From Arcobacteraceae bacterium (GTDB taxonomy: Bacteria > Campylobacterota > Campylobacteria > Campylobacterales > Arcobacteraceae), in assembly GCA_021107755.1 (NCBI GenBank), contig JAIOSF010000014.1, positions 1 through 64,000 of the forward strand: DNA of 64,000 nt. Reading direction: 5' to 3'. This document shows positions 1 to 64,000 of this stretch, one piece after another (the stretch's first letter is position 1; every line of letters begins with the position of its first letter). The position numbers and the translations under genes were made by a program. The notes below the pieces were generated by a model, which was not told where the DNA came from, did no database searches, and saw nothing but the letters and a program-made list of their open reading frames with translations.

Positions 1-21
1 AAACAACTCGTTCAAACTCTC

Positions 22-82
22 TTCTTAAAGTGCCTTACTTTAATTGGACGCGAATTATAATAAAATTTTTGCCCTTTGTCAA
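22..82 (-). promoter_or_regulatory. Strong leftward rRNA-type promoter with boxA-like leader
   Basis: On the minus strand the -35 TTGACA (77-82) and -10 TATAAT (54-59) are exact sigma-70 consensus hexamers separated by 17 bp. A GC-rich discriminator (CGCG) follows, and AT-rich DNA lies upstream of the -35. About 20 nt into the predicted transcript, GCACTTTAAGAA (22-33) matches the bacterial boxA core GCTCTTTAACAA at 10 of 12 positions. A perfect promoter plus boxA is typical of rRNA operons. The transcribed gene lies outside the window, so its identity is inferred. Confidence 0.7.
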
Positions 83-176
83 GGGGTTTGGCTTAATTAT
101 TGCTGAAATTTTGAAAGTTTTTCTTTTTGGGTTATTTGCCATTAATATTTCTTTAGTAATATACAGAAATTTTTGA

Positions 177-182
177 TATAAT
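177..182 (+). promoter_or_regulatory. -10 box upstream of argD
   Basis: A perfect TATAAT lies 29 nt before the argD ATG in an AT-rich stretch. No clear -35 is visible, as is common in Campylobacterota. It probably drives the argD-to-fdh run of genes. Confidence 0.55.
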
Positions 183-211
183 TGCATCTATATATATAAG
201 AGGATTTTTTA

Positions 212-1396
212 ATGAGTTTAGAAACAATTGATAAAGAGTATGTACTAAATACTTATGCAAGAAACTATGTTAACTTTAAAAAAGGTGTTAATGCAACACT
301 TTATAGTGATGAAGGTAAAGACTATATTGACTTTACAAGTGGTATCGGTGTTGTATCTTGTGGACATGGAAATGAAAGAATCGCTAATGCTATTTGTAAC
401 CAAGTAAAAAACATAACACACATCTCAAATCTATATGCGATTGAGCCACAAGCAATGCTAGCTCAAAAGATAGCACAATTAAGTGGATATGATGTAGCTA
501 TGTTTTTTGCCAATAGTGGTGCAGAAGCAAATGAGGGTGCTATCAAAATTGCTAGAAAATATGGTAAAACTAAATTTGATAATAAAAAATACAAAGTTAT
601 TACTTTAGAGCATTCGTTTCATGGAAGAACAATTACAACAGTAAAAGCAACTGGACAGGGTGATATGCATAGTGAAAACTTCACACCATATCCAGATGGA
701 TTTTCATACAATACAAGTATAAATGATGTATATAATTCTATTGATGATGAAACTGTTGCAGTGATGATAGAACTTGTGCAAGGTGAAGGTGGGGTTCAAC
801 CCTTACCTAAAGAAGAGGTGCAAAAACTTGCAAAACATCTAAAAGAAAATAATATACTTCTTATAATAGATGAAGTACAAACAGGAGCATTTAGAACTGG
901 TGAATTTTTAGCATCAAATCTTTATGATATTAAACCAGATATTATCACAATGGCTAAAGGTGTTGGTAGTGGAGTTCCTATTGGTGTAGTTATGACTACC
1001 CATAAAGATATATTAACTCCTGGTGATCATGGAAGTACTTTTGGTGGGAACTATTTAAGCACAGCTTCTGCTTTAGAAGCTTGTACTATCTTAGATGAGT
1101 TAAAAAACAATGGTTCCTTAGATGAAACTATGATATATTTTGAAGAGAAATTAAAATCTTTTTATGAAGCACATAAAGATCTATTTACTGATATGGTAGG
1201 ACTTGGACTTATGAGAGGATTGAGAGTAAAAGATAATGACACTCTTATGAATATCATTAAACAATCATTTAATTGTGGTGTGTTAGTTTTAAAAGCTGGA
1301 AAAAATACATTACGATTTTTACCACCATTAACTATTACTAAAGTAGAAACAGATGAGGGATTTAAAAGATTGGAGAAAGCCGTTGAAAATATTTAA
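212..1396 (+). CDS. argD: Acetylornithine aminotransferase (class III PLP)
   Basis: This is a class III pyridoxal-phosphate aminotransferase, most likely ArgD, which converts N-acetylglutamate semialdehyde to N-acetylornithine in cytosolic arginine synthesis. The 394-residue length fits the family. Visible motifs are the phosphate-binding NSGAEANE (about 101-108), HSFHGRT (134-140), the cofactor-contacting IDEVQTG (219-225) and the Schiff-base lysine K249 in TMAKGVGSG. The ATG has an AGAGGA ribosome site and a TATAAT box upstream. The next gene starts inside its last codons, so the two are translationally coupled. Related enzymes such as succinylornithine or GABA transaminase cannot be fully excluded. 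Confidence 0.9.
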   Translation: MSLETIDKEYVLNTYARNYVNFKKGVNATLYSDEGKDYIDFTSGIGVVSCGHGNERIANAICNQVKNITHISNLYAIEPQAMLAQKIAQLSGYDVAMFFANSGAEANEGAIKIARKYGKTKFDNKKYKVITLEHSFHGRTITTVKATGQGDMHSENFTPYPDGFSYNTSINDVYNSIDDETVAVMIELVQGEGGVQPLPKEEVQKLAKHLKENNILLIIDEVQTGAFRTGEFLASNLYDIKPDIITMAKGVGSGVPIGVVMTTHKDILTPGDHGSTFGGNYLSTASALEACTILDELKNNGSLDETMIYFEEKLKSFYEAHKDLFTDMVGLGLMRGLRVKDNDTLMNIIKQSFNCGVLVLKAGKNTLRFLPPLTITKVETDEGFKRLEKAVENI

Positions 1397-2555
1397 TATA
1401 ATTCTTAGTTCAAGTATACTTTTGACTACAACTCTTATAGGGAGTGAAGATTTTTTATCACAAACAAAAAAAGATAGTATAAAATACTCCTACGAAAAAG
1501 CTATGGAAGATAGTAATAAATTAAAAGAGGATTGGATCAACCCAATTACTTATAAGTATATTTATAATGATGGTGAAGTTTATACTACAAAAAGATCAGC
1601 TATCACTGTTTCTCAACCTATTTTTAAAAGTGGGGGAATCTATTCTGCAATAAAATATGCAAATAGCTATGAAAAATATTCTAATACAGATATAGATACT
1701 CAAAAAAAAGAATTAATTAAACAAGTTATTAGTCTTTTATACCAAATAAAACAAATTGACATCTCTATTGCCAAACAAAAACTACTTGTAAAAAATGCAA
1801 AAATTGATGTACAAAGAAAAAAAGAGCAAGTACTTAATGGTATTACCGATTCTTCGTTTTTAGATAATGCAATTATAGAAGCAAATACAAGAGAAAATAC
1901 ACTTGTTGATTTAGAGTATCAAAAAATTGAACTTGTGAATACTTTAGCAACTGTTTCAGATAAAAAATATGAAGAGTTAGAATTACCTATATTTTCAATG
2001 ATAGATAATGATAAGTTTGTAGAAAATAATATTTATATAAAAAAAGCATCTCAAGATATTGATACCTCTTATTGGGTAAAAAATATGGTTATCTCTTCAT
2101 ATCTCCCAACTGTTAACTTTACTGCTGATTATACAAAGTATCATGATATAGATAATAATCCTGCATTAAGTGAAGAGGGAACTAAAAATGTTGGGTTTAA
2201 TATTACAATTCCACTTGATGTGAGAGTATCGTACGATATACAAAGTAACAAAATTGCCTACTTACAAAAAAAACTTGCTTTAGAAGATAAGAAAAAAGAG
2301 GAGATTTCTCTTTATAAAAATTCTATTGCAAAAATTGAAAGTTTAGAAAAAAAAATAAATATTGCATCAAATGATGTGGAACTTTATGATTCACTTTTAA
2401 CACAACTACAAGAGCAACTAAGTGTTGGTATGTCAACTCCTTCTGATGTACAAACTATGGAAAATTCTAAAAAAATAAAAGCTTTAGATGTAAAAAGTTT
2501 AAATATAGATATACAAATAGAACTTTTAGATATATATTCAAGAATTGAAAGTTAG
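1383..2555 (+). CDS. TolC-family outer membrane efflux protein
   Basis: This exported protein of about 390 residues looks like a TolC-type channel: two long periplasmic coiled-coil stretches (rough residues 90-170 and 290-380) separated by a strand-rich section. I chose the TTG at 1383, preceded by GGAG at 1372-1375. It yields a clean signal peptide (MKIFNIILSSSILL...), whereas the upstream ATG at 1353 adds a charged, unlikely leader. The start overlaps argD by 14 nt. No inner-membrane pump or adaptor gene lies beside it, so the substrate is unknown. Outer membrane location is inferred from the fold pattern. Confidence 0.72.
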   Translation: MKIFNIILSSSILLTTTLIGSEDFLSQTKKDSIKYSYEKAMEDSNKLKEDWINPITYKYIYNDGEVYTTKRSAITVSQPIFKSGGIYSAIKYANSYEKYSNTDIDTQKKELIKQVISLLYQIKQIDISIAKQKLLVKNAKIDVQRKKEQVLNGITDSSFLDNAIIEANTRENTLVDLEYQKIELVNTLATVSDKKYEELELPIFSMIDNDKFVENNIYIKKASQDIDTSYWVKNMVISSYLPTVNFTADYTKYHDIDNNPALSEEGTKNVGFNITIPLDVRVSYDIQSNKIAYLQKKLALEDKKKEEISLYKNSIAKIESLEKKINIASNDVELYDSLLTQLQEQLSVGMSTPSDVQTMENSKKIKALDVKSLNIDIQIELLDIYSRIES

Positions 2556-2556
2556 T

Positions 2557-3579
2557 ATGATTGGCACGGTTACGTTTAGCCAATACTTCAATGATTGGCT
2601 TTATTCTAAAGATGGATATTACTCAAATTACAAAACTATAGGTAAAGAAGGTGATTTTTATACAGCTGTTAGTAGTAGTTCCTTTTTTGGGGGAACTATA
2701 GGGAAAAGAGTTGTAGATATTATCAATGATGGATTTCTAAGTGAAGAGGCAACTATTATTGAGATAGGTGCACATCATGGTTACCTACTTTCAGATATGA
2801 TTCAATTTATATTTACTTTAAACCCAGAACTTATAAAAACACTTAAATTTGCTATAGTTGAAAGATATGAACACTTACGAATAAAACAACAAGAGTATTT
2901 CAAACAATGTTTCGGAGATGAGATTGAGCTTATACATTATAATGACATTAGTGAGGTAAACGAAAAAGAGGCATTTGTAGTAGCAAATGAAATCTTTGAT
3001 GCATTTGCTTGTGATTTAGTCTATACAAATGATAAAAATACTTTACAATACGCTGTTGTAGAAAATGATACTATAAAATTTATAGATAATGATGATACTT
3101 TTTTAGCACAATATTGTGAAAAATATAAAGTTACAAAAGGGGAAGTAGCTCGAGGGTATGAAGAGTTTGCTTCAAATCTGTGTAATAATATAAAAAAATT
3201 TGAATTTGTAACATTTGACTATGGAGAGAAATACCCGAGAAATGATTTTTCTTGTAGAATATATGAAAATCATAATGTATATCCTATCTTTGATGAAAAT
3301 ATAAAATTAGAAAACCTATATAAACAAAGTGATATAACTTATGATGTAAATTTTACTCATGTTATTGATAGCTTTAAAAAAGCTGGTGCAGTTAACTTAA
3401 GTTATGAGACTCAGTTAAAAGCACTTGTAAGTTTTGGTATTATTGAGCTTCTTGAGATACTACACAAAAATGTAGATGAAGACACTTATTTAAAAGAGGC
3501 GAACAAAGTAAAAACACTTCTCAATCCTATAGGTATGGGAGATAGATTTAAAATGGTTAGTTTTAGGAAAGGTAAATAA
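2557..3579 (+). CDS. MidA/NDUFAF7-family SAM-dependent methyltransferase
   Basis: The protein resembles the MidA (COG1565, DUF185) methyltransferases related to mitochondrial NDUFAF7, which methylates an arginine in complex I. Visible are the N-terminal signature GYYSN...GKEGDFYTAVSS, the SAM-binding loop IEIGAHHGYLL and the acidic VANEIFDAF. The ATG at 2557 follows the previous stop by 1 nt; an in-frame TTG at 2545 would add four residues and cannot be ruled out. Ribosome sites are weak for both, suggesting coupling to the upstream gene. The bacterial substrate is unknown. Confidence 0.75.
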   Translation: MIGTVTFSQYFNDWLYSKDGYYSNYKTIGKEGDFYTAVSSSSFFGGTIGKRVVDIINDGFLSEEATIIEIGAHHGYLLSDMIQFIFTLNPELIKTLKFAIVERYEHLRIKQQEYFKQCFGDEIELIHYNDISEVNEKEAFVVANEIFDAFACDLVYTNDKNTLQYAVVENDTIKFIDNDDTFLAQYCEKYKVTKGEVARGYEEFASNLCNNIKKFEFVTFDYGEKYPRNDFSCRIYENHNVYPIFDENIKLENLYKQSDITYDVNFTHVIDSFKKAGAVNLSYETQLKALVSFGIIELLEILHKNVDEDTYLKEANKVKTLLNPIGMGDRFKMVSFRKGK

Positions 3580-3779
3580 TGAATTTGATAGTAAATGGTG
3601 AGAGTCATACATTTAATGATGGTTTTACACTAGAGCAAATCATAGAAAAATTGATGATAAAAGATAAAGTTATGGCATGTGCTGTAAATATGGAAATCGT
3701 TAAAAAAGAGAATTGGGGAACTTTTGTACCCAAAGAAGATGATAAATTAGAATTATTACAATTTGTAGGTGGTGGTTGA
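3579..3779 (+). CDS. thiS: Sulfur carrier protein ThiS
   Basis: This 66-residue ubiquitin-fold protein ends in a Gly-Gly tail (FVGGG), the site of adenylation and thiocarboxylation in thiazole synthesis for thiamine. The N-terminal strand (MNLIVNGE) and the ALN-like segment near residue 36 (AVNMEIV) fit ThiS rather than the longer MoaD. Its ATG overlaps the stop of the methyltransferase by 1 nt, and the formate dehydrogenase ATG follows by 1 nt. No other thiamine genes are nearby. Because the neighbour is a molybdopterin enzyme, a MoaD-like role was considered but fits less well. Confidence 0.82.
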   Translation: MNLIVNGESHTFNDGFTLEQIIEKLMIKDKVMACAVNMEIVKKENWGTFVPKEDDKLELLQFVGGG

Positions 3780-3780
3780 T

Positions 3781-5859
3781 ATGGTTCATGATATAGGAAG
3801 TGTTTGTACTTATTGTGGTGTTGGTTGTGATATTACAGCACAAGTTGAAGATAATAAAATATTAAAAATATATGCCCAAAGTGATGGATATGTAAGTCGT
3901 GGAAAACTTTGCATCAAAGGAAAATATGGTTTTGATTTTGTTGCAAGCGATAACAGAATACGAAACACAAGAATCAAAAAGTCATTTATAGAGAAAAATC
4001 TTGAAGACTTCCCACAAGAGTTAAAAGCTAGAACTCATACTTTATCTTCAATTGACGATGAGTGGTATGAATCAAATTATGAATTAGCTACATCAATTGC
4101 TGCTTGGAAACTTAGTCAAATAAAAGAGAAATATGGACGACACTCATTTTGTGCAACTGGTGGGGCTAGAACTTCGTGCGAAAGCGGATTTTTACTTCAA
4201 AAGTTCACAAGAGAAACTATGGAGTCACCACATATAGATAACTGTGCTAGAGTTTGTCATGCACCAAGTCTAAATGGAATGGCAGCAACTATAGGTGAAG
4301 GTGCTGCAACAAATCCATATGATGATATCTTTAAAACTGAGTTTATGATGGTAATTGGTTCAAATACAACTGAAGCTCACCCAATAGTTGCCAATCGTAT
4401 GATAGAAGCAGCACGAGCAAAAACAACTGAACTTGTAGTGTGTGATGTACGAAAAATTCAACTAAGTAAATTTGCTACAGATACAGTAGTAATGCCTTAT
4501 GAGTCAAACCTATTATTTCTGAATGCTATTGCATATGTAATACTTCATGAGAAACTTTACAATCAAGGGTTTATAGATACAAGAACAAAAGAGTTTGAAG
4601 CTTATAAAAACTCAATTTTAAATGATGAAAAAGCAAATCCTGAATATTTTAGAACAATAAAAGGGTATGAACTTTTAGCAGATCAAATACCAGAAATTGC
4701 AAGAAAATATGCTACAAAAAAATCAATGATTTTTTGGGGATTAGGAATTACTGAAAATATTGATGGTAGTTATGCAGTTATGTCTATAGTAAATCTAGCT
4801 CTTATGACTGGAAATATTGGGAAGATAGGCGCTGGACTTATGCCTTTAAGAGGTCAAAATAATGTTCAAGGAACCTGTGATATGGGATGTCTTCCTTACT
4901 ATGGTCCTGATTATACAAAGCCAAAAGAGGATGGACTTAAAACTCCAGATCTTATGGATGCTATGCTTGAAGATAAAATAAAAGCAATGGTAGTTATGGG
5001 AGAAGATACAGCTCATATACATCCAAATTTAAATAAAGTCAACAAAGCTTTAGAAAACTTAGAACTTCTTATCACTCAAGATTTATTTATGAATGAGATA
5101 GCGAAAAAATCAGACATAGTTTTTGGGGTAAAATCAGCTTATGAAAAAACTGGTGTATATGTAAATGCTATGAGAAGATTACATTTATCTCAACCACTAG
5201 TTGAAAATAACTTACCAGATGATTGGCAAGTTTTAAGAGATATTGAAAATAAAATCAAAGGTGAGTTCCTCTTTAAATCAAGCGAAGATGTGTGGGAGCA
5301 AGTAAGAGTTGAAGCTCCATATAGATATGGAGGTGCAAGTTATCACAAACTAATGAAACATAGAAGTAAAGGGATGCAATGGCCAGTCGCTAAAGATGAT
5401 ACACCTATTTTACATCTTGAAAAATTCAATACACCCGATGGTCTTGGAACTTTTAAATATAATGGTTACCAACTACGAGGTCAAGTGAAAAAACTTATAG
5501 AGGGTGAGAAGTTTGATACTTTTTATCTCACAACTGGTAGAAATCTAATCCATTATAACAATTCAGCTCAAACAAAAGAGAGTCCAAAACTCTATGAAAA
5601 ACATAGTGAAGATACTATTTTAGCCTGTATAGAAGATAGAGATAAAATTAAATCAGAAAAAGTAATTCTCAAAACCATACATGGGGAAACAAAACCATTA
5701 ACTATAAAGTTTGTAAAAACTATAAAACCACAAACATTATTTTGTAGTTTTCATCATGCTAAGTCTCATATGAACTATATCTTTGGTGATGAGAGTGATG
5801 TAAATACTAAAACAGCTTTATTTAAATCATTGGAAGTAAGTGTAGTAGAAGTTCACTAA
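3781..5859 (+). CDS. Formate dehydrogenase, molybdopterin-type, Cys form
   Basis: A 692-residue molybdopterin oxidoreductase. The N-terminal [4Fe-4S] ligands are C9, C12, C16 and C44. C159-H160 in ARVCHAPS corresponds to the metal-ligand Sec/Cys and catalytic His of formate dehydrogenases, here Cys (TGT). RGQNNVQG supplies the active-site Arg of the FdhF family. A C-terminal molydopterin-binding domain follows. No Tat signal is present, so it is cytosolic. Length matches single-chain FdhF (about 715). No beta or gamma subunit adjoins, so the electron partner is unknown. I chose the ATG at 3781 over GTG codons at 3769 and 3772 that sit in the thiS end. Confidence 0.82.
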   Translation: MVHDIGSVCTYCGVGCDITAQVEDNKILKIYAQSDGYVSRGKLCIKGKYGFDFVASDNRIRNTRIKKSFIEKNLEDFPQELKARTHTLSSIDDEWYESNYELATSIAAWKLSQIKEKYGRHSFCATGGARTSCESGFLLQKFTRETMESPHIDNCARVCHAPSLNGMAATIGEGAATNPYDDIFKTEFMMVIGSNTTEAHPIVANRMIEAARAKTTELVVCDVRKIQLSKFATDTVVMPYESNLLFLNAIAYVILHEKLYNQGFIDTRTKEFEAYKNSILNDEKANPEYFRTIKGYELLADQIPEIARKYATKKSMIFWGLGITENIDGSYAVMSIVNLALMTGNIGKIGAGLMPLRGQNNVQGTCDMGCLPYYGPDYTKPKEDGLKTPDLMDAMLEDKIKAMVVMGEDTAHIHPNLNKVNKALENLELLITQDLFMNEIAKKSDIVFGVKSAYEKTGVYVNAMRRLHLSQPLVENNLPDDWQVLRDIENKIKGEFLFKSSEDVWEQVRVEAPYRYGGASYHKLMKHRSKGMQWPVAKDDTPILHLEKFNTPDGLGTFKYNGYQLRGQVKKLIEGEKFDTFYLTTGRNLIHYNNSAQTKESPKLYEKHSEDTILACIEDRDKIKSEKVILKTIHGETKPLTIKFVKTIKPQTLFCSFHHAKSHMNYIFGDESDVNTKTALFKSLEVSVVEVH

Positions 5860-6638
5860 ACTACACTTACCAACCCATTTTCAATCTTTATTCTTCCTCC
5901 TAACTCATATTCAAAAACTTCACTTGGATATTTTTCCATCGCTTCATCATAGGTTGGATTTGTTTTACAATATAATAAAAAATCATCTTCAACTCCATAG
6001 TCATCAGTACAAGCACAGATACTATTGATAAATTCATCTACATCATAGATAGCTTTTGCTTGATTGTTTATAAGAAGTTTATTTGTCCCTTCACTCTCTC
6101 CTACTCTATGAGGTAATACAAAAATCTCTTTCCCCATCTTTAAAGCATACTCAACACTTCTCATGGTACCACTGTCTACATCTGCTTGAGTAACAATAAG
6201 TATATCTCCTAAAGCTACTACTAATTCATTGCGGATTGGGAAATTGTAATGAATTGAGGGAGTTTCTGGTTTGAATTGACTGAGCATTAAACCTTTTTGT
6301 TCTATATCTTGGATAAGCTTATTGTTTATTATTGGATATCGGATATCTAGTCCATTACCAGCTACCCCTATTGTACTTTTAGCCCCTGCAGATGTATGTG
6401 CAATAGCATCAACACCCATAGCAGCTCCACTTACTATGACAATATTATTTTGTGATAGTTTTTTTGCAATATCATTTGTGTATTGTTTTGTATAAGGTGT
6501 AGGACGCCTGCTTCCTACTATAGAAACTTTTTTTCTTTTTAGAAGTTCTAAGTTACCTATATAAAATATCTCTTTGGGATATTTTTTCATGTTTTCTAAC
6601 TCTTGGATATTTTGAGTTAATTGTTTTATTGTATTCAT
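5856..6638 (-). CDS. dprA: DNA-processing protein DprA
   Basis: DprA binds incoming single-stranded DNA and loads RecA during natural transformation. The Rossmann-like core is clear: VSIVGSRRPTPY, IVSGAAMGVDAIAH, GVAGNGLDIRYP, FPIRNELVVALGD, and QADVDSGTMRSVEYAL. A short winged-helix-like tail occupies about residues 210-260. At 260 residues it lacks the N-terminal SAM-like domain of longer homologues, as is usual in Campylobacterota. It converges on the formate dehydrogenase with a 4-nt overlap of the 3' ends. Its presence suggests natural competence. Confidence 0.88.
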   Translation of the reverse strand: MNTIKQLTQNIQELENMKKYPKEIFYIGNLELLKRKKVSIVGSRRPTPYTKQYTNDIAKKLSQNNIVIVSGAAMGVDAIAHTSAGAKSTIGVAGNGLDIRYPIINNKLIQDIEQKGLMLSQFKPETPSIHYNFPIRNELVVALGDILIVTQADVDSGTMRSVEYALKMGKEIFVLPHRVGESEGTNKLLINNQAKAIYDVDEFINSICACTDDYGVEDDFLLYCKTNPTYDEAMEKYPSEVFEYELGGRIKIENGLVSVV

Positions 6639-6703
6639 GAAAAAAGTGTACCATAAGTTTTTCTACAAAAGAAAAAATATGGCAAATTGCAATTTTTTTG
6701 TTA

Positions 6704-7804
6704 TTATAACTGATTTATATAAACTAAATCTAATCCTTCTAAAAGATATTTTGAATCTTTGAGTGTTTGAAGTGTAATACCATAAGGGTGTCCAATAGCA
6801 ATTGCAGTACCAAATTTTTTGGCTGTTTTTATCGCTTTTTTTAATTGACCTTGAATATATAGTTTATTTTTATTATTGTCTAAAAAGATATTTCTACTCA
6901 GCATCCTTACACCATATTTATTTGCAGACTCTGCTGCTACAGACTTGGCAGTAGTTCTACTATCAACAAAAGTGTAGTTATATCTTTTTAAAACTTTAAA
7001 TAGCTTATCCATAGCTATTTGATTTGCAGTAAACTTACTTCCTGTATGATTATTGATAAAAGTCGCTTTTGGGTAAAAGTTTTGCAATTCTTTTATTCTG
7101 TTTTCAATAGTTACAATATTATCAGTTATATAGAGTGTCTTTTCCTCTTCATATTGAAAACTACTAGCTTGTAGTGGTAAATGTATCATATAGTTATCAA
7201 GTTGTTTAGCGATTTTTGCTGAGTTTGGATGACCCTCTGTTGGAGGGAGAAAAGACATATTTACTATATACCCTATATTTAATATCTTATTTACTTGTGT
7301 TTTTGTTGTTACATCATCTATAATTATTGCTAATTTTGGTTTATATACTTTTTGTTCTTGACTTGGTATTGTTGTAGTATTTTGTTCCTCTACAGTTTTT
7401 GTTGGCTCTTCTTTTGTATCAATTTTTGGTTGTTGTATTTGTTGATGTTGAATATCTCCCACTTCTCCATAGTCTGGCTCTTCAAAGTGAAATCTTTGTT
7501 GTTGCTTTTTTGGTTCTTTTTTTTCTATATAAGTATTATTATCTGTATTTTTAGCATATTCTATCTCTAGTGCTTTTGTTTTCTCTTCAAATGTTATTAG
7601 TTTTTTATTTTGTTGGAGTATTGTATTTTTTTCTTGTTGTATATCTACTACTATCTCTTTTTTATCCACAAATAGATATGCACCAATAATAGATGCTAAA
7701 AAAATAGTAACCACTATTGTCGTTAATATTGTTATAATTTTTTGGTAAGATTTCTTTTTAGATTTTAATCTTCGAGGAGGTTTTTTATGTATTCTTTTTT
7801 TCAT
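6704..7804 (-). CDS. Divergent polysaccharide deacetylase (YibQ/DUF610)
   Basis: A 366-residue membrane-anchored protein. A basic N-terminus precedes one transmembrane helix (about residues 27-47); a low-complexity Gln/Glu/Lys region rich in coiled-coil character follows (50-150). The C-terminal domain (about 155-366) has the divergent polysaccharide deacetylase pattern LAIIIDDV, MIHLPLQ, NNHTGSKFT, FVDSRTT and AIGHPYG. The catalytic domain should be periplasmic. The family is linked with NodB-type carbohydrate esterases, but its substrate is uncertain. It lies downstream of ilvC on the same strand, separated by a terminator hairpin. Confidence 0.78.
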   Translation of the reverse strand: MKKRIHKKPPRRLKSKKKSYQKIITILTTIVVTIFLASIIGAYLFVDKKEIVVDIQQEKNTILQQNKKLITFEEKTKALEIEYAKNTDNNTYIEKKEPKKQQQRFHFEEPDYGEVGDIQHQQIQQPKIDTKEEPTKTVEEQNTTTIPSQEQKVYKPKLAIIIDDVTTKTQVNKILNIGYIVNMSFLPPTEGHPNSAKIAKQLDNYMIHLPLQASSFQYEEEKTLYITDNIVTIENRIKELQNFYPKATFINNHTGSKFTANQIAMDKLFKVLKRYNYTFVDSRTTAKSVAAESANKYGVRMLSRNIFLDNNKNKLYIQGQLKKAIKTAKKFGTAIAIGHPYGITLQTLKDSKYLLEGLDLVYINQL

Positions 7805-7815
7805 AAAATATACTT

Positions 7816-7841
7816 AAAACCGCAGGTTTCCCTACAGTTTT
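7816..7841 (-). terminator. Terminator after ilvC, pairs best on minus strand
   Basis: On the minus strand an 11-bp stem closes a GAAA tetraloop. Two G-U wobbles become C-A mismatches when the plus strand is read, so the hairpin is strand-specific. A U-rich tail follows. It lies between the ilvC stop and the start of the deacetylase gene and probably ends or attenuates ilvC transcription. Confidence 0.65.
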
Positions 7842-7847
7842 AAAAAT

Positions 7848-8924
<1,077 letters not shown>

Positions 8925-8988
8925 TTAGCTTAACTACTTTTACAATAATTTAGGTATCATTATAAAAATAAACTCTCAAGGAAACCAT

Positions 8989-10755
8989 TTGGATTATTTA
9001 AAAAAGATATATGAAGAGCAGACTAAACCTATAGTAAAGTTAGTAGATGAGCAATATATTTTAAATAGTAAATACAAAATAGGAACTATAATTCTTATTA
9101 ATGATAATGCCATACTGAATCTTACAAACAATAGTTCTCAAAAAATATATATAGACCATGATAACCTTAATGGTGCATACAATCATGATATTGTTTTAGT
9201 ACAAGTTATCTTCAATCCAAAAGGGAGAACAAAAGCAAAAGTGATTCAAATACTTGAGCGTTCAAATCATAGTATTCTTTGTTTTGTAAAAAATTCGAAT
9301 CTTTATACAGTAAAAGAAAATGCTTTTATAGATTGTGAGGTTGTAAACAATAGAGATGGGGATATTGTTCTTTTTGAAAAAGGAAAAATCATCAAAGTAT
9401 TTGGAAATATCGCTGATGCTTCAATTGATGAAAAAATATCTTTGTATCTTTATAATGAGTTTTATAGACTAGACCCAATGGAGTCTTTAGAGTTTAATAA
9501 ACTTGATAATTCTAATAGAGTTGACTTAACTCATCTTGATTTTTGTACTATTGATCCAGTAAGTGCAAAAGATTATGATGATGCAATCTATTATGATCAA
9601 AAGGAACAAGAACTCTATGTAGCAATAGCAGATGTAAGTGCCTATGTACAAGAGGGAAGCGAACTAGACTTGGAAGCTTATAAACGATCTTTTACAGTGT
9701 ATCTTCCAAATAAGATGCTTCCAATGCTTCCATTTGAACTAAGTACTGATTTATGTTCTCTTGTACCAAATGAAGTTAGACCCGCCTATGTATTTAAAAT
9801 GAAGTTGGATATTAAAAATCAAACAGTAATACAAAGTTCTGTTTTTGAAGCACTCATTGAGTCAAAAAATAGATACACTTATGAATATATAGATGAAGTT
9901 ATTGAGGAAAATAATCCAAATCATCCACAAGTAAAACTCTATGAGATTACAAAAAAATTTCGAGAAAAGAGACTTAAAAAAGGGTATGACTTTAGAAGTG
10001 ATGAGATTCGTCTCATCTTAGATGATGAAGAAAAACTTATAGGATTTACAACAGAAACCTCATCAGCCTCACATAGTTTAGTTGAGGAGTGTATGCTTTT
10101 AACAAATCAAGAATCAGCAAAAAAACTAAACCTTACAGGTATTTTTAGAGTCCATGATGAACCTTCATCTTCAAAAATAAAAAAACTTCTTGATGATGTA
10201 AGTGCATTAGGTATAAAAGCACAACTCAAAGATGACATCCATGCAACAATTATTAGCATTCAACAAAAAGCCGCTAATGTAGGGCTAGGACAAGAAGTAG
10301 ATGATCTCATCATTCAAGCACAACAACAAGCTAGCTATAGTAGTTTAAAAAGAGAACATTTTGGACTTGGATTTAAAGATTATTCACATTTCACCTCCCC
10401 TATAAGAAGATATGCAGACTTAGTACTTCACCGTATTTTAAAAACAAATAAGATACCACAAAATATTGAAGAGGTATGTGAATATGTAAGTACAAAAGAG
10501 CGAGAGATTGCAACTCTTGTTTGGGATTATGAGGATAGAAAATATGCAAGATATTTAAGTAATCACATACACAAAACTTTTGAAGCTACTTTGGTGGATA
10601 CTGATAATAGTATTGTAAAACTTGATAATGAGGTAAAAGGTGCAAGAGTTTATATAGATAATTACGCGGGAGAAAAACTATTCTCAAAATTACATATCAA
10701 AATAGTAAGTAGTGATATTATCTCTAAAAAAATCATAGGAACTATTCAAAGATAA
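8989..10755 (+). CDS. rnr: RNase R-family 3'-5' exoribonuclease
   Basis: RNase II/R-type enzyme degrading RNA from the 3' end. The RNB catalytic domain shows TIDPVSAKDYDDAIY, whose clustered aspartates bind the catalytic Mg ions, and later HFTSPIRRYADLVLHR, the signature near the active-site arginine. N-terminal cold-shock-like domains occupy roughly residues 20-150. The C-terminal S1-like region is short, giving 588 residues against 640-800 in typical RNase R, which resembles Campylobacterota homologues. The start is TTG, supported by CAAGGA about 8 nt upstream. Confidence 0.88.
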   Translation: MDYLKKIYEEQTKPIVKLVDEQYILNSKYKIGTIILINDNAILNLTNNSSQKIYIDHDNLNGAYNHDIVLVQVIFNPKGRTKAKVIQILERSNHSILCFVKNSNLYTVKENAFIDCEVVNNRDGDIVLFEKGKIIKVFGNIADASIDEKISLYLYNEFYRLDPMESLEFNKLDNSNRVDLTHLDFCTIDPVSAKDYDDAIYYDQKEQELYVAIADVSAYVQEGSELDLEAYKRSFTVYLPNKMLPMLPFELSTDLCSLVPNEVRPAYVFKMKLDIKNQTVIQSSVFEALIESKNRYTYEYIDEVIEENNPNHPQVKLYEITKKFREKRLKKGYDFRSDEIRLILDDEEKLIGFTTETSSASHSLVEECMLLTNQESAKKLNLTGIFRVHDEPSSSKIKKLLDDVSALGIKAQLKDDIHATIISIQQKAANVGLGQEVDDLIIQAQQQASYSSLKREHFGLGFKDYSHFTSPIRRYADLVLHRILKTNKIPQNIEEVCEYVSTKEREIATLVWDYEDRKYARYLSNHIHKTFEATLVDTDNSIVKLDNEVKGARVYIDNYAGEKLFSKLHIKIVSSDIISKKIIGTIQR

Positions 10756-10779
10756 ATTGAATTTTTCTACTGAATATTA

Positions 10780-10785
10780 TATAAT
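10780..10785 (+). promoter_or_regulatory. -10 box for the thioredoxin gene
   Basis: TATAAT lies about 30 nt before the thioredoxin ATG, which has a good AGAAAGGA ribosome site. The box falls in the short gap after the RNase R stop. Confidence 0.5.
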
Positions 10786-10815
10786 ACTCATATTTTATTT
10801 AGAAAGGATTTTAAA

Positions 10816-11238
10816 ATGCATATTATTTGTCCCCACTGTTTAAGTGTTAATAATGTTCCAAAAAAAGAAAGCTACTCAAAAGCAAACTGTGGAAAATGTA
10901 AAAACTCACTCCTTGAAACAAAACCTGTGAACTTAACTGAGTCAAACTTTGATGAAGTATTAGTAAATAGTGATATTCCTGTTATTGTAGATTTTTGGGC
11001 ACCTTGGTGTGGTCCTTGTAAAATGATGAGTCCTACTTTTGAAAAAGTGAGTACAGGCTATCCACTTAAAGTTTTATTTACTAAAGTAAACACCCAAGAG
11101 GAACAAAACCTTAGAGCAAAATTTGGTATACGAAGTATCCCTACTCTTGCTATATTTAAAAATGGTAAAGAGATAGAAAGAGTTTCTGGGGCTTTAGATG
11201 AACAAAATCTAAAGATATTTATCTCTAAACATCTTTAG
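10816..11238 (+). CDS. trxC: Thioredoxin 2 (zinc-ribbon type)
   Basis: A 140-residue thioredoxin with the N-terminal zinc ribbon typical of TrxC: C5-x2-C8 and C25-x2-C28. The thioredoxin fold follows, with active site W64-C65-G66-P67-C68 and the cis-proline segment SIPTLAIF. TrxC reduces protein disulfides in the cytosol and is often linked to oxidative stress. The N-terminal Cys pairs separate it from TrxA. Its 3' end overlaps the convergent chemoreceptor gene by 4 nt. Confidence 0.92.
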
Positions 11239-13160
11239 ACAGTTTTACTTTTTACATCTTCTTTTCCATTAAATTCTTTTTCATCTGCACTTGATACTAC
11301 TAGTTTAGCTATAGAATCAGTTTGCACAGCTATCTCATAAGTAGCTGATGCAATATTTGCATTTTCTTGAGTTTGTCTATCTAATGAATTTACCGCATCA
11401 TTAATTTGTAATATTCCACTTTGTTGCTCTTTCGATAAAGTCTCCACTGTATGTATAAGTTCAATTGTTTGGGAAATATTTTCATTAAGTTTTGTATAAC
11501 CATCTATCATTTTATCTGATATTGTCTTTCCCTCATTAGCTTTTTCTGTAGCATTTTGAACCAGTGATTTTATCTCATTTGCAGCTTCAGCAGATCTTGA
11601 CGCTAGATTTCTAACCTCTTGAGCAACAACAGCAAAGCCTTTTCCTGCTTCACCAGCAGTTGCAGCCTCTACTGCTGCATTTAGTGAAAGAATATTTGTT
11701 TGGAATGCTATTTGGTCTATTACTGATATTGCTTCATTAATAGCTGTTACCTCTGTATCTATTTTATTCATAGCTATTGTTGTTTGTTTTGCTAAATTTT
11801 CACCTTCACCAGCAGAATTTGTTACTTGAGATGCCAAATTTGCCATTTTTGCAACAGTATTTGTATTTGAAGATATATTATTTGTTACCTCTTCAATTGC
11901 AGCTGCAGTTTCCTCTAATCTTGCTGCTGCGTCGTTTGAGTTTCTATTTAATATATCCACATTTTTAAGTAAAATGTGACTACTATTTTCTAATGTTAAT
12001 CCACTTTGTTTATTAATAGTTAACATCTCTGTAATTGAATCAGCAACATTATTTACACCATTTGATAATTTCAATAGATGCTCTTTAACGCCATCTGTTT
12101 TCACTTTATCTCTATAGTCATAGTTCGAAAACTTTTCCAATATATATAAAATTGAATCAATATTTTTCTCAATATTTTCACCCATTTTATTTAGTAAAGT
12201 AGTTAACTCTTTCAAGGCAGGATTATTACTAGTCACCCCTACTCTTTGAGATAAATCACCTTGTTCAAAATTTTCTAGAACATGAATTGCATTATCTATT
12301 ACTTTTCTATCTTCTTCTAAATCTTTTTTTATTGTTGCTATATTTTGATTTACAACTTTTGCCATATCTCCTATCTCATTGTTTGGCTCTTCCAACATAT
12401 GAGTGCTGGTTGTTTTTTTATTAAGATAATCAAAAAACTCAAATAAATTCTTTTTAAAATTTGATATCAATGAAGATATATTTTTAGCAACAATTGAGAA
12501 TATTAAACTAAAGGTTACTATAGCTATAAGACTAATGATAATGTTTTGAGTAACTGTATTTGATACAATATCATCAGTACTTTCAATACTCTGAGATATC
12601 TCAGTAAATTTTTGATTAAACTTATCAGTTGTTTTTGCAACAAGATCATCTATAATAGAAAAAAGCTTTATCTCTATTGGCTTTACTTCATCTGAAAGAA
12701 TCTCTCTTCCATATACTTCATCTTCCTCTATCTCTTCTTGCAAAACTTCTAGAATCAAATGGTATGTTTTAAACTCTTTTTTAAGTGTATCATGCATTTG
12801 GTGAAGCTTTTCGTTAGACTTTTTATATTTATTTAAAAACTCTTTAAGTGCTAATAGTTTTTTGTCTGTATTTGCTAATGCTTCTTTGTAGTGTACATTT
12901 TCAAATACAGGTTTTTTTGCAATTATACTTTCGAAAGCCTCCATTTTTGTAAGTGTTACATTTAGCTTTATCTCTTTTGCAATTGCATTTAAAATTAAAG
13001 TTTGTTCTTTTAGTAACTGGTTACTTTTTCTAATATGATTAATATTTGAAGACATATCGCTCATAGCGAAATATCCACTTAAAGCTAAAATTACTAAAAA
13101 TCCAACTCCAACAACATTTAATACAACCAACTGTATTGAAATTTTCATATTTTTTAACAA
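11235..13160 (-). CDS. Methyl-accepting chemotaxis protein
   Basis: A 641-residue transmembrane chemoreceptor. One helix near residues 11-31 and another near 205-225 bracket a helical periplasmic sensor of about 170 residues, probably a four-helix bundle. Two or more HAMP-like segments follow (about 225-370; [12 protein letters not shown] is typical). The signalling domain includes the conserved hairpin tip with [18 protein letters not shown] and [12 protein letters not shown], which contacts CheA and CheW. The ligand is unknown. No C-terminal CheR-binding pentapeptide is visible. A monocistronic minus-strand gene. Confidence 0.92.
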
Positions 13161-13226
13161 TATATCATCCTTTTGTTATTTTTGTGTCAACTTACTAACA
13201 CAATTATTAATTACTATGCAATAGTA

Positions 13227-13481
13227 CTATTTAACTAATTTTTTTAAATCTTTTGGATGATATTTTTCTTTACAATCTTTTAAGTCTGATACATTTTTAG
13301 CAGCTTTTACACATGACAATTTTGTAGCTAAAAACTCTTGTGCAGCACTATTTCCTTTATACTTTTCCATTTTAGAATGGATTCTACTATCCATCATTTC
13401 AGATTTTTTTTCAAATTCTCCAGCATTTAAAGCTGTAAGCATAAGTGTCCCTGCAATTGTTCCTATTAAAACTTTTTTCAT
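13227..13481 (-). CDS. Small secreted protein, unknown function
   Basis: An 84-residue protein with a clear signal peptide (MKKVLIGTIAGTLMLTALNA, cleavage near residue 20). The mature part is highly charged, Lys/Glu-rich and mostly helical, with two cysteines (in KLSCVKAAK and LKDCKEKY) that could form a disulfide in the periplasm. A good ribosome site (AAGGAG) precedes the ATG. I do not recognise a family. It lies between the chemoreceptor and the rhodanese genes on the same strand but behind a terminator, so it is probably its own transcript. Confidence 0.7.
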   Translation of the reverse strand: MKKVLIGTIAGTLMLTALNAGEFEKKSEMMDSRIHSKMEKYKGNSAAQEFLATKLSCVKAAKNVSDLKDCKEKYHPKDLKKLVK

Positions 13482-13551
13482 AATTATCTCCTTGAATGTT
13501 TATTCAGTTTATAAAATGATTACATAATTTTCTTTAATTTCTCTAATAAAA

Positions 13552-13584
13552 ATAAAAAAGCCAATTACTTTTTGGTAATTGGCT
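13552..13584 (-). terminator. Terminator after the rhodanese operon
   Basis: A perfect 10-bp stem (AGCCAATTAC at 13559-13568 with GTAATTGGCT at 13575-13584) has a 6-nt loop. Reading leftward it is followed by a run of U residues. It sits just downstream of the stop of the rhodanese-metallohydrolase gene. Confidence 0.85.
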
Positions 13585-13610
13585 CAAGTTTCATAACTGA
13601 TAATTTAATA

Positions 13611-14921
13611 CTATTCAAACTCCATTTGTTTGAATAATGTAGCAATGTTTTGTTTCCCTAACTCTTTAAAAGTATCAAGATGTTGATATGCACTCATATC
13701 AATATTATAGGCTTCATTAAGTCCACCATCATTATCAATAACTTCCATTATTTTCTTTCTTAGATACAATAAATAGTCTTTTGTATACTTTGTAACTGTA
13801 CCCATATCAGTCACATCTCCGTGTCCTGGAACTACTATTTTTGCATCCAGTGCTGCAAATCTATCCCACGCTTCAAGCCATTTTTGAGTTTCTGTGATTT
13901 TGAATATTGGGAGTAGTCTTTGGTTAAATGCTAAATCACCTGCAAAAACTATTTTCTCTTTTGGTAACCAAATACAGATATCACTATGTTCATGAGCATA
14001 TCCAAAATATAAAGCTTCAACCATTCTTCCACCTAGATCAAATACTTTTTTATCTTTAAAAGTCTCATCTGGAAGAACAATTTTTGTACCCAATATTTTA
14101 TCTCTTTGAGTTCTTTGATATCTTTTTAATATACCCTCACCTAATTCTATAATCTCTTGTTTCGCTATCTCTTGAGCCACTAGTGTTGCCCCTTGCTCTT
14201 TCCAATAACTACTTCCAAGCATAGCATGACCTTGTGAGTTTTCTAAAATCACATATTTTACAGGTTTATTAGTGATTTTTTTAATCTCTTCATGAAAACT
14301 TTTTGCCAAAAGATAACTTGAACTTGCATTCCATACTAAGACTGAATCATCACCTACTACAAATCCAAGGTTATTATTGTGTCCTGAGTTTTCATAACTT
14401 CCTGGACTTGTTTGCCCAATTGAAGTATAAACACCATCAGCTACTTTTTCTAGTTTCGAGTATAACATTGACTCTGGATATCTATCAAGTGAACTAGTTT
14501 TTAAACCAGCTTTACTCCAACCTTCATAACTATCTTTGTAGTGAATTACATTTTTATATCCCATATCTTTAAGCTGTTTAGCTGCCAATAAACTTCTATT
14601 TCCTGTATTACAATGAACTATAAAAGTTTCATCGGGTTGAATCACTTCAGCAATTGTAAACTCCAATATACCTCTTTGTATATTTGTCACTTTATTTGCT
14701 TTGATAAATCCACCTGATTTTAAAATCTCCTCTTTCGTTCGCACATCAATTATATGTGTATTTGGATTTTTTTTCAGTATAGTAACTAACTGTTGTGTAT
14801 CTATACTTTTCACTGTTTTTTTAGCTTCTGTCATAAGTTGTTCTGGAGTTAATACCTCTGCACTCACTAAAGAAAAAGAACCTATTACTAGAACTGTAGT
14901 TATGATAGTCTTTTTTAACAT
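13611..14921 (-). CDS. Exported rhodanese fused to degenerate metallo-beta-lactamase fold
   Basis: A 436-residue periplasmic protein. After a signal peptide (to about residue 21), a rhodanese domain (about 35-140) carries the persulfide loop HCNTGNRS with its catalytic Cys. A metallo-beta-lactamase-like domain follows (about 155-430). Where the family has HxHxDH, this protein reads ENSQGH, keeping only the last His. Later ligand positions are present (HEHSD, FAGDLAF, VPGHGD). The metal site is therefore incomplete and hydrolase activity doubtful. Domain order resembles periplasmic sulfur-transfer or SoxH-like proteins. The upstream gene is another exported rhodanese 8 nt away, forming an operon. 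Confidence 0.8.
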   Translation of the reverse strand: MLKKTIITTVLVIGSFSLVSAEVLTPEQLMTEAKKTVKSIDTQQLVTILKKNPNTHIIDVRTKEEILKSGGFIKANKVTNIQRGILEFTIAEVIQPDETFIVHCNTGNRSLLAAKQLKDMGYKNVIHYKDSYEGWSKAGLKTSSLDRYPESMLYSKLEKVADGVYTSIGQTSPGSYENSGHNNNLGFVVGDDSVLVWNASSSYLLAKSFHEEIKKITNKPVKYVILENSQGHAMLGSSYWKEQGATLVAQEIAKQEIIELGEGILKRYQRTQRDKILGTKIVLPDETFKDKKVFDLGGRMVEALYFGYAHEHSDICIWLPKEKIVFAGDLAFNQRLLPIFKITETQKWLEAWDRFAALDAKIVVPGHGDVTDMGTVTKYTKDYLLYLRKKIMEVIDNDGGLNEAYNIDMSAYQHLDTFKELGKQNIATLFKQMEFE

Positions 14922-14929
14922 ACTATTCC

Positions 14930-15631
14930 TTATTGTGGAACTATTGTTGTAAGATTTAACATTTTCCAGCTATACATTCCACCTCTATACCAAAGTAGTT
15001 TTTCTTTTGGATACCCAATTTTAAGAAGATTTTCTATCGCCCAAGTTGATTGTGGACACCATACTCCATTACAAAACAAAAGAAGTGTTTTTGCATTTTT
15101 AAAGTCATATTCACCCTCTTCATATACTACCCCAGCTGTATCCATAACTATCTCAAAATCATAATGTGTTGGATCAAATGATTTAAAAGGAAGATTTACT
15201 GCCCCAGGAATTGTACCTTTTGCATACCAAGGTTTCATTCTTGCATCAACTAATACTAAACTTTTATCAGTTTGCTTTTTCTTCATGAACTCAATTACTT
15301 CTAACTCACCGTATGTTTCAATACCATCAGCTATTTTTATTGGAGAGATTTTACCAATAGTTGTTATGAAAGTTTTTTTACATTTGTCTGGAACACTACT
15401 TTTTGCATAATCTCCACCCCAAACTACATCAGGATCTCCACCATTTACTTTAGCCTTGTCAGTACAAACCTTATCGTGATTTCTTGTTATAACAGTTGTT
15501 TTTTTAAAACCATAATCATCTACATACTCTAAATTTACCCCTGCACCCTTAAGATCAGGTCCTTTAGCCAATACTAAAGTTCCAAACATCAACGCACTAA
15601 TAAGTGTTAGTTTTACTATTTTACTCATCAT
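14930..15631 (-). CDS. Exported rhodanese-like protein
   Basis: A 233-residue protein with a signal peptide ending near VLAKG (residue 24). The middle region contains two Cys residues (VCTDKAK and DKCKKTF). A C-terminal rhodanese domain (about 100-230) has the strand LVLVDARMKPWY and an active-site loop LLFCNGVWCPQS. That loop has two Cys separated by four residues, which may permit a disulfide. Such proteins are thought to handle sulfane sulfur or redox chemistry in the periplasm. It is the first gene of a two-gene minus-strand operon with the rhodanese-metallohydrolase fusion. Confidence 0.78.
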   Translation of the reverse strand: MMSKIVKLTLISALMFGTLVLAKGPDLKGAGVNLEYVDDYGFKKTTVITRNHDKVCTDKAKVNGGDPDVVWGGDYAKSSVPDKCKKTFITTIGKISPIKIADGIETYGELEVIEFMKKKQTDKSLVLVDARMKPWYAKGTIPGAVNLPFKSFDPTHYDFEIVMDTAGVVYEEGEYDFKNAKTLLLFCNGVWCPQSTWAIENLLKIGYPKEKLLWYRGGMYSWKMLNLTTIVPQ

Positions 15632-15752
15632 AATTTCCCCTTTTATTTTCTTTTGTACTATAAAATAAAATTATAATCCTTTTTATTAAATAGGAACTTA
15701 AATTATATTACTGGTAGATTAATGAAAAATAACAACTTAAACTAAAAATAGA

Positions 15753-15758
15753 TACAAT
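15753..15758 (+). promoter_or_regulatory. -10 box abutting the holA start
   Basis: TACAAT ends only 6 nt before the holA ATG. Transcription starting at the usual 6-8 nt past the -10 would begin at or next to the A of the ATG, so the mRNA may be leaderless. No purine-rich ribosome site lies upstream. Confidence 0.45.
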
Positions 15759-15764
15759 TACTCT

Positions 15765-16745
15765 ATGTATAAAAATGTTTTTGATAAAGAATTAGCCAGT
15801 GGTATAACTTATAATGGATATATGTTTTATGGTCAATGTGACTATTTAGTAGAACAATATTCAAATAATATAGCACTACAACTAGCAAATGGTGAGGATA
15901 TCCAAAAAATATATTTTGATGAATATGATTTTAAAGAGTGTAGTAATTTTTTATCTCAATCATCTTTATTTAGTGCAAATAATATCTTGCTTATAAAGAG
16001 TGTTAAAACTATCCCTAAAAAAGAGGTGGATGCTCTTCTTGATATTTGTTCAACAAATAGTGATAGTAAAGTGATTTTTTGCTGTATCGGGGAAACAGAT
16101 TTTAAAAATATGGCAAAAAGCTTTACTAAAAAAACAAAAAGTGTAGAGGTGAGGTTTTTTACCCCAACGGATAAAGAGGCAATACACATATTAAATGAAG
16201 AGGTAAAAAAGAGAAATCTTCAATGTGGCTTTGGAGAGTTACAATATCTTTACAATATGCACCAAAAAGATTTAAGTCTTAGTGCTAATGATCTTAATAA
16301 ACTAGCAATTTTAGACCAACCAATAAGTGTCAATATAATAAATAGTCAATGTTTTGGTATGGGTGCTGTTATAATTGATGATTTTTTTAATAAACTTTTT
16401 GGTGGTGGAAATATCAATCGTGATTTATATATGTTGCTTGAAGAGGGGATGAATGAGATATACCTTATCAATCAAACAACTTCATTTATTCAACAACTTT
16501 TTAATATTAATAGTTATTTTAGACTTTATGGAAGATTAGATATTGTGGAAATTTGGGGATTTAAACTTCCTACAAATATTGCAAATGCTCGAGCATCTCT
16601 TGCTCAAAGGTATAAGCAAGAGCAATTTTTAGAGTTCCTAGAGTTCTTTTTACAGCTAGAATTAGAGCTAAAAACTAAAACTCATCTTGATACAAATAGT
16701 TATACTCAAGCTTGTTTTAGAAAATTTTCAGCTAGTTTAAGATAA
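15765..16745 (+). CDS. holA: DNA polymerase III delta subunit
   Basis: HolA opens the beta sliding clamp within the replicative clamp loader. The 326-residue protein has the poorly conserved but recognisable HolA pattern: YGQCDYLVEQYSNNIA near the N-terminus, QSSLFSANNILLIKS (the clamp-contact segment), and FRKFSASLR at the C-terminus. It lacks a Walker A motif, as expected for delta. No ribosome site precedes the ATG and a -10-like box abuts it, pointing to possible leaderless translation. It lies upstream of rpsF with a weak hairpin between them. Confidence 0.82.
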   Translation: MYKNVFDKELASGITYNGYMFYGQCDYLVEQYSNNIALQLANGEDIQKIYFDEYDFKECSNFLSQSSLFSANNILLIKSVKTIPKKEVDALLDICSTNSDSKVIFCCIGETDFKNMAKSFTKKTKSVEVRFFTPTDKEAIHILNEEVKKRNLQCGFGELQYLYNMHQKDLSLSANDLNKLAILDQPISVNIINSQCFGMGAVIIDDFFNKLFGGGNINRDLYMLLEEGMNEIYLINQTTSFIQQLFNINSYFRLYGRLDIVEIWGFKLPTNIANARASLAQRYKQEQFLEFLEFFLQLELELKTKTHLDTNSYTQACFRKFSASLR

Positions 16746-16821
16746 AATCGCCCTCCAAAAGGGTTTTTGTCTTTAAAAGAGATAAAATCCTTAACCTTAC
16801 TGAATGATTTTATTATTCGGT
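16743..16821 (+). promoter_or_regulatory. rpsF promoter region and candidate S6:S18 leader hairpin
   Basis: Two TAAAAT boxes (16743-16748, followed by CGCCC, and 16783-16788) are candidate -10 elements. Between them is a small CCCT/AGGG hairpin with a T-run (16751-16768), which may be a weak holA terminator. Downstream, ACTGAAT (16799-16805) pairs with ATTCGGT (16815-16821) to give a 7-bp hairpin with one G-U pair and a 9-nt loop, about 25 nt before rpsF. Leaders of rpsF-ssb-rpsR operons in many bacteria bind the S6:S18 complex; whether this one matches that motif is unproven. Confidence 0.35.
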
Positions 16822-16844
16822 GAATACCAAAAGGAGAAAACTAA

Positions 16845-17201
16845 ATGGCTAGAATTAGACATTACGAAACTATGTTTATAGTTAAGGCAACACTAACTGA
16901 TGAGGAAACTCAAGCACAAATTGCAACTGTTAAAGAAAATATCGCAAAAAACGGTGGTGAGATAGTTGCTGTTGATGATATGGGAACAAGAAATCTTGCT
17001 TATGAGATTGAAAAACAAAAAAGAGGTTACTACTATGTAGTATATTTTACAGCTCCAACAGAAGCTATCAAAGAATTAGAAAGAAATTATAGAGTTAATG
17101 AAAACATCATTAGATTTATCTTTATAAAATCTGAAAGTAAAACTGAGATTCAACACTGGACAAAAATGTCAACTGAAGCTGCAAAAAAAGTTGCTAAATA
17201 A
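16845..17201 (+). CDS. rpsF: 30S ribosomal protein S6
   Basis: S6 forms a heterodimer with S18 on the small-subunit platform. The 118-residue protein starts [13 protein letters not shown] and contains the typical [22 protein letters not shown] strands (shown at about residues 46-67). It has a strong AAAAGGAG ribosome site. It is the first gene of the conserved rpsF-ssb-rpsR operon. Confidence 0.97.
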
Positions 17202-17230
17202 TTAAAGCCTAAATTGCAAAGGGGTCAAAT

Positions 17231-17752
17231 ATGTACAATAAAGTGATTATGATAGGAAATTTAACTCGAGATATCGAATTAAAATATCTTCCAAGTGGAA
17301 GTGCTATAGCTAAAGGTGCTCTAGCAACAAGCCACAAATACAAAATGCAAAATGGTGAACAAAAAGAAGAAGTTTGTTTTCTTGATTTCACTGTATTTGG
17401 TAAAGGTGGAGAGATTCTTAATCAGTATGTACGAAAAGGCTCAAAAGTTATGCTTGAGGGTAGACTTGTATTTGAACAATGGCAAGCACAAGATGGAAGC
17501 AATAGAAGTAGACACACACTGAGAGTTGAAGAGTTTAAATTTTTAGATTCTAAAAATGATTCACAAGGTGGTGGAAATAACTATAATGCACCTCAAATGC
17601 AACAGCCACAACAACAGATGCAACAACCGCAACAAAACTATAGTCAACCTGTGCAACAAAACTATAATAACCAACAACAAGGTGGTATGCAAAACTCTTA
17701 TGAGCAAAACATCCCAACAATAGATATAGATAACGACGAAATACCGTTTTAG
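17231..17752 (+). CDS. ssb: Single-stranded DNA-binding protein
   Basis: A 173-residue SSB. The OB fold spans about residues 1-110, starting MYNKVIMIGNLTRD and including VMLEGRLVFEQW. A Gln/Asn-rich flexible linker (about 115-160) follows, and the acidic tail ends DNDEIPF, the docking tip for replication and repair partners. It sits between rpsF and rpsR as in many bacteria. The linker's short CAACAG-type codon repeats could vary in length between strains. Confidence 0.96.
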   Translation: MYNKVIMIGNLTRDIELKYLPSGSAIAKGALATSHKYKMQNGEQKEEVCFLDFTVFGKGGEILNQYVRKGSKVMLEGRLVFEQWQAQDGSNRSRHTLRVEEFKFLDSKNDSQGGGNNYNAPQMQQPQQQMQQPQQNYSQPVQQNYNNQQQGGMQNSYEQNIPTIDIDNDEIPF

Positions 17753-17782
17753 ACTATAATAATATAAATAGAAGGAAATACT

Positions 17783-18043
17783 ATGGCTGAAAGAAGAAAA
17801 TTCGCAAAAAAATATTGTAAATACAGTGCAATGAAATTAGATTTTATTGATTATAAAGATGCAGATCTTTTAAAAATATCTATGTCTGAAAGAGGTAAAA
17901 TTATGCCTCGAAGACTTACAGGTACATCAAAAAGATACCAAGAGCAAGTTGAAAATGCTATTAAAAGAGCAAGACATATGGCACTTGTACCATATATTGT
18001 AAATACAAATGACTTAACAGAGTCTGCTTATTCTAAAAGATAA
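17783..18043 (+). CDS. rpsR: 30S ribosomal protein S18
   Basis: An 86-residue S18 with the core [19 protein letters not shown] (about 22-40) and [13 protein letters not shown] zinc ligand set is not evident: only one Cys (YCKY) is present, so it is the Cys-poor type. It closes the rpsF-ssb-rpsR operon and is followed by a strong terminator. Confidence 0.96.
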
Positions 18044-18066
18044 TCTTTAAGATAAATTAGATTTAC

Positions 18067-18103
18067 AAAAGGGTAGTTTCTTTATTGAAACTACCCTTTT
18101 TTT
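18067..18103 (+). terminator. Terminator of the rpsF-ssb-rpsR operon
   Basis: A stem of about 14 bp (18067-18080 with 18087-18100) carries a 6-nt loop and a run of seven T residues. It lies about 25 nt after the rpsR stop. It is nearly perfect and the strongest intrinsic terminator in the window. Confidence 0.93.
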
Positions 18104-18150
18104 ATGTTCAATTTAAGATTAATTTAATATGTTTCATATAAATTTTTAGC

Positions 18151-18156
18151 TATAAT
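18151..18156 (+). promoter_or_regulatory. -10 box for typA
   Basis: TATAAT followed by CGCGG lies 30 nt before the typA ATG. It matches the TATAATCGC arrangement of other promoters here. Confidence 0.6.
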
Positions 18157-18186
18157 CGCGGAAATTTATATAAAAAGAAGACAAAA

Positions 18187-20001
18187 ATGAGAGAAATAAG
18201 AAACATCGCGGTTATAGCACACGTTGACCACGGTAAAACTACACTTGTAGATGAGCTTTTAAAACAATCTGGAACATTTGGGGAAAGAGATGAGCTTGAA
18301 GATAGAATGATGGATAGTAATGATATCGAAAAAGAAAGAGGTATCACAATCTTAGCTAAAAACACAGCGATTGACTATAAAGATGTAAGAATCAACATCA
18401 TTGACACTCCGGGCCATGCTGACTTTGGTGGAGAAGTTGAACGAGTTTTAAAAATGGTTGATTCTGTTTTATTACTTGTTGATGCTCAAGAGGGTGTTAT
18501 GCCACAAACTAAATTTGTTGTAAAAAAAGCACTTGAAATTGGACATAGACCAATTGTTGTTGTAAATAAAATAGATAAAGATGCAGCAGAGCCAGATAGA
18601 GTTGTTGATGAAGTATTTGACCTATTTGACCAAATGGGTGCGACTGAAGAACAACTAGAGTTCCCAGTTATATATGCAGCAGCAAAAAATGGTATCTCTA
18701 AATTATCTTTAGATGATGACAATGCTACTATGATACCACTACTTGATATGATCTTAGAAGAGGTACCAGCTCCAACAGGAAGTGATGAAAATGGTCTTCA
18801 ACTTCAAGTATTTACTCTAGGGTATGATAACTTTATTGGTAAAATTGGTATTGCTAGAATTTTTAACGGTACTATCTCTATGGGTGAAACTGTAACTTTA
18901 GTAAAAGCAGATGGTGAAAAAACAAATGGACGAATTACTAAACTCATTGGGTTTAGAGGTTTAGAAAAAATGGATATTCAAAAAGCAGGTCATGGTGATA
19001 TTGTTGCTATTGCTGGTTTTGAAACTGTTGATGTTGGAGATTCTTTATGTGATCCTAAAAATCCAATGCCACTTGATCCATTACATATTGAAGAGCCAAC
19101 ATTATCTGTAACATTTGCAGTTAATAACTCTCCACTAGCTGGAACAGAAGGGAAATTTGTAACTTCAAATAAAATCCAAGAGAGACTAGCAGCTGAGATG
19201 AACACAAATATTGCTATGCAATATGAACCAAAAGGTGATGCAGCATTTGAGGTAAGAGGAAGAGGTGAGTTACAAATCACTATTCTTGCAGAAAACATGA
19301 GAAGAGAAGGTTTTGAGTTTTCTATCTCTAGACCAGAAGTTATTGTTAGAATTGAAGATGGTGTAAAAATGGAACCATTTGAACATCTTGTATGTGATGT
19401 ACCTGATGAATTTACAGGGACAGTTATCGAAACACTTGGAAAAAGAAAAGCTGTAATGTCAAATATGATACCAATGAATGATGGACAAACAAGATTAGAG
19501 TTTGAAATTCCAGCTCGTGGTCTTATTGGATATAGAGGACAATTTTTAACAGATACAAAAGGTGAGGGTGTAATGAATCACTCTTTCTTAGAATTTAGAC
19601 CATATTCAGGAACTGTAACTAGTAGAATGAATGGTGCTTTAGTATCAACAGAAAATGGTGAAGCAGTATCATATTCAATCTTTAATCTTCAAGATAGAGG
19701 AGTTATGTTTATAGACCCTCAAGATAAAGTATATGCAGGTATGGTTATTGGTGAACACTCAAGAGCAAATGACCTTGATGTAAATCCAGTAAAAGCAAAA
19801 CAACAATCAAATGTAAGATCAAGTGGAGCTGATGAAGCTATCAAAATTATCCCATCAAGAGATATGTCTTTAGAACATGCTTTAGAGTGGATTGAAGATG
19901 ATGAGCTTGTTGAAGTTACACCTATTACTGTAAGAATCAGAAAAAGAGAACTCGATCCTTCAAAAAGAAGAAGAGCGGAAAAAGCAAAAAAAGGTTTATA
20001 A
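18187..20001 (+). CDS. typA: Ribosome-associated GTPase TypA/BipA
   Basis: A 604-residue translational GTPase acting in ribosome assembly and stress responses. GTPase motifs are AHVDHGKTT (G1), the RGITI switch region (G2), DTPGHADF (G3), NKID (G4) and an AAK segment (G5). Domains II, III and V plus the BipA-specific C-terminal domain follow ([19 protein letters not shown]). Length equals the usual 600-610. Its 3' end appears to be followed immediately by the YchJ-like gene in the +1 frame, with the ribosome site of that gene inside the last typA codons. Confidence 0.96.
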
Positions 20002-20002
20002 T

Positions 20003-20413
20003 ATAAAGTTTTCTATAAACTCTTTATGCCCTTGTGGAAGTGGTGACAAATATAAAAAATGTTGTCAACCTTTCCACAAAGGGAAACTCCCAAAATCTGC
20101 TGTAGAACTTATGCGGTCAAGATACTGTGCATTTGCACTCAATAATCCCAAATATATTATCAATACTACTCATCAAAATAATCAAGATTTTACAGAAGAT
20201 ACAGAAAATTGGTTAAAAGGTATACAAGACTTTTCAAATTCTTGTGAATTTAAGAATCTTCAAATTTTGGACTCCTATGAGGAGGAAAATCAAGCATTTG
20301 TGACATTTAAAGCAACAATATTTTGTGAAAATAAAAACTGTAGTTTTACTGAAAAAAGTAAATTCTTAAAAGAAAATGAAAAATGGCTCTATTTAAGTGG
20401 TATATTTTTATGA
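20003..20413 (+). CDS. YchJ-family SEC-C protein, apparent ATA start
   Basis: The open frame encodes a YchJ-like protein of about 136 residues. A SEC-C zinc motif (CPCGSGDKYKKCC, from 20027) is followed by the YchJ core MRSRYCAFA and an NTF2-like fold. The first standard start in frame is ATG 20111, which would remove the SEC-C motif. Upstream, back to the in-frame stop at 19931, there is no ATG, GTG or TTG. ATA at 20003 has AAGG at 19991-19994, 8 nt away, and lies 1 nt past the typA stop. I infer initiation at this non-standard codon. A sequencing error is the alternative. Function of YchJ is unknown. Confidence 0.68.
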   Translation: MKFSINSLCPCGSGDKYKKCCQPFHKGKLPKSAVELMRSRYCAFALNNPKYIINTTHQNNQDFTEDTENWLKGIQDFSNSCEFKNLQILDSYEEENQAFVTFKATIFCENKNCSFTEKSKFLKENEKWLYLSGIFL

Positions 20414-20456
20414 AACTTATTGTAAACTGTTGATACTTAATTAGAAAAGGAAAAAA

Positions 20457-20723
20457 ATGCAAATTTACGTTGGTAATATGAATTACAGAACTACAGAAGA
20501 GGATATCAACAAACTATTTAGCCAATACGGAGAAGTAGAATCAGTTAAACTGATCAGTGATAGAGAAACAGGAAGAGCTAAAGGATTCGGATTTGTAACT
20601 ATGAATGATGATAGTGCAGCAAAAGAAGCAATCGAAGCGTTAAACGAAAAAGAATTCGAAGGAAGATCTTTAAGAATTAACGAAGCAAAACCTAGAGAAG
20701 AAAGACCAAGAAGAGAATACTAA
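20457..20723 (+). CDS. RRM-type RNA-binding protein
   Basis: An 88-residue single RNA-recognition-motif protein. RNP2 is IYVGNM (residues 3-8) and RNP1 is KGFGFVTM (about 42-49), each with the aromatic residues that stack on RNA bases. A short basic tail (PREERPRREY) follows. Such small RRM proteins occur in cyanobacteria and Campylobacterota, are sometimes cold-regulated, and have unknown RNA targets. A strong ribosome site (AAAAGGAAAAA) precedes the ATG and a terminator follows. Confidence 0.93.
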   Translation: MQIYVGNMNYRTTEEDINKLFSQYGEVESVKLISDRETGRAKGFGFVTMNDDSAAKEAIEALNEKEFEGRSLRINEAKPREERPRREY

Positions 20724-20740
20724 TCTTTTTTTAGATCTTT

Positions 20741-20775
20741 AAAACCGTCATAGTTTTTACTATGGCGGTTTTTTT
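20741..20775 (+). terminator. Terminator after the RRM gene
   Basis: A 12-bp stem (20743-20754 with 20759-20770, one G-U pair) closes a 4-nt loop and is followed by a T-run. It begins 18 nt after the RRM stop. Confidence 0.9.
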
Positions 20776-20784
20776 ATGCTAACA

Positions 20785-20962
20785 TAGTAGCTCAATCCTA
20801 TATTCAGTTTTATTTAAGATTAAAGAAAATAGCTTTAGTAATTAACTTTTTTTATCTATCTAGGAAATCAATAATGCCTAAAATATTTGGCTATTTGTCT
20901 TCAAGTCGCGCGTAATTTTTTTGTTAATCTTAAATAAAACTGAATATAGGATTGAGCTACTA
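20785..20962 (+). mobile_element. MITE-like element with perfect 39-bp inverted repeats
   Basis: Positions 20785-20823 and 20924-20962 are exact inverted copies of each other (39 of 39). The left arm begins TAGTAGCTCAATCC and the right arm ends GGATTGAGCTACTA. They enclose 100 bp with no credible reading frame. If the outermost TA on each side is a target duplication, the arms are 37 bp and the arrangement fits Tc1/mariner-IS630-type insertion. It fills most of the 326-bp gap between the RRM gene and the YfgM-like gene; the rest holds the RRM terminator and the next promoter. No transposase is in the window. A large cruciform or RNA hairpin role is possible but less likely given the loop size. 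Confidence 0.72.
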
Positions 20963-21010
20963 ATATAAAAGCACTTTACAAATTTGATTTGCTCTTAAAT
21001 AAAATTTAGA

Positions 21011-21016
21011 TACAAT
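21011..21016 (+). promoter_or_regulatory. -10-like box for the YfgM-like gene
   Basis: TACAAT lies 33 nt before the GTG start of the YfgM-like gene, just beyond the MITE-like element. No clear -35 is seen. The preceding stretch from 20963 holds nothing else that I recognise. Confidence 0.4.
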
Positions 21017-21049
21017 AATCCCCATTATATTAAAATTAAGGTTTATACT

Positions 21050-21619
21050 GTGAGTTTAAAAGAGAATATTGACTATCTAAAAAAAGAGATCTCTACTGAA
21101 GAGAGTTTTATGGAGAGCTTTTTCAAAATTGAAAAAATCTATAAAAAATATAAATTAGCGATAATTGCAATAATCGCTATAATAGTTGTTGGGACAATTG
21201 GATACTATATTTCAAACTACATCCAACTTCAAAATAAAATTGCAGCAAACGAATCGTTTAACAAACTTTTAGAAAATCCAAATGATAAAGAAGCACTTGA
21301 TGCTTTAAAAGAAAAAAATAAAAAACTTTATGACATTGTACTTTTTATGCAAGACTCTAGTGCAACTACAGAAGTAGAATTTTTAAAAGAATTAAGTATT
21401 TATTCTCAAGCAATCAAAGAGCAAGATGTAGCTAAATTAACATCAGTAACTCAGGAACAAAACTTTTTATTAAAAGATTTTGCACTATTTAACAAAGCAT
21501 TAATATTGGTTCAAAAACAACAATATAAAGAAGCAAAAGAAGATATCAAGCAGATACCTGAAAACTCAAATTTAAATGTATTAGTAAAAATGCTAGAACA
21601 TTATCTATTGACAAAATAA
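21050..21619 (+). CDS. YfgM-like single-pass membrane protein
   Basis: A 189-residue protein with a GTG start and AAGG ribosome site. A cytoplasmic N-terminal segment is followed by one transmembrane helix (about residues 37-55). The rest is an all-helical, tetratricopeptide-like periplasmic domain. Architecture and linkage to a downstream BamB-like lipoprotein match the yfgM-bamB order of other Proteobacteria, where YfgM works with SecYEG and periplasmic chaperones. Sequence identity to E. coli YfgM appears low, so the call rests on fold and context. Confidence 0.6.
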   Translation: MSLKENIDYLKKEISTEESFMESFFKIEKIYKKYKLAIIAIIAIIVVGTIGYYISNYIQLQNKIAANESFNKLLENPNDKEALDALKEKNKKLYDIVLFMQDSSATTEVEFLKELSIYSQAIKEQDVAKLTSVTQEQNFLLKDFALFNKALILVQKQQYKEAKEDIKQIPENSNLNVLVKMLEHYLLTK

Positions 21620-21630
21620 AAAGGGCAATT

Positions 21631-22623
21631 ATGAAAAAATCAAGTTTATTACTACTAATAACTTTTGTTGTAGTATTGTTTCAAGGGTGTAGTTCAAAAA
21701 AATATTATGAACCAGAAGTGGTTTATGATAGTAATATTGCTGTATATGATTTAGGTTCTAAAATAACTAATATTAATAGTGATGGTGCTACACTTGATGA
21801 TGGAAAATTTGTCTCTAAAGAGGGATTATCAAGTGAATTTTTAGAAGAGGGGTACACTTTTCTTAATAAAAACAATGGCGTATTACTCTCAACAAATGAT
21901 GAATCTTTTTTAGCAATAACAAAAGATGGGCATACTGAAAAAATACAATTTGATAAAAATATTGTTTCTGCAACAATTGAAGATAATCTTGTAGCTATGA
22001 GTTTTATTGATAACTCTATCTCTTTATTTGATATAAAAGAGAAAAAAGTGGTTTTTAAAGAGTATTTTACAGTTTCTATTTTAAATGATATTCGAATCAC
22101 TAATCCTATTTTCTTAACAAGCCTTGTACTTTTCCCTACACTTGATGGGAAAATAGTAATTGTAGATAAAAATAAAAAAACAATCTATAAAACAATCAAC
22201 TTAGATCCACAAAATGATATCCATAATATTATATATCTGAATGCTATAGGAGATACTTTAGTTGCAGCAACACCAAATAAAATATTTAGTTTTGTAAATG
22301 GTCAAGTAAAGATTTTATCAGATGATATAAAAAATGTTGCTGTTAAAGGTAAAAACATTTTCGTATCAACTTTAGATGGTAGAGTACTAAAATATGATGA
22401 AAGACTTAATCTATTAGATAGTAAAAAATTTAAATTTGCAAAATTCCATGCTATGGTATATGGGGATAGTTTATATATCTTAGAATCTCAAGGCTATCTT
22501 ATACAAATAGATAATGATTTTCAAAATGTAGCTGTGATTGATTTCTCTTTTGATGAGAAAGAGAAAGTTATGGCAATTGATAATACAATTTATTTTGAAG
22601 ATAGCTATATAACTTTAAAATAA
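21631..22623 (+). CDS. BamB-like beta-propeller lipoprotein
   Basis: A 330-residue lipoprotein: the signal sequence ends in the lipobox FQGC with lipidated C20. The mature chain has repeating strand-rich units (for example SISLFDIKEKKVVFKE and IFVSTLDGRVLKYD) typical of a PQQ-like propeller, as in BamB of the outer-membrane protein assembly complex. It follows the YfgM-like gene by 11 nt, and the recombinase gene starts at its stop. The assignment to BamB is by fold and context rather than strong sequence match. Confidence 0.62.
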   Translation: MKKSSLLLLITFVVVLFQGCSSKKYYEPEVVYDSNIAVYDLGSKITNINSDGATLDDGKFVSKEGLSSEFLEEGYTFLNKNNGVLLSTNDESFLAITKDGHTEKIQFDKNIVSATIEDNLVAMSFIDNSISLFDIKEKKVVFKEYFTVSILNDIRITNPIFLTSLVLFPTLDGKIVIVDKNKKTIYKTINLDPQNDIHNIIYLNAIGDTLVAATPNKIFSFVNGQVKILSDDIKNVAVKGKNIFVSTLDGRVLKYDERLNLLDSKKFKFAKFHAMVYGDSLYILESQGYLIQIDNDFQNVAVIDFSFDEKEKVMAIDNTIYFEDSYITLK

Positions 22624-23459
22624 TGACTGATATTATAGTTGCTTTCAAAGAGCATTTAACTATAATTAAATCACTATCAACACATACTGTTGATGCTTAT
22701 ATCAGGGATGTAGAAGATTTTGAAATTTTTCTACTTCTTACAAAGACAAAACTACTAAACTCTACAAGTGAAGAGCTAATAGATTATCTCAAAACAATTA
22801 AAAATCCAAGAACTCAAAATAGACACCTAAGTAGTATCAATAGTTTTTATAACTTTTGTAATCAATCATTTGATATAGCAGATAAACCAAAAGCTTCTTT
22901 TGCAAAGTTACCAAAAACACTACCCAAATACCTATCCAATGAACAAATTATAAATAATCTACAACTTATAGATACTACAAAAGAGTTAGGTCTTAGAGAT
23001 TATGCAATGGTACTTTTTTTATATGCTACAGGGGTAAGAGTTAGTGAACTTATACAAATTAAAAAAAATGATATAGAAGATACTCTTATAAAAGTACTCT
23101 ATGCTAAAGGCTCCAAACAAAGAGTTGTCCCTATTGCACAAACAGCACTTGATGCTCTTTATAAATATCTTAACACAAGAAAAACAAAAAGTAATTATCT
23201 TTTTATTAACTATAAAGGGGAGCCAATAAGTAGAATCTCCGTTTATAAAATCACAAAAAAATACTTTAATGTATCTCCCCATGTATTTAGACACTCTTAT
23301 GCTACAAGTTTAATACTTGGCGGTGCAGATTTAATGGTAGTTAGTGAGCTTTTGGGACATACAAATATAGAAACAACCCAAATATATACCCACATACAGC
23401 AACAACACCTTAATGAAACAATCAAACAATATCATCCCTTAAATAGGAGATACTCATGA
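22623..23459 (+). CDS. Tyrosine recombinase, XerC/D/H type
   Basis: A 278-residue site-specific recombinase. The N-terminal SAM-like DNA-binding domain covers about 1-95. The catalytic residues are visible: Arg in ATGVRVSEL, Lys in AKGSKQR, HxxR in HVFRHSYATS, His in LLGHTNI and the nucleophilic Tyr in TQIYTH. Size and housekeeping context suggest the chromosome-dimer resolvase acting with FtsK at a dif site, as the single XerH of Campylobacterota does. No phage or integron genes adjoin. Overlaps lie at both ends (1 nt and 4 nt). Confidence 0.88.
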   Translation: MTDIIVAFKEHLTIIKSLSTHTVDAYIRDVEDFEIFLLLTKTKLLNSTSEELIDYLKTIKNPRTQNRHLSSINSFYNFCNQSFDIADKPKASFAKLPKTLPKYLSNEQIINNLQLIDTTKELGLRDYAMVLFLYATGVRVSELIQIKKNDIEDTLIKVLYAKGSKQRVVPIAQTALDALYKYLNTRKTKSNYLFINYKGEPISRISVYKITKKYFNVSPHVFRHSYATSLILGGADLMVVSELLGHTNIETTQIYTHIQQQHLNETIKQYHPLNRRYS

Positions 23460-24103
23460 TACTTTGTGATATAGGAAATACAACCTATCATTTTAAAACT
23501 AAAAATAGTGATTTTAAAATTGGTGTAAATGAAACACTAACCAAAATTAAAAGTTTAAAAAAACAGATATATTTTATAAGTGTGAATAAAAAAGCTACAA
23601 AAAAACTTTTAAAAAATTTTCCAAATGCAATTGATATCTCTAAATTCATTAACTTTAAAACATCCTATCAAGGGATGGGGATAGATAGACAAATTGTTTG
23701 TAAATATATTCAAAATGGGATTATAGTAGATATTGGAAGTGCAATCACTGTTGATATTATGAAAAAAGGTAAACATTTGGGTGGATTTATACTTCCAGGA
23801 ATTGGTGCATATAAAAGAATTTATCCAAATATCTCAAAAAAACTAGCCTTTAAATTTGATACTGATATAAATTTAGATAAAATTCCACTAATAACAAATG
23901 ATGCAATTAATTATTCAATTCTAAATTCAATAATTGCACCCATTAAAAATATTTACAAAAAATATAAGACACCAATTTATTTTACTGGTGAAGATAGTAA
24001 ACTATTACTCTCATATTTTGAAGAGATACCATATAAATATAAAAAGAATTTAATATTTAATAGTATGAAAAAAGTGATACATAAGAATATAAAAGGAAAA
24101 TAG
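23456..24103 (+). CDS. coaX: Type III pantothenate kinase
   Basis: CoaX phosphorylates pantothenate, the first step of coenzyme A synthesis. It belongs to the ASKHA fold: DIGNTTYHF is the phosphate loop, QGMGIDRQIVC the pantothenate-binding region, and IVDIGSAITVD the second phosphate motif with its Asp. GGFILPGIGAY also fits the family. At 215 residues it is short compared with the usual 240-260, as in Campylobacterota and Helicobacter. The ATG overlaps the recombinase stop by 4 nt. Confidence 0.87.
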   Translation: MILCDIGNTTYHFKTKNSDFKIGVNETLTKIKSLKKQIYFISVNKKATKKLLKNFPNAIDISKFINFKTSYQGMGIDRQIVCKYIQNGIIVDIGSAITVDIMKKGKHLGGFILPGIGAYKRIYPNISKKLAFKFDTDINLDKIPLITNDAINYSILNSIIAPIKNIYKKYKTPIYFTGEDSKLLLSYFEEIPYKYKKNLIFNSMKKVIHKNIKGK

Positions 24104-24709
24104 ATGTTAACAATAGCTCTACCAAAAGGTAGGATTGCAGAACAAACTTTAGAAAAATTTGAACAGGTTTTTAATGAAAAGTTTGTTTTTGAAGATAGAA
24201 AACTTATACTTAAAAAGGCTGGCTTTACTTTTTTAAATGTACGAAATCAAGATGTACCAACTTATGTTATGCATGGTGCTGCTGATTTAGGAGTTGTTGG
24301 ACTAGATGTACTTGAAGAGAAAGAGTATGATATTATTAAGTTACTTGACTTAAAAATTGGTCAATGTAAAGTTGCTATTGGATTGAAAGCTGGTGATACA
24401 ATAGATTGGACAAGATCAGAAATCACAGTTGCCACAAAACATGAAAAAATAGCAAAAAGATTTTTTGAACAAAAAGCTATGGCTGTAAATATCGTGAAAC
24501 TTTATGGTTCTATTGAACTAGCTCCACTTGTAGGTCTTAGTGATTGTATTGTTGATATTGTTGAAACTGGTGAAACCATGAGACAAAATGGTCTTGAGGT
24601 GGGTGATACTATTATGCAAAGTAGTGTTTATCTTATCTCAAATAAAAACTCTTACTATAGTAAAAAAGAGCTAGTACTAAATTTACGAGAAAAGCTTGCA
24701 ACCACTTGA
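24104..24709 (+). CDS. hisG: ATP phosphoribosyltransferase, short form
   Basis: HisG catalyses the first step of histidine synthesis, condensing ATP and PRPP. At 201 residues it is the short form lacking the C-terminal ACT-like regulatory domain and should need a HisZ partner, which is not in this window. Motifs: TIALPKGRIAEQT at the N-terminus, GAADLGVVGLDVL and the PRPP loop DCIVDIVETGETMRQNGL. It begins right after the coaX stop, and the methyltransferase gene starts inside its last codons. Confidence 0.95.
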   Translation: MLTIALPKGRIAEQTLEKFEQVFNEKFVFEDRKLILKKAGFTFLNVRNQDVPTYVMHGAADLGVVGLDVLEEKEYDIIKLLDLKIGQCKVAIGLKAGDTIDWTRSEITVATKHEKIAKRFFEQKAMAVNIVKLYGSIELAPLVGLSDCIVDIVETGETMRQNGLEVGDTIMQSSVYLISNKNSYYSKKELVLNLREKLATT

Positions 24710-25403
24710 CCTATATGCTACTATTGAAGAGCATCTTGACTTTAAAGAGGAGATTGAACATCTTTATAACTCTATTGCACACATAGTATTTGCAATCAAT
24801 CCAACTAGTGTCATTGATATAGGTTGTGGACAAGGTGACTTTTGTCAAATACTTGAATCAAATGGACTAAAAACTTTAGGTGTAGATTTAAGCCAAAAAC
24901 AAATCCAAATAGCAAAATCAAAAAAAATAGACGCTCAATGTATTGATATCAAAGATTGTAAAGAAAAATTTGACTGTGCTACTGCGGTATTTGATGTAAT
25001 AAATTATATCCCTAAAAATAATATCAAAGAGTTTTTAACCCACACCTATAATTTACTAGAAAACAATGGTTATTTTATCTTTGATATTAATAGTTTATAT
25101 GGTTTTGAAGAAGTGGCGCAAGGAACTCTTACAATAGATACTGACGATAAATTTATAGCTATAGATGCAAATTTTGAAGATAACTGTTTAGCTACAGATA
25201 TCACCTTATTTACAAAAGAGACAACTTTATATAAAAAAGATTATGGTACTATAAAACAATATTATCATGAAAATAAAGAGTTGAAAAAAATTCTTCAAGC
25301 TGTTGGGTTTAAAATAGAAAATATTATAAATTTTAACCTCCATAGTGATGAAGATTTTGATAAATTTATATTTGTATGTAAAAGGGTTAAAAATGATTTT
25401 TAA
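24696..25403 (+). CDS. Class I SAM-dependent methyltransferase
   Basis: A 235-residue protein with the SAM-binding glycine loop VIDIGCGQGDFCQIL (about residues 40-54), the acidic residue after strand 2 (LGVDLSQ) and a motif-III-like FDVINYIP. TTG start overlapping hisG by 14 nt, suggesting coupling. The substrate is unknown; the UbiE/Methyltransf_11-type core is too general to assign. The following SspB-like gene starts inside its 3' end. Confidence 0.78.
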   Translation: MQPLDLYATIEEHLDFKEEIEHLYNSIAHIVFAINPTSVIDIGCGQGDFCQILESNGLKTLGVDLSQKQIQIAKSKKIDAQCIDIKDCKEKFDCATAVFDVINYIPKNNIKEFLTHTYNLLENNGYFIFDINSLYGFEEVAQGTLTIDTDDKFIAIDANFEDNCLATDITLFTKETTLYKKDYGTIKQYYHENKELKKILQAVGFKIENIINFNLHSDEDFDKFIFVCKRVKNDF

Positions 25404-25857
25404 TGTAATAGAAGATGTTGAATATAAAGAGTTACTTGAGGGACAGATTTTTGAAGTTATCGAGTTTTTAATTGAAAAAGGGGAAGAGTTTTCAATCACT
25501 GCAAACATAAATGGAGTAAGTTTTAATCCAACCGTACCAGAAAGTATATCTGAATCGTTTCCACACTTCACACTATTTACACTTGCTAATTATACCTACA
25601 CTACAATACAACTAAATGAGACTAGTATTAGTTTTGAGACAGGATTTGGTGCTGAAAATTTTGGTTCAATAGTTACTATACCATTATATGCAATATTCCA
25701 AATAGTGATTGATGAATCAATATTATTTTTAAATCCTACTGCCACTGTAACTAAATATTTTCAGAAAAAAGAAGACGATAAAGAGGAATTATTAGATCAA
25801 GAAACTCGTTCTAAAAATGCTTTTATAATGAACACTAAAAATAAGAAATTATTTTAA
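25393..25857 (+). CDS. SspB-like ClpXP adaptor candidate
   Basis: A 154-residue protein whose layout parallels SspB, the adaptor that delivers ssrA-tagged proteins to ClpXP. An N-terminal helix (FEVIEFLIEKGEEFSI) is followed by strands and a segment FETGFGAENFGSIVTIPLYA that resembles the SspB pattern F-x-x-x-F-G...V-x-V-P-L-x-A. An acidic flexible linker (KKEDDKEELLDQE) and a short basic-hydrophobic tail (TKNKKLF) follow, where SspB carries its ClpX-docking peptide. I chose ATG 25393 (AAAGGG upstream); an earlier in-frame ATG at 25345 lies deep in the methyltransferase gene. The identification is by pattern only. Confidence 0.55.
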   Translation: MIFNVIEDVEYKELLEGQIFEVIEFLIEKGEEFSITANINGVSFNPTVPESISESFPHFTLFTLANYTYTTIQLNETSISFETGFGAENFGSIVTIPLYAIFQIVIDESILFLNPTATVTKYFQKKEDDKEELLDQETRSKNAFIMNTKNKKLF

Positions 25858-25866
25858 ACTAATACC

Positions 25867-26757
25867 CTATTGAGAAAGTAAATCTTTTAAACTTTGTTGA
25901 GGGTTTTTCCCATCAAGTATCAATTTTACTTCGTTTGCAATAGGAGTATAGATATTATTTTGGCTTGAGAGTTTATAGATAGCCTCAGCTGTTTTTACAC
26001 CCTCAGCTACCTCTCCTAACTCTTCTAAAATCAGATCAAGACTTTTTCCAGATGCTAAACCAAGTCCTACTCTAAAATTACGACTAAGGGTACTTGAAGC
26101 AGTTAAAAACAGATCCCCTGCTCCACTTAAACCTATAAAGGTATCTTTGTGTGAACCATAAAAGGAACCAAATCTATCCATCTCTACAAGTCCTCTTGAG
26201 ATTAAAGAAGCCCTTGCATTTTGTCCTAAGTGTAATCCATCACAAATACCACTTGCGATTGCTAATACATTTTTATAAGCCCCTGCAATCTCAGCCCCAA
26301 TCACATCATCACTATAATATGTTTTAATAAACTTTGGAAACAATGGTGCAAACTGTTCGTATAACTTTTTTGATGTAGAATTAAGAACAAGTGCTGTTGG
26401 TAACCCTTGTATCACTTCACTAGCAAAAGATGGCCCTGAGATAAAACCTAAGTTTTCATTAGGAACAAACTTTCCATAAATCTCTTTTAGAAAAGCACCT
26501 GTTGATGCTTCAATCCCTTTTGCAGCTACTAGTATTTTTTGATTTTTATAAATAAAATTTTCTTGTAACCACTCCCTTATTTGTTGTGCTGGAATTGCAA
26601 TAATTAAAAGCTCACAATTTAAAGCAGTCTCTAAATCTACAAAGTTTTCAATATCTCTTTTTGTTCTACTTGTGATCAAGCATTTTTGATTTTGGCTCAG
26701 TGCAAAATATAAAGCTTGTCCCCATTTTCCAGCACCTATAACACAAATAGAACTCAT
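25867..26757 (-). CDS. gpsA: Glycerol-3-phosphate dehydrogenase [NAD(P)+]
   Basis: GpsA reduces dihydroxyacetone phosphate to sn-glycerol-3-phosphate for phospholipid synthesis. The Rossmann motif is GAGKWGQAL. Family motifs GPSFASEV, GAYKNVLAIASGICDGL and GLSGAGDLFLT are all present. The 296-residue length is normal. It lies 4 nt downstream of gatB on the minus strand, within an operon with the SurA-like gene. Confidence 0.95.
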   Translation of the reverse strand: MSSICVIGAGKWGQALYFALSQNQKCLITSRTKRDIENFVDLETALNCELLIIAIPAQQIREWLQENFIYKNQKILVAAKGIEASTGAFLKEIYGKFVPNENLGFISGPSFASEVIQGLPTALVLNSTSKKLYEQFAPLFPKFIKTYYSDDVIGAEIAGAYKNVLAIASGICDGLHLGQNARASLISRGLVEMDRFGSFYGSHKDTFIGLSGAGDLFLTASSTLSRNFRVGLGLASGKSLDLILEELGEVAEGVKTAEAIYKLSSQNNIYTPIANEVKLILDGKNPQQSLKDLLSQ

Positions 26758-26761
26758 AGAT

Positions 26762-28186
26762 TTATGCTAGTCTTTCTTTTAAAAGTTCACTAACTTTTTG
26801 TGGATTTGCACTCCCTTTAGAAGCTTTCATTGTTTGCCCTACAAAGAAAGCAAACATTTTTTCTTTTCCACCTTTGTACTCAGCAACTTTATCTTCATTA
26901 TTTGAAAGTATCTCATCAATCATCGCTAATAGAGCACCATCATCACTAACCTGTTTTAACCCTAGTTTTTCTATCACCGCTTCAACACTAACATCGTTTT
27001 CCATTAGATAATCAAGTACTTCTTTTCCTGCTTTTCCAGAGATAGTTCCATCTTCAATTGCTTTTACAAGCTCCCCTAGTTTTGTAGCACTTACAGGAGA
27101 ATTTGTGACACTTTGTCCTTCACCAAATCTTCCTTGAAGTTCAACTGTTAGCCAAGTTGTAGCCATCTTACCACTAATTCCAACAGCTAACATCGCTTCA
27201 AAATAATCGGCCATTTCCTTTGTACTACAAATAACTCCTGCATCATAAGCTTTTACTCCATACTCTTTTACAAATCTCTCTTTTTTAGCATCTGGAAGTT
27301 CTGGGATATCAGAATATTTTTCTATCATCTCATCAGTAATAATAAGTGGAAGTAAATCAGGATCTGGAAAATATCTATAATCAGCAGCATCCTCTTTTCC
27401 TCTCATACTTCTAGTTTCCCCTGTATTTACATCAAAAAGTCTTGTTTCTTGAACAACTTCTCTCTCATAAACACCATCTTCCCAAGCTTCTGTTTGTCTT
27501 TGTACTTCATATTTGATAGCTTTTTCAATAAATTTAAAACTATTCATATTTTTGATTTCACACCTAGTGTAAAGTTTATCATCACCTTTTGGTCGAATAG
27601 AAACATTTACATCCGCTCTAAAAGATCCCTCTTCCATATTTGCATCACTAATTCCAATATATCTAACAATTGAGTGAAGCTTCTTTAGATATAAAAGTGC
27701 TTCTTCGGCACTTCTCATATCTGGTTCTGATACAATCTCAAGAAGTGGAGTTCCAGCTCTATTTAAATCAACTCTTGAGTGGTCTCCTGCATGAGAACTT
27801 TTCCCAGCATCATTTTCCAAGTGAGCTCTTGTAACTCCAATGATTTTACTTGTCCCATCTTCAAAATCTATCTCAACTTTACCCAATCCAACAACTGGCA
27901 CTTCAAATTGTGAGATTTGATATCCTGTTGGTAAATCTGGATAAAAATAGTTTTTTCTGTTAAAAATAGATTTCTTATTGATCACAGCATCAATTGCAGT
28001 TCCTAATTGAATTGCTTTATGAACTGCTTCTTTATTTAAAACTGGTAATGCACCTGGAAGTCCTAAACAAGTTGGACATACATTTGTATTTGGCTCTTCT
28101 CCAAAACTTGTAGCACAACTACACCATAACTTACTATTTGTATTTAACTGTGCATGAACCTCTAAACCTATAATTGTTTCAAACAT
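26762..28186 (-). CDS. gatB: Asp/Glu-tRNA amidotransferase subunit B
   Basis: GatB is the kinase-like subunit of the GatCAB complex, which converts Glu-tRNA(Gln) or Asp-tRNA(Asn) to the amide. The 474-residue protein starts [16 protein letters not shown] and shows [39 protein letters not shown] and the C-terminal YqeY-like tail. gatC is at 35440-35730 in this window, in a separate operon; gatA is not here. Confidence 0.97.
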
Positions 28187-28204
28187 TTATTCTCTTTCCT
28201 TTTT

Positions 28205-29026
28205 CTATCTTAATGCTTTTATCTTCGCAGTTATTTTTTGTGTTTCAAAATACTCATTAAGGTAGTTTTGTTCTCTTTTTTCCATAATTTTTTGAAAAAT
28301 CTGCTCTTTTATTTGCTCTAAAGACAATGTTTGAATATCATTTTTCTCTTTAATAAAGAACATATTGTATTGTTGATTTTGAGCAAATATTGCACTAAAT
28401 TGATTTACTGCTGTTGTGTTTATTATATATTTCACTTGTGGTGTTAATTCGTTTTGTTTTAAACTGAGTGCTTGACTTACTACATTTTCATTATTCATCA
28501 TTGGGTTTGATTTTATCTCATTTAATAACTCTTTACTTTTTGAGATATAAGCCACTACTTCTATTTGATTTGCAAGGGTAAATTGCTCTTTGTTATTTTC
28601 ATAATAAATTTTAATATCATCTTCTGTTGCTATTTTTATATTACCTGTTGCTATTTTTCGTACAAGTTTTTGATGCAAAAGTTGCTCTTTTACTTTCTTT
28701 TCAAATGCATCATAATCTTGTTGTTGTCTAACAAGTGATTTAAACTCTAACGCACTCATCTTATTTTGTGCTGCTAAATTTGCTATATAATTATCAACAT
28801 CAAATATATCTACACTTACATTATTTTTTTTAATCTCTTGATTATATATTTTCTCATCAATTAAAAACTTTACCGCTTCATTTTTTGAAAGAGATTTTTC
28901 TTCCATAGTTTTATCTATCTCATACAGTGTAATTGGTTCTTCATTTACAATAAGCGCTATGGCATTTATTAAACCTGCATTTGCAAAACTTACTGTTACT
29001 ATTAAACTTAGTATATATTTTTTCAT
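28205..29026 (-). CDS. SurA-like periplasmic chaperone
   Basis: A 273-residue protein with a signal peptide (cleavage near residue 17, FANA). The N-terminal part (about 20-150) has the SurA chaperone helices, starting INAIALIVNEEPITLYEID, typical of the family. The C-terminal half resembles a degenerate parvulin domain (ITLANQIEVVAYI...ELTPQVKYIIN), without obvious catalytic residues. It probably helps outer-membrane proteins cross the periplasm, as Campylobacter SurA-like Cj1289 and PEB4 do. First gene of the surA-like/gatB/gpsA minus-strand run. Confidence 0.75.
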   Translation of the reverse strand: MKKYILSLIVTVSFANAGLINAIALIVNEEPITLYEIDKTMEEKSLSKNEAVKFLIDEKIYNQEIKKNNVSVDIFDVDNYIANLAAQNKMSALEFKSLVRQQQDYDAFEKKVKEQLLHQKLVRKIATGNIKIATEDDIKIYYENNKEQFTLANQIEVVAYISKSKELLNEIKSNPMMNNENVVSQALSLKQNELTPQVKYIINTTAVNQFSAIFAQNQQYNMFFIKEKNDIQTLSLEQIKEQIFQKIMEKREQNYLNEYFETQKITAKIKALR

Positions 29027-29050
29027 TTATCTAATTCCTTTTAAAAAATC

Positions 29051-29620
29051 TCATTTTACCATAAAGATAGTAAAATCATTATCTAAATACCCATCTTTTA
29101 GAATAATATTTTGTGTATATCGCCTGCAAATCTCTTCTATATCATATTGTTTTATATTATTAAATGTTACATTTTTAAGATAATTAAACACAAAACCTTT
29201 AGTTGAAGCTTCAAAACATCTCTTAATAAATATCTCTACCTCATCAAAAGTTAAGATATTCATAGCACCACTACAGATATAATAATCTGCTTCAAGAAGT
29301 TCTGATGTAAGTATATTTTGAACTATAAACTGTTCACTTGGAAAGCGAATATTACACACATCTATCATCTTCTCTTCACAGTCTATACCAACATATTTTT
29401 GGGGTAGTTTATGGTTGTGTTTAAGATAATTATAATACTCACCAAAACCACATCCAACATCTACTATAGATGAGTTTTGGATATTTTTTTTTATACACTT
29501 AGTAAGTATCTCAAATCTTTTATACTGGGTAAATTTACTATTCCAGTGTACCCCTTGTGCGGATACACCAAACTCTTTTACAGATTTTTCATAAAAATCT
29601 TTATTAGATAATATCTTCAA
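29051..29620 (-). CDS. Class I SAM-dependent methyltransferase
   Basis: A 189-residue protein with the SAM loop IVDVGCGFGEYYNYL (about 52-66), the ribose-binding acidic strand end VGIDCEEKMI and a motif YYICSGAMNILTF. The opening KSVKEFGVSAQGVHW is distinctive, but I do not recognise a characterised subfamily. The gene overlaps the upstream dCMP deaminase by 17 nt on the same strand, so the two are co-translated. Substrate unknown. Confidence 0.75.
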   Translation of the reverse strand: MKILSNKDFYEKSVKEFGVSAQGVHWNSKFTQYKRFEILTKCIKKNIQNSSIVDVGCGFGEYYNYLKHNHKLPQKYVGIDCEEKMIDVCNIRFPSEQFIVQNILTSELLEADYYICSGAMNILTFDEVEIFIKRCFEASTKGFVFNYLKNVTFNNIKQYDIEEICRRYTQNIILKDGYLDNDFTIFMVK

Positions 29621-30047
29621 TTTGCTCTATAACTACATTGTTGTCTTTTAAAAACTGTGATACCACTTCAGAATTTGTATGTTCGTAGGCTTTTTCATAT
29701 ACTATTCTTTTTATTCCACTTGCGATTAAATTTTTACTACACTCACTACAAGGTTCCAATGTGACATATATACTAGCACCCTCGATACTTATCCCTTTTC
29801 TTGCTGCCCAAATGATAGCATTCATCTCTGCGTGTATCTCATAGGTTTTTGACCAATCATGATGATCTTTTGTATACTCACCATCCCAATGTGTACAACA
29901 ATTTGTAAAACCTGCTGGCGTACCATTGTATCCTGTACTTAATATTCTTCCATCTTTTACTATGACAGCCCCTACTTGTTTTGAGACACATTTACTCGCG
30001 CTTGCTATCTCTTTGGCTATATTTATAAAGTTTTTATCAGTAAGCAT
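29604..30047 (-). CDS. dCMP deaminase (ComEB-like)
   Basis: A 147-residue zinc-dependent cytidine/deoxycytidylate deaminase. The zinc and proton-shuttle residues are in IHAEMNAIIWA (His and Glu) and TLEPCSECSKN (two Cys). GAVIVKDGRILSTGYNGTP is the substrate-binding strand typical of dCMP deaminases. It provides dUMP for thymidylate synthesis. Cys-His segments (NCCTHWDGEY, DHHDW) may form the second zinc site known in this family. It heads a two-gene minus-strand operon. Confidence 0.88.
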   Translation of the reverse strand: MLTDKNFINIAKEIASASKCVSKQVGAVIVKDGRILSTGYNGTPAGFTNCCTHWDGEYTKDHHDWSKTYEIHAEMNAIIWAARKGISIEGASIYVTLEPCSECSKNLIASGIKRIVYEKAYEHTNSEVVSQFLKDNNVVIEQIEDII

Positions 30048-30130
30048 TTTTTGCCTTTATTTACATTATGATATGATTATACCATATATCTACTAAAGAG
30101 GATTTAAGTCCACAACAAAAGGAGTTTAGG

Positions 30131-30598
30131 ATGAAAAAGATTGTTACAATATCACTACTTGTTGGTTGTTTATTTGCTAAAGAATATACACTGAATTTTC
30201 AAGGAGAGGGGGTTAAAGAGAATCAAACTATAAAAATAGAACTGCAAGCTGATGAAGAGGGGAAACCAGTCGCAAATCAAAAAATTGACATACGAAATCT
30301 AGAACAACCTCGTTCTTTAAAAATCATCACCGCCTCTGGACTTGTAGGAACTTTGAAAGATGAAAGAGAAATTATAGCCTACTATAAAACAAACCTAGAT
30401 GTGGGAGGATTGAAGATACGGAATCTTTATAAACCAGCGGTTGCTAGAGTCTATGGAGATGAAAACAATATTACTATGAGTTTCGATAAAGACCATTATC
30501 AAAATATTATATCTTTTTTAAGATACCACAATATCAAAGATGATGTGATAAAAGATATTGATAATATGTATGGAACTTGGGAAGAGATATCAAAGTAG
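30131..30598 (+). CDS. Secreted protein of unknown function
   Basis: A 155-residue protein with a signal peptide (MKKIVTISLLVGCLFAKEY, cleavage near residue 17). The mature protein is strand-rich, charged and without Cys. I recognise no family. It has a strong ribosome site (AAAAGGAG) and is a single plus-strand gene between two minus-strand runs. A short palindrome at 30593-30607 lies between it and the convergent methyltransferase gene, which begins only 3 nt away. Confidence 0.65.
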   Translation: MKKIVTISLLVGCLFAKEYTLNFQGEGVKENQTIKIELQADEEGKPVANQKIDIRNLEQPRSLKIITASGLVGTLKDEREIIAYYKTNLDVGGLKIRNLYKPAVARVYGDENNITMSFDKDHYQNIISFLRYHNIKDDVIKDIDNMYGTWEEISK

Positions 30599-30601
30599 TA
30601 A

Positions 30602-31798
30602 CTACTTAATCTTCCTAATAAAAACAACTTTTAAATAGTTGTCTTCCCTAAACTTATCACTTACCCTAAAATCTTTTGGCAAAGAAAAAGTTTTCTCTAT
30701 TTTATATTGACTTTTTGATTCTCTAAATGCTTTATCTATAAAGTCTCTAAACTTTGCTAGGTTAAAATTTGCATAGTTAGTTGAGGCTACTATTACTCCA
30801 CCTTTATTGGTTATTTGGATAATCTCTTTAAGTAACTTTACATAATCTTTTGAGACACTAAAGGTATGTTTTTTAGATCTTGCAAAACTAGGGGGATCAA
30901 CTACAACTATATCAAAAAGTAGTTTTTGTTTAATCGCTAGTTTAAAGTACTCAAATACATCTTTTACTATGATATTTTCATTGTCTGGATTAATACCATT
31001 TACACTAAACTGTTCTTTTGTTTTAGCTAAACTTCTATTTGCCAAATCTACACTTGTAGTTTTAAAAGCTCCCCCTAAACTAGCATATACAGAAAAAGCC
31101 CCGGTATAGGAGAAAGTATTTAAAACCGTTTTACCTTTTGCATACTTATCTCTTATAGTTTTTCTCACCTCTTTTTGGTCTAAAAATATTCCAACCATTG
31201 GACCATCATCTAGGTATATTGCAAAGTTTACACCATTTTCTTTTACGAGAAGTGGCTCAGGGGCAACCTCTCCAGATACAAAATCTTTATCACTTTCAAG
31301 ATATTGACCATTTGAGGCAAATCTTCTTTTTTGATAAATACCTTTGTAGTCTACACTTTGTTTTAAAGCTTCTATGATGGCATCTTTAAAAGTATAAATA
31401 CCAAGACTATACCAAGTAAGAAGATAATATCCATCGAAATAATCTATAGTTAAACCACCTACTCCATCACCAGGACCATTAAATACTCTAAATGCGGTAG
31501 TTTGAGTATCATCAAAAAACTCTTTTCTATATTCTATAGCAGATTTTATTTTAGCTACAAAAAACTCTTTATCAAAAATTTCATCTTTTTTATCTGATAA
31601 TACCCAGCCAAAACCTTTATTTTGTTTTCCAAAATACCCTTTTGCGATAAATTTTTTGTGAGAATCAAGAAGATTTACTATAGTTCCCTCTTCTATATTT
31701 TGAAGATTATCTATACTCTCTTGTGATATTAGTGGGTAACCATTTTTGTATTGTTCGTGGTATTGTGATTTAACTTGTAGGTTAATTGTAGTTGTCAT
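30602..31798 (-). CDS. RlmI-like 23S rRNA cytosine methyltransferase
   Basis: A 398-residue RlmI/YccW-family protein. It has an N-terminal PUA domain (about 1-80), a RlmI-type middle segment (RVFNGPGDGVGGLTIDYF) and a Rossmann methyltransferase domain with VLNTFSYTGAFSVYA, the SAM-binding loop, and VVDPPSFARSKK, the catalytic NPPY-like motif. RlmI methylates C1962 of 23S rRNA in E. coli; the target here is inferred. No Cys follows the motif, in line with the RlmI group. The gene lies 9 nt downstream of purT. Confidence 0.82.
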   Translation of the reverse strand: MTTTINLQVKSQYHEQYKNGYPLISQESIDNLQNIEEGTIVNLLDSHKKFIAKGYFGKQNKGFGWVLSDKKDEIFDKEFFVAKIKSAIEYRKEFFDDTQTTAFRVFNGPGDGVGGLTIDYFDGYYLLTWYSLGIYTFKDAIIEALKQSVDYKGIYQKRRFASNGQYLESDKDFVSGEVAPEPLLVKENGVNFAIYLDDGPMVGIFLDQKEVRKTIRDKYAKGKTVLNTFSYTGAFSVYASLGGAFKTTSVDLANRSLAKTKEQFSVNGINPDNENIIVKDVFEYFKLAIKQKLLFDIVVVDPPSFARSKKHTFSVSKDYVKLLKEIIQITNKGGVIVASTNYANFNLAKFRDFIDKAFRESKSQYKIEKTFSLPKDFRVSDKFREDNYLKVVFIRKIK

Positions 31799-31807
31799 CC
31801 AAGATTT

Positions 31808-32974
31808 CTATTCAGAAATCTTAGAGATAAGTTTTTTTGCATTTTCTAATGCTTTTTCACTGCTATCTTTATCAAAAGTAAGGGCCACTGCCATTCTTCG
31901 CCCCACATGAGTTTGCGGTTTACCAAATACCCTTACAAAAGAGTTTGTAGTAAAGATACTTGGGTCTATTTTTAACTCAGGAGTAAATGTATCTGTAGTA
32001 GACTTGTATGCAGCACTTGCACCTGCACCGTAAGTGATATAATCAAGTGGCAAACCTAATACTGCTCTTACATGAAGTGCAAACTGTGGTTGCGATTGAG
32101 TTATCATAGTAACCATACCTGTATCGTGAGGTCTAGGGCTTACTTCACTAAAATATACCTCATCATCTTTTACAAATAATTCAACACCAAATAATCCTCG
32201 TCCCCCTAGTCCATCAGTGATTTTTTGTGCTACTTCAATAGCTTTTTGTTTTGCCATTTCACTCATATTCATTGGTTGCCACGAGAAGATATAGTCACCA
32301 TCTTTTTGAATATGCCCTATAGGTTCACAAAATGTTGTCCCTGTTTCATTTCTAACTGTTAAAAGTGTAATTTCATAATCAAATGAGATAAACTCTTCAA
32401 CGATAAGTTCACTTGCATCTCCTCTAGCTTCTTTTGCTAATTCCCAAGAAGCATTTAAATCTGATGGTGATTTTGCAATACTTTGTCCATGACCACTACT
32501 ACTCATAACAGGTTTAATAACACAAGGAAAACCAATATTATTTGCAGCAATTTCTAGCCCTTCAAATGTTGTAACAAACTCATACTTAGATGCTGGAAGT
32601 TGTAACTCTTCACAAGCAAATACTCTGATATTTTTTCTATTCATAGTTTTATTTACAGCTTCTGCATTTGGTATTACATGAAACCCTTCATTTTCAGCTT
32701 TAAAAAGTGCTGAAATACTAATAGCTTCAACCTCTGGTAAAATAAAGTCTGGTTTTTCTCTTCGGATAATATCCATCACTTCATTTTCATTTTTCATATT
32801 AATTACATATGATTTGTTTGCTACAAGATGAGCTGGTGCATTTGCATAACTATCTACAGCTATTGTTTCTATCCCTAATCTTTGAGCCTCTATAACGACC
32901 TCTTTCCCTAATTCTCCACTTCCAAGTAACATTATTTTGATACTATTTGATTTTAATGGTGCAGTAAATTCCAT
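31808..32974 (-). CDS. purT: Formate-dependent GAR transformylase
   Basis: PurT makes formyl-glycinamide ribonucleotide from GAR, formate and ATP, a folate-independent purine step. The 388-residue ATP-grasp protein starts with a Rossmann-like segment ([18 protein letters not shown]). ATP-grasp motifs include [15 protein letters not shown] and [25 protein letters not shown]. It needs formate, which may link it to formate metabolism; a formate dehydrogenase is encoded at 3781-5859. Confidence 0.95.
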
Positions 32975-33037
32975 ACATATATTCCTATTATTTTAATGTA
33001 TGTATTTTATTATATCTATGGTTAAGAGTTTATTTAG

Positions 33038-33043
33038 TATAAT
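33038..33043 (+). promoter_or_regulatory. -10 box for tatA-argS
   Basis: TATAAT followed by CATC lies 31 nt before the tatA ATG. A clear -35 is not visible. It lies in the intergenic gap divergent from purT. Confidence 0.5.
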
Positions 33044-33073
33044 CATCAAAAATTATTATAGAAGGAAATTACT

Positions 33074-33328
33074 ATGGGTATGCCTAGCGGAGTAGAACTA
33101 TTTATTATCGTTGCAGTTGTTGTGCTGTTATTTGGAGGAAAGAAGATTCCAGAACTTGCAAAAGGTCTTGGAAAAGGTATCAAAGACTTTAAAGGTGCAA
33201 TCAAAGAAGATGAGCCAGAAACAATGACAACAAATGAGAAAAAGATAGAAGAAGAAAAAGTTGCTGCTGCAAATACAGAAGCAACTAAAGAAGAGTCTAA
33301 AACTACTGACACAAAAACAACTGCGTAA
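33074..33328 (+). CDS. tatA: Sec-independent translocase TatA
   Basis: TatA polymerises to form the translocation pore of the twin-arginine pathway for folded proteins. The 84-residue protein begins [20 protein letters not shown], one transmembrane helix, then an [18 protein letters not shown] amphipathic helix and an acidic, Thr/Lys-rich disordered tail. TatB and TatC are not adjacent. It is transcribed with argS and the small membrane gene. Confidence 0.93.
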
Positions 33329-33347
33329 ACTTAAAGGATTAATTTAA

Positions 33348-34937
33348 GTGCAAAATATTGTTAAAAAACATATTGAAGATGTATTAGAACGAGAAATTGT
33401 TCTAGAAAAACCCAAAGATATCTCTTTGGGTCATTTTGCTACACCTGTAGCATTCTCTTTAGCAAAAGAGTTACGAAAAAATCCTATGATGATAGCTGAT
33501 GAACTCGCACAAAAATTTGAAAATAGTGAAATATTTGAAAATGTAAGTGCTGTAAAAGGGTTTGTAAATTTTAAATTATCAAATAACTTTTTAACTTCTC
33601 AAATCAACAAAGCTTTAGAACTTAAAGAAGATTTTGCTGCATCTGATGCTAAAGATGAAAAAATCCTTTTGGAATTTGTTAGTGCAAATCCTACAGGACC
33701 TCTCCACATTGGTCATGCAAGAGGAGCAATCTTTGGTGATGCTCTTTTAAAAGTAGGAAGATACTTAGGATATGATATCACAGCTGAGTACTATGTAAAT
33801 GATGCTGGGGCTCAGATGGATCTACTTGCCCTTTCATTGTATCTAGCAGGACGAGAAAACATCTTAAAAAAAGATGTAGAGTATCCTGAAAAATACTATA
33901 GAGGTGACTATCTTGTAGATATCGCTAGACTATGCGCGGAAAAGTATGGTGCAGAAGTTTTTGAAGATGTATCAAAAGAGCAAGAGCTAGCACAATTTGC
34001 AAAAGATGAAGTTTTAGCAATGATCAAAAGTGATTTATCTGACCTTGGTGTAGAGTTTGACACTTTTATCAGTGAAAAATCACTCTACGACAAATGGGAT
34101 GAAACAAAAGCAGTTCTTGAATCAACTGGAAGTATCTACAATAAAGATGGAAAAGATTTCATCCGTTCAACTGATCATGGAGATGATAGCGATAGAGTTG
34201 TTGTGCGTGAAAATGGAATCCCAACATATCTAGCTGGAGATATTATCTACCACAAACACAAGTATGATAGAAACTATGATAAGTATATCAATATTTGGGG
34301 TGCAGATCACCATGGATATATCAAAAGGGTAAAAGCTGCTATTGAATTTCTTGGGAATGATTCGAGTAAATTAGAGATTATACTTTCTCAGATGGTAGCC
34401 CTACTTCAAGGTGGACAACCATACAAGATGAGTAAACGAGCGGGAACTGTAATCCTAATGAGTGATATTGTTGAGGAAATTGGTGCAGATAGTTTACGAT
34501 TTGTATTTTTAACGAAAAAAAGTGATACACACCTAGAGTTTGATATAGATTTATTAAAAAATAATGATTCATCAAATCCAGTTTTTTATATCAATTATGC
34601 TCACGCACGAATCAATCAGTTATTTAAAAAAGCAGAACTTACTGTAGAAGATGTAAAAGATGCCTCAATAGAAAGTATCAATCAAGATGCACAAGACTTA
34701 GTATATGAAGCACTTCTTTTAGGTACTGTTTTAAATGAAGCTTTTGATAAAAGAGATATGCAAAAAATCACAGACTATTTACATAGTTTAGCAGCCTCAG
34801 TTCATAAATTCTATAATGAACATAAAATTATAGGATTAGATAATCAAAATCAGTATTTAAAAGTTTTAAGTATGGTAGCATTATCTATAAGAACTGGTCT
34901 TAAAGTATTAGGAATAACAGCTAAAGAGGTGATGTAA
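33348..34937 (+). CDS. argS: Arginyl-tRNA synthetase
   Basis: ArgS charges tRNA(Arg). The 529-residue class Ia enzyme shows the HIGH signature as GPLHIGHARGA and a KMSK variant as PYKMSKRAG, plus the N-terminal Add-1 domain and the C-terminal anticodon-binding DALR domain (about 420-529). The start is GTG with AAAGGA upstream. Confidence 0.96.
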   Translation: MQNIVKKHIEDVLEREIVLEKPKDISLGHFATPVAFSLAKELRKNPMMIADELAQKFENSEIFENVSAVKGFVNFKLSNNFLTSQINKALELKEDFAASDAKDEKILLEFVSANPTGPLHIGHARGAIFGDALLKVGRYLGYDITAEYYVNDAGAQMDLLALSLYLAGRENILKKDVEYPEKYYRGDYLVDIARLCAEKYGAEVFEDVSKEQELAQFAKDEVLAMIKSDLSDLGVEFDTFISEKSLYDKWDETKAVLESTGSIYNKDGKDFIRSTDHGDDSDRVVVRENGIPTYLAGDIIYHKHKYDRNYDKYINIWGADHHGYIKRVKAAIEFLGNDSSKLEIILSQMVALLQGGQPYKMSKRAGTVILMSDIVEEIGADSLRFVFLTKKSDTHLEFDIDLLKNNDSSNPVFYINYAHARINQLFKKAELTVEDVKDASIESINQDAQDLVYEALLLGTVLNEAFDKRDMQKITDYLHSLAASVHKFYNEHKIIGLDNQNQYLKVLSMVALSIRTGLKVLGITAKEVM

Positions 34938-34938
34938 C

Positions 34939-35073
34939 ATGAATGCTAATCAAGTAGTTAAATTAGTGGGTATTGCGTTTGTTGTTATTATTGTAGTTAT
35001 GATAGCAACTGGAAATATGGGTGGTTCAAAAGAAGCCACAGGGAACTATCATAGTGTTATGACAGGTGGTTAA
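34939..35073 (+). CDS. Small single-pass membrane protein, 44 aa
   Basis: A short open frame begins 1 nt after the argS stop, with AGAGG at about 34925-34929. It encodes a 44-residue protein that begins MNANQVVKL, continues with a hydrophobic helix (about residues 9-24) and ends in a polar tail rich in Gly and Thr (GGSKEATGNYHSVMTGG). The hydrophobic character and good coupling to argS support a real gene. I recognise no family. It is followed by a terminator that closes the tatA-argS transcript. Confidence 0.6.
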   Translation: MNANQVVKLVGIAFVVIIVVMIATGNMGGSKEATGNYHSVMTGG

Positions 35074-35081
35074 TAAATCAC

Positions 35082-35112
35082 AAAAGAGTTGTTACTTTAA
35101 CAACTCTTTTTT
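35082..35112. terminator. Bidirectional terminator between argS operon and Spx-like gene
   Basis: A perfect 13-bp stem (35082-35094 with 35098-35110) has a 3-nt loop and T-rich ends on both sides. The stop of the minus-strand Spx-like gene lies in the stem. It would terminate both the tatA-argS run and the convergent mscS-to-Spx-like run. Confidence 0.9.
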
Positions 35113-35436
35113 ATAAATCTCTTCATTAAAAGAAACCAAAACTTTATCATCATACTCTACAACTGGTCTTTTTAAAAGCATATTTTCTTTACACAACCAT
35201 TCAAGTTTTCCATTATCATCAAGATTTAACTCTTTTAAACCTAAGTCTTTATATTTAGTTCCTCGATTATTAAAAAGTATATTAATATCCACTTTTGTTG
35301 CAAAGTATTTAACCTTCTCACATTCTAGTGGTACAGCTCTAAAATCTATAAATGTATGTTCTAAATCATTATCTTTACAAAACTTAATAGCTTTTCGTAC
35401 TGTACTACAAGTTTTAATTCCATAAATATTTATCAT
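35092..35436 (-). CDS. Spx/ArsC-family thioredoxin-fold protein
   Basis: A 114-residue protein starting MINIYGIKTCSTVRKAIKF with one Cys at position 10 in a thioredoxin-like fold. The segment PLLKRPVV-like (LLKRPVVEYDDKVLVSF) matches the ArsC/Spx family. It has Cys-Ser-Thr rather than the CxxC of redox-sensing Spx, so it is closer to the YffB/MgsR group. Function is uncertain. It lies last in a minus-strand run with gatC, tgt and mscS. Confidence 0.78.
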   Translation of the reverse strand: MINIYGIKTCSTVRKAIKFCKDNDLEHTFIDFRAVPLECEKVKYFATKVDINILFNNRGTKYKDLGLKELNLDDNGKLEWLCKENMLLKRPVVEYDDKVLVSFNEEIYKKELLK

Positions 35437-35439
35437 TGT

Positions 35440-35730
35440 CTATTCTATAATAGCTGGTACTACAAAGTAGTTATTTTCACTTTTTGGAGCATTTTGCATA
35501 ATAGCTGTTGCTTCACCTTCAACTTTAAAAGCAACATCTTCTCTTAATGGTTGACCACCAGAGATTGTAGTAAAGGTTGCGTCAACATGACTTACATCTA
35601 TCTCATTTAAGTTTTCAACAAATGCTACAATATCTCCTAGCTCTTTGGCTATTTTTTCTTTTTTATCTTCATCAATTGTAAGTGATGAAAGCTTTGCAAG
35701 TTTGTCAACTGTTGTGTTATCTATTGTCAT
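35440..35730 (-). CDS. gatC: Asp/Glu-tRNA amidotransferase subunit C
   Basis: GatC stabilises the GatA-GatB interface in the tRNA-dependent amidotransferase. The 96-residue protein has the family opening MTIDNTTVDKLAKLSSL, the helix EKIAKELGDIVAFVENLNEIDV and PLREDVA near residue 56. It lies 21 nt downstream of tgt and 3 nt upstream of the Spx-like gene. Confidence 0.94.
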   Translation of the reverse strand: MTIDNTTVDKLAKLSSLTIDEDKKEKIAKELGDIVAFVENLNEIDVSHVDATFTTISGGQPLREDVAFKVEGEATAIMQNAPKSENNYFVVPAIIE

Positions 35731-35751
35731 TATTTCTCCTATTTTTTAAAT

Positions 35752-36879
<1,128 letters not shown>

Positions 36880-36889
36880 TTAAATCTAT

Positions 36890-37705
36890 TTATTTTTGAA
36901 TAATATTGTATGTTGGATATGGTATTTGAATATTATTTGCAGCCAATGCATCAAATATATCCATATTGACTTTATATTGTATCTCATTATATTGTTGTGT
37001 TAAAGCCCAATATCGTAGTTCTATATTTATTGAAGCATCTGCAAACTCTTTGATACCTACTTGAGCTTTTACCTCTTTTGAAATCTCTTCATATTTTTCT
37101 AAAACTTCACTAATTACTTTTATAGCTACTTTTGGATCACTTTGATAATCAATTCCAACTGTCATCTCTACAATTGTATATTCAAAAGAGTTTGTAAGTA
37201 TCTCTCCAACTATATGTTTATTTGGGATAGTAATAAGTTCTTTATCTTCTGTTTCAAGAACAGTATATGCTAGTTTTATCTCTTTTACTAATCCTGTACA
37301 ACCTTGTATCTTAATAGTATTTCCAACTATAAAAGGTCTTGTTGCAATAATAGAAAGTCCTGCTCCAAAGTTTGATAATAAACCTTGTAAAGCTAAACCA
37401 GCACCCAAAGACATAGCACCAATTGCTGCTACAAATGGGGTAATTGTAATACCAAGTTTTCCTAAAGCTATGATAGCAACACCCACTATAATAACAATTT
37501 TTAAAGTAGTTGCTATAAATTTTGTAAGGGTAATGTCCATATTTTTTGTTAATAAAAGCTTCTCAACAAAAAGTGCAACTTTTTTTGCAACCATAAAACC
37601 TATAATTAAAATTATAATTGCACCAATAATTTGAAAACTATAATTTACAAAAAATTCTATAATAACATTATAGATTTTTTGCATATTTTCTATCTCTTTT
37701 TCCAC
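36890..37705 (-). CDS. MscS-family mechanosensitive channel
   Basis: A 271-residue small-conductance mechanosensitive channel. Three transmembrane helices lie in the first 120 residues; the pore helix is GAMSLGAGLALQGLLSNFGA with its Gly/Ala pattern. The cytoplasmic beta domain (FIVGNTIKIQG, KLAYTVLETED, TIPNK) follows, then the alpha-beta domain. Length matches E. coli MscS (286). It releases solutes on hypo-osmotic shock. First gene of the minus-strand mscS-tgt-gatC-Spx-like run. Confidence 0.93.
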   Translation of the reverse strand: MEKEIENMQKIYNVIIEFFVNYSFQIIGAIIILIIGFMVAKKVALFVEKLLLTKNMDITLTKFIATTLKIVIIVGVAIIALGKLGITITPFVAAIGAMSLGAGLALQGLLSNFGAGLSIIATRPFIVGNTIKIQGCTGLVKEIKLAYTVLETEDKELITIPNKHIVGEILTNSFEYTIVEMTVGIDYQSDPKVAIKVISEVLEKYEEISKEVKAQVGIKEFADASINIELRYWALTQQYNEIQYKVNMDIFDALAANNIQIPYPTYNIIQK

Positions 37706-37787
37706 TCTTTCTCTCTTTTAAATATTAATTTTTTATTTGTTTAAACTTTAGTATTCTTCTTAAAGTCTTATTATATCATTTATTAGA

Positions 37788-37793
37788 TATAAT
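37788..37793 (+). promoter_or_regulatory. -10 box for the ctp-type protease
   Basis: TATAAT followed by CACAA lies 33 nt before the chosen ATG at 37826. It probably drives the protease and the purC gene, which is 8 nt further on. Confidence 0.5.
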
Positions 37794-37825
37794 CACAAAA
37801 AATAATATAAATGGGATTTAATTAT

Positions 37826-39133
37826 ATGAAAAATATTTTATTACTAACGCTATCATTTGTACTGACAATTTCTCTTTTTGCAAAAGAGATGCAAGAGGTA
37901 CAACCAGAACCAACAAGATTGGAATCGTATACAAAACTTCAAAAAGTACTTGCAGCTGTTGAAATGCTTTATGTTGAAGATATGAATTTAAGTAAAATTG
38001 TAGATAAATCTATCTCTGGATTACTTCATGAACTAGATGCACATTCATCGATGCTTAACAAAGAATCATACAAAGATATGCAAGTTGAAACAAAAGGTGA
38101 ATTTGGTGGTCTTGGGATTGTTATTGGACAAAGGGATGGTGCATTAACTATTATCTCTCCTATTGATGATACACCAGCATTTAAAGCAGGTGTTGAATCT
38201 GGTGACATCATCTTAAAAATAGATGAACAATCAACAATTAATATGACACTAGAAGATGCTGTTGATTTGATGCGAGGAAAAGTTGGGACTCCAATTAGTA
38301 TCACTGTGGTGCGAAAAAGTGAAAATAAACCTATTAAAATAGATATTATTAGAGATATTATTAAAATACAATCTGTATATGCAAAAACAATCAATGAAGA
38401 TATCTTGTATTTACGAATCTCATCTTTCATGGATATGAAAGTAGCTAGTGAGCTTAGAAAGTATATTAAAGAACATAAAGCAAAAACAAAAGGGATTATC
38501 CTAGACCTTAGAAACAATCCTGGTGGGCAGCTTGGACAAGCAATTGATACTGTTGATTTATTTGTAGATAAAGGAATTATTGTTTCACAAAAAGGTCGTG
38601 ATGAAAAAGATGATGAAGTGTTCAATGCAAGTTCTTCTAATACAGCAACTGATGTACCAATGGTTGTTCTTGTAAATGGGGGAAGTGCTAGTGCTAGTGA
38701 GATTGTTGCTGGTGGACTTCAAGATTCAAAAAGAGCTATCGTAATTGGAGAAACAACTTTTGGGAAAGGGAGTGTTCAAAGAATCATCCCAATTACAGAT
38801 GATGGAAGTGAAGCAATCAAACTTACCATTGCAAAATACTATTTACCTAGTGGAAGAACAATTCAAGCAAAAGGCATTATCCCTGACATTACGGTTGCAC
38901 CAGGGGAAGTTGTATCAAGAGATGAATCTGCATTTAAAATCAAAGAATCAGATATGAGAAATCATCTAGAGGAAGAACTTAACAAAGTAGACACAAAGAA
39001 AAAGAAAACAAAAGAAGATGAAAAAAAAGAGCAAGATGCTAAAAAAATCATAACAAAAGAGCAAGTTATGAAAGATAATCAATTAAAATCAGCACTTGAT
39101 ATATTAAAATCATTAATCATAATAAAAGGATAG
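37826..39133 (+). CDS. Carboxy-terminal processing peptidase (S41)
   Basis: A periplasmic serine protease of about 435 residues. I chose ATG 37826, which has GGGA 9 nt upstream and gives the signal peptide MKNILLLTLSFVLTISLFAK; an ATG at 37811 adds five residues. The PDZ domain (about 85-165; FGGLGIVIGQ, GDIILKIDEQS) precedes the S41 catalytic domain with NGGSASASEIVAGGLQ (nucleophile Ser) and TFGKGSVQ (Lys of the Ser-Lys dyad). A Lys-rich C-terminal tail follows. Substrates are unknown. Confidence 0.9.
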   Translation: MKNILLLTLSFVLTISLFAKEMQEVQPEPTRLESYTKLQKVLAAVEMLYVEDMNLSKIVDKSISGLLHELDAHSSMLNKESYKDMQVETKGEFGGLGIVIGQRDGALTIISPIDDTPAFKAGVESGDIILKIDEQSTINMTLEDAVDLMRGKVGTPISITVVRKSENKPIKIDIIRDIIKIQSVYAKTINEDILYLRISSFMDMKVASELRKYIKEHKAKTKGIILDLRNNPGGQLGQAIDTVDLFVDKGIIVSQKGRDEKDDEVFNASSSNTATDVPMVVLVNGGSASASEIVAGGLQDSKRAIVIGETTFGKGSVQRIIPITDDGSEAIKLTIAKYYLPSGRTIQAKGIIPDITVAPGEVVSRDESAFKIKESDMRNHLEEELNKVDTKKKKTKEDEKKEQDAKKIITKEQVMKDNQLKSALDILKSLIIIKG

Positions 39134-39141
39134 GACAACAA

Positions 39142-40095
39142 ATGAAAATAAGTGAAATTGTAGCACTTGGTCTTTGGCCAGAATCGAAAAAAACTACAAC
39201 TCAAAAAGGTATTGGAGAGCTTGAAGAATTAGGCTATAACCTATTTTATATTGGTAAAAATGCAGACCTTTACACATGTCCTGGAGAGGAACATAAAGTT
39301 TTACTTGTACGAAGTGATCGTTGTTCAGTATTTGATATCCCTTTAAATCTTGAGATTGAAGGGAAAGGTGTTTCTCAAACAGCTATATCAAATGATGGAG
39401 CAGCATTTGCTAGAAAATCTGGAATAAGAACAGCTATTTTAGATGAAACTGTTGATGAATCTGTAAGTATAGCTAATAGATGTCAAATTATGGAACTATG
39501 TAAACCATTGGAAGCAGAGATTGAGGGAGATATTGTTCAATTTGAATTTATCTTCAGAAACTATTTAACAGGTTCATTATTTGAAGCTTGTCAAAATGGA
39601 AATGACCCTTATGGATTAAATTTACCATCTGATTTAAAAGAGTGGGATAAATTTGAAACACCAATTTTCACACCTACTACAAAAGGTGTAAAAGATATAC
39701 CGTTAAACTCTAGTACTGTAAGAGAAAAATTTCCAGAAATCATATCTAGTTTAGAAAAACTTTTTAAAGACTTTACTGTCTTTGCTCAAGACAATGGTAT
39801 TATTGTAGTTGATACAAAATTTGAAATATTTGTAAATTCTAAAGGTGAATGGATTTTAGGTGATGAGATTTTAACACCTGAGAGTTCGAGATTTATAGCA
39901 GATGAAGATTTTCAAAAAGGTAATTATATCTCAATGGACAAACAGATTCTTCGAAATTTTGCCAAAGAAAATAGTTGGAAAGAGAAAGCAAAAGATTTAA
40001 AATCTGGCGAAAAACTAGATGTTGAAGTTCCAGATTCAATTAAAAATGTAATTTTAGATGGATATGAAACTATCCATAATAGATTACATAAGTAA
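39142..40095 (+). CDS. purC: SAICAR synthetase
   Basis: PurC joins aspartate to CAIR using ATP in purine synthesis. This 317-residue protein carries FYIGKNADLYTC and LLVRSDRCSVFDIPL in the N-terminal half, FRNYLTGSLFEAC and IFTPTTKG in the middle, and the metal/ATP region DTKFEIFVNSKGEWILGDE. It is longer than the compact 235-residue bacterial form and resembles the extended type. It is followed by purS and purQ. Confidence 0.9.
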   Translation: MKISEIVALGLWPESKKTTTQKGIGELEELGYNLFYIGKNADLYTCPGEEHKVLLVRSDRCSVFDIPLNLEIEGKGVSQTAISNDGAAFARKSGIRTAILDETVDESVSIANRCQIMELCKPLEAEIEGDIVQFEFIFRNYLTGSLFEACQNGNDPYGLNLPSDLKEWDKFETPIFTPTTKGVKDIPLNSSTVREKFPEIISSLEKLFKDFTVFAQDNGIIVVDTKFEIFVNSKGEWILGDEILTPESSRFIADEDFQKGNYISMDKQILRNFAKENSWKEKAKDLKSGEKLDVEVPDSIKNVILDGYETIHNRLHK

Positions 40096-40138
40096 GCTAC
40101 TAAAGTGGTTGTCTAAATTGTTGTAAGACAATTTTAGA

Positions 40139-40144
40139 TATAAT
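40139..40144 (+). promoter_or_regulatory. -10 box for purS-purQ
   Basis: TATAAT followed by CGCAA lies 31 nt before the purS ATG, matching the TATAATCGC pattern of this genome. It gives purS its own start site after purC. Confidence 0.55.
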
Positions 40145-40175
40145 CGCAACAATATATAGATATAGAAGGTAATAA

Positions 40176-40421
40176 ATGAAAGCAATTATAAATATTGGAC
40201 TTAAAAAAGGTGTTTTAGACTCAGCTGGGAAAGCTACTCATCACAGACTTGATACTGTTGGTTTTGCTGATATAGTAAAAGATATTAGAGTTGGGAAACA
40301 AATTATCATGGAATTAAATTGTACAGATGAAGCAACTGCAAAAGCAGAAGCTACAAAAATGTGTGAACAACTTTTAGCAAATACTGTAATTGAAGATTAC
40401 GAAATTATTATAGAAGCGTAA
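40176..40421 (+). CDS. purS: FGAM synthetase subunit PurS
   Basis: PurS bridges PurL and PurQ in phosphoribosylformylglycinamidine synthetase. The 81-residue protein shows the PurS pattern: IINIGLKKGVLDSAGKA, a valine/lysine strand (VKDIRVGKQI) and the C-terminal CEQLLANTVIEDYEI. The purQ ATG follows 5 nt after its stop. Confidence 0.95.
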   Translation: MKAIINIGLKKGVLDSAGKATHHRLDTVGFADIVKDIRVGKQIIMELNCTDEATAKAEATKMCEQLLANTVIEDYEIIIEA

Positions 40422-40426
40422 TTGAG

Positions 40427-41098
40427 ATGTTAGTAGCAGTATTACAATTTCCTGGAACTAACTGTGAGTATGATACAAAATACGCATTTGAAAAGTTGGG
40501 TGCTGAAGTAACCATTGTATGGCATGAAGAAACCAGCCTACCACAAAATGTTGATTTAGTAGTAGCTCCTGGTGGATTTTCTTATGGAGATTATTTAAGA
40601 AGTGGTGCTTTAGCTAAATTTGCTCCAATTATGGATGCCGTAAAAACATATGCAGCTAATGGTGGAAAAGTTTTAGGTATCTGTAATGGATTTCAAATTC
40701 TTGCTGAGACAGGACTACTTCCAGGTGCTTTAAAAAGAAATGACAACTTACACTTTATCTCAAAACACCATCACTTAAAAGTTGTAAATAATGACAATGC
40801 ATTTTTACAAGAATTAGCTGTAGGAGATGTTGTAAATATCCCTGTTGCACATCATGATGGAAACTACTATATTGATGAGGATGGACTACAAGAGCTTAAA
40901 GATAATGGGCAAATTTTATTACAGTATTGTGATAAAAATGGTTCAAATAAAGTTCTTAACGGAAGTGTAAGTCAAATCGCAGGTGTATGTAATAAAGAAA
41001 AAAATGTTTTTGGACTTATGCCTCACCCAGAGCGAGCTATGGAAACACTTTTAGGTTGTGATGATGGTGTTAAAATGCTTCAAGGCTTTTTTAAATAA
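40427..41098 (+). CDS. purQ: FGAM synthetase subunit PurQ
   Basis: PurQ is the glutamine amidotransferase subunit supplying ammonia to PurL. The 223-residue class I amidotransferase shows GGFSYGDYLRSGALAKFAP, the nucleophile loop GICNGFQIL (Cys) and the His-Glu pair in MPHPERAM. PurL is not in the window. Confidence 0.96.
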   Translation: MLVAVLQFPGTNCEYDTKYAFEKLGAEVTIVWHEETSLPQNVDLVVAPGGFSYGDYLRSGALAKFAPIMDAVKTYAANGGKVLGICNGFQILAETGLLPGALKRNDNLHFISKHHHLKVVNNDNAFLQELAVGDVVNIPVAHHDGNYYIDEDGLQELKDNGQILLQYCDKNGSNKVLNGSVSQIAGVCNKEKNVFGLMPHPERAMETLLGCDDGVKMLQGFFK

Positions 41099-41118
41099 TC
41101 ATGTATAAGTAGAAAATA

Positions 41119-42198
41119 GTGAATAATTTAATAAAACTAATTCTACTTATTATTCTTTCTTTTAGTTCTCTTTTATCAAATGATAATGGGAAATCAAAAG
41201 AGATCTATCTCTCTTATGAAAAATACCCAAATAGAGTATTCACTGGTCAAAAATTTGATATTCAATTAAGCTCCATAATTTTAAAAGACCCAACTTCATA
41301 TGATAAGATCATAACAACCTTTACAACTGAAGAGGGTATTGATATTTTAACTACAGATGTTGTATGGGAAGAGATTAAATCAAATAGATATACAACTACT
41401 ATTTCATATAAAGTATACGACAAAGAGTTTATTTTACCCAGAATTACACTTGCACTTATTAAAAATGGTCAAATTATTGATTATATATCTGTTGAGTCTC
41501 CAAAAATAGAATATGAAAAAATCGCAATAAATCAAAAACTTTTTTCAAATATAATTGCAAAAAATTTACAAGTTCATACTGTAAAAACAAAACAATATAC
41601 AAATAATATTTTACATACAACACTTCACATTGAAGGGATTAATAGTAATTTAGAAGATATTCACTTCAACTCTTATGAAGACCAAGGCATCAATAGCTTA
41701 ACCCAAAACTATCCAAATCAAAGTTTGTATTACTATGTAATGATACCAAGTCACACTAAACAGATAAACTTCACATTTTATAATACCCTACAAAAAGAGT
41801 TTATCACTATACAAATTCCTATTATTTTAGATGAAGAGTTAGTAAGCACTCAAACAGAACTAAACCCATACAATAGTAGTATACTTATTTATAAACAAGT
41901 ATTTAGTGGTGTGTTTTTGGCATTGTTTATTATCATGTATATCATCACCAGACATAATCGGTATCTAATACTTATGACAATCATGATAATAATACTTGCT
42001 TACTTATTTATACCCAATAAAAAAATATTGTTAAATGAGAATACAAAAGTATATATACTTCCAACAAGCAACTCTACTGTATATAATATTTTAGATAGAA
42101 AACATATTGTAGAGCAAATTAATGAAAAAGATAAGTTCATCAAAGTACTTTTTGAAAATGAAAATATAGGATGGATAAAGGAAAGTGATGTTGAGTAA
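41119..42198 (+). CDS. Membrane protein with periplasmic domain and C-terminal SH3-like fold
   Basis: A 359-residue protein with a GTG start. A signal peptide (to about residue 20) precedes a strand-rich periplasmic domain (25-240) with a BatD-like oxygen-tolerance flavour (YEKYPNRVFTGQKFDI). Two adjacent transmembrane helices follow (about 255-295). The C-terminal segment (about 300-359) ends FENENIGWIKESDVE, typical of a bacterial SH3 domain. The combination suggests a sensor or anchor at the envelope. I do not recognise a named family. The plsC start overlaps its 3' end. Confidence 0.55.
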   Translation: MNNLIKLILLIILSFSSLLSNDNGKSKEIYLSYEKYPNRVFTGQKFDIQLSSIILKDPTSYDKIITTFTTEEGIDILTTDVVWEEIKSNRYTTTISYKVYDKEFILPRITLALIKNGQIIDYISVESPKIEYEKIAINQKLFSNIIAKNLQVHTVKTKQYTNNILHTTLHIEGINSNLEDIHFNSYEDQGINSLTQNYPNQSLYYYVMIPSHTKQINFTFYNTLQKEFITIQIPIILDEELVSTQTELNPYNSSILIYKQVFSGVFLALFIIMYIITRHNRYLILMTIMIIILAYLFIPNKKILLNENTKVYILPTSNSTVYNILDRKHIVEQINEKDKFIKVLFENENIGWIKESDVE

Positions 42199-42874
42199 AA
42201 TTAGAGCAGTATTAACCGTACTTCAATTTACTATTACTGTTTCAGTTGTTATTATTTGTATGTATATATTTAAAAACAACAACCACAAAATTAGAAGATT
42301 ATGGGCTAAAATGCAAATGAAACTAATGGGTGTAGAGGTTATTGTAAAAGGGGAACTTGATCCAAATGCACAAATGCTCCTTATGAATCATCAATCAATT
42401 TTAGATATTGTTGTTATGGAATCATTACATCCAAAAAACTTAGCTTGGGTAGCAAAACAAGAGATAGCAAAAATTCCGTGGTTTGGTCGAATTTTAAAAG
42501 CACCTCGTATGATAATCGTAGAAAGAGAGAGCAAAACAAGCTTAGTAAAACTACTAAGAGATGCCAAAGATAGAATAGCAAAAAAAAGACCAATAGCAAT
42601 ATTTCCAGAAGGAACTAGAACCGATGGGAAAAAATTGCGAAAATTTAAAGCAGGGGCTAAAATGATTGCAGATAAAAATAATCTTTTAGTACAACCTGTT
42701 ATTATAATTCGAACCAAAGAGATTTTCGATTCCCAAAAACTTACACAGCAAAGTGGAAAAGTAAAAGTTATTTTTCTCCCATCTATACAATCTCAAAGAA
42801 AAACACCATGGTATGAGGAGAGTGAAGAGATAATGGCTGAAACGCTCAAAAAAGAACTACGAAATGACATTTAA
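42188..42874 (+). CDS. plsC: 1-acyl-sn-glycerol-3-phosphate acyltransferase
   Basis: PlsC adds the second acyl chain to make phosphatidic acid. The 228-residue protein has an N-terminal hydrophobic helix and the acyltransferase motifs NHQSILDI (NHxxxxD, block I), PRMIIVERES (block II) and FPEGTR (block III). I chose ATG 42188, about 6 nt past AAGGA; a GTG at 42185 lies too close to the ribosome site. It overlaps both the upstream membrane gene and crcB, so the three are coupled. Confidence 0.9.
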   Translation: MLSKIRAVLTVLQFTITVSVVIICMYIFKNNNHKIRRLWAKMQMKLMGVEVIVKGELDPNAQMLLMNHQSILDIVVMESLHPKNLAWVAKQEIAKIPWFGRILKAPRMIIVERESKTSLVKLLRDAKDRIAKKRPIAIFPEGTRTDGKKLRKFKAGAKMIADKNNLLVQPVIIIRTKEIFDSQKLTQQSGKVKVIFLPSIQSQRKTPWYEESEEIMAETLKKELRNDI

Positions 42875-43250
42875 TTTAAGTACAATACTTGCAGTTGGTA
42901 TTGGTGGATTTATTGGTGCAGTTGGACGGTTTTATGTAGGTGTTCAAGTTGTGAAATATTTTCCACATGAATTACCACTAGCTACTCTAACTGTAAATAT
43001 TGTTGGTAGTTTTTTTATAGGTTTTTTAGTTGCTTTATTTTTGATCTTTACACCATCAGATATTGTAAAAGGTTTTTTGATAACTGGTATACTAGGAGCT
43101 TTGACTACCTATTCAACATTTGCTATTGAAAGTTATATGTTACTTAATAATAATATTTGGTATGGGATTTTGAATATTGTTTTAAATGTAGTAGGTACAA
43201 TATTAGCAGCTGGAACAGGATACAAACTAGTATCTTATTTTATTAGATAA
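42864..43250 (+). CDS. crcB: Fluoride channel CrcB/FluC
   Basis: A 128-residue four-helix membrane protein of the Fluc family that exports fluoride. Visible are GGFIGAVGRFYVG at the first helix, TLTVNIVGSFFIGF (conserved Asn) and GILGALTTYSTFAIE with the Phe/Thr track residues. It overlaps plsC by 11 nt. No fluoride riboswitch can fit upstream because the gene starts within plsC, so regulation is probably with the operon. Confidence 0.93.
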   Translation: MTFNLSTILAVGIGGFIGAVGRFYVGVQVVKYFPHELPLATLTVNIVGSFFIGFLVALFLIFTPSDIVKGFLITGILGALTTYSTFAIESYMLLNNNIWYGILNIVLNVVGTILAAGTGYKLVSYFIR

Positions 43251-43262
43251 GGATTTTATAAA

Positions 43263-44120
43263 ATGCAATTATACATATATGCAAAAAGTGGACATAGTTT
43301 TGGATTAGAAAATATTAGGCGAGCTAGTGCCTTACATAATATGCTAGAAAAAAGTGACCCTATATTATGTAGTGCAGACTATAGAGCTGCAACATTTGCT
43401 AAAACAGAACTTGGTGTAAAAAAAGGTGTAGGTGTAGATGTAATAGGGAACATGCCAAATGTTATGGAAAGAGGTGATATGCTCATCTATGATGATAGCA
43501 ATGAAGCAAGTCCTACTATGCAAGCGCATATGAAAGAATTTTGTACTCATTTGTATAAAGTTGGAACTGATATCCCTTTTGATATAGTTGATGAGACATT
43601 TTTTGAAGAAGTAGAAAAAACAAATGAAAAAGCGATATTTTTTGCTGATGATGATTATGCTGAATGGTTTTTTAAACTTATTCAAACTGGGTCAAAACAA
43701 GATATTCCTCTTATTTGGGGACATTATTTTTTCTTTAAAAATGAATCTAAAATAGCTTCCTACTTTAGTGAAGTAATAGAGGAAGATGGATATATCCCAA
43801 CAGTAAAATCTACAAAGTATCTTTTAACAGCTTCAGTTCATACAGCACTTGAATCAATTGCAAGTGGTAACTATCCTGTATTTTTTCATAGAGGAGATAA
43901 GCCAGTTGAACATAGAGATTTACTTGAAAAGTACAATATCCCTATTATCCAAAAAGTAGAAAACATGGAAGAGCTTATAAAAAGTTTTGAACAAATAGTT
44001 CAAAGCTATCCGCCATTAAATCCAATTAAAAAGTTTGATATTACAAAGATTAAAAATGAGATAGAAGATACTATCAAAAAATTTGAGATGATTCAACCAT
44101 CTTTAGAATATAAATTCTAA
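43263..44120 (+). CDS. Conserved GT-B-like protein, unknown function
   Basis: A 285-residue soluble protein starting MQLYIYAKSGHSFGLENIRR. The opening glycine-rich loop, the repeated alpha/beta pattern and later FHRGDKPVEHRDLLEKY suggest a two-domain nucleotide-sugar-binding (GT-B-like) fold, but no catalytic motif is recognisable. It follows crcB by 12 nt with an AAGGA-like ribosome site, so it joins the plsC-crcB run. I recognise no named family. Confidence 0.5.
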   Translation: MQLYIYAKSGHSFGLENIRRASALHNMLEKSDPILCSADYRAATFAKTELGVKKGVGVDVIGNMPNVMERGDMLIYDDSNEASPTMQAHMKEFCTHLYKVGTDIPFDIVDETFFEEVEKTNEKAIFFADDDYAEWFFKLIQTGSKQDIPLIWGHYFFFKNESKIASYFSEVIEEDGYIPTVKSTKYLLTASVHTALESIASGNYPVFFHRGDKPVEHRDLLEKYNIPIIQKVENMEELIKSFEQIVQSYPPLNPIKKFDITKIKNEIEDTIKKFEMIQPSLEYKF

Positions 44121-44138
44121 AAATGGTTTTTTGCAAAA

Positions 44139-44474
44139 CTAGTAAAGTTCTCCATCTTTTATAGAAAAGTTTTCTAAAAAGTTTTCTAAAGTATATTTAT
44201 CTCTATACTCTTGTGTCATAAGATGAATTAAGATATCTCCTAAATCAACTATAGTCCAATCACCATCCTCTTCTGTTCTTACAAACTCTTCACCTGCTGG
44301 TTTGAGTTCCACTTTTAAATGTTCTAAAAGAGCAAGTGAGTGTTTTGTATTTAAAGCAGTTGCTATAATTACTTGATTTGTTATATAACCTTTATCTGTA
44401 AGGTCAAACACCTCTATATCTTCAGCTTTTCTAGCATCAAGTAACTCAACTATTCTTTTTAATCTTTCTTCCAT
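44139..44474 (-). CDS. rsfS: Ribosomal silencing factor RsfS
   Basis: RsfS binds L14 and blocks subunit joining during starvation. The 111-residue protein has the family pattern DIEVFDLTDKGYITNQVIIATA, GDWTIVDLGDILIHLMT and YRDKYTLENF. It overlaps nadD by 16 nt, the usual nadD-rsfS order. Last gene of the yaaA-nadD-rsfS minus-strand run. Confidence 0.94.
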   Translation of the reverse strand: MEERLKRIVELLDARKAEDIEVFDLTDKGYITNQVIIATALNTKHSLALLEHLKVELKPAGEEFVRTEEDGDWTIVDLGDILIHLMTQEYRDKYTLENFLENFSIKDGELY

Positions 44475-45004
44475 ATATTCTTTACCTTTTGTTGTATTTT
44501 TTTTGGGATATATTTTAAATCAAAGTTATCTCGTAAAAAAGTAGAACTTATATCTATATCCATATTTATAGCTTTAAAGTGTATTATATCATTTTTTACT
44601 TCATATCCCTCTCGAGAAATTACAATGAACTTTACAAGCTCTTGCAGTTGATTAAAATCATTCCATAAATGGAGTGTTTGTAAATTATCTGCACCAATTA
44701 CTAAATAAATATTCTTTGGCTTATATTTTTCATTCAAATATTTCACTGTTTCTATTGTAGGAACTGCCCTATTTTGTTTTATCTCAAAATCTATCACTTC
44801 AACTTTTTTATCCTCTTCAAAAAGGGTTGTAAGTAATTCAAATCTCTCTTTTGGTTCTAAATGATATTTGTCCTTAAAAGGACTTAGGTAGGTAGGTACT
44901 ACAAATAACTTATCTGCATTAATATTCTCAATAACTTCATTGACTATATTTTCATGTGCTATGTGGGGTGGATCAAAACTACCACCAAATATTGCAATAT
45001 TCAC
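44459..45004 (-). CDS. nadD: Nicotinate-nucleotide adenylyltransferase
   Basis: NadD makes deamido-NAD from NaMN and ATP. The 181-residue nucleotidyltransferase starts MNIAIFGGSFDPPHIAHENI, with GSFDPPHIAH the ATP-binding motif, and has LVIGADNLQTLHLWND and the C-terminal ISSTFLRD. Its ATG overlaps the yaaA stop by 1 nt, suggesting coupling. Confidence 0.95.
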   Translation of the reverse strand: MNIAIFGGSFDPPHIAHENIVNEVIENINADKLFVVPTYLSPFKDKYHLEPKERFELLTTLFEEDKKVEVIDFEIKQNRAVPTIETVKYLNEKYKPKNIYLVIGADNLQTLHLWNDFNQLQELVKFIVISREGYEVKNDIIHFKAINMDIDISSTFLRDNFDLKYIPKKIQQKVKNIWKKD

Positions 45005-45735
45005 TATACTATATCCATAATAAGTGTTTTTATATTCTTTTTCTCTTGTATCTCTATAAGCTTTAATCCCTCTATCTCTAAGCTAATCAACTCCTCAAAA
45101 CTTCTAATATTGTTTTGTGCTAACTCTTTTACAATCTTTCCTCTATAGTATTTTGCCCAATGACTTACAACTTTCCCGTCTTTTAAAAATTTAAATGTAA
45201 TAGTGGGAGCAGTTGGTTTATAAAACTTGTCATAAAACCCTGCTCGCAAATCAATAACCTCATCTCCCAAATAGTTATCTAAAGTCTCTTTGGTAGCTAA
45301 TTTATACTTGTTTATAACATCTATAGTAGGTAAGTTCTCCCCTTGTTTGAACTTATAATCAGGGATTAGGTCATCTGCTTTTAAAGGACCGAAAAGATTT
45401 GAAAATAATAGTACATTTTCATCACAATACTTTTGTTGTTCTACTGATAAACTATCATAATCAAGTGCGTCAAAAGCGACACCCGTATATCTTCTAATCG
45501 CTTTCATAGTTGGTTTTTCTGTCACAGTAGTAGAGTATTTTTCACACTCTTTAAGATTTTTCAATCCAAACCAAGTAGAGAGTTCCCCTATTGTACTCTT
45601 TCTTAAAAACTCTTCATAAGAAGTTACTACTTCATTTCGTATATTGTTATATTCTTGAAAGTAAAAATTATTTAAAGAGTAAGAGGAGTCTCCCCCTTCT
45701 CTTTTTGTTTCCGCTGGTGCTAATAATATTTTCAT
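45004..45735 (-). CDS. yaaA: YaaA/DUF328 peroxide-stress protein
   Basis: A protein of about 243 residues starting MKILLAPAETKREGG. Motifs include TGVAFDALDYDSLS, LFSNLFGPLKADDLIPDYK and DLRAGFYDKFYKP, all matching the YaaA family, which lowers free iron during peroxide stress in E. coli. I chose ATG 45735 because the family starts with this strand; an ATG five codons upstream has no better ribosome site. First gene of the minus-strand yaaA-nadD-rsfS run. Confidence 0.87.
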   Translation of the reverse strand: MKILLAPAETKREGGDSSYSLNNFYFQEYNNIRNEVVTSYEEFLRKSTIGELSTWFGLKNLKECEKYSTTVTEKPTMKAIRRYTGVAFDALDYDSLSVEQQKYCDENVLLFSNLFGPLKADDLIPDYKFKQGENLPTIDVINKYKLATKETLDNYLGDEVIDLRAGFYDKFYKPTAPTITFKFLKDGKVVSHWAKYYRGKIVKELAQNNIRSFEELISLEIEGLKLIEIQEKKNIKTLIMDIV

Positions 45736-45816
45736 GTGAGATTTTATCATAATTATAATTGTAATTCATTTATAGGATTAAGTAAAACTCTGATATATTT
45801 ATCATAAGGAGTTATT

Positions 45817-46767
45817 ATGATACAAACATTTATTAAAAAACTAATCCTTATTGGATTAATATCAACTACATATTTATTTGCTGAAACGCAATCCTTTACT
45901 GTAGAAAATGATGCCTTAGCAAGTCATGATGATGGATATTATACAAATGGTCTCTTTTATACATATATAGATGAAATCGAACATCCTTCCTATTTAAACT
46001 TTATGAAAGATTTAAAAACAGATGGTGCAATATCTTTTACTCATCTTATGTTTACCCCTGAGAATAAAAAACAAACGACAGCACAATTCAATGAAATACC
46101 TTATGCTGGATATGCAAAATTGAATTTTTTATTGTATAAATCTTCAAAAAACTATTTTCACGAATTTGGTTTTAATATTGGGCTTGTTGGACCTTCAACT
46201 TTAGCAGAAGAATTTCAATCTAATTTTCATAGTCTTATAGGGCAAGATAAAGCAAAAGGTTGGGACACTCAACTTAAAGATCAATTTACATCTGGGATAT
46301 CTTACCAATTTGCTTATAAAACAGATAGTTTTAATATAGGAAATGTAAACATAGATTGGACAAATAATATTAGAATTGATGCTGGAAATTTTTATAGTGG
46401 AATTTTAGCCTCAAGCACAATTAGAATAGGAAGTATCGCTTATGATAGTTTTGCAACTACTGGTAATTTTACAGTTACTGATGAAAATCACCTCATAAAT
46501 AGTCAATATCCAAAAGATTTTAATTGGTCTATTTCTTTTGGATTATTTGCGAATCAAATTGAAAACTATTATATCATTAATGAAGCAAGAGATTTAGGAT
46601 ACAATTTAGAAAAGCTTGATTATATATCGGGAGAACAAGTAAACTATACTATTTATTATGATGAGATTCAATATACTTTTACAATCAAATCTGTATATCT
46701 TAATGACCACCTATTTACAAGTGCCAATAAACAATGGGGTGGATTAACTATTAGTTGGAAATTTTAA
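45817..46767 (+). CDS. lpxR: LpxR-family lipid A 3'-O-deacylase
   Basis: A 316-residue outer-membrane beta-barrel (DUF2219/LpxR). After a signal peptide (to about residue 22) the mature protein starts QSFTVENDALASHDDGYYTNG, holding the Asn-Asp pair and the YTNG motif of the family. NEIPYAGYAKLNF, FNIGLVGPSTLAEE and FHSLIGQDKAKGW, including the catalytic-type His, follow. The last residue is Phe, as usual for outer-membrane barrels. LpxR removes the 3'-acyloxyacyl group of lipid A. AAGGAG ribosome site; its 3' end overlaps the convergent HAD gene by 24 nt. Confidence 0.85.
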   Translation: MIQTFIKKLILIGLISTTYLFAETQSFTVENDALASHDDGYYTNGLFYTYIDEIEHPSYLNFMKDLKTDGAISFTHLMFTPENKKQTTAQFNEIPYAGYAKLNFLLYKSSKNYFHEFGFNIGLVGPSTLAEEFQSNFHSLIGQDKAKGWDTQLKDQFTSGISYQFAYKTDSFNIGNVNIDWTNNIRIDAGNFYSGILASSTIRIGSIAYDSFATTGNFTVTDENHLINSQYPKDFNWSISFGLFANQIENYYIINEARDLGYNLEKLDYISGEQVNYTIYYDEIQYTFTIKSVYLNDHLFTSANKQWGGLTISWKF

Positions 46768-47394
46768 AAGATTTACAAGTTCACTTAACTTCTCTATTTT
46801 ATAAGTAGCTTTTGAAAAGTCGTGTGTTTTTGTAAACTCGTTGTGTACTACAACACACTCTATTCCAGCTTGATATGCAGAAGTTAAACCTCTTTGTGAG
46901 TCTTCAACTACAATTGCCTCATTTTTAGAAGCATCAAAAAGTTTTAATCCAGTTAAATATGGTTCAGGATGTGGCTTTGCATGTGTATAATCCTCTTCAC
47001 AAAGAACAAAATCCATAAAATCTGTAATCCCCCGATTGTGATGAATTATCTCAAAATCAACTCTTCTTGATGTGGTTACTATTCCCATTTGAAAGTTTTG
47101 TGAAAGTTGGTGTAAAATATCTTTTACATTTTCTATTTCAATATTTTCTGTTCGTAAAAACTGTTGATAATATTGATTTCTTTTATCCCTTGCAACTGCT
47201 ATTTTTTCTTCAGATAATCCAAGTTTCAATGCTGGTTCCCATGCAGTTTTTCCATGAGCCATAATATCCATATACTCATCAAACTGCAAATTGATATCAA
47301 AAAACTCTTTGAGTGCTTTCTTACTCGCTTCATAATACCAAATCTCTGTCTCAACTAAAACACCATCATTATCAAAAAGGATATATTTTTTCAT
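46744..47394 (-). CDS. HAD-family phosphatase (beta-phosphoglucomutase-like)
   Basis: A 216-residue haloacid dehalogenase-type hydrolase. The nucleophile motif is FDNDGVLVE, the second motif IVTTSRR and the third VEDSQRG with its Asp, around an alpha-helical cap of subclass I. Members act on small sugar phosphates; the substrate here is unknown. I chose ATG 47394, preceded by TTGGA; an in-frame TTG at 47406 is the alternative. Its 3' end overlaps lpxR by 24 nt in convergent orientation. Confidence 0.83.
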   Translation of the reverse strand: MKKYILFDNDGVLVETEIWYYEASKKALKEFFDINLQFDEYMDIMAHGKTAWEPALKLGLSEEKIAVARDKRNQYYQQFLRTENIEIENVKDILHQLSQNFQMGIVTTSRRVDFEIIHHNRGITDFMDFVLCEEDYTHAKPHPEPYLTGLKLFDASKNEAIVVEDSQRGLTSAYQAGIECVVVHNEFTKTHDFSKATYKIEKLSELVNLLKFPTNS

Positions 47395-47461
47395 TAAATT
47401 TTCCAATTATATATTATATATGTAATTGTAGCAAATAAGATTTAAGTATAAAGTTAGTATA

Positions 47462-48040
47462 TCAGTATAATTGTATCGTATACTCATCTATGATGGAATA
47501 ATTTATATTATTTTTTTCTAAAATATTTATGAAACTTACTAACTCGAAAGTATATCTACTTGTTTGATTTTGAACTTTTGATATTACTTGATGTGACATT
47601 TTGTCGTATTCTAAATATAAAAATCTTTGTAAAATATTTGGTAAAATATTTTTTATATTTTCAAAAGATTTATAATAGTCACATTTCTTTATATCAAAGT
47701 TTTTAATTAGTTCGTACAACACTTTGGGTTCAATTGGTTTTAGTAATCTTTTCCTTTTATAGTTATTTTCACAATATTCACAACCCATGGAACAACTAGC
47801 CTCTAATATATCGCTTATAATTATAGTTTTTATTTTACTATTTGTTGATATAATTGCTTCTATAGTTTGTCTATATTTTTCTTTTAAATAATCTACTATA
47901 ATCACATCTATATCATCAATAGTGAAGCTAGTATCATCGTACAACTTGTTATAGAATAGATTCCAATCTTGTTCCATAGTTATATAGTGATTTAACAGTT
48001 CTTTTAGACTTTCATCATTATCTAGCAATAAAATATTCAA
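47462..48040 (-). CDS. Receiver-domain-like protein with a Cys cluster
   Basis: A 192-residue protein whose N-terminal 115 residues follow the response-regulator receiver plan: LLLDNDES (acidic pair D7/D9), D50 at the end of IDVIIVDY (phosphoacceptor position) and K101-P102 in LLKPIEPKVL. Unusually, the loop before that lysine carries C83-x3-C87-x2-C90 (SCSMGCEYCENN), which could bind metal or an iron-sulfur cluster. The C-terminal part (115-192) has no recognised DNA-binding domain. It is divergent from a small XRE regulator, with two inverted repeats between. I know no characterised family. Confidence 0.6.
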   Translation of the reverse strand: MNILLLDNDESLKELLNHYITMEQDWNLFYNKLYDDTSFTIDDIDVIIVDYLKEKYRQTIEAIISTNSKIKTIIISDILEASCSMGCEYCENNYKRKRLLKPIEPKVLYELIKNFDIKKCDYYKSFENIKNILPNILQRFLYLEYDKMSHQVISKVQNQTSRYTFELVSFINILEKNNINYSIIDEYTIQLY

Positions 48041-48065
48041 CTAAAATCCTATATATTGGTTTATT

Positions 48066-48133
48066 CTTATAAATTCTGTATAATATAATTTATAAGATGA
48101 TATTTTATTATACTAAACGATATATATATCGTT
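48066..48133. promoter_or_regulatory. Two palindromic operator candidates between divergent regulator genes
   Basis: CTTATAAATT (48066-48075) and AATTTATAAG (48087-48096) form a perfect 10-bp inverted repeat spaced 11 nt, with a TATAAT inside. AACGATATATATATCGTT (48116-48133) is a perfect 18-bp palindrome. They lie in the 127-bp gap between the receiver-like gene and the XRE gene and look like operator sites for the XRE protein or its partner. Confidence 0.5.
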
Positions 48134-48167
48134 GCTTAAATGATACTATTACCAAAAAGGAACATAA

Positions 48168-48434
48168 TTGCCAGCAAATAAAGTTGAAGATATAGAACTA
48201 GAATACTTAGAAAAATATGCAAATCAAATGCTCGATAAAGTTTCTAAAAATATTATTAAATATAGAAAGGAAAAAAACTTGAGTCAACTTGATTTAGCAA
48301 GAGCAATGGGATACAAAAGTGCGGCATATCTAGGAAAAGCCGAAATTAGAAAAGATAATCATCATTTCAATATCAAACAAATAGCAAAAATAGCAAAAAT
48401 ATTAAATATTAATATTGAGTTATTTTTTAAATAA
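48168..48434 (+). CDS. XRE-family helix-turn-helix regulator
   Basis: An 88-residue transcriptional regulator with one HTH_3 domain (about residues 26-86): IIKYRKEKNLSQLDLARAMG, the turn KSAAYLGKAE and the closing IKQIAKIAKILNINIELFF. An extra helical N-terminus (1-25) precedes it. The TTG start has AAAAAGGA at 48154-48161. It is divergent from the receiver-like gene, with two inverted repeats between them. Targets are unknown; autoregulation is plausible. Confidence 0.85.
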   Translation: MPANKVEDIELEYLEKYANQMLDKVSKNIIKYRKEKNLSQLDLARAMGYKSAAYLGKAEIRKDNHHFNIKQIAKIAKILNINIELFFK

Positions 48435-48529
48435 CACCAACCTCTTTTTCTCATATTTAAATAAATATATAGGTTTTTACTGTAACTTATGGTAAAATTT
48501 ATCATTATAATTTAAATCAAGGAATAACT

Positions 48530-49042
48530 TTGGAACAATACTATTTACCAATTCTAACTTTTCATGTGATAAGTGTACTATCATGGATGGCAATGCTTTT
48601 TTATCTTCCACGACTTTATGTCTATCATCAAGAAAATAGTGAAAAAAAAGAGTTTATAGAGATAGTCAAAATACAAGAGTTAAAACTTTATAAATATATT
48701 GGTGTTCCAGCAATGTGGGCAAGCATTATAAGTGGTATTTTAATGATTGTTGCAAATCCGACACTTATGAGTCATGGTTGGTTTCATGCAAAACTTACAG
48801 TTGTAATACTCCTTATTGCGTACTCTTTTAGTTTAGGCTACTATAGAAAACAATTAGAAAATGACACTTGTACCAAAAGTGGGAAATTTTTTCGAGCCTA
48901 CAATGAGGTACCAACCATTTTTGCTATTTTAATCGTAACATTTGTAATTATGAAATCAATTCCTATAGTATTTTCAATTGGGATAACTTTATTTTTTGGA
49001 TTCATTATGTTTATGATTATGAAACCTAAAAAAGAGATTTGA
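48530..49042 (+). CDS. hemJ: Protoporphyrinogen oxidase HemJ
   Basis: A 170-residue membrane protein of the HemJ (UPF0093) family that oxidises protoporphyrinogen IX in haem synthesis. Four helices are visible. The conserved His lies in LTFHVISVLSWMAMLFYLPR, with the LPRLYVYH motif following, and GWFHAKL carries the second conserved His. The TTG start has CAAGGA upstream and a TATAAT lies at 48506-48511. The pseB promoter overlaps its stop codon. Confidence 0.88.
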   Translation: MEQYYLPILTFHVISVLSWMAMLFYLPRLYVYHQENSEKKEFIEIVKIQELKLYKYIGVPAMWASIISGILMIVANPTLMSHGWFHAKLTVVILLIAYSFSLGYYRKQLENDTCTKSGKFFRAYNEVPTIFAILIVTFVIMKSIPIVFSIGITLFFGFIMFMIMKPKKEI

Positions 49043-49068
49043 CTTTAATCATTGTATTTATGTATAAT
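49039..49068 (+). promoter_or_regulatory. Promoter of the pseudaminic acid operon
   Basis: TTGACT (49039-49044) and TATAAT (49063-49068) are separated by 18 bp, close to the sigma-70 consensus. The -35 overlaps the hemJ stop. It lies 36 nt before the pseB ATG and probably drives pseB to pseI. A second TATAAT-like stretch follows 5 nt downstream. Confidence 0.65.
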
Positions 49069-49070
49069 AA

Positions 49071-50096
<1,026 letters not shown>

Positions 50097-51224
50097 ATGG
50101 ATTTTATACATTATGGTAAACAATCAATAGATCAAGATGATATAGAAAATGTTGTTAAAGTTTTAAAAAGTAATTATATTACAACTGGTCCTAAAGCAGG
50201 AGAATTTGAAAATGCTATTGCTAAATACTGCAATGTTAAATATTGTGTTGTTGTTGCGAATGGTACAGCAGCATTACATTTAGCTTCATTAGCTTTACTA
50301 AAAGAAAATGACAAGGTATTAACTACAGTTAACTCATTTTTAGCTACATCTAATTCTATATTATATGTAAAAGCAAAACCAATTTTCGTAGATATTACAA
50401 AAGATGGAAATATTGATTTAGACTTGTGTGAAATAGAGCTTAAAAAAGACTCTTCAATAAAAGCACTTTATGGAGTTTCTTTTAGTGGAAATATGCTTAA
50501 TCAAGATAAATTAAAATATTTAAAAGAAACTTATAATATCAAAATCTTAGAAGATAATGCACATGCTCTAGGTGCTACTTACAATGGGATAAAGGCAGGA
50601 GGTTGCAAAAATTCCGATTGTAGTATCTTTTCATTTCATCCTGTAAAACATATTACAACGGGTGAAGGTGGTGCTATCACTACAAATAGTAAAGAGTTGT
50701 ATGAAAAGATTTTAAGATTAAGAGGTCATGGAATCGTAAAAACAGAAGATATGAAACCTTGGGGATATGAGATGAGAGAGCTTGGTTATAACTATCGTAT
50801 TACTGATATTCAGTGTGCACTGGGGATTTCCCAACTAAAAAAGTTACCCTCATTTATAAAAAGAAGAATAGAAATAGCCAAAAAATATGATGAAGTCTTT
50901 CAAAATACAATTGTTAACCCACTTTATACCTTTAATGGTCACTCATCTTATCATCTTTATATAGTTCAAGTTGATTTTGATAAACTCAATATATCAAAAG
51001 AGGAATTATTTCTAAAATTTCATGAAAAAAATATTTCTACTCAACTACATTATCTTCCTATTAATAAACAGCCCTATTATGAAAGTTTGGGATATGGAGA
51101 CGAAAAAACACCTGAAATGGATAAGTACTATCAAAAATCTTTTTCTCTACCAATATATCCACTTTTAACAGACGAGGAACAAGATTATGTTATTAAAACA
51201 TTGTTTGAGATATTAGATGCCTAA
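50097..51224 (+). CDS. pseC: PseC aminotransferase
   Basis: PseC transfers an amino group to C4 of the PseB product, using glutamate and PLP. The 375-residue DegT/DnrJ-family enzyme shows VVVANGTAALHLASLALL, EDNAHALGATYNG and the PLP-Lys segment FSFHPVKHITTGEGGAI. The ATG follows the pseB stop directly and overlaps pseF by 8 nt, so pseB-C-F are translated together. Confidence 0.94.
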   Translation: MDFIHYGKQSIDQDDIENVVKVLKSNYITTGPKAGEFENAIAKYCNVKYCVVVANGTAALHLASLALLKENDKVLTTVNSFLATSNSILYVKAKPIFVDITKDGNIDLDLCEIELKKDSSIKALYGVSFSGNMLNQDKLKYLKETYNIKILEDNAHALGATYNGIKAGGCKNSDCSIFSFHPVKHITTGEGGAITTNSKELYEKILRLRGHGIVKTEDMKPWGYEMRELGYNYRITDIQCALGISQLKKLPSFIKRRIEIAKKYDEVFQNTIVNPLYTFNGHSSYHLYIVQVDFDKLNISKEELFLKFHEKNISTQLHYLPINKQPYYESLGYGDEKTPEMDKYYQKSFSLPIYPLLTDEEQDYVIKTLFEILDA

Positions 51225-51924
51225 ATGTGTAGCTATCATCCCAGCAAGAGGAGGAAGTAAAAGAATTCCTCGAAAAAATATTAAAAACTTTTTTGGAAAA
51301 CCTTTAATTGCATATAGTATAGAGGTTGCTATCAAAAGTAATCTTTTTGAAAAAGTTATTGTAACTACAGATGATGAACAAATAGCAAAAATAGCAAAAC
51401 AATATGGAGCGGTAGTTCCTTTCATGCGACCAAAAGAGTTAAGTGATGATTTTATTGGTACTGCTGATGTGATACATCATACTATAGAATACCTTGAAAC
51501 TCAAGGTGAACACTATGAGTATATTTGTACTTTATATGCCACAGCTCCTTTACTTCAAAAAGAGTATCTCATAGAAGGGTACAAAAAACTAAAAGATAGT
51601 GATGCAATAAATGCTTTTAGTGCAACCTCAATGTCCTTTCCAATTCAAAGAACTTTTAAACTTAATATTGATGGAAGATGTGAAATGTTCACCCCAGAAC
51701 ACTATATGACACGAAGTCAAGACTTAGAAGAGGCATATCAAGATGCTGGGCAATTTTATTGGACAAAGCAAGGGATAAAATCAGATGAGATAATGTTTGG
51801 AAAAGATAGTATCCCCATCATTCTTCCTAGACATCTTGTACAAGATATAGATACACTTGAAGATTGGAAACGGGCCGAACTGATGTATCAAGCTTTAGAA
51901 CAAGATAAAAATAATGTCAATTAA
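51217..51924 (+). CDS. pseF: CMP-pseudaminic acid synthetase
   Basis: PseF activates pseudaminic acid with CTP, the last step of the pathway. The 235-residue cytidylyltransferase opens with CVAIIPARGGSKRIPRKNIK, the nucleotide-binding motif, and has VTTDDEQIA and LVQDIDTLEDWKRAE near the C-terminus. It overlaps pseC by 8 nt and pseG by 11 nt. Confidence 0.94.
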   Translation: MPKCVAIIPARGGSKRIPRKNIKNFFGKPLIAYSIEVAIKSNLFEKVIVTTDDEQIAKIAKQYGAVVPFMRPKELSDDFIGTADVIHHTIEYLETQGEHYEYICTLYATAPLLQKEYLIEGYKKLKDSDAINAFSATSMSFPIQRTFKLNIDGRCEMFTPEHYMTRSQDLEEAYQDAGQFYWTKQGIKSDEIMFGKDSIPIILPRHLVQDIDTLEDWKRAELMYQALEQDKNNVN

Positions 51925-52843
51925 ATCAAAAAATATCCTTTTTCGGGCAGACTCATCATCTAATATAGGTACTGGACATATTATGAGAGATTTGGTTTTA
52001 GCCCAAAAGTATGCCAAAAAAGGTAATAATATAACCTTTGCCACACAAAATATAGAAGGTAATATTAATTTTAAAATTAAAGAAGCTGAATACAACTTAA
52101 AAATACTAAAATCAAATGATCTAGAAGAGTTAGATAAACTAATCAAAAAGCTCAAAATAGATATGATAGTAATAGACCATTATGAAATAGGTGAAAGTCA
52201 AGAAAGAAAATTAAAAATTAAAAACAAAAAATTAAAAATTATGGTATTTGATGATACTTACGAAAAACACTATTGTGATATACTCTTAAACCATAATATA
52301 AATGCTGATAAAAAAAAGTATAAAGAGAAAGTTCCAAAACAGTGCAAGCTAAAATGTGGAAGTAAATATACACTACTTAGAGATGAATTTATAAAAGAGA
52401 AAAAAAGATTAAAAAAGAGATTCAACACTCAACATTCATCATTCAATATTTTAATAGCCATGGGTGGGGTAGATACTGCAAATCTAAATATTTCTATTTT
52501 AAAAATTTTGCGTAAATATAAAAATATAAAGGTGACTTTAGTAACCACTTCATCAAATCAAAATTTAGCTACCTTGCAAAATTATTGTAAAAATAAAAGA
52601 TGGATAGATTTGCAAATAAACTCTACTAAAATTGCTAAACTGATAAGAAAAAGTGATTTTGGAATCATCACTCCAAGTGTTACTGCAAATGAACTATACT
52701 TTATGAAAACTCCATTTATAGCTATAAAAACAGCAGACAATCAAAAAGAGATGTATAAATTTTTAAAAAAGAAACAATACCTTACAATGGATAAGTTTAA
52801 CAAAAATAAATTAAATCAATTTATAAAAAAGTTACTACCATGA
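51914..52843 (+). CDS. pseG: UDP-sugar hydrolase PseG
   Basis: PseG removes UDP from UDP-2,4-diacetamido-2,4,6-trideoxy-altrose. The 309-residue GT-B-fold hydrolase has the N-terminal loop SSNIGTGHIMRDLVLA with its catalytic-type His, VIDHYEIG, and later ILIAMGGVDTANL and FGIITPSVTANELYFMKTP. It is about 35 residues longer than Campylobacter PseG (274). Two simple-sequence stretches (52208-52240 and 52421-52447) encode surface-loop segments near residues 98-110 and 168-178 and may account for part of this. AT content in these parts is extreme. Confidence 0.9.
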   Translation: MSIKSKNILFRADSSSNIGTGHIMRDLVLAQKYAKKGNNITFATQNIEGNINFKIKEAEYNLKILKSNDLEELDKLIKKLKIDMIVIDHYEIGESQERKLKIKNKKLKIMVFDDTYEKHYCDILLNHNINADKKKYKEKVPKQCKLKCGSKYTLLRDEFIKEKKRLKKRFNTQHSSFNILIAMGGVDTANLNISILKILRKYKNIKVTLVTTSSNQNLATLQNYCKNKRWIDLQINSTKIAKLIRKSDFGIITPSVTANELYFMKTPFIAIKTADNQKEMYKFLKKKQYLTMDKFNKNKLNQFIKKLLP

Positions 52844-53319
52844 GTACTATCTCCCTTATAAACTTCATTGACTTAACCTTAAAAGAAAAAAAGCTTATTT
52901 TGTCATGGAGAAATAATCCAAATATTAGAAAATGGATGTTTACAACAGAAACAATATCCCTAGAACAACACTTGAAATTTATAGAAACATTAAAAAATTC
53001 TAAAGATAAACAATATTTTGTAGTAAAAGATGATAATAATTACTTAGGAGTTATCGATTTTTGCAATGTCACAAAAACAAGTTTAGAAATGGGACTTTAT
53101 AAAAATCCAGAGGTTTCTAATGTTGGAAAAATATTATTAAATAGTGTACTACAACATGCATTTAATAGTTTAAAAGTAGAAACTATTATCTCTGAAGTCT
53201 TTGAAGTAAATAAAAAAGCATATGAACTTTATATATCAATAGGATTTAAACCTTATAGTAGTAAGATATTCAATAATAAAAAAGTGACATGTATGGAGTT
53301 AAAAAATGGAAATCGGTAA
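52840..53319 (+). CDS. pseH: PseH N-acetyltransferase
   Basis: PseH acetylates the C4 amino group of the pseudaminic acid precursor using acetyl-CoA. The 159-residue GNAT protein shows LSWRNNPNIRKWMFTTE, YFVVKDDNNYLGVIDF, and the acetyl-CoA-binding segment ALYKNPEVSN-like (GLYKNPEVSNVGKILL). It overlaps pseG by 4 nt and pseI by 14 nt. Confidence 0.9.
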   Translation: MSTISLINFIDLTLKEKKLILSWRNNPNIRKWMFTTETISLEQHLKFIETLKNSKDKQYFVVKDDNNYLGVIDFCNVTKTSLEMGLYKNPEVSNVGKILLNSVLQHAFNSLKVETIISEVFEVNKKAYELYISIGFKPYSSKIFNNKKVTCMELKNGNR

Positions 53320-54328
53320 TTTTGATTTAGAAAGAGATGGTACATTTATCATAGCAGAACTTAGTGCTAACCATGGAGGAAAAATCGAAATTGCCAAAGA
53401 GACAATAAAGGCTGCAAAAGAGATAGGGGCAAATGCTATCAAACTCCAAACATATACAGCAGATACCCTTACCCTAGATTGTGATAATAAAGATTTTATA
53501 ATAAAGGGGGGCACTCTTTGGGATGATAAAAAACTTTATGATTTATATAAAGAAGCTTATCTTCCATGGGAGTGGCATGAAGAACTTTTCTCATATGCAA
53601 GAGAGATTGAAATAGATATTTTTTCTTCACCTTTTGATAAAACTGCTGTAGATTTTTTAGAGCAATTTAATCCATCTGCATACAAAATAGCATCATTTGA
53701 AATCACAGACCACGAACTCATTCGATATACAGCATCCAAAGGAAAACCTATAATTATTAGCACTGGCATTGCCACAATTGATGAGATACAAGATGCTGTT
53801 AATATTTGTAGAAATACAGGTAATAAAAATATCATTTTACTCAAATGTACAAGTAGTTACCCTGCACCTCTTGAAGATGCAAACCTACTTACTATTCCAA
53901 ATTTAGCTCAAACTTTTAATGTGACAAGTGGTTTTTCAGATCATACACTTGGTTCAACAGCACCAATTGTAGCAGTAACTCTTGGTGCAAAAGTTGTTGA
54001 GAAACATTTTATATTAGATAGATCAATAGGTGGTGCAGATGCTAGTTTTTCCCTTGATAAAGAGGAGTTTTCACAAATGATAGAAGCAATAAGAGCTACA
54101 GAAAAGCTTTTAGGAAAAGTTGATTATAGTATGAATGAAAAGAAAGAAAAATCAAGACAATTTGCAAGAAGTCTTTATGTGTGTAAAGATATAAAAGAAG
54201 GAGAGAAGTTCAGTGAAGAGAATATTAAAAGTGTAAGACCTAGTTATGGGATGCATCCAAAATACCTTCACGACATTATAGGGGGAAAAGCAAAAAAAGA
54301 CTATAAACTTGGGGATAGATTAAACTAA
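53306..54328 (+). CDS. pseI: Pseudaminic acid synthase
   Basis: PseI condenses the hexose with phosphoenolpyruvate to form pseudaminic acid. The 340-residue NeuB-family TIM-barrel has FIIAELSANHGG at the N-terminus, YKIASFEITD, STGIAT, LLKCTSSYPAP, GFSDHTLGSTAPI and VEKHFILDR, followed by a C-terminal SAF (antifreeze-like) domain (about 285-340). It closes the six-gene pse set; the next gene has its own -10 box 18 nt downstream. Confidence 0.95.
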   Translation: MEIGNFDLERDGTFIIAELSANHGGKIEIAKETIKAAKEIGANAIKLQTYTADTLTLDCDNKDFIIKGGTLWDDKKLYDLYKEAYLPWEWHEELFSYAREIEIDIFSSPFDKTAVDFLEQFNPSAYKIASFEITDHELIRYTASKGKPIIISTGIATIDEIQDAVNICRNTGNKNIILLKCTSSYPAPLEDANLLTIPNLAQTFNVTSGFSDHTLGSTAPIVAVTLGAKVVEKHFILDRSIGGADASFSLDKEEFSQMIEAIRATEKLLGKVDYSMNEKKEKSRQFARSLYVCKDIKEGEKFSEENIKSVRPSYGMHPKYLHDIIGGKAKKDYKLGDRLN

Positions 54329-54345
54329 TATTAAGAAAAGTTTAT

Positions 54346-54351
54346 TATAAT
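54346..54351 (+). promoter_or_regulatory. -10 box for the sugar-modification module
   Basis: TATAAT followed by CACT lies 27 nt before the ATG of the zinc-ribbon methyltransferase. It could give the downstream module separate expression from the pse genes. Confidence 0.45.
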
Positions 54352-54378
54352 CACTAATACTTAATCAAAGGTTGTAAA

Positions 54379-55353
54379 ATGGCAAACAAAATTCAGCAAA
54401 CTGTAAAAGAACTCCATGAAAAAAGAATGAAAATGTGGGATGAAAGTATCGAAAATCATAAAAAATATATTGATTCTAGTACAGGTTTATTTTTAGATAA
54501 ATATACTAAAGAACGAGTTTGCCCTGTTTGTTCAAGTAAAAATTTTCTCAAAATTTTCTCAAAAGAGGGTGGAACTTATGTAAAATGTCTAGATTGCAGT
54601 ATGATATATTTAAATCCTGTGTTTAAAGATGAAGCTATCATTGAATACTATCAGATAAATCATACAGAGCAAGCTGAACTTGTAGAGTCAGACACCGATA
54701 ATTTTTATATTGATATTTATAATGGTGGCTTAGACAGTATTCAAAAAGCAACTTCAAGTATTTCAAATATTTTAGATATTGGTTGCTCATCAGGAACATT
54801 TTTAGATTTGGCAAGACAAAGAAATTTAACTACATATGGTATTGAACTTAATAAAGCAGAATTTGAATTTGCAAAAAATAAAGGGCATAAGGTTTTCAAT
54901 GATTTATTAGAAAACATCACTTTTGATACAAAATTTAATGCTATTACAATGTGGGATGTATTTGAACATATTATCAATGGAGAGTTTTATCTTAATCTAA
55001 TGAAGTGTTTATTAAATGAAAATGGTGTTATTTTTTTACAAATTCCAAGTTCTGATTCCCTTGCTGCAAAAATTTTACAAGAACATTGTAATATGTATGA
55101 TGGATTAGAACATGTAAATTTATATGGTGTAGAAACTATCAAAAAATTAGCACATAAATGTAATTTAGAAGTGCTAAGTTTAAAAACAGTAATTTCTGAA
55201 ATAGGTGTTATTAATAATTATCTGAACTATGAAAATCCATATATAGGAAACACTAAAAATAAAGAGTTTATAGCAAATCTTATAGATGAAAAAAAACTTC
55301 ATGAAACTTTGCAGGGATACAAACTCCAAGTTATTCTAGGAGAAAAAAAATGA
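54379..55353 (+). CDS. Zinc-ribbon class I methyltransferase
   Basis: A 324-residue protein with an N-terminal helical leader, then a C4 zinc ribbon (VCPVCSSKN and VKCLDCSMIY, about residues 52-78), then a SAM-dependent methyltransferase domain with ILDIGCSSGTFLDLA and MWDVFEHI. Similar zinc-ribbon methyltransferases occur in flagellin glycosylation and O-antigen loci and methylate sugars. The acceptor here is unknown. It overlaps the amidotransferase gene by 4 nt. Confidence 0.78.
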   Translation: MANKIQQTVKELHEKRMKMWDESIENHKKYIDSSTGLFLDKYTKERVCPVCSSKNFLKIFSKEGGTYVKCLDCSMIYLNPVFKDEAIIEYYQINHTEQAELVESDTDNFYIDIYNGGLDSIQKATSSISNILDIGCSSGTFLDLARQRNLTTYGIELNKAEFEFAKNKGHKVFNDLLENITFDTKFNAITMWDVFEHIINGEFYLNLMKCLLNENGVIFLQIPSSDSLAAKILQEHCNMYDGLEHVNLYGVETIKKLAHKCNLEVLSLKTVISEIGVINNYLNYENPYIGNTKNKEFIANLIDEKKLHETLQGYKLQVILGEKK

Positions 55354-56486
55354 AAATTTGTACAAAATGTGTAATGCCAAATACGAAACCTGATTTACAC
55401 TTTGATAAAAATGGAGTCTGTGATGCATGTAGATCCCAAGAATCAAAAAATAAAGAGATAGATTGGAAATCAAGAGAAAAAGAGTTTTTAGATCTAGTTC
55501 AAAAATATAAAACTCACCCAGACTATGATTGTATAATAGGTGTAAGTGGTGGGAAAGACTCTACATATCAAGTATTAAAAGTACTTGAATTAGGTCTCAA
55601 TCCTCTTTGTATATGTTTTGAACCCACAATTCCTACAGAAATTGGTCGTAAAAATCTTGATAATTTAAATAATTTAGGGGTAGACTTAATACATATAAAA
55701 AGAAATCCTATTGTGTATAAAAAACTTGCTCGTGAAGCATTTATACGAACAGGAGATAATGAATGGCAAAATCATTTAGGTATATTTACAACTGTTCCTA
55801 AATTTGCTGTAAATTTCAATATTCCACTAATCATTTGGGGAGAAAGTCCTCAAATAGAATATGGTGGTCCAGCAACAAGTAAAACAAGAAATACTTTGGA
55901 TAGACAATGGTTAGAGGAATTTGGGGGACTATTGGGCAATAGAATCTCAGATATGATAGGTGTTGAAGGATTAACCCAGAAAGACTTATCTTTATACACT
56001 TATGCAAAAGATGATGATATCCATAGAGTTGGAGTGACTGGATTATTTTTAGGATATTATTTTAAATGGGATTTAAGAGAAGTTCTTAAAAAATCAAAAG
56101 AGCATGGTTTTTCAGTCCAAGACAGACCAGTAGAAACTACTTATGAAAATTTTGAAAATTTAGATTGCTATAGTAACCACTTACATGACTATTTAAAATA
56201 TGTAAAATATGGCTTTGGAAGAGCAACAGACAATGCCTGTTTAGATGTAAGACTTGGATATATTACAAGAGAAGAAGCTGTAAGACTTGTAAATAAATAT
56301 GATGGTATTCCACCTAAAAAAGCTATCAAAGAATATTTGAAATATACGGGCTTTACACAAGAAGAGTTTGATAAAATTGTTGACTCATATATAAATAAGC
56401 GAATTTTTCAAAGAGATGAAAATAGAAAATTTATAAAAGATATTGATGGTTCACTAGTGCGTAAGGAAGAATATATTGTCAAATAA
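55350..56486 (+). CDS. N-acetyl sugar amidotransferase (WbpG/PseA family)
   Basis: A 378-residue protein of the WbpG/WbuX/PseA family. A zinc-ribbon N-terminus (CTKCVMPNTKPDL, CDACRSQE) precedes the PP-loop ATP pyrophosphatase motif VSGGKDST (about residues 69-76). These enzymes replace an N-acetyl oxygen with ammonia from a partner amidotransferase to give an acetamidino group. PseA makes Pse5Ac7Am in Campylobacter and WbpG acts on ManNAc3NAcA sugars in Pseudomonas. HisH- and HisF-like genes follow, as in the WbpG-HisH2-HisF2 clusters. Confidence 0.87.
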   Translation: MKICTKCVMPNTKPDLHFDKNGVCDACRSQESKNKEIDWKSREKEFLDLVQKYKTHPDYDCIIGVSGGKDSTYQVLKVLELGLNPLCICFEPTIPTEIGRKNLDNLNNLGVDLIHIKRNPIVYKKLAREAFIRTGDNEWQNHLGIFTTVPKFAVNFNIPLIIWGESPQIEYGGPATSKTRNTLDRQWLEEFGGLLGNRISDMIGVEGLTQKDLSLYTYAKDDDIHRVGVTGLFLGYYFKWDLREVLKKSKEHGFSVQDRPVETTYENFENLDCYSNHLHDYLKYVKYGFGRATDNACLDVRLGYITREEAVRLVNKYDGIPPKKAIKEYLKYTGFTQEEFDKIVDSYINKRIFQRDENRKFIKDIDGSLVRKEEYIVK

Positions 56487-57099
56487 TACTTTGGTAATCA
56501 TTGACTATAAAATGGGCAATCTTCGTTCAGTCCAAAAAGCTTTTGAAAAAATAGGGTGTAGTGCTATTATTTCTAATGATAAACAAGTCATCTTAGATGC
56601 AAAGAAATTAGTTTTGCCAGGAGTTGGTGCTTTTAAAGATGGGATGAAACATTTACAAGAACTAGAATTAATAGATATTCTTAATAAAAAAGTTTTAGAT
56701 GATAAAACACCTATTTTAGGTATCTGTTTAGGGATGCAACTTTTATCAAATAAAAGTTATGAGAATGGGGAAACAGCTGGGCTAGGTTGGATTAACGCAG
56801 AGGTTGTTAAATTTGAATTTGATACTCAAAAATTAAAAGTACCTCATGTAGGTTGGAATGAAATAATATTTCAGGATAGAAATAATATATTATTTAAAAA
56901 CATAGAAGATCATAAAGACTTTTATTTTGTTCACTCTTATTATTTTAAAGCAAATGAAAAAGTAACTATTGCAACTACTGATTATGGATTTGAATTTACT
57001 TCTGCTGTAAACAAAAACAATATTTTTGCAACACAGTTTCATCCAGAAAAAAGTCAAGCAAATGGATTACAAATACTAAAAAATTTTTGGGAATACTAA
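56476..57099 (+). CDS. hisH: HisH-like glutamine amidotransferase of the sugar module
   Basis: A 207-residue class I glutaminase resembling HisH. The nucleophile loop is GICLGMQLL (Cys), with partner His and Glu in TQFHPEKSQ; LPGVGAFKDGM is the oxyanion-side loop. It is encoded between the PP-loop amidotransferase and a HisF-like gene, so it probably supplies ammonia for acetamidino formation rather than for histidine. TTG start overlapping the upstream gene by 11 nt. A role in histidine synthesis cannot be excluded by sequence alone. Confidence 0.87.
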   Translation: MSNNTLVIIDYKMGNLRSVQKAFEKIGCSAIISNDKQVILDAKKLVLPGVGAFKDGMKHLQELELIDILNKKVLDDKTPILGICLGMQLLSNKSYENGETAGLGWINAEVVKFEFDTQKLKVPHVGWNEIIFQDRNNILFKNIEDHKDFYFVHSYYFKANEKVTIATTDYGFEFTSAVNKNNIFATQFHPEKSQANGLQILKNFWEY

Positions 57100-57102
57100 A
57101 AA

Positions 57103-57855
57103 ATGTTAAAACATAGAGTTATACCTTGTGTCCTCTTAAAAGATTGGCAACTTGTCAAAAGTATCCAGTTTGGTTCATTTAGAACTATAGGTCATCCCAC
57201 TTCAACTGCAAGAATTTATAATTCAAGAGATGTTGATGAACTTATTGTATTAGATATTGATGCTAGTTTAAAAAATGATGAGATTAATACAGAGATTATA
57301 ACAGATATTGCAGATGAATGTTTTATGCCTCTAACCATAGGTGGAGGGATAAATTCAATTGAAGATATTTATAAAGTACTCAAAGCAGGTGCAGATAAAG
57401 TTTCTATAAATACTAAAGCTATAGAAGATAAAGAATTTATCAAAAAAGCCAGCACAATTTTTGGTTCACAATGTATTGTCTGTTCAATAGATGTAAAAAA
57501 ACATAACAATCAATATAAAGTATATAGCAGAAAAAATGGTATTTTAGATATTGATCCTTTAGAACTTGCCATAGAATATGAAAAATATGGTGCAGGTGAA
57601 ATATTATTAACCTCTGTTAATAATGATGGAACAACAAATGGATACGATTTGGAGCTCTTGCAATATTTCCAAAAAAAAGTTACTATACCTATTATTATTA
57701 ATGGTGGGGCTGGTATTCCGCAACATTGTGTTGAAGCTATTCAAAATGGTGCTGATGCTGTAGCTGCTGCATATATTTTTCACTTTTCACAATATACACC
57801 AAACGATATTAAGCAAGAGATGCATCATAATAATATTGATGTAAGAATCTTATAG
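57103..57855 (+). CDS. hisF: HisF-like protein of the sugar module
   Basis: A 250-residue TIM-barrel related to HisF. The segment that carries the first catalytic Asp of HisF (CLDVKDG) reads CVLLKDW, with Leu in place of that Asp, while the second is kept in [17 protein letters not shown] and the second phosphate-binding loop [10 protein letters not shown] are present. Loss of the Asp suggests it is not a histidine enzyme but a channel partner of HisH for the amidotransferase, as HisF2 is for WbpG. Follows HisH by 3 nt. Confidence 0.85.
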
Positions 57856-57871
57856 AATAAAGGATATCATC

Positions 57872-59152
57872 ATGGCTAATAAAAATATTTTTTTACGTTC
57901 CAATCGTCTATACTTTGAACCATTAGAAGAAAAACATCTTACACCTAGTTATATAAGTTGGCTTAATGGTTCAAAAACAACACAATATAATTCCCATGGT
58001 GTTTTTCCAAATACCAAACAAAAAACGCTACGATATATAGAAAGTATTCAAAATGATTCAAGCACTATTGTTTTGGCAATAATTGAACAACTTACTGATA
58101 CTCATATAGGAAATATCGCTATCCAATATATTGATTTTTCAAATTCAACTTGTGAAATATCTATAATGATTGGGGATAGAAACTATTGGTCTCATGGCTA
58201 TGGATATGAGGCTTTTCATAGGATTATACAACATTGTTTTAACAAATTAAATCTTAACAAAATTTCAATTGGTACAACAAGTGATAATATCAGTATGCAA
58301 AATGTTGCCAAAAAATTAGGTATGACACAAGAAGGAACTCGACGATCAGAGATTAAAAGAGATTCGCAATACTTCGATATCTATTTATACGGTTTACTCA
58401 AAGATGAATATAAGATTCCAAAACAAAAAATAGTAGCTTCTATTGAAGCAAGAATGACTTCAAGTAGACTACCTGGAAAAGTATTAAAATTAATAAATAA
58501 TATTCCTGCTTTAGAACTTATGGTAAAAAGAGTTTTAAGAGCTGAAAAACTTGATGAAGTTATAATTGCAACAACAACCAATGAAGAAGATGCTCCTATT
58601 ATAAAATGGTGTGAACAAAATAAAATAAAATATTTTAGAGGAAGTGAAGAAAATGTGTATGAAAGAGTACTAAATACTCATATTACAAATAATACAGATA
58701 TTATAGTAGAACTAACAGGAGATTGCCCTCTTCTTGATCCGGTATTAATTGATGAAGCTATTGAGTGCTACTTAAATAATAAGTATGAATATGTATCAAA
58801 TTGTATTGAAGAAAGTTATCCCTTAGGGATGGCTGTTGAAGTGTTTTCTTTAGAAGCTTTGAAAACGATTGCCGACAATAGAGAACTAAGTATTATAGAT
58901 AAAGAACATGTATCTCCATTTTTTTATACCTCTAATCAATATAAAATATTTAATATCACTGCCCCTAATAATCTAACCTTTCCAGAATTATCAGTGACAC
59001 TTGATACACAAGAAGACTTTGTAGTAATAGAAAAAATTGATCAATGCTTTGACAATAATAATTACACAATAAAAGATATTATTAATATAGCTAAAAAAAA
59101 TCCGAAATGGATATCAATAAATACAAATATTCATCGTAAAGGATTAGAATGA
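57872..59152 (+). CDS. GNAT acetyltransferase-SpsF cytidylyltransferase fusion
   Basis: A 426-residue two-domain protein. Residues about 1-180 form a RimJ/PseH-like GNAT N-acyltransferase (EISIMIGDRNYWSHGYGYEA, VAKKLGMTQEGTRR). Residues about 188-426 form an SpsF/NeuA-type cytidylyltransferase starting with the nucleotide loop IEARMTSSRLPGK and containing ELTGDCPLLDP and PLGMAVEVFS. It would N-acylate a sugar and activate it with CTP. Activity order and substrate are unknown. The fusion differs from pseH and pseF, which are also present, so it probably serves another sugar. Confidence 0.84.
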   Translation: MANKNIFLRSNRLYFEPLEEKHLTPSYISWLNGSKTTQYNSHGVFPNTKQKTLRYIESIQNDSSTIVLAIIEQLTDTHIGNIAIQYIDFSNSTCEISIMIGDRNYWSHGYGYEAFHRIIQHCFNKLNLNKISIGTTSDNISMQNVAKKLGMTQEGTRRSEIKRDSQYFDIYLYGLLKDEYKIPKQKIVASIEARMTSSRLPGKVLKLINNIPALELMVKRVLRAEKLDEVIIATTTNEEDAPIIKWCEQNKIKYFRGSEENVYERVLNTHITNNTDIIVELTGDCPLLDPVLIDEAIECYLNNKYEYVSNCIEESYPLGMAVEVFSLEALKTIADNRELSIIDKEHVSPFFYTSNQYKIFNITAPNNLTFPELSVTLDTQEDFVVIEKIDQCFDNNNYTIKDIINIAKKNPKWISINTNIHRKGLE

Positions 59153-60129
59153 CGCTTAATGTTGCGTTAATAGGATTGGGAAATATCTCTTTACTATTTG
59201 ATGATGAAATAAATACAAAAACTGTTTTATCTCATGCAAAAGCTTTATATAAAAATAAACATTTTCATTTAAAATATTGCGTTGATATTAATACTAACAA
59301 TGAATCAAAACTTAGAAATTTTTTTCCTAAAGTACTTTTTTATACTAATGTTTTGGAGCTTTTAAAACAAACGGATATTGATATAATTGTCCTTGCAACA
59401 CCAACATCTACACATTTTGATATACTTACTAAACTAAAGAACCATCCAAGTATTAAATACTTTTTAGTGGAAAAGCCATTATTTGATACACATAATAGTT
59501 TAGATTCTATTGATGAAAAGATTGCCAATAAACTCATTATTAATTATATTAGAATTTTTGAACCAAATATTCAAGAATTTAAAAATAAAATCCAAAATAA
59601 ACAATTTGGCACTCCACAAAGAATAGTTTTAACATACACAAAAGGGACTAAAAATAATGGTTCTCATTTTATAAGTCTCATTAACTTTTTATTCTCAAAT
59701 CCAAAAATTGATAATTTAAATATTTTATCTATACAAGATGGTTTACAAAATGATCCAACACTAGATATTATAGCCTATATGAATTATGAAAATAAAGAAA
59801 CTCCTTTGTATTTAATTGGATTAGATCATAACAAATATAGTGTTTTTGATATAGATTTCTATTTTGAAAATGGAAAAGTTCGTATTGAAGATACCGAGCA
59901 AAATATGTTGATATCAAATGCTATTCAAGATGAAACTTATACTACATATACTACTTTAAAAAAGTCTAACAATATAAAACTAGATTTTGATAGAATTATG
60001 AAATATCCATATGAATATATTTACAATATTATTAACAATAATATCTCCCCTATTAATTTTATTGAGCATGAGAAAAAAAATATACAGTTTTATAATAAAC
60101 TAGAAAGAAAGGAGTTCTTTAATGAATAG
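59149..60129 (+). CDS. Gfo/Idh/MocA-type sugar dehydrogenase
   Basis: A 326-residue oxidoreductase. The Rossmann loop is NVALIGLGNISLLF and the second strand has CVDINTNN; LATPTSTHFD and FLVEKPLFDT (the EKP motif with the catalytic Lys) are present. The C-terminal domain is divergent from inositol or glucose-fructose oxidoreductases. It lies 4 nt inside the 3' end of the fusion gene and overlaps the aminotransferase by 8 nt. It probably oxidises a sugar before transamination; its substrate is not known. Confidence 0.84.
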   Translation: MTLNVALIGLGNISLLFDDEINTKTVLSHAKALYKNKHFHLKYCVDINTNNESKLRNFFPKVLFYTNVLELLKQTDIDIIVLATPTSTHFDILTKLKNHPSIKYFLVEKPLFDTHNSLDSIDEKIANKLIINYIRIFEPNIQEFKNKIQNKQFGTPQRIVLTYTKGTKNNGSHFISLINFLFSNPKIDNLNILSIQDGLQNDPTLDIIAYMNYENKETPLYLIGLDHNKYSVFDIDFYFENGKVRIEDTEQNMLISNAIQDETYTTYTTLKKSNNIKLDFDRIMKYPYEYIYNIINNNISPINFIEHEKKNIQFYNKLERKEFFNE

Positions 60130-61411
60130 ATTAGCTATCAACGGTGGAACAAAAGTCAGAACTAAAAAATTTCCTAAATATAATTCTATAGGACAAAATG
60201 AGATAAATGCAGTAACTGAAGTGATGAGAAATGGTACATTATCAAAATTTATTGGTGCTTGGTGTGAAGATTTTTATGGAGGGGAAAAGGTACAAGAGTT
60301 TGAAAAACTTTGGAGTGAAAAATTTGATGCAAAACATACTATTAGTGTAAATTCAAATAGCTCTGGTATTGTTGCCGCATTAGGTGCTTGTGGAATTGGA
60401 TTAGGTGATGAAGTTATAGTAAGTCCTTACTCTATGTCTATCTCTGCTACGGCACCTCTTGTTTACAATGCTACTCCTGTCTTTTGTGATCTTAACACAG
60501 ATAACTATGGCTTTGATTTGAAACATTTAAAAAGTTTAATCAGTGAAAATACAAAAGCTATAATCGTTGTACATATATTTGGAATACCTTCAGATATGGA
60601 TGAAATTCTTAAAATTGCCAAAGAACACAATCTCTATGTTATTGAAGATTGTGCTCAAGCACCACTTGCCATTTATAAAGGGAAAAAAGTAGGAACTTTA
60701 GGGGATATTGGAATTTTTAGTCTTAACTACCACAAACATATTCATACAGGTGAAGGTGGAATGTGTACAACAAATAATGATAAACTTGCAAATAAATTAC
60801 AACTAATAAGAAATCATGCAGAGTCAGTTGTTGAAGCAAAAGGGGAAAGTGACCTTGTAAATATGCTAGGATTTAATTTTAGAATCACTGAAATACAAGC
60901 TGCTATTGGTATTGAACAACTTAAAAAACTTGATGATGAAGTAAAAATCCGTCAAAAATATGCAAAAATGTATGATGAAGCACTCAGAAAATATCCATTT
61001 ATTAAAGTTAATAACCTTCAAGATAGACAAAGTGCACACTATATACAAGTATTTGAATTTGATCCGAAATTAGCTGGAATTAGTAGAGAACAATTCATTA
61101 AGGCTGTACATGCCGAACTTGAACCAGTTGAAGGGAGAGAAAAGGAAGGGGTTCCTATTTATGGAGGTTATGTGAAGCCTGTGTATCTACTCCCAATATT
61201 TCAGCAAAAGCAAGTATATAACAAACAAAACTTTTGTTTTAAGGATACAATAAGCTACCAAAAAGGGATATGTCCAAATGTTGAAAAGCTCTATACTGAA
61301 ACAATATGGGAACATGATTTAACAAGATCTCCACTTCGTGAAGAAGATATAAAAGATGTAATTTTAGCTTATACAAAAGTTTGTGATAATATTAATGAGC
61401 TTAAAAAATAG
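60122..61411 (+). CDS. DegT/DnrJ/StrS-type aminotransferase
   Basis: A 429-residue PLP-dependent sugar aminotransferase. Motifs: NSNSSGIVAALGACGIGLGD, VIEDCAQAPLAIYKG and the PLP-Lys segment SLNYHKHIHTGEGGM. At 429 residues it is longer than PseC (375) and has an extra C-terminal loop (about 340-390, YGGYVKPVYLLPIFQQKQ), as in StsC/AHBA-synthase-like members. With the dehydrogenase upstream it forms the oxidise-then-aminate pair common in amino-sugar pathways. The product is unknown. Confidence 0.86.
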   Translation: MNRLAINGGTKVRTKKFPKYNSIGQNEINAVTEVMRNGTLSKFIGAWCEDFYGGEKVQEFEKLWSEKFDAKHTISVNSNSSGIVAALGACGIGLGDEVIVSPYSMSISATAPLVYNATPVFCDLNTDNYGFDLKHLKSLISENTKAIIVVHIFGIPSDMDEILKIAKEHNLYVIEDCAQAPLAIYKGKKVGTLGDIGIFSLNYHKHIHTGEGGMCTTNNDKLANKLQLIRNHAESVVEAKGESDLVNMLGFNFRITEIQAAIGIEQLKKLDDEVKIRQKYAKMYDEALRKYPFIKVNNLQDRQSAHYIQVFEFDPKLAGISREQFIKAVHAELEPVEGREKEGVPIYGGYVKPVYLLPIFQQKQVYNKQNFCFKDTISYQKGICPNVEKLYTETIWEHDLTRSPLREEDIKDVILAYTKVCDNINELKK

Positions 61412-62339
61412 ACTCTTAATATTTGCAAATGACGCAGCTAGTGCAAGTGTAACTTTAGCTTATGCTTATCTCTATAAAAATCAATATAGGGAAGTATTAG
61501 CCTTCCCTAAAGATGTAATTGCTAAAAATATTTATAAAGAGTATATCCCCTCTTGTATTTGCGAGCAAAATATAACTTTTGAAGATACTGATACTATTAT
61601 CACGGGAACATCTGGTATTGATCCATCTTACGAAATGAATGCTATTGTCAATGCTAAAAAACATAACGTAGCTAAAGTTATCGTAATAGTTGATAACACA
61701 ATTCATTTTGATATGCGATTTTTATATAAAGATACTATAATACCTGAACAATATATACCTGATGAAATTTGGATATTTCAAAAAAACTTTATCTCTAATA
61801 TTGAATATTTAAATAAAAAATTTATATATACTGATGATATTTATACTAAATTTTTAAATACTATTTTTAACAAAAAGAAACCACAAATAGTTCATCCTTT
61901 TATAAAAAAAAATAAAAATAACTATTTAGTGATACTTACAGAGTATATTTATGATTTTTATAGACTCAAATATGGGTTTAATGAATATGACATGCTAGAA
62001 CATATCTTAGAAGAGATAGATAACTCCATGTTAAATATTCCAATTTTTTTAAAACTGCACCCTAAAGAACATAGCAATAAGTTCAATATTCTTCTAAGAA
62101 AATATTCTCATATTGATATTATAAATGATTCATGTAATATACAAGAATTAATTTATTATTCTAAAGTTGTTTTTGGAATTAACTCCTCTGTATTTAAAGA
62201 GTGTAAATCATTTCAAAAAGCAACCTATAGTATTCAAATCGATTCAAAAGAAGTTATTTATCCAACTTATTTAAATTCAGAATCTGTAATAAGTACAAAG
62301 AAACAACTTTTATCAACCTTAAAAAAACACTTTTATTAA
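61395..62339 (+). CDS. Putative GT-B-fold glycosyltransferase of the locus
   Basis: A protein of about 314 residues starting MSLKNRLLIFANDAASASV. The C-terminal part has IFLKLHPKEHSNKF and a Ser/Thr-rich segment IQELIYYSKVVFGINSSVFKE, typical of CDP-glycerol/polysialyl/Kdo-transferase-like GT-B folds where HPKE binds the nucleotide phosphate. The N-terminal half is uncharacterised (VTGTSGID-like TITGTSGIDPSYEM). I chose ATG 61395 over the GTG at 61383; both overlap the aminotransferase gene. I recognise no named family, so transfer of the locus sugar is only inferred. Confidence 0.55.
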   Translation: MSLKNRLLIFANDAASASVTLAYAYLYKNQYREVLAFPKDVIAKNIYKEYIPSCICEQNITFEDTDTIITGTSGIDPSYEMNAIVNAKKHNVAKVIVIVDNTIHFDMRFLYKDTIIPEQYIPDEIWIFQKNFISNIEYLNKKFIYTDDIYTKFLNTIFNKKKPQIVHPFIKKNKNNYLVILTEYIYDFYRLKYGFNEYDMLEHILEEIDNSMLNIPIFLKLHPKEHSNKFNILLRKYSHIDIINDSCNIQELIYYSKVVFGINSSVFKECKSFQKATYSIQIDSKEVIYPTYLNSESVISTKKQLLSTLKKHFY

Positions 62340-62344
62340 TAGTT

Positions 62345-64000
62345 TCATCTTTCGCTCACTGCATTTTTCATATCTCTAAATACCGCAATAAGCCCTTTTG
62401 CCCAATAATCTTTTAGTAAAGATAAATTTTCATTTGAGTGTAACTCTCTTTGTGTTAAATTTATTGTAAAATTTATGTAACTATCAACTAAGTGAGTGTA
62501 ATCTAAGAATATTTGCCCAAATACATTAATTGATAACTCTTTAGATTTTTCTAAAATCCATATCATTAAATCAAGTTTTTTAGTAAGGAAGTCATCTCGT
62601 GAAGTTATCTTTTGCTTTTGAAATTTTTTTGCTCTTTGTATAATAGACGTTAAAATTTTTATATCTTTTTTATAACAATCGGTTTCTAATACTTTTGATA
62701 TATTATCGAAATTACTTATTAAATCAATACCTTTACTATCAAGTTTTTCTGAAAGTTCTATAAACTCATCTTCAGTCATAGGTTTTAATCCATCTATATA
62801 AACACCATCTGATAAGTTGTATGCTTCATATTTCAAATATGGTTTCATATTTTCTATTATTACATCGTAATTCTTTCTAAAACTTATGAGTGACCTGTTT
62901 GTTTTAACTGTATCTCGTAAATTACCTTTAACTTCTAAGATATCTTCTCTTGATATAATATCTTCTCTTTTATTCTCAATCTCTAATACTTCTGTTTGCA
63001 TATAAGCACTATCACTACTATATCTTGCACCTGTTTCTTGATTAAATGCAGCATCATTCCCAATTGTAAATAACTTTTTTCCACCTAGATGAGCCATTAC
63101 ATGAAAAGAAAATGTTCCTACATTTGGGACACTTCCCAAACATCCAATATCTTTATTAATTGTTGTAAACTGACTAACATAATAGTGTAATTTTCTTTCT
63201 CTTAAAACATCCATTACATCAGGATGTTGCTGGGATAAAAGAATAATCACACTATTATTTAAATATTCAGGATCTTCTGTTGTTAAAAAATCTGCACATA
63301 AATGGGATGGATCTATAGAAAAAATTACATCTGGAACTATATTATACTTCTCAAGTTTTCTTACGATAACATCAACACAAGCTATAATATATTTATCCTG
63401 ATATTTTCTAATTAACTCTATATAAGTATCAACAGATGGACCTGCACTCACTAAAAGTATCTCTTTAGATTCAAAAATATCTTTTTTGTGTATATCATGA
63501 ACTACTAAGAACCTATCTTTACTTCTTATAAAACTAACTGTTCTTTTAACATTTTCAATAATTGCACTATAAGGGAAAGCTCCCGCATAATTATTTTCAC
63601 AAAATTCTACTAATTGTGTCTTAATATAATCCAAGTTTTGTAATAAAGTATAATGCTTAATATTATAGTTCATATAACTATGACAATGATAAAAACCACT
63701 AAATACTTGTTCTCTTTCCATAGTATCATCACTGACACTTAAAAAAAGTGTTCTATTACCTTCTTCAAATATGCTGTAATCCATTGTGAATAATGATAGT
63801 CTAAAAATTTCTAGTTCAGGTTCAATTATTAAAGTAGTATAGGATTGTATTTTTTTTTCAATCTCTTGAATATGATATCCAAGTCCTACACCTATATATG
63901 CAAATTTCATTATTTTTTGAAACTCAACATTTTCTAAATCAACCTTTTCATTAATAAAGTCAACAACAGGTAATACTTCACCTAAACCATAAGGCATAGA
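62345..64000 (-). CDS. Maf-type flagellin glycosylation protein, N-terminus cut by window
   Basis: A motility accessory factor (DUF115/MptE-like) of which about 551 C-terminal residues are visible; the frame remains open beyond 64000, and full-length Maf proteins are roughly 600-700. The nucleotide-binding core is ILLVSAGPSVDTYIEL with VIFSIDPSHLCAD, and CLGSVPNVGTFSFHVMAHLG and TIGNDAAFNQETGARYS also match the family. Maf proteins are thought to transfer pseudaminic or legionaminic acid to flagellin. Its position at the end of the pse locus, convergent with a 5-nt gap, supports that role. Confidence 0.85.
   Translation of the reverse strand, partial: SMPYGLGEVLPVVDFINEKVDLENVEFQKIMKFAYIGVGLGYHIQEIEKKIQSYTTLIIEPELEIFRLSLFTMDYSIFEEGNRTLFLSVSDDTMEREQVFSGFYHCHSYMNYNIKHYTLLQNLDYIKTQLVEFCENNYAGAFPYSAIIENVKRTVSFIRSKDRFLVVHDIHKKDIFESKEILLVSAGPSVDTYIELIRKYQDKYIIACVDVIVRKLEKYNIVPDVIFSIDPSHLCADFLTTEDPEYLNNSVIILLSQQHPDVMDVLRERKLHYYVSQFTTINKDIGCLGSVPNVGTFSFHVMAHLGGKKLFTIGNDAAFNQETGARYSSDSAYMQTEVLEIENKREDIISREDILEVKGNLRDTVKTNRSLISFRKNYDVIIENMKPYLKYEAYNLSDGVYIDGLKPMTEDEFIELSEKLDSKGIDLISNFDNISKVLETDCYKKDIKILTSIIQRAKKFQKQKITSRDDFLTKKLDLMIWILEKSKELSINVFGQIFLDYTHLVDSYINFTINLTQRELHSNENLSLLKDYWAKGLIAVFRDMKNAVSER

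Follow-up and report, generated by a model that had tools for sequence, protein, structure and literature searches.

A four-gene set at the end of a pse operon

The window that was analysed (64,000 nucleotides of contig JAIOSF010000014.1 from an Arcobacteraceae bacterium; GC content 29.6%) carries the genes pseB-pseC-pseF-pseG-pseH-pseI for pseudaminic acid (Pse) synthesis at positions 49104-54328 of the plus strand. PseC, PseF, PseG and PseI score above their NCBIfam cut-offs, and pseB and pseH were assigned from gene order and from conservation in related loci. They are followed on the same strand (54379-57855) by variable tailoring genes of the acetamidino type for a methyltransferase, a WbuX amidotransferase (1.8e-123), a HisH-like and a HisF-like protein. 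The operon ends with a set of four further genes, which is adjoined by a convergent gene for a Maf/PseD-like flagellin glycosyltransferase on the minus strand (62345-63997). A gene for an LpxR-type outer-membrane protein (45817-46767) lies a few kb upstream of the pse operon.

The first gene of the set (57872-59152, plus strand, 426 aa) encodes a fusion of a GNAT domain (residues ~1-182) with an SpsF-type cytidylyltransferase (residues ~183-426), recognized in Pfam as Acetyltransf_3 (residues 12-152, 1.5e-22) and CTP_transf_3 (residues 191-400, 1.5e-29). The second (59149-60129, plus strand, 326 aa) specifies a Gfo/Idh/MocA dehydrogenase (GFO_IDH_MocA, 3.3e-10) of a subfamily referred to below as the cassette Gfo, and the third (60122-61411, plus strand, 429 aa) a DegT-family PLP aminotransferase with a catalytic lysine (DegT, 6.7e-80). 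The fourth (61383-62339, plus strand, 318 aa) encodes a GT-B-like putative glycosyltransferase (GT) that matched no Pfam family; its likelier start is the in-frame ATG at 61395, where the match to the GT profile begins. All four reading frames are open, lie on one strand and overlap by 4, 8 and ~17-29 bases.

The SpsF domain has the features of its type (CTP_transf_3, an ARxxSxRLPGK loop, GD-x-P and LD-x-x-ED), and in a 15-row alignment the corresponding window motifs ARMTSSRLPGK, TGDCP and LDTQED appear intact. The invariant residues of the cassette Gfo are E108-K109-P110, R135, K165, N170-G171 and H173. In DegT, Lys205 and its surroundings are invariant across the orthologues, as is N-Y-H-K-H-I-H. 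Judged from these alignments, the catalytic motifs of SpsF, Gfo and DegT look intact. The original prediction had read the set as one that oxidizes, aminates and acylates a sugar, and this logic is supported.

A GT-Gfo-DegT unit is inherited within pse loci

A search with DegT yielded orthologues with 48-69% identity in 20 of the 397 genomes of the phylum, belonging to 6 of the 69 genera. The phylum, whose genomes look like those of flagellated bacteria with pse genes, is presumably the Campylobacterota. A profile of the cassette Gfo, built from those loci, matched the identical 20 genomes and no other (threshold 1e-35; weakest true match 4e-104). The tight coupling that had been proposed for the four genes is borne out by the overlapping reading frames on one strand and by this co-inheritance of Gfo and DegT, which is far beyond chance. 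The GT profile matched 17 genomes, every one a cassette carrier, in a slightly smaller sample of 382 genomes. The three carriers that were not matched (G386, G389 and G390) were probably outside this sample, as two of them, G386 and G390, had supplied sequences for the profile. PseI above its cut-off was found in 276 of the 397 genomes, and in all 20 carriers the cassette lies within the pse locus, where its genes adjoin pseI or are a few genes away, usually directly after it. These distributions imply that GT-Gfo-DegT is one inherited unit nested in pse loci.

The commonest order across the 20 loci is pseI - GT - Gfo - DegT - GNAT - tailoring genes - Maf. The arrangement SpsF - Gfo - DegT - GT is found in the window, where GNAT is fused ahead of SpsF, and in G207 and G273, where the GNAT gene comes last. 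The acyltransferase is mostly a separate GNAT; in G146 and G209, two genomes of one genus, a FemAB-like gene (L087:9903-10997 and L090:7064-8170) is found at the GNAT position, and its product perhaps transfers another acyl or an aminoacyl group. The methyltransferase-WbuX-HisH-HisF block is also present beside the cassette in G200, G229, G272 and G386, lies with the GNAT gene ~20 kb away in G311, and is replaced or missing in the remaining cassette loci. A Maf gene closes nearly all cassette loci examined.

The pse loci vary in other respects as well. At L048:5565-9380 the HisH/HisF genes are flanked by two WbuX-type genes, and at another locus an amidase gene (PF01425, L051:10311-11657) follows WbuX and replaces HisH/HisF; genes of similar length occur there in several loci. 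At L038:14389-15018 and L097:4390-5034 formyltransferase-domain proteins are encoded at the expected place of pseH, suggesting N-formyl pseudaminic acid in those genomes.

SpsF and its fusion to GNAT are optional

A cassette-associated SpsF was found in 4 of the 20 carriers only (the window genome, G207, G273 and G333), and PF02348 searches gave only KdsB and PseF in at least seven others (G200, G209, G229, G380, G386, G389 and G390). The core of the cassette is therefore not defined by a CMP activation of its own. Of the complete order that had been predicted (oxidize, aminate, acylate, activate), the first three steps are supported, whereas the dedicated activation does not hold for the cassette in general. 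In a tree compared without the KdsB row, the four cassette SpsFs form one clade (100/100), which is confined to cassette genomes and distinct from the SpsFs encoded at the pseF position. The fusion scored 31.9 bits as PseH (TIGR03585 cut-off 93.1) and 18.6 bits as PseF (TIGR03584 cut-off 205.7), and is neither. Both results agree with the earlier view that the set is distinct from the pseH and pseF of the operon.

SpsF is fused to GNAT in two genomes, the window genome and G333, and unfused in G207 and G273. The GNAT half of the window protein is orthologous to the separate GNATs of G207 and G273 (45 and 42% identity; tree support 93/91), whereas the GNAT that is fused in G333 is a different paralogue, the cassette GNAT of this genome being kept as a separate gene. 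The AU test mildly rejects one clade for the fused GNATs (p 0.039, long branches). This grouping makes it likely, on modest evidence, that two independent fusions took place. The window genome, G207 and G273 group together in the trees of Gfo, DegT and GT, and G333 is placed among the SpsF-less cassettes, from which it follows that SpsF probably joined the cassette twice; one clade of SpsF-bearing cassettes was not recovered but is compatible with the data (p 0.14 for Gfo, 0.13 for DegT and 0.26 for GT). A scan of genome contigs with the fusion as query returned distant GNATs only. As a conserved functional unit the fusion was rejected, because SpsF is unfused in G207 and G273 and joined to another GNAT in G333. 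The GNAT-SpsF fusion is an optional, late addition to the cassette, the core of which is a GT-Gfo-DegT-acyltransferase tailoring unit of pse loci.

The GT-B-like protein

TIGR04396 ('surface carbohydrate biosynthesis') is matched by 12 of the 17 GT homologues and the 'BFO_1060 family glycosyltransferase' by 7; both links are weak, with E-values never better than 1e-8. The GT-B label for the fourth gene is weak but reasonable on these profile matches. D17, R112-F113 and H226-P227 are invariant. Compared with the D/E-D/E-G, HP and S-S/T motifs of bacterial sialyl and nonulosonate (NulO) transferases, HP is invariant, D17-x-G19 near-invariant and S-S present in part of the family, with inconsistent Pfam matches; the sialyltransferase-like HP motif is no more than suggestive. 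The GT profile matched nothing in the PDB, and a structure model from the single sequence (pLDDT 38.6) was unusable for fold comparison.

Related genes outside the phylum

On plasmid p6 of Azospirillum argentinense a DegT homologue (39% identity) is fused to a methyltransferase. The plasmid also carries an SpsF-Gfo pair beside a gene for a hypothetical protein, along with genes for a NeuB-like, another SpsF-like and a large GNAT-like protein. Its Gfo aligns over the full length with the family's invariant residues present, and the hypothetical protein gave a weak match to the GT profile (2.4e-7 in a two-sequence search). This single case suggests that the association of the cassette with NulO genes extends beyond one phylum. 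By eye, the cysteine-rich methyltransferase of the DegT fusion (L100:12001-14343) resembles the product of window positions 54379-55353. Searches of plasmid proteins with Gfo and GT gave nothing informative, a Gfo match on an Escherichia coli plasmid being in an unrelated context.

What the cassette might act on

The reading that we tentatively favour, and would stop just short of calling probable, is that of a tailoring-and-transfer cassette for pseudaminic acid by which an acylamino group replaces a Pse hydroxyl. Gfo would oxidize a free hydroxyl of Pse at C8 (or C4), DegT would transaminate the resulting ketone, and GNAT, or elsewhere the FemAB-like enzyme, would acylate the new amine. If C8 is oxidized, aminated and acylated, the product would be a 5,7,8-triamido pentadeoxynonulosonate. 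In the window genome and the three others with SpsF this dedicated enzyme would make the CMP derivative, and in the remaining carriers either PseF would serve or the modification would occur on CMP-Pse. The cassette GT would then move the product onto the flagellar glycan, alongside Maf. The domains, the intact motifs, the co-inheritance, the place in pse loci and the optional nature of SpsF are observations, while the substrate, the modified position, the nature of the acyl group and the identity of donor and acceptor are inferred. The only free hydroxyls of Pse5Ac7Ac are those at C4 and C8. C8 is preferred because there is a precedent for an amino group at this carbon of a nonulosonic acid: 8-amino-3,5,7,8,9-pentadeoxynonulosonic acid occurs in the LPS of Flexibacter (Tenacibaculum) maritimus (PMC3210612).

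Support for a Pse derivative comes from the co-inheritance of Gfo, DegT and GT and from the confinement of the cassette to pse loci, although PseI is far commoner than the cassette. Further evidence is given by G207 (a single contig) and G273. Each has one NeuB-family gene, the pseI of the cassette locus, and two SpsF-type enzymes besides KdsB. With PseI as the only NulO synthase, a second sugar with a synthase of its own is unlikely, and as SpsF is implicated in nonulosonates, the second SpsF most simply serves a Pse derivative formed after PseI. In Bacillus subtilis spsF was assigned to the CMP-Leg pathway through mutants and prediction (PMC7439481). The replacement of GNAT by a FemAB-like gene in G146 and G209 is expected if an amine is acylated, as the favoured model holds. 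Against this model it can be said that the family assignments of Gfo and DegT stop short of a substrate, their PDB relatives acting on inositols, inososes, nucleotide sugars and Kdo, that Kdo8N synthesis relies on a different class of dehydrogenase, and that in the 16 SpsF-less loci the product would depend on a tolerant PseF or on CMP-Pse as the substrate.

Gfo, DegT and an acyltransferase are also the classic equipment for 3-acylamino UDP-sugars. The product of the cassette may therefore be a nucleotide-linked acylamino sugar separate from Pse and made by the logic of WbpB-WbpE-WbpD or GnnA-GnnB, for instance a 3-acylamino UDP-sugar, which GT would add beside Pse, with SpsF outside the route. 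Such a sugar would suit the 16 of 20 cassettes that need no SpsF and the dedicated GT that is always present; Gfo has a weak match to UDP-GlcNAc 3-dehydrogenase and the Gfo profile a weak one to WbpB (3e-7). No diagnostic sequence feature of a UDP-hexose substrate was found in the cassette enzymes. The restriction of a distinct SpsF clade to the cassette, in two cassette lineages, and the presence of every cassette copy in a pse locus are left unexplained by this alternative, which we consider unlikely though the strongest competitor. Our preference for Pse remains a cautious one because sequence does not separate Pse from a UDP-sugar and UDP-sugar sets of this kind are so well established.

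In the original prediction the four genes make an independent sugar or polyol, other than Pse, to which the fused SpsF would add CMP after oxidation, amination and acylation. Gene order and coupling speak for it, and two independent GNAT-SpsF fusions hint at a common substrate of acylation and activation. However, SpsF is missing from 16 of the 20 cassettes, seven carriers have KdsB and PseF only, the relatives of SpsF serve nonulosonates, the cassette is always in a pse locus, and in the SpsF-carrying G207 and G273 two SpsF-type enzymes stand against a single NulO synthase; we regard an independent second sugar as improbable. Less probable still is that the SpsF domain is a mere second CMP-Pse synthetase with the cassette acting downstream of CMP-Pse. 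The other SpsF of G207, G273 and G333 is encoded at the pseF position, so SpsF-type enzymes are evidently able to replace PseF. Yet these three genomes retain both SpsFs, in separate well-supported clades, and the window has a full-score PseF.

If the tailoring of Pse is real, the cassette supplies candidate genes for nonulosonic acids with an amino group at C8 (or C4), chemically known sugars for which no biosynthetic genes were found described in the literature searched. It would also define a glycosyltransferase family without a Pfam model, and Gfo, DegT and cassette GT after pseI would predict flagella that are decorated beyond ordinary Pse. In the literature, which was covered in part, related-sounding gene lists are described and the GT-Gfo-DegT-acyltransferase unit was not found; its novelty is provisional. 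The full proposal is an undescribed route to a CMP-8- (or 4-)acylamino-Pse through Gfo, DegT and GNAT after PseI, with an unclassified GT specific to the cassette and a dedicated CMP activation that was acquired on at least two occasions, with two fusions to GNAT. We hold this as possible, with more doubt than the tailoring of Pse as such.

Comparison with known systems

A legionaminic assignment was rejected, as no cassette gene scores above the LegB/C/H/G/I/F cut-offs and LegC-, NeuC-, NeuB- and NeuD-type genes are located in a separate cluster on G000:C8. That cluster encodes a PseF-like CMP synthetase, Gfo, a nucleotidyltransferase, NeuC, NeuB, NeuD, LegC and a dehydratase. It (L040:526-19901) has its own WbuX-HisH-HisF genes besides Gfo, and not far away a CTP_transf_3 frame containing three stops (C8:71081-71671) lies beside the gene of a 631-aa NeuB-family protein. 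A bacillosamine pathway (PglF/E/D-type) was rejected too, the cassette having Gfo instead of a dehydratase. The predicted separation from the legionaminic pathway is thus confirmed, and a common legionaminic or bacillosamine origin of all four homologues was not found. Known legionaminic clusters (ptm/leg, sps) resemble the cassette in their SpsF-type or PseF-like CMP step, and the ptm-like cluster has Gfo too; unlike them, the cassette is without LegB, LegG and LegI.

In the Kdo8N pathway (KdnB-KdnA-KdsB) an ulosonic acid is likewise oxidized and aminated before CMP activation, and KdnA is among the ten best PDB matches of the DegT profile, though not the best. KdnB is a metal alcohol dehydrogenase, a class other than Gfo. 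The cassette differs by its Gfo/Idh/MocA enzyme, an extra acyltransferase and a NulO instead of a Kdo context. With WbpB-WbpE-WbpD and GnnA-GnnB it shares the Gfo, DegT and acyltransferase chemistry, Gfo and DegT being both present and co-inherited. WbpD is an acyltransferase of the hexapeptide type, whereas that of the cassette is GNAT or FemAB-like; SpsF is present in some copies, and all are in pse loci.

Gfo, GNAT and PLP-transferase genes are listed in the pse flagellin islands of Aeromonas FGI group III (PMC7874193), which by gene list only, the level at which they were compared, have neuC and a CBS-domain gene in addition and are more ptm/leg-like. The Shewanella sfm genes were rejected as a relative, being a different gene set. 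GtfS of Tannerella forsythia, a Pse transferase encoded directly after pseI (PMC6120980, PMC6388019), is like the putative GT-B gene of the cassette in this position and in having the bacterial-sialyltransferase HP motif. The family similarity, a putative one through NF046086, is very weak, and the cassette GT occurs only with Gfo-DegT. A further comparison is with the Pse pathway itself (PseB-C-H-G-I-F) and its PseA/PtmG-type amidotransferase, which is complete in the window operon with WbuX-HisH-HisF adjoining. Beyond this pathway, the cassette brings in another dehydrogenase-aminotransferase-acyltransferase set, a glycosyltransferase of its own and, in the window, a second cytidylyltransferase.
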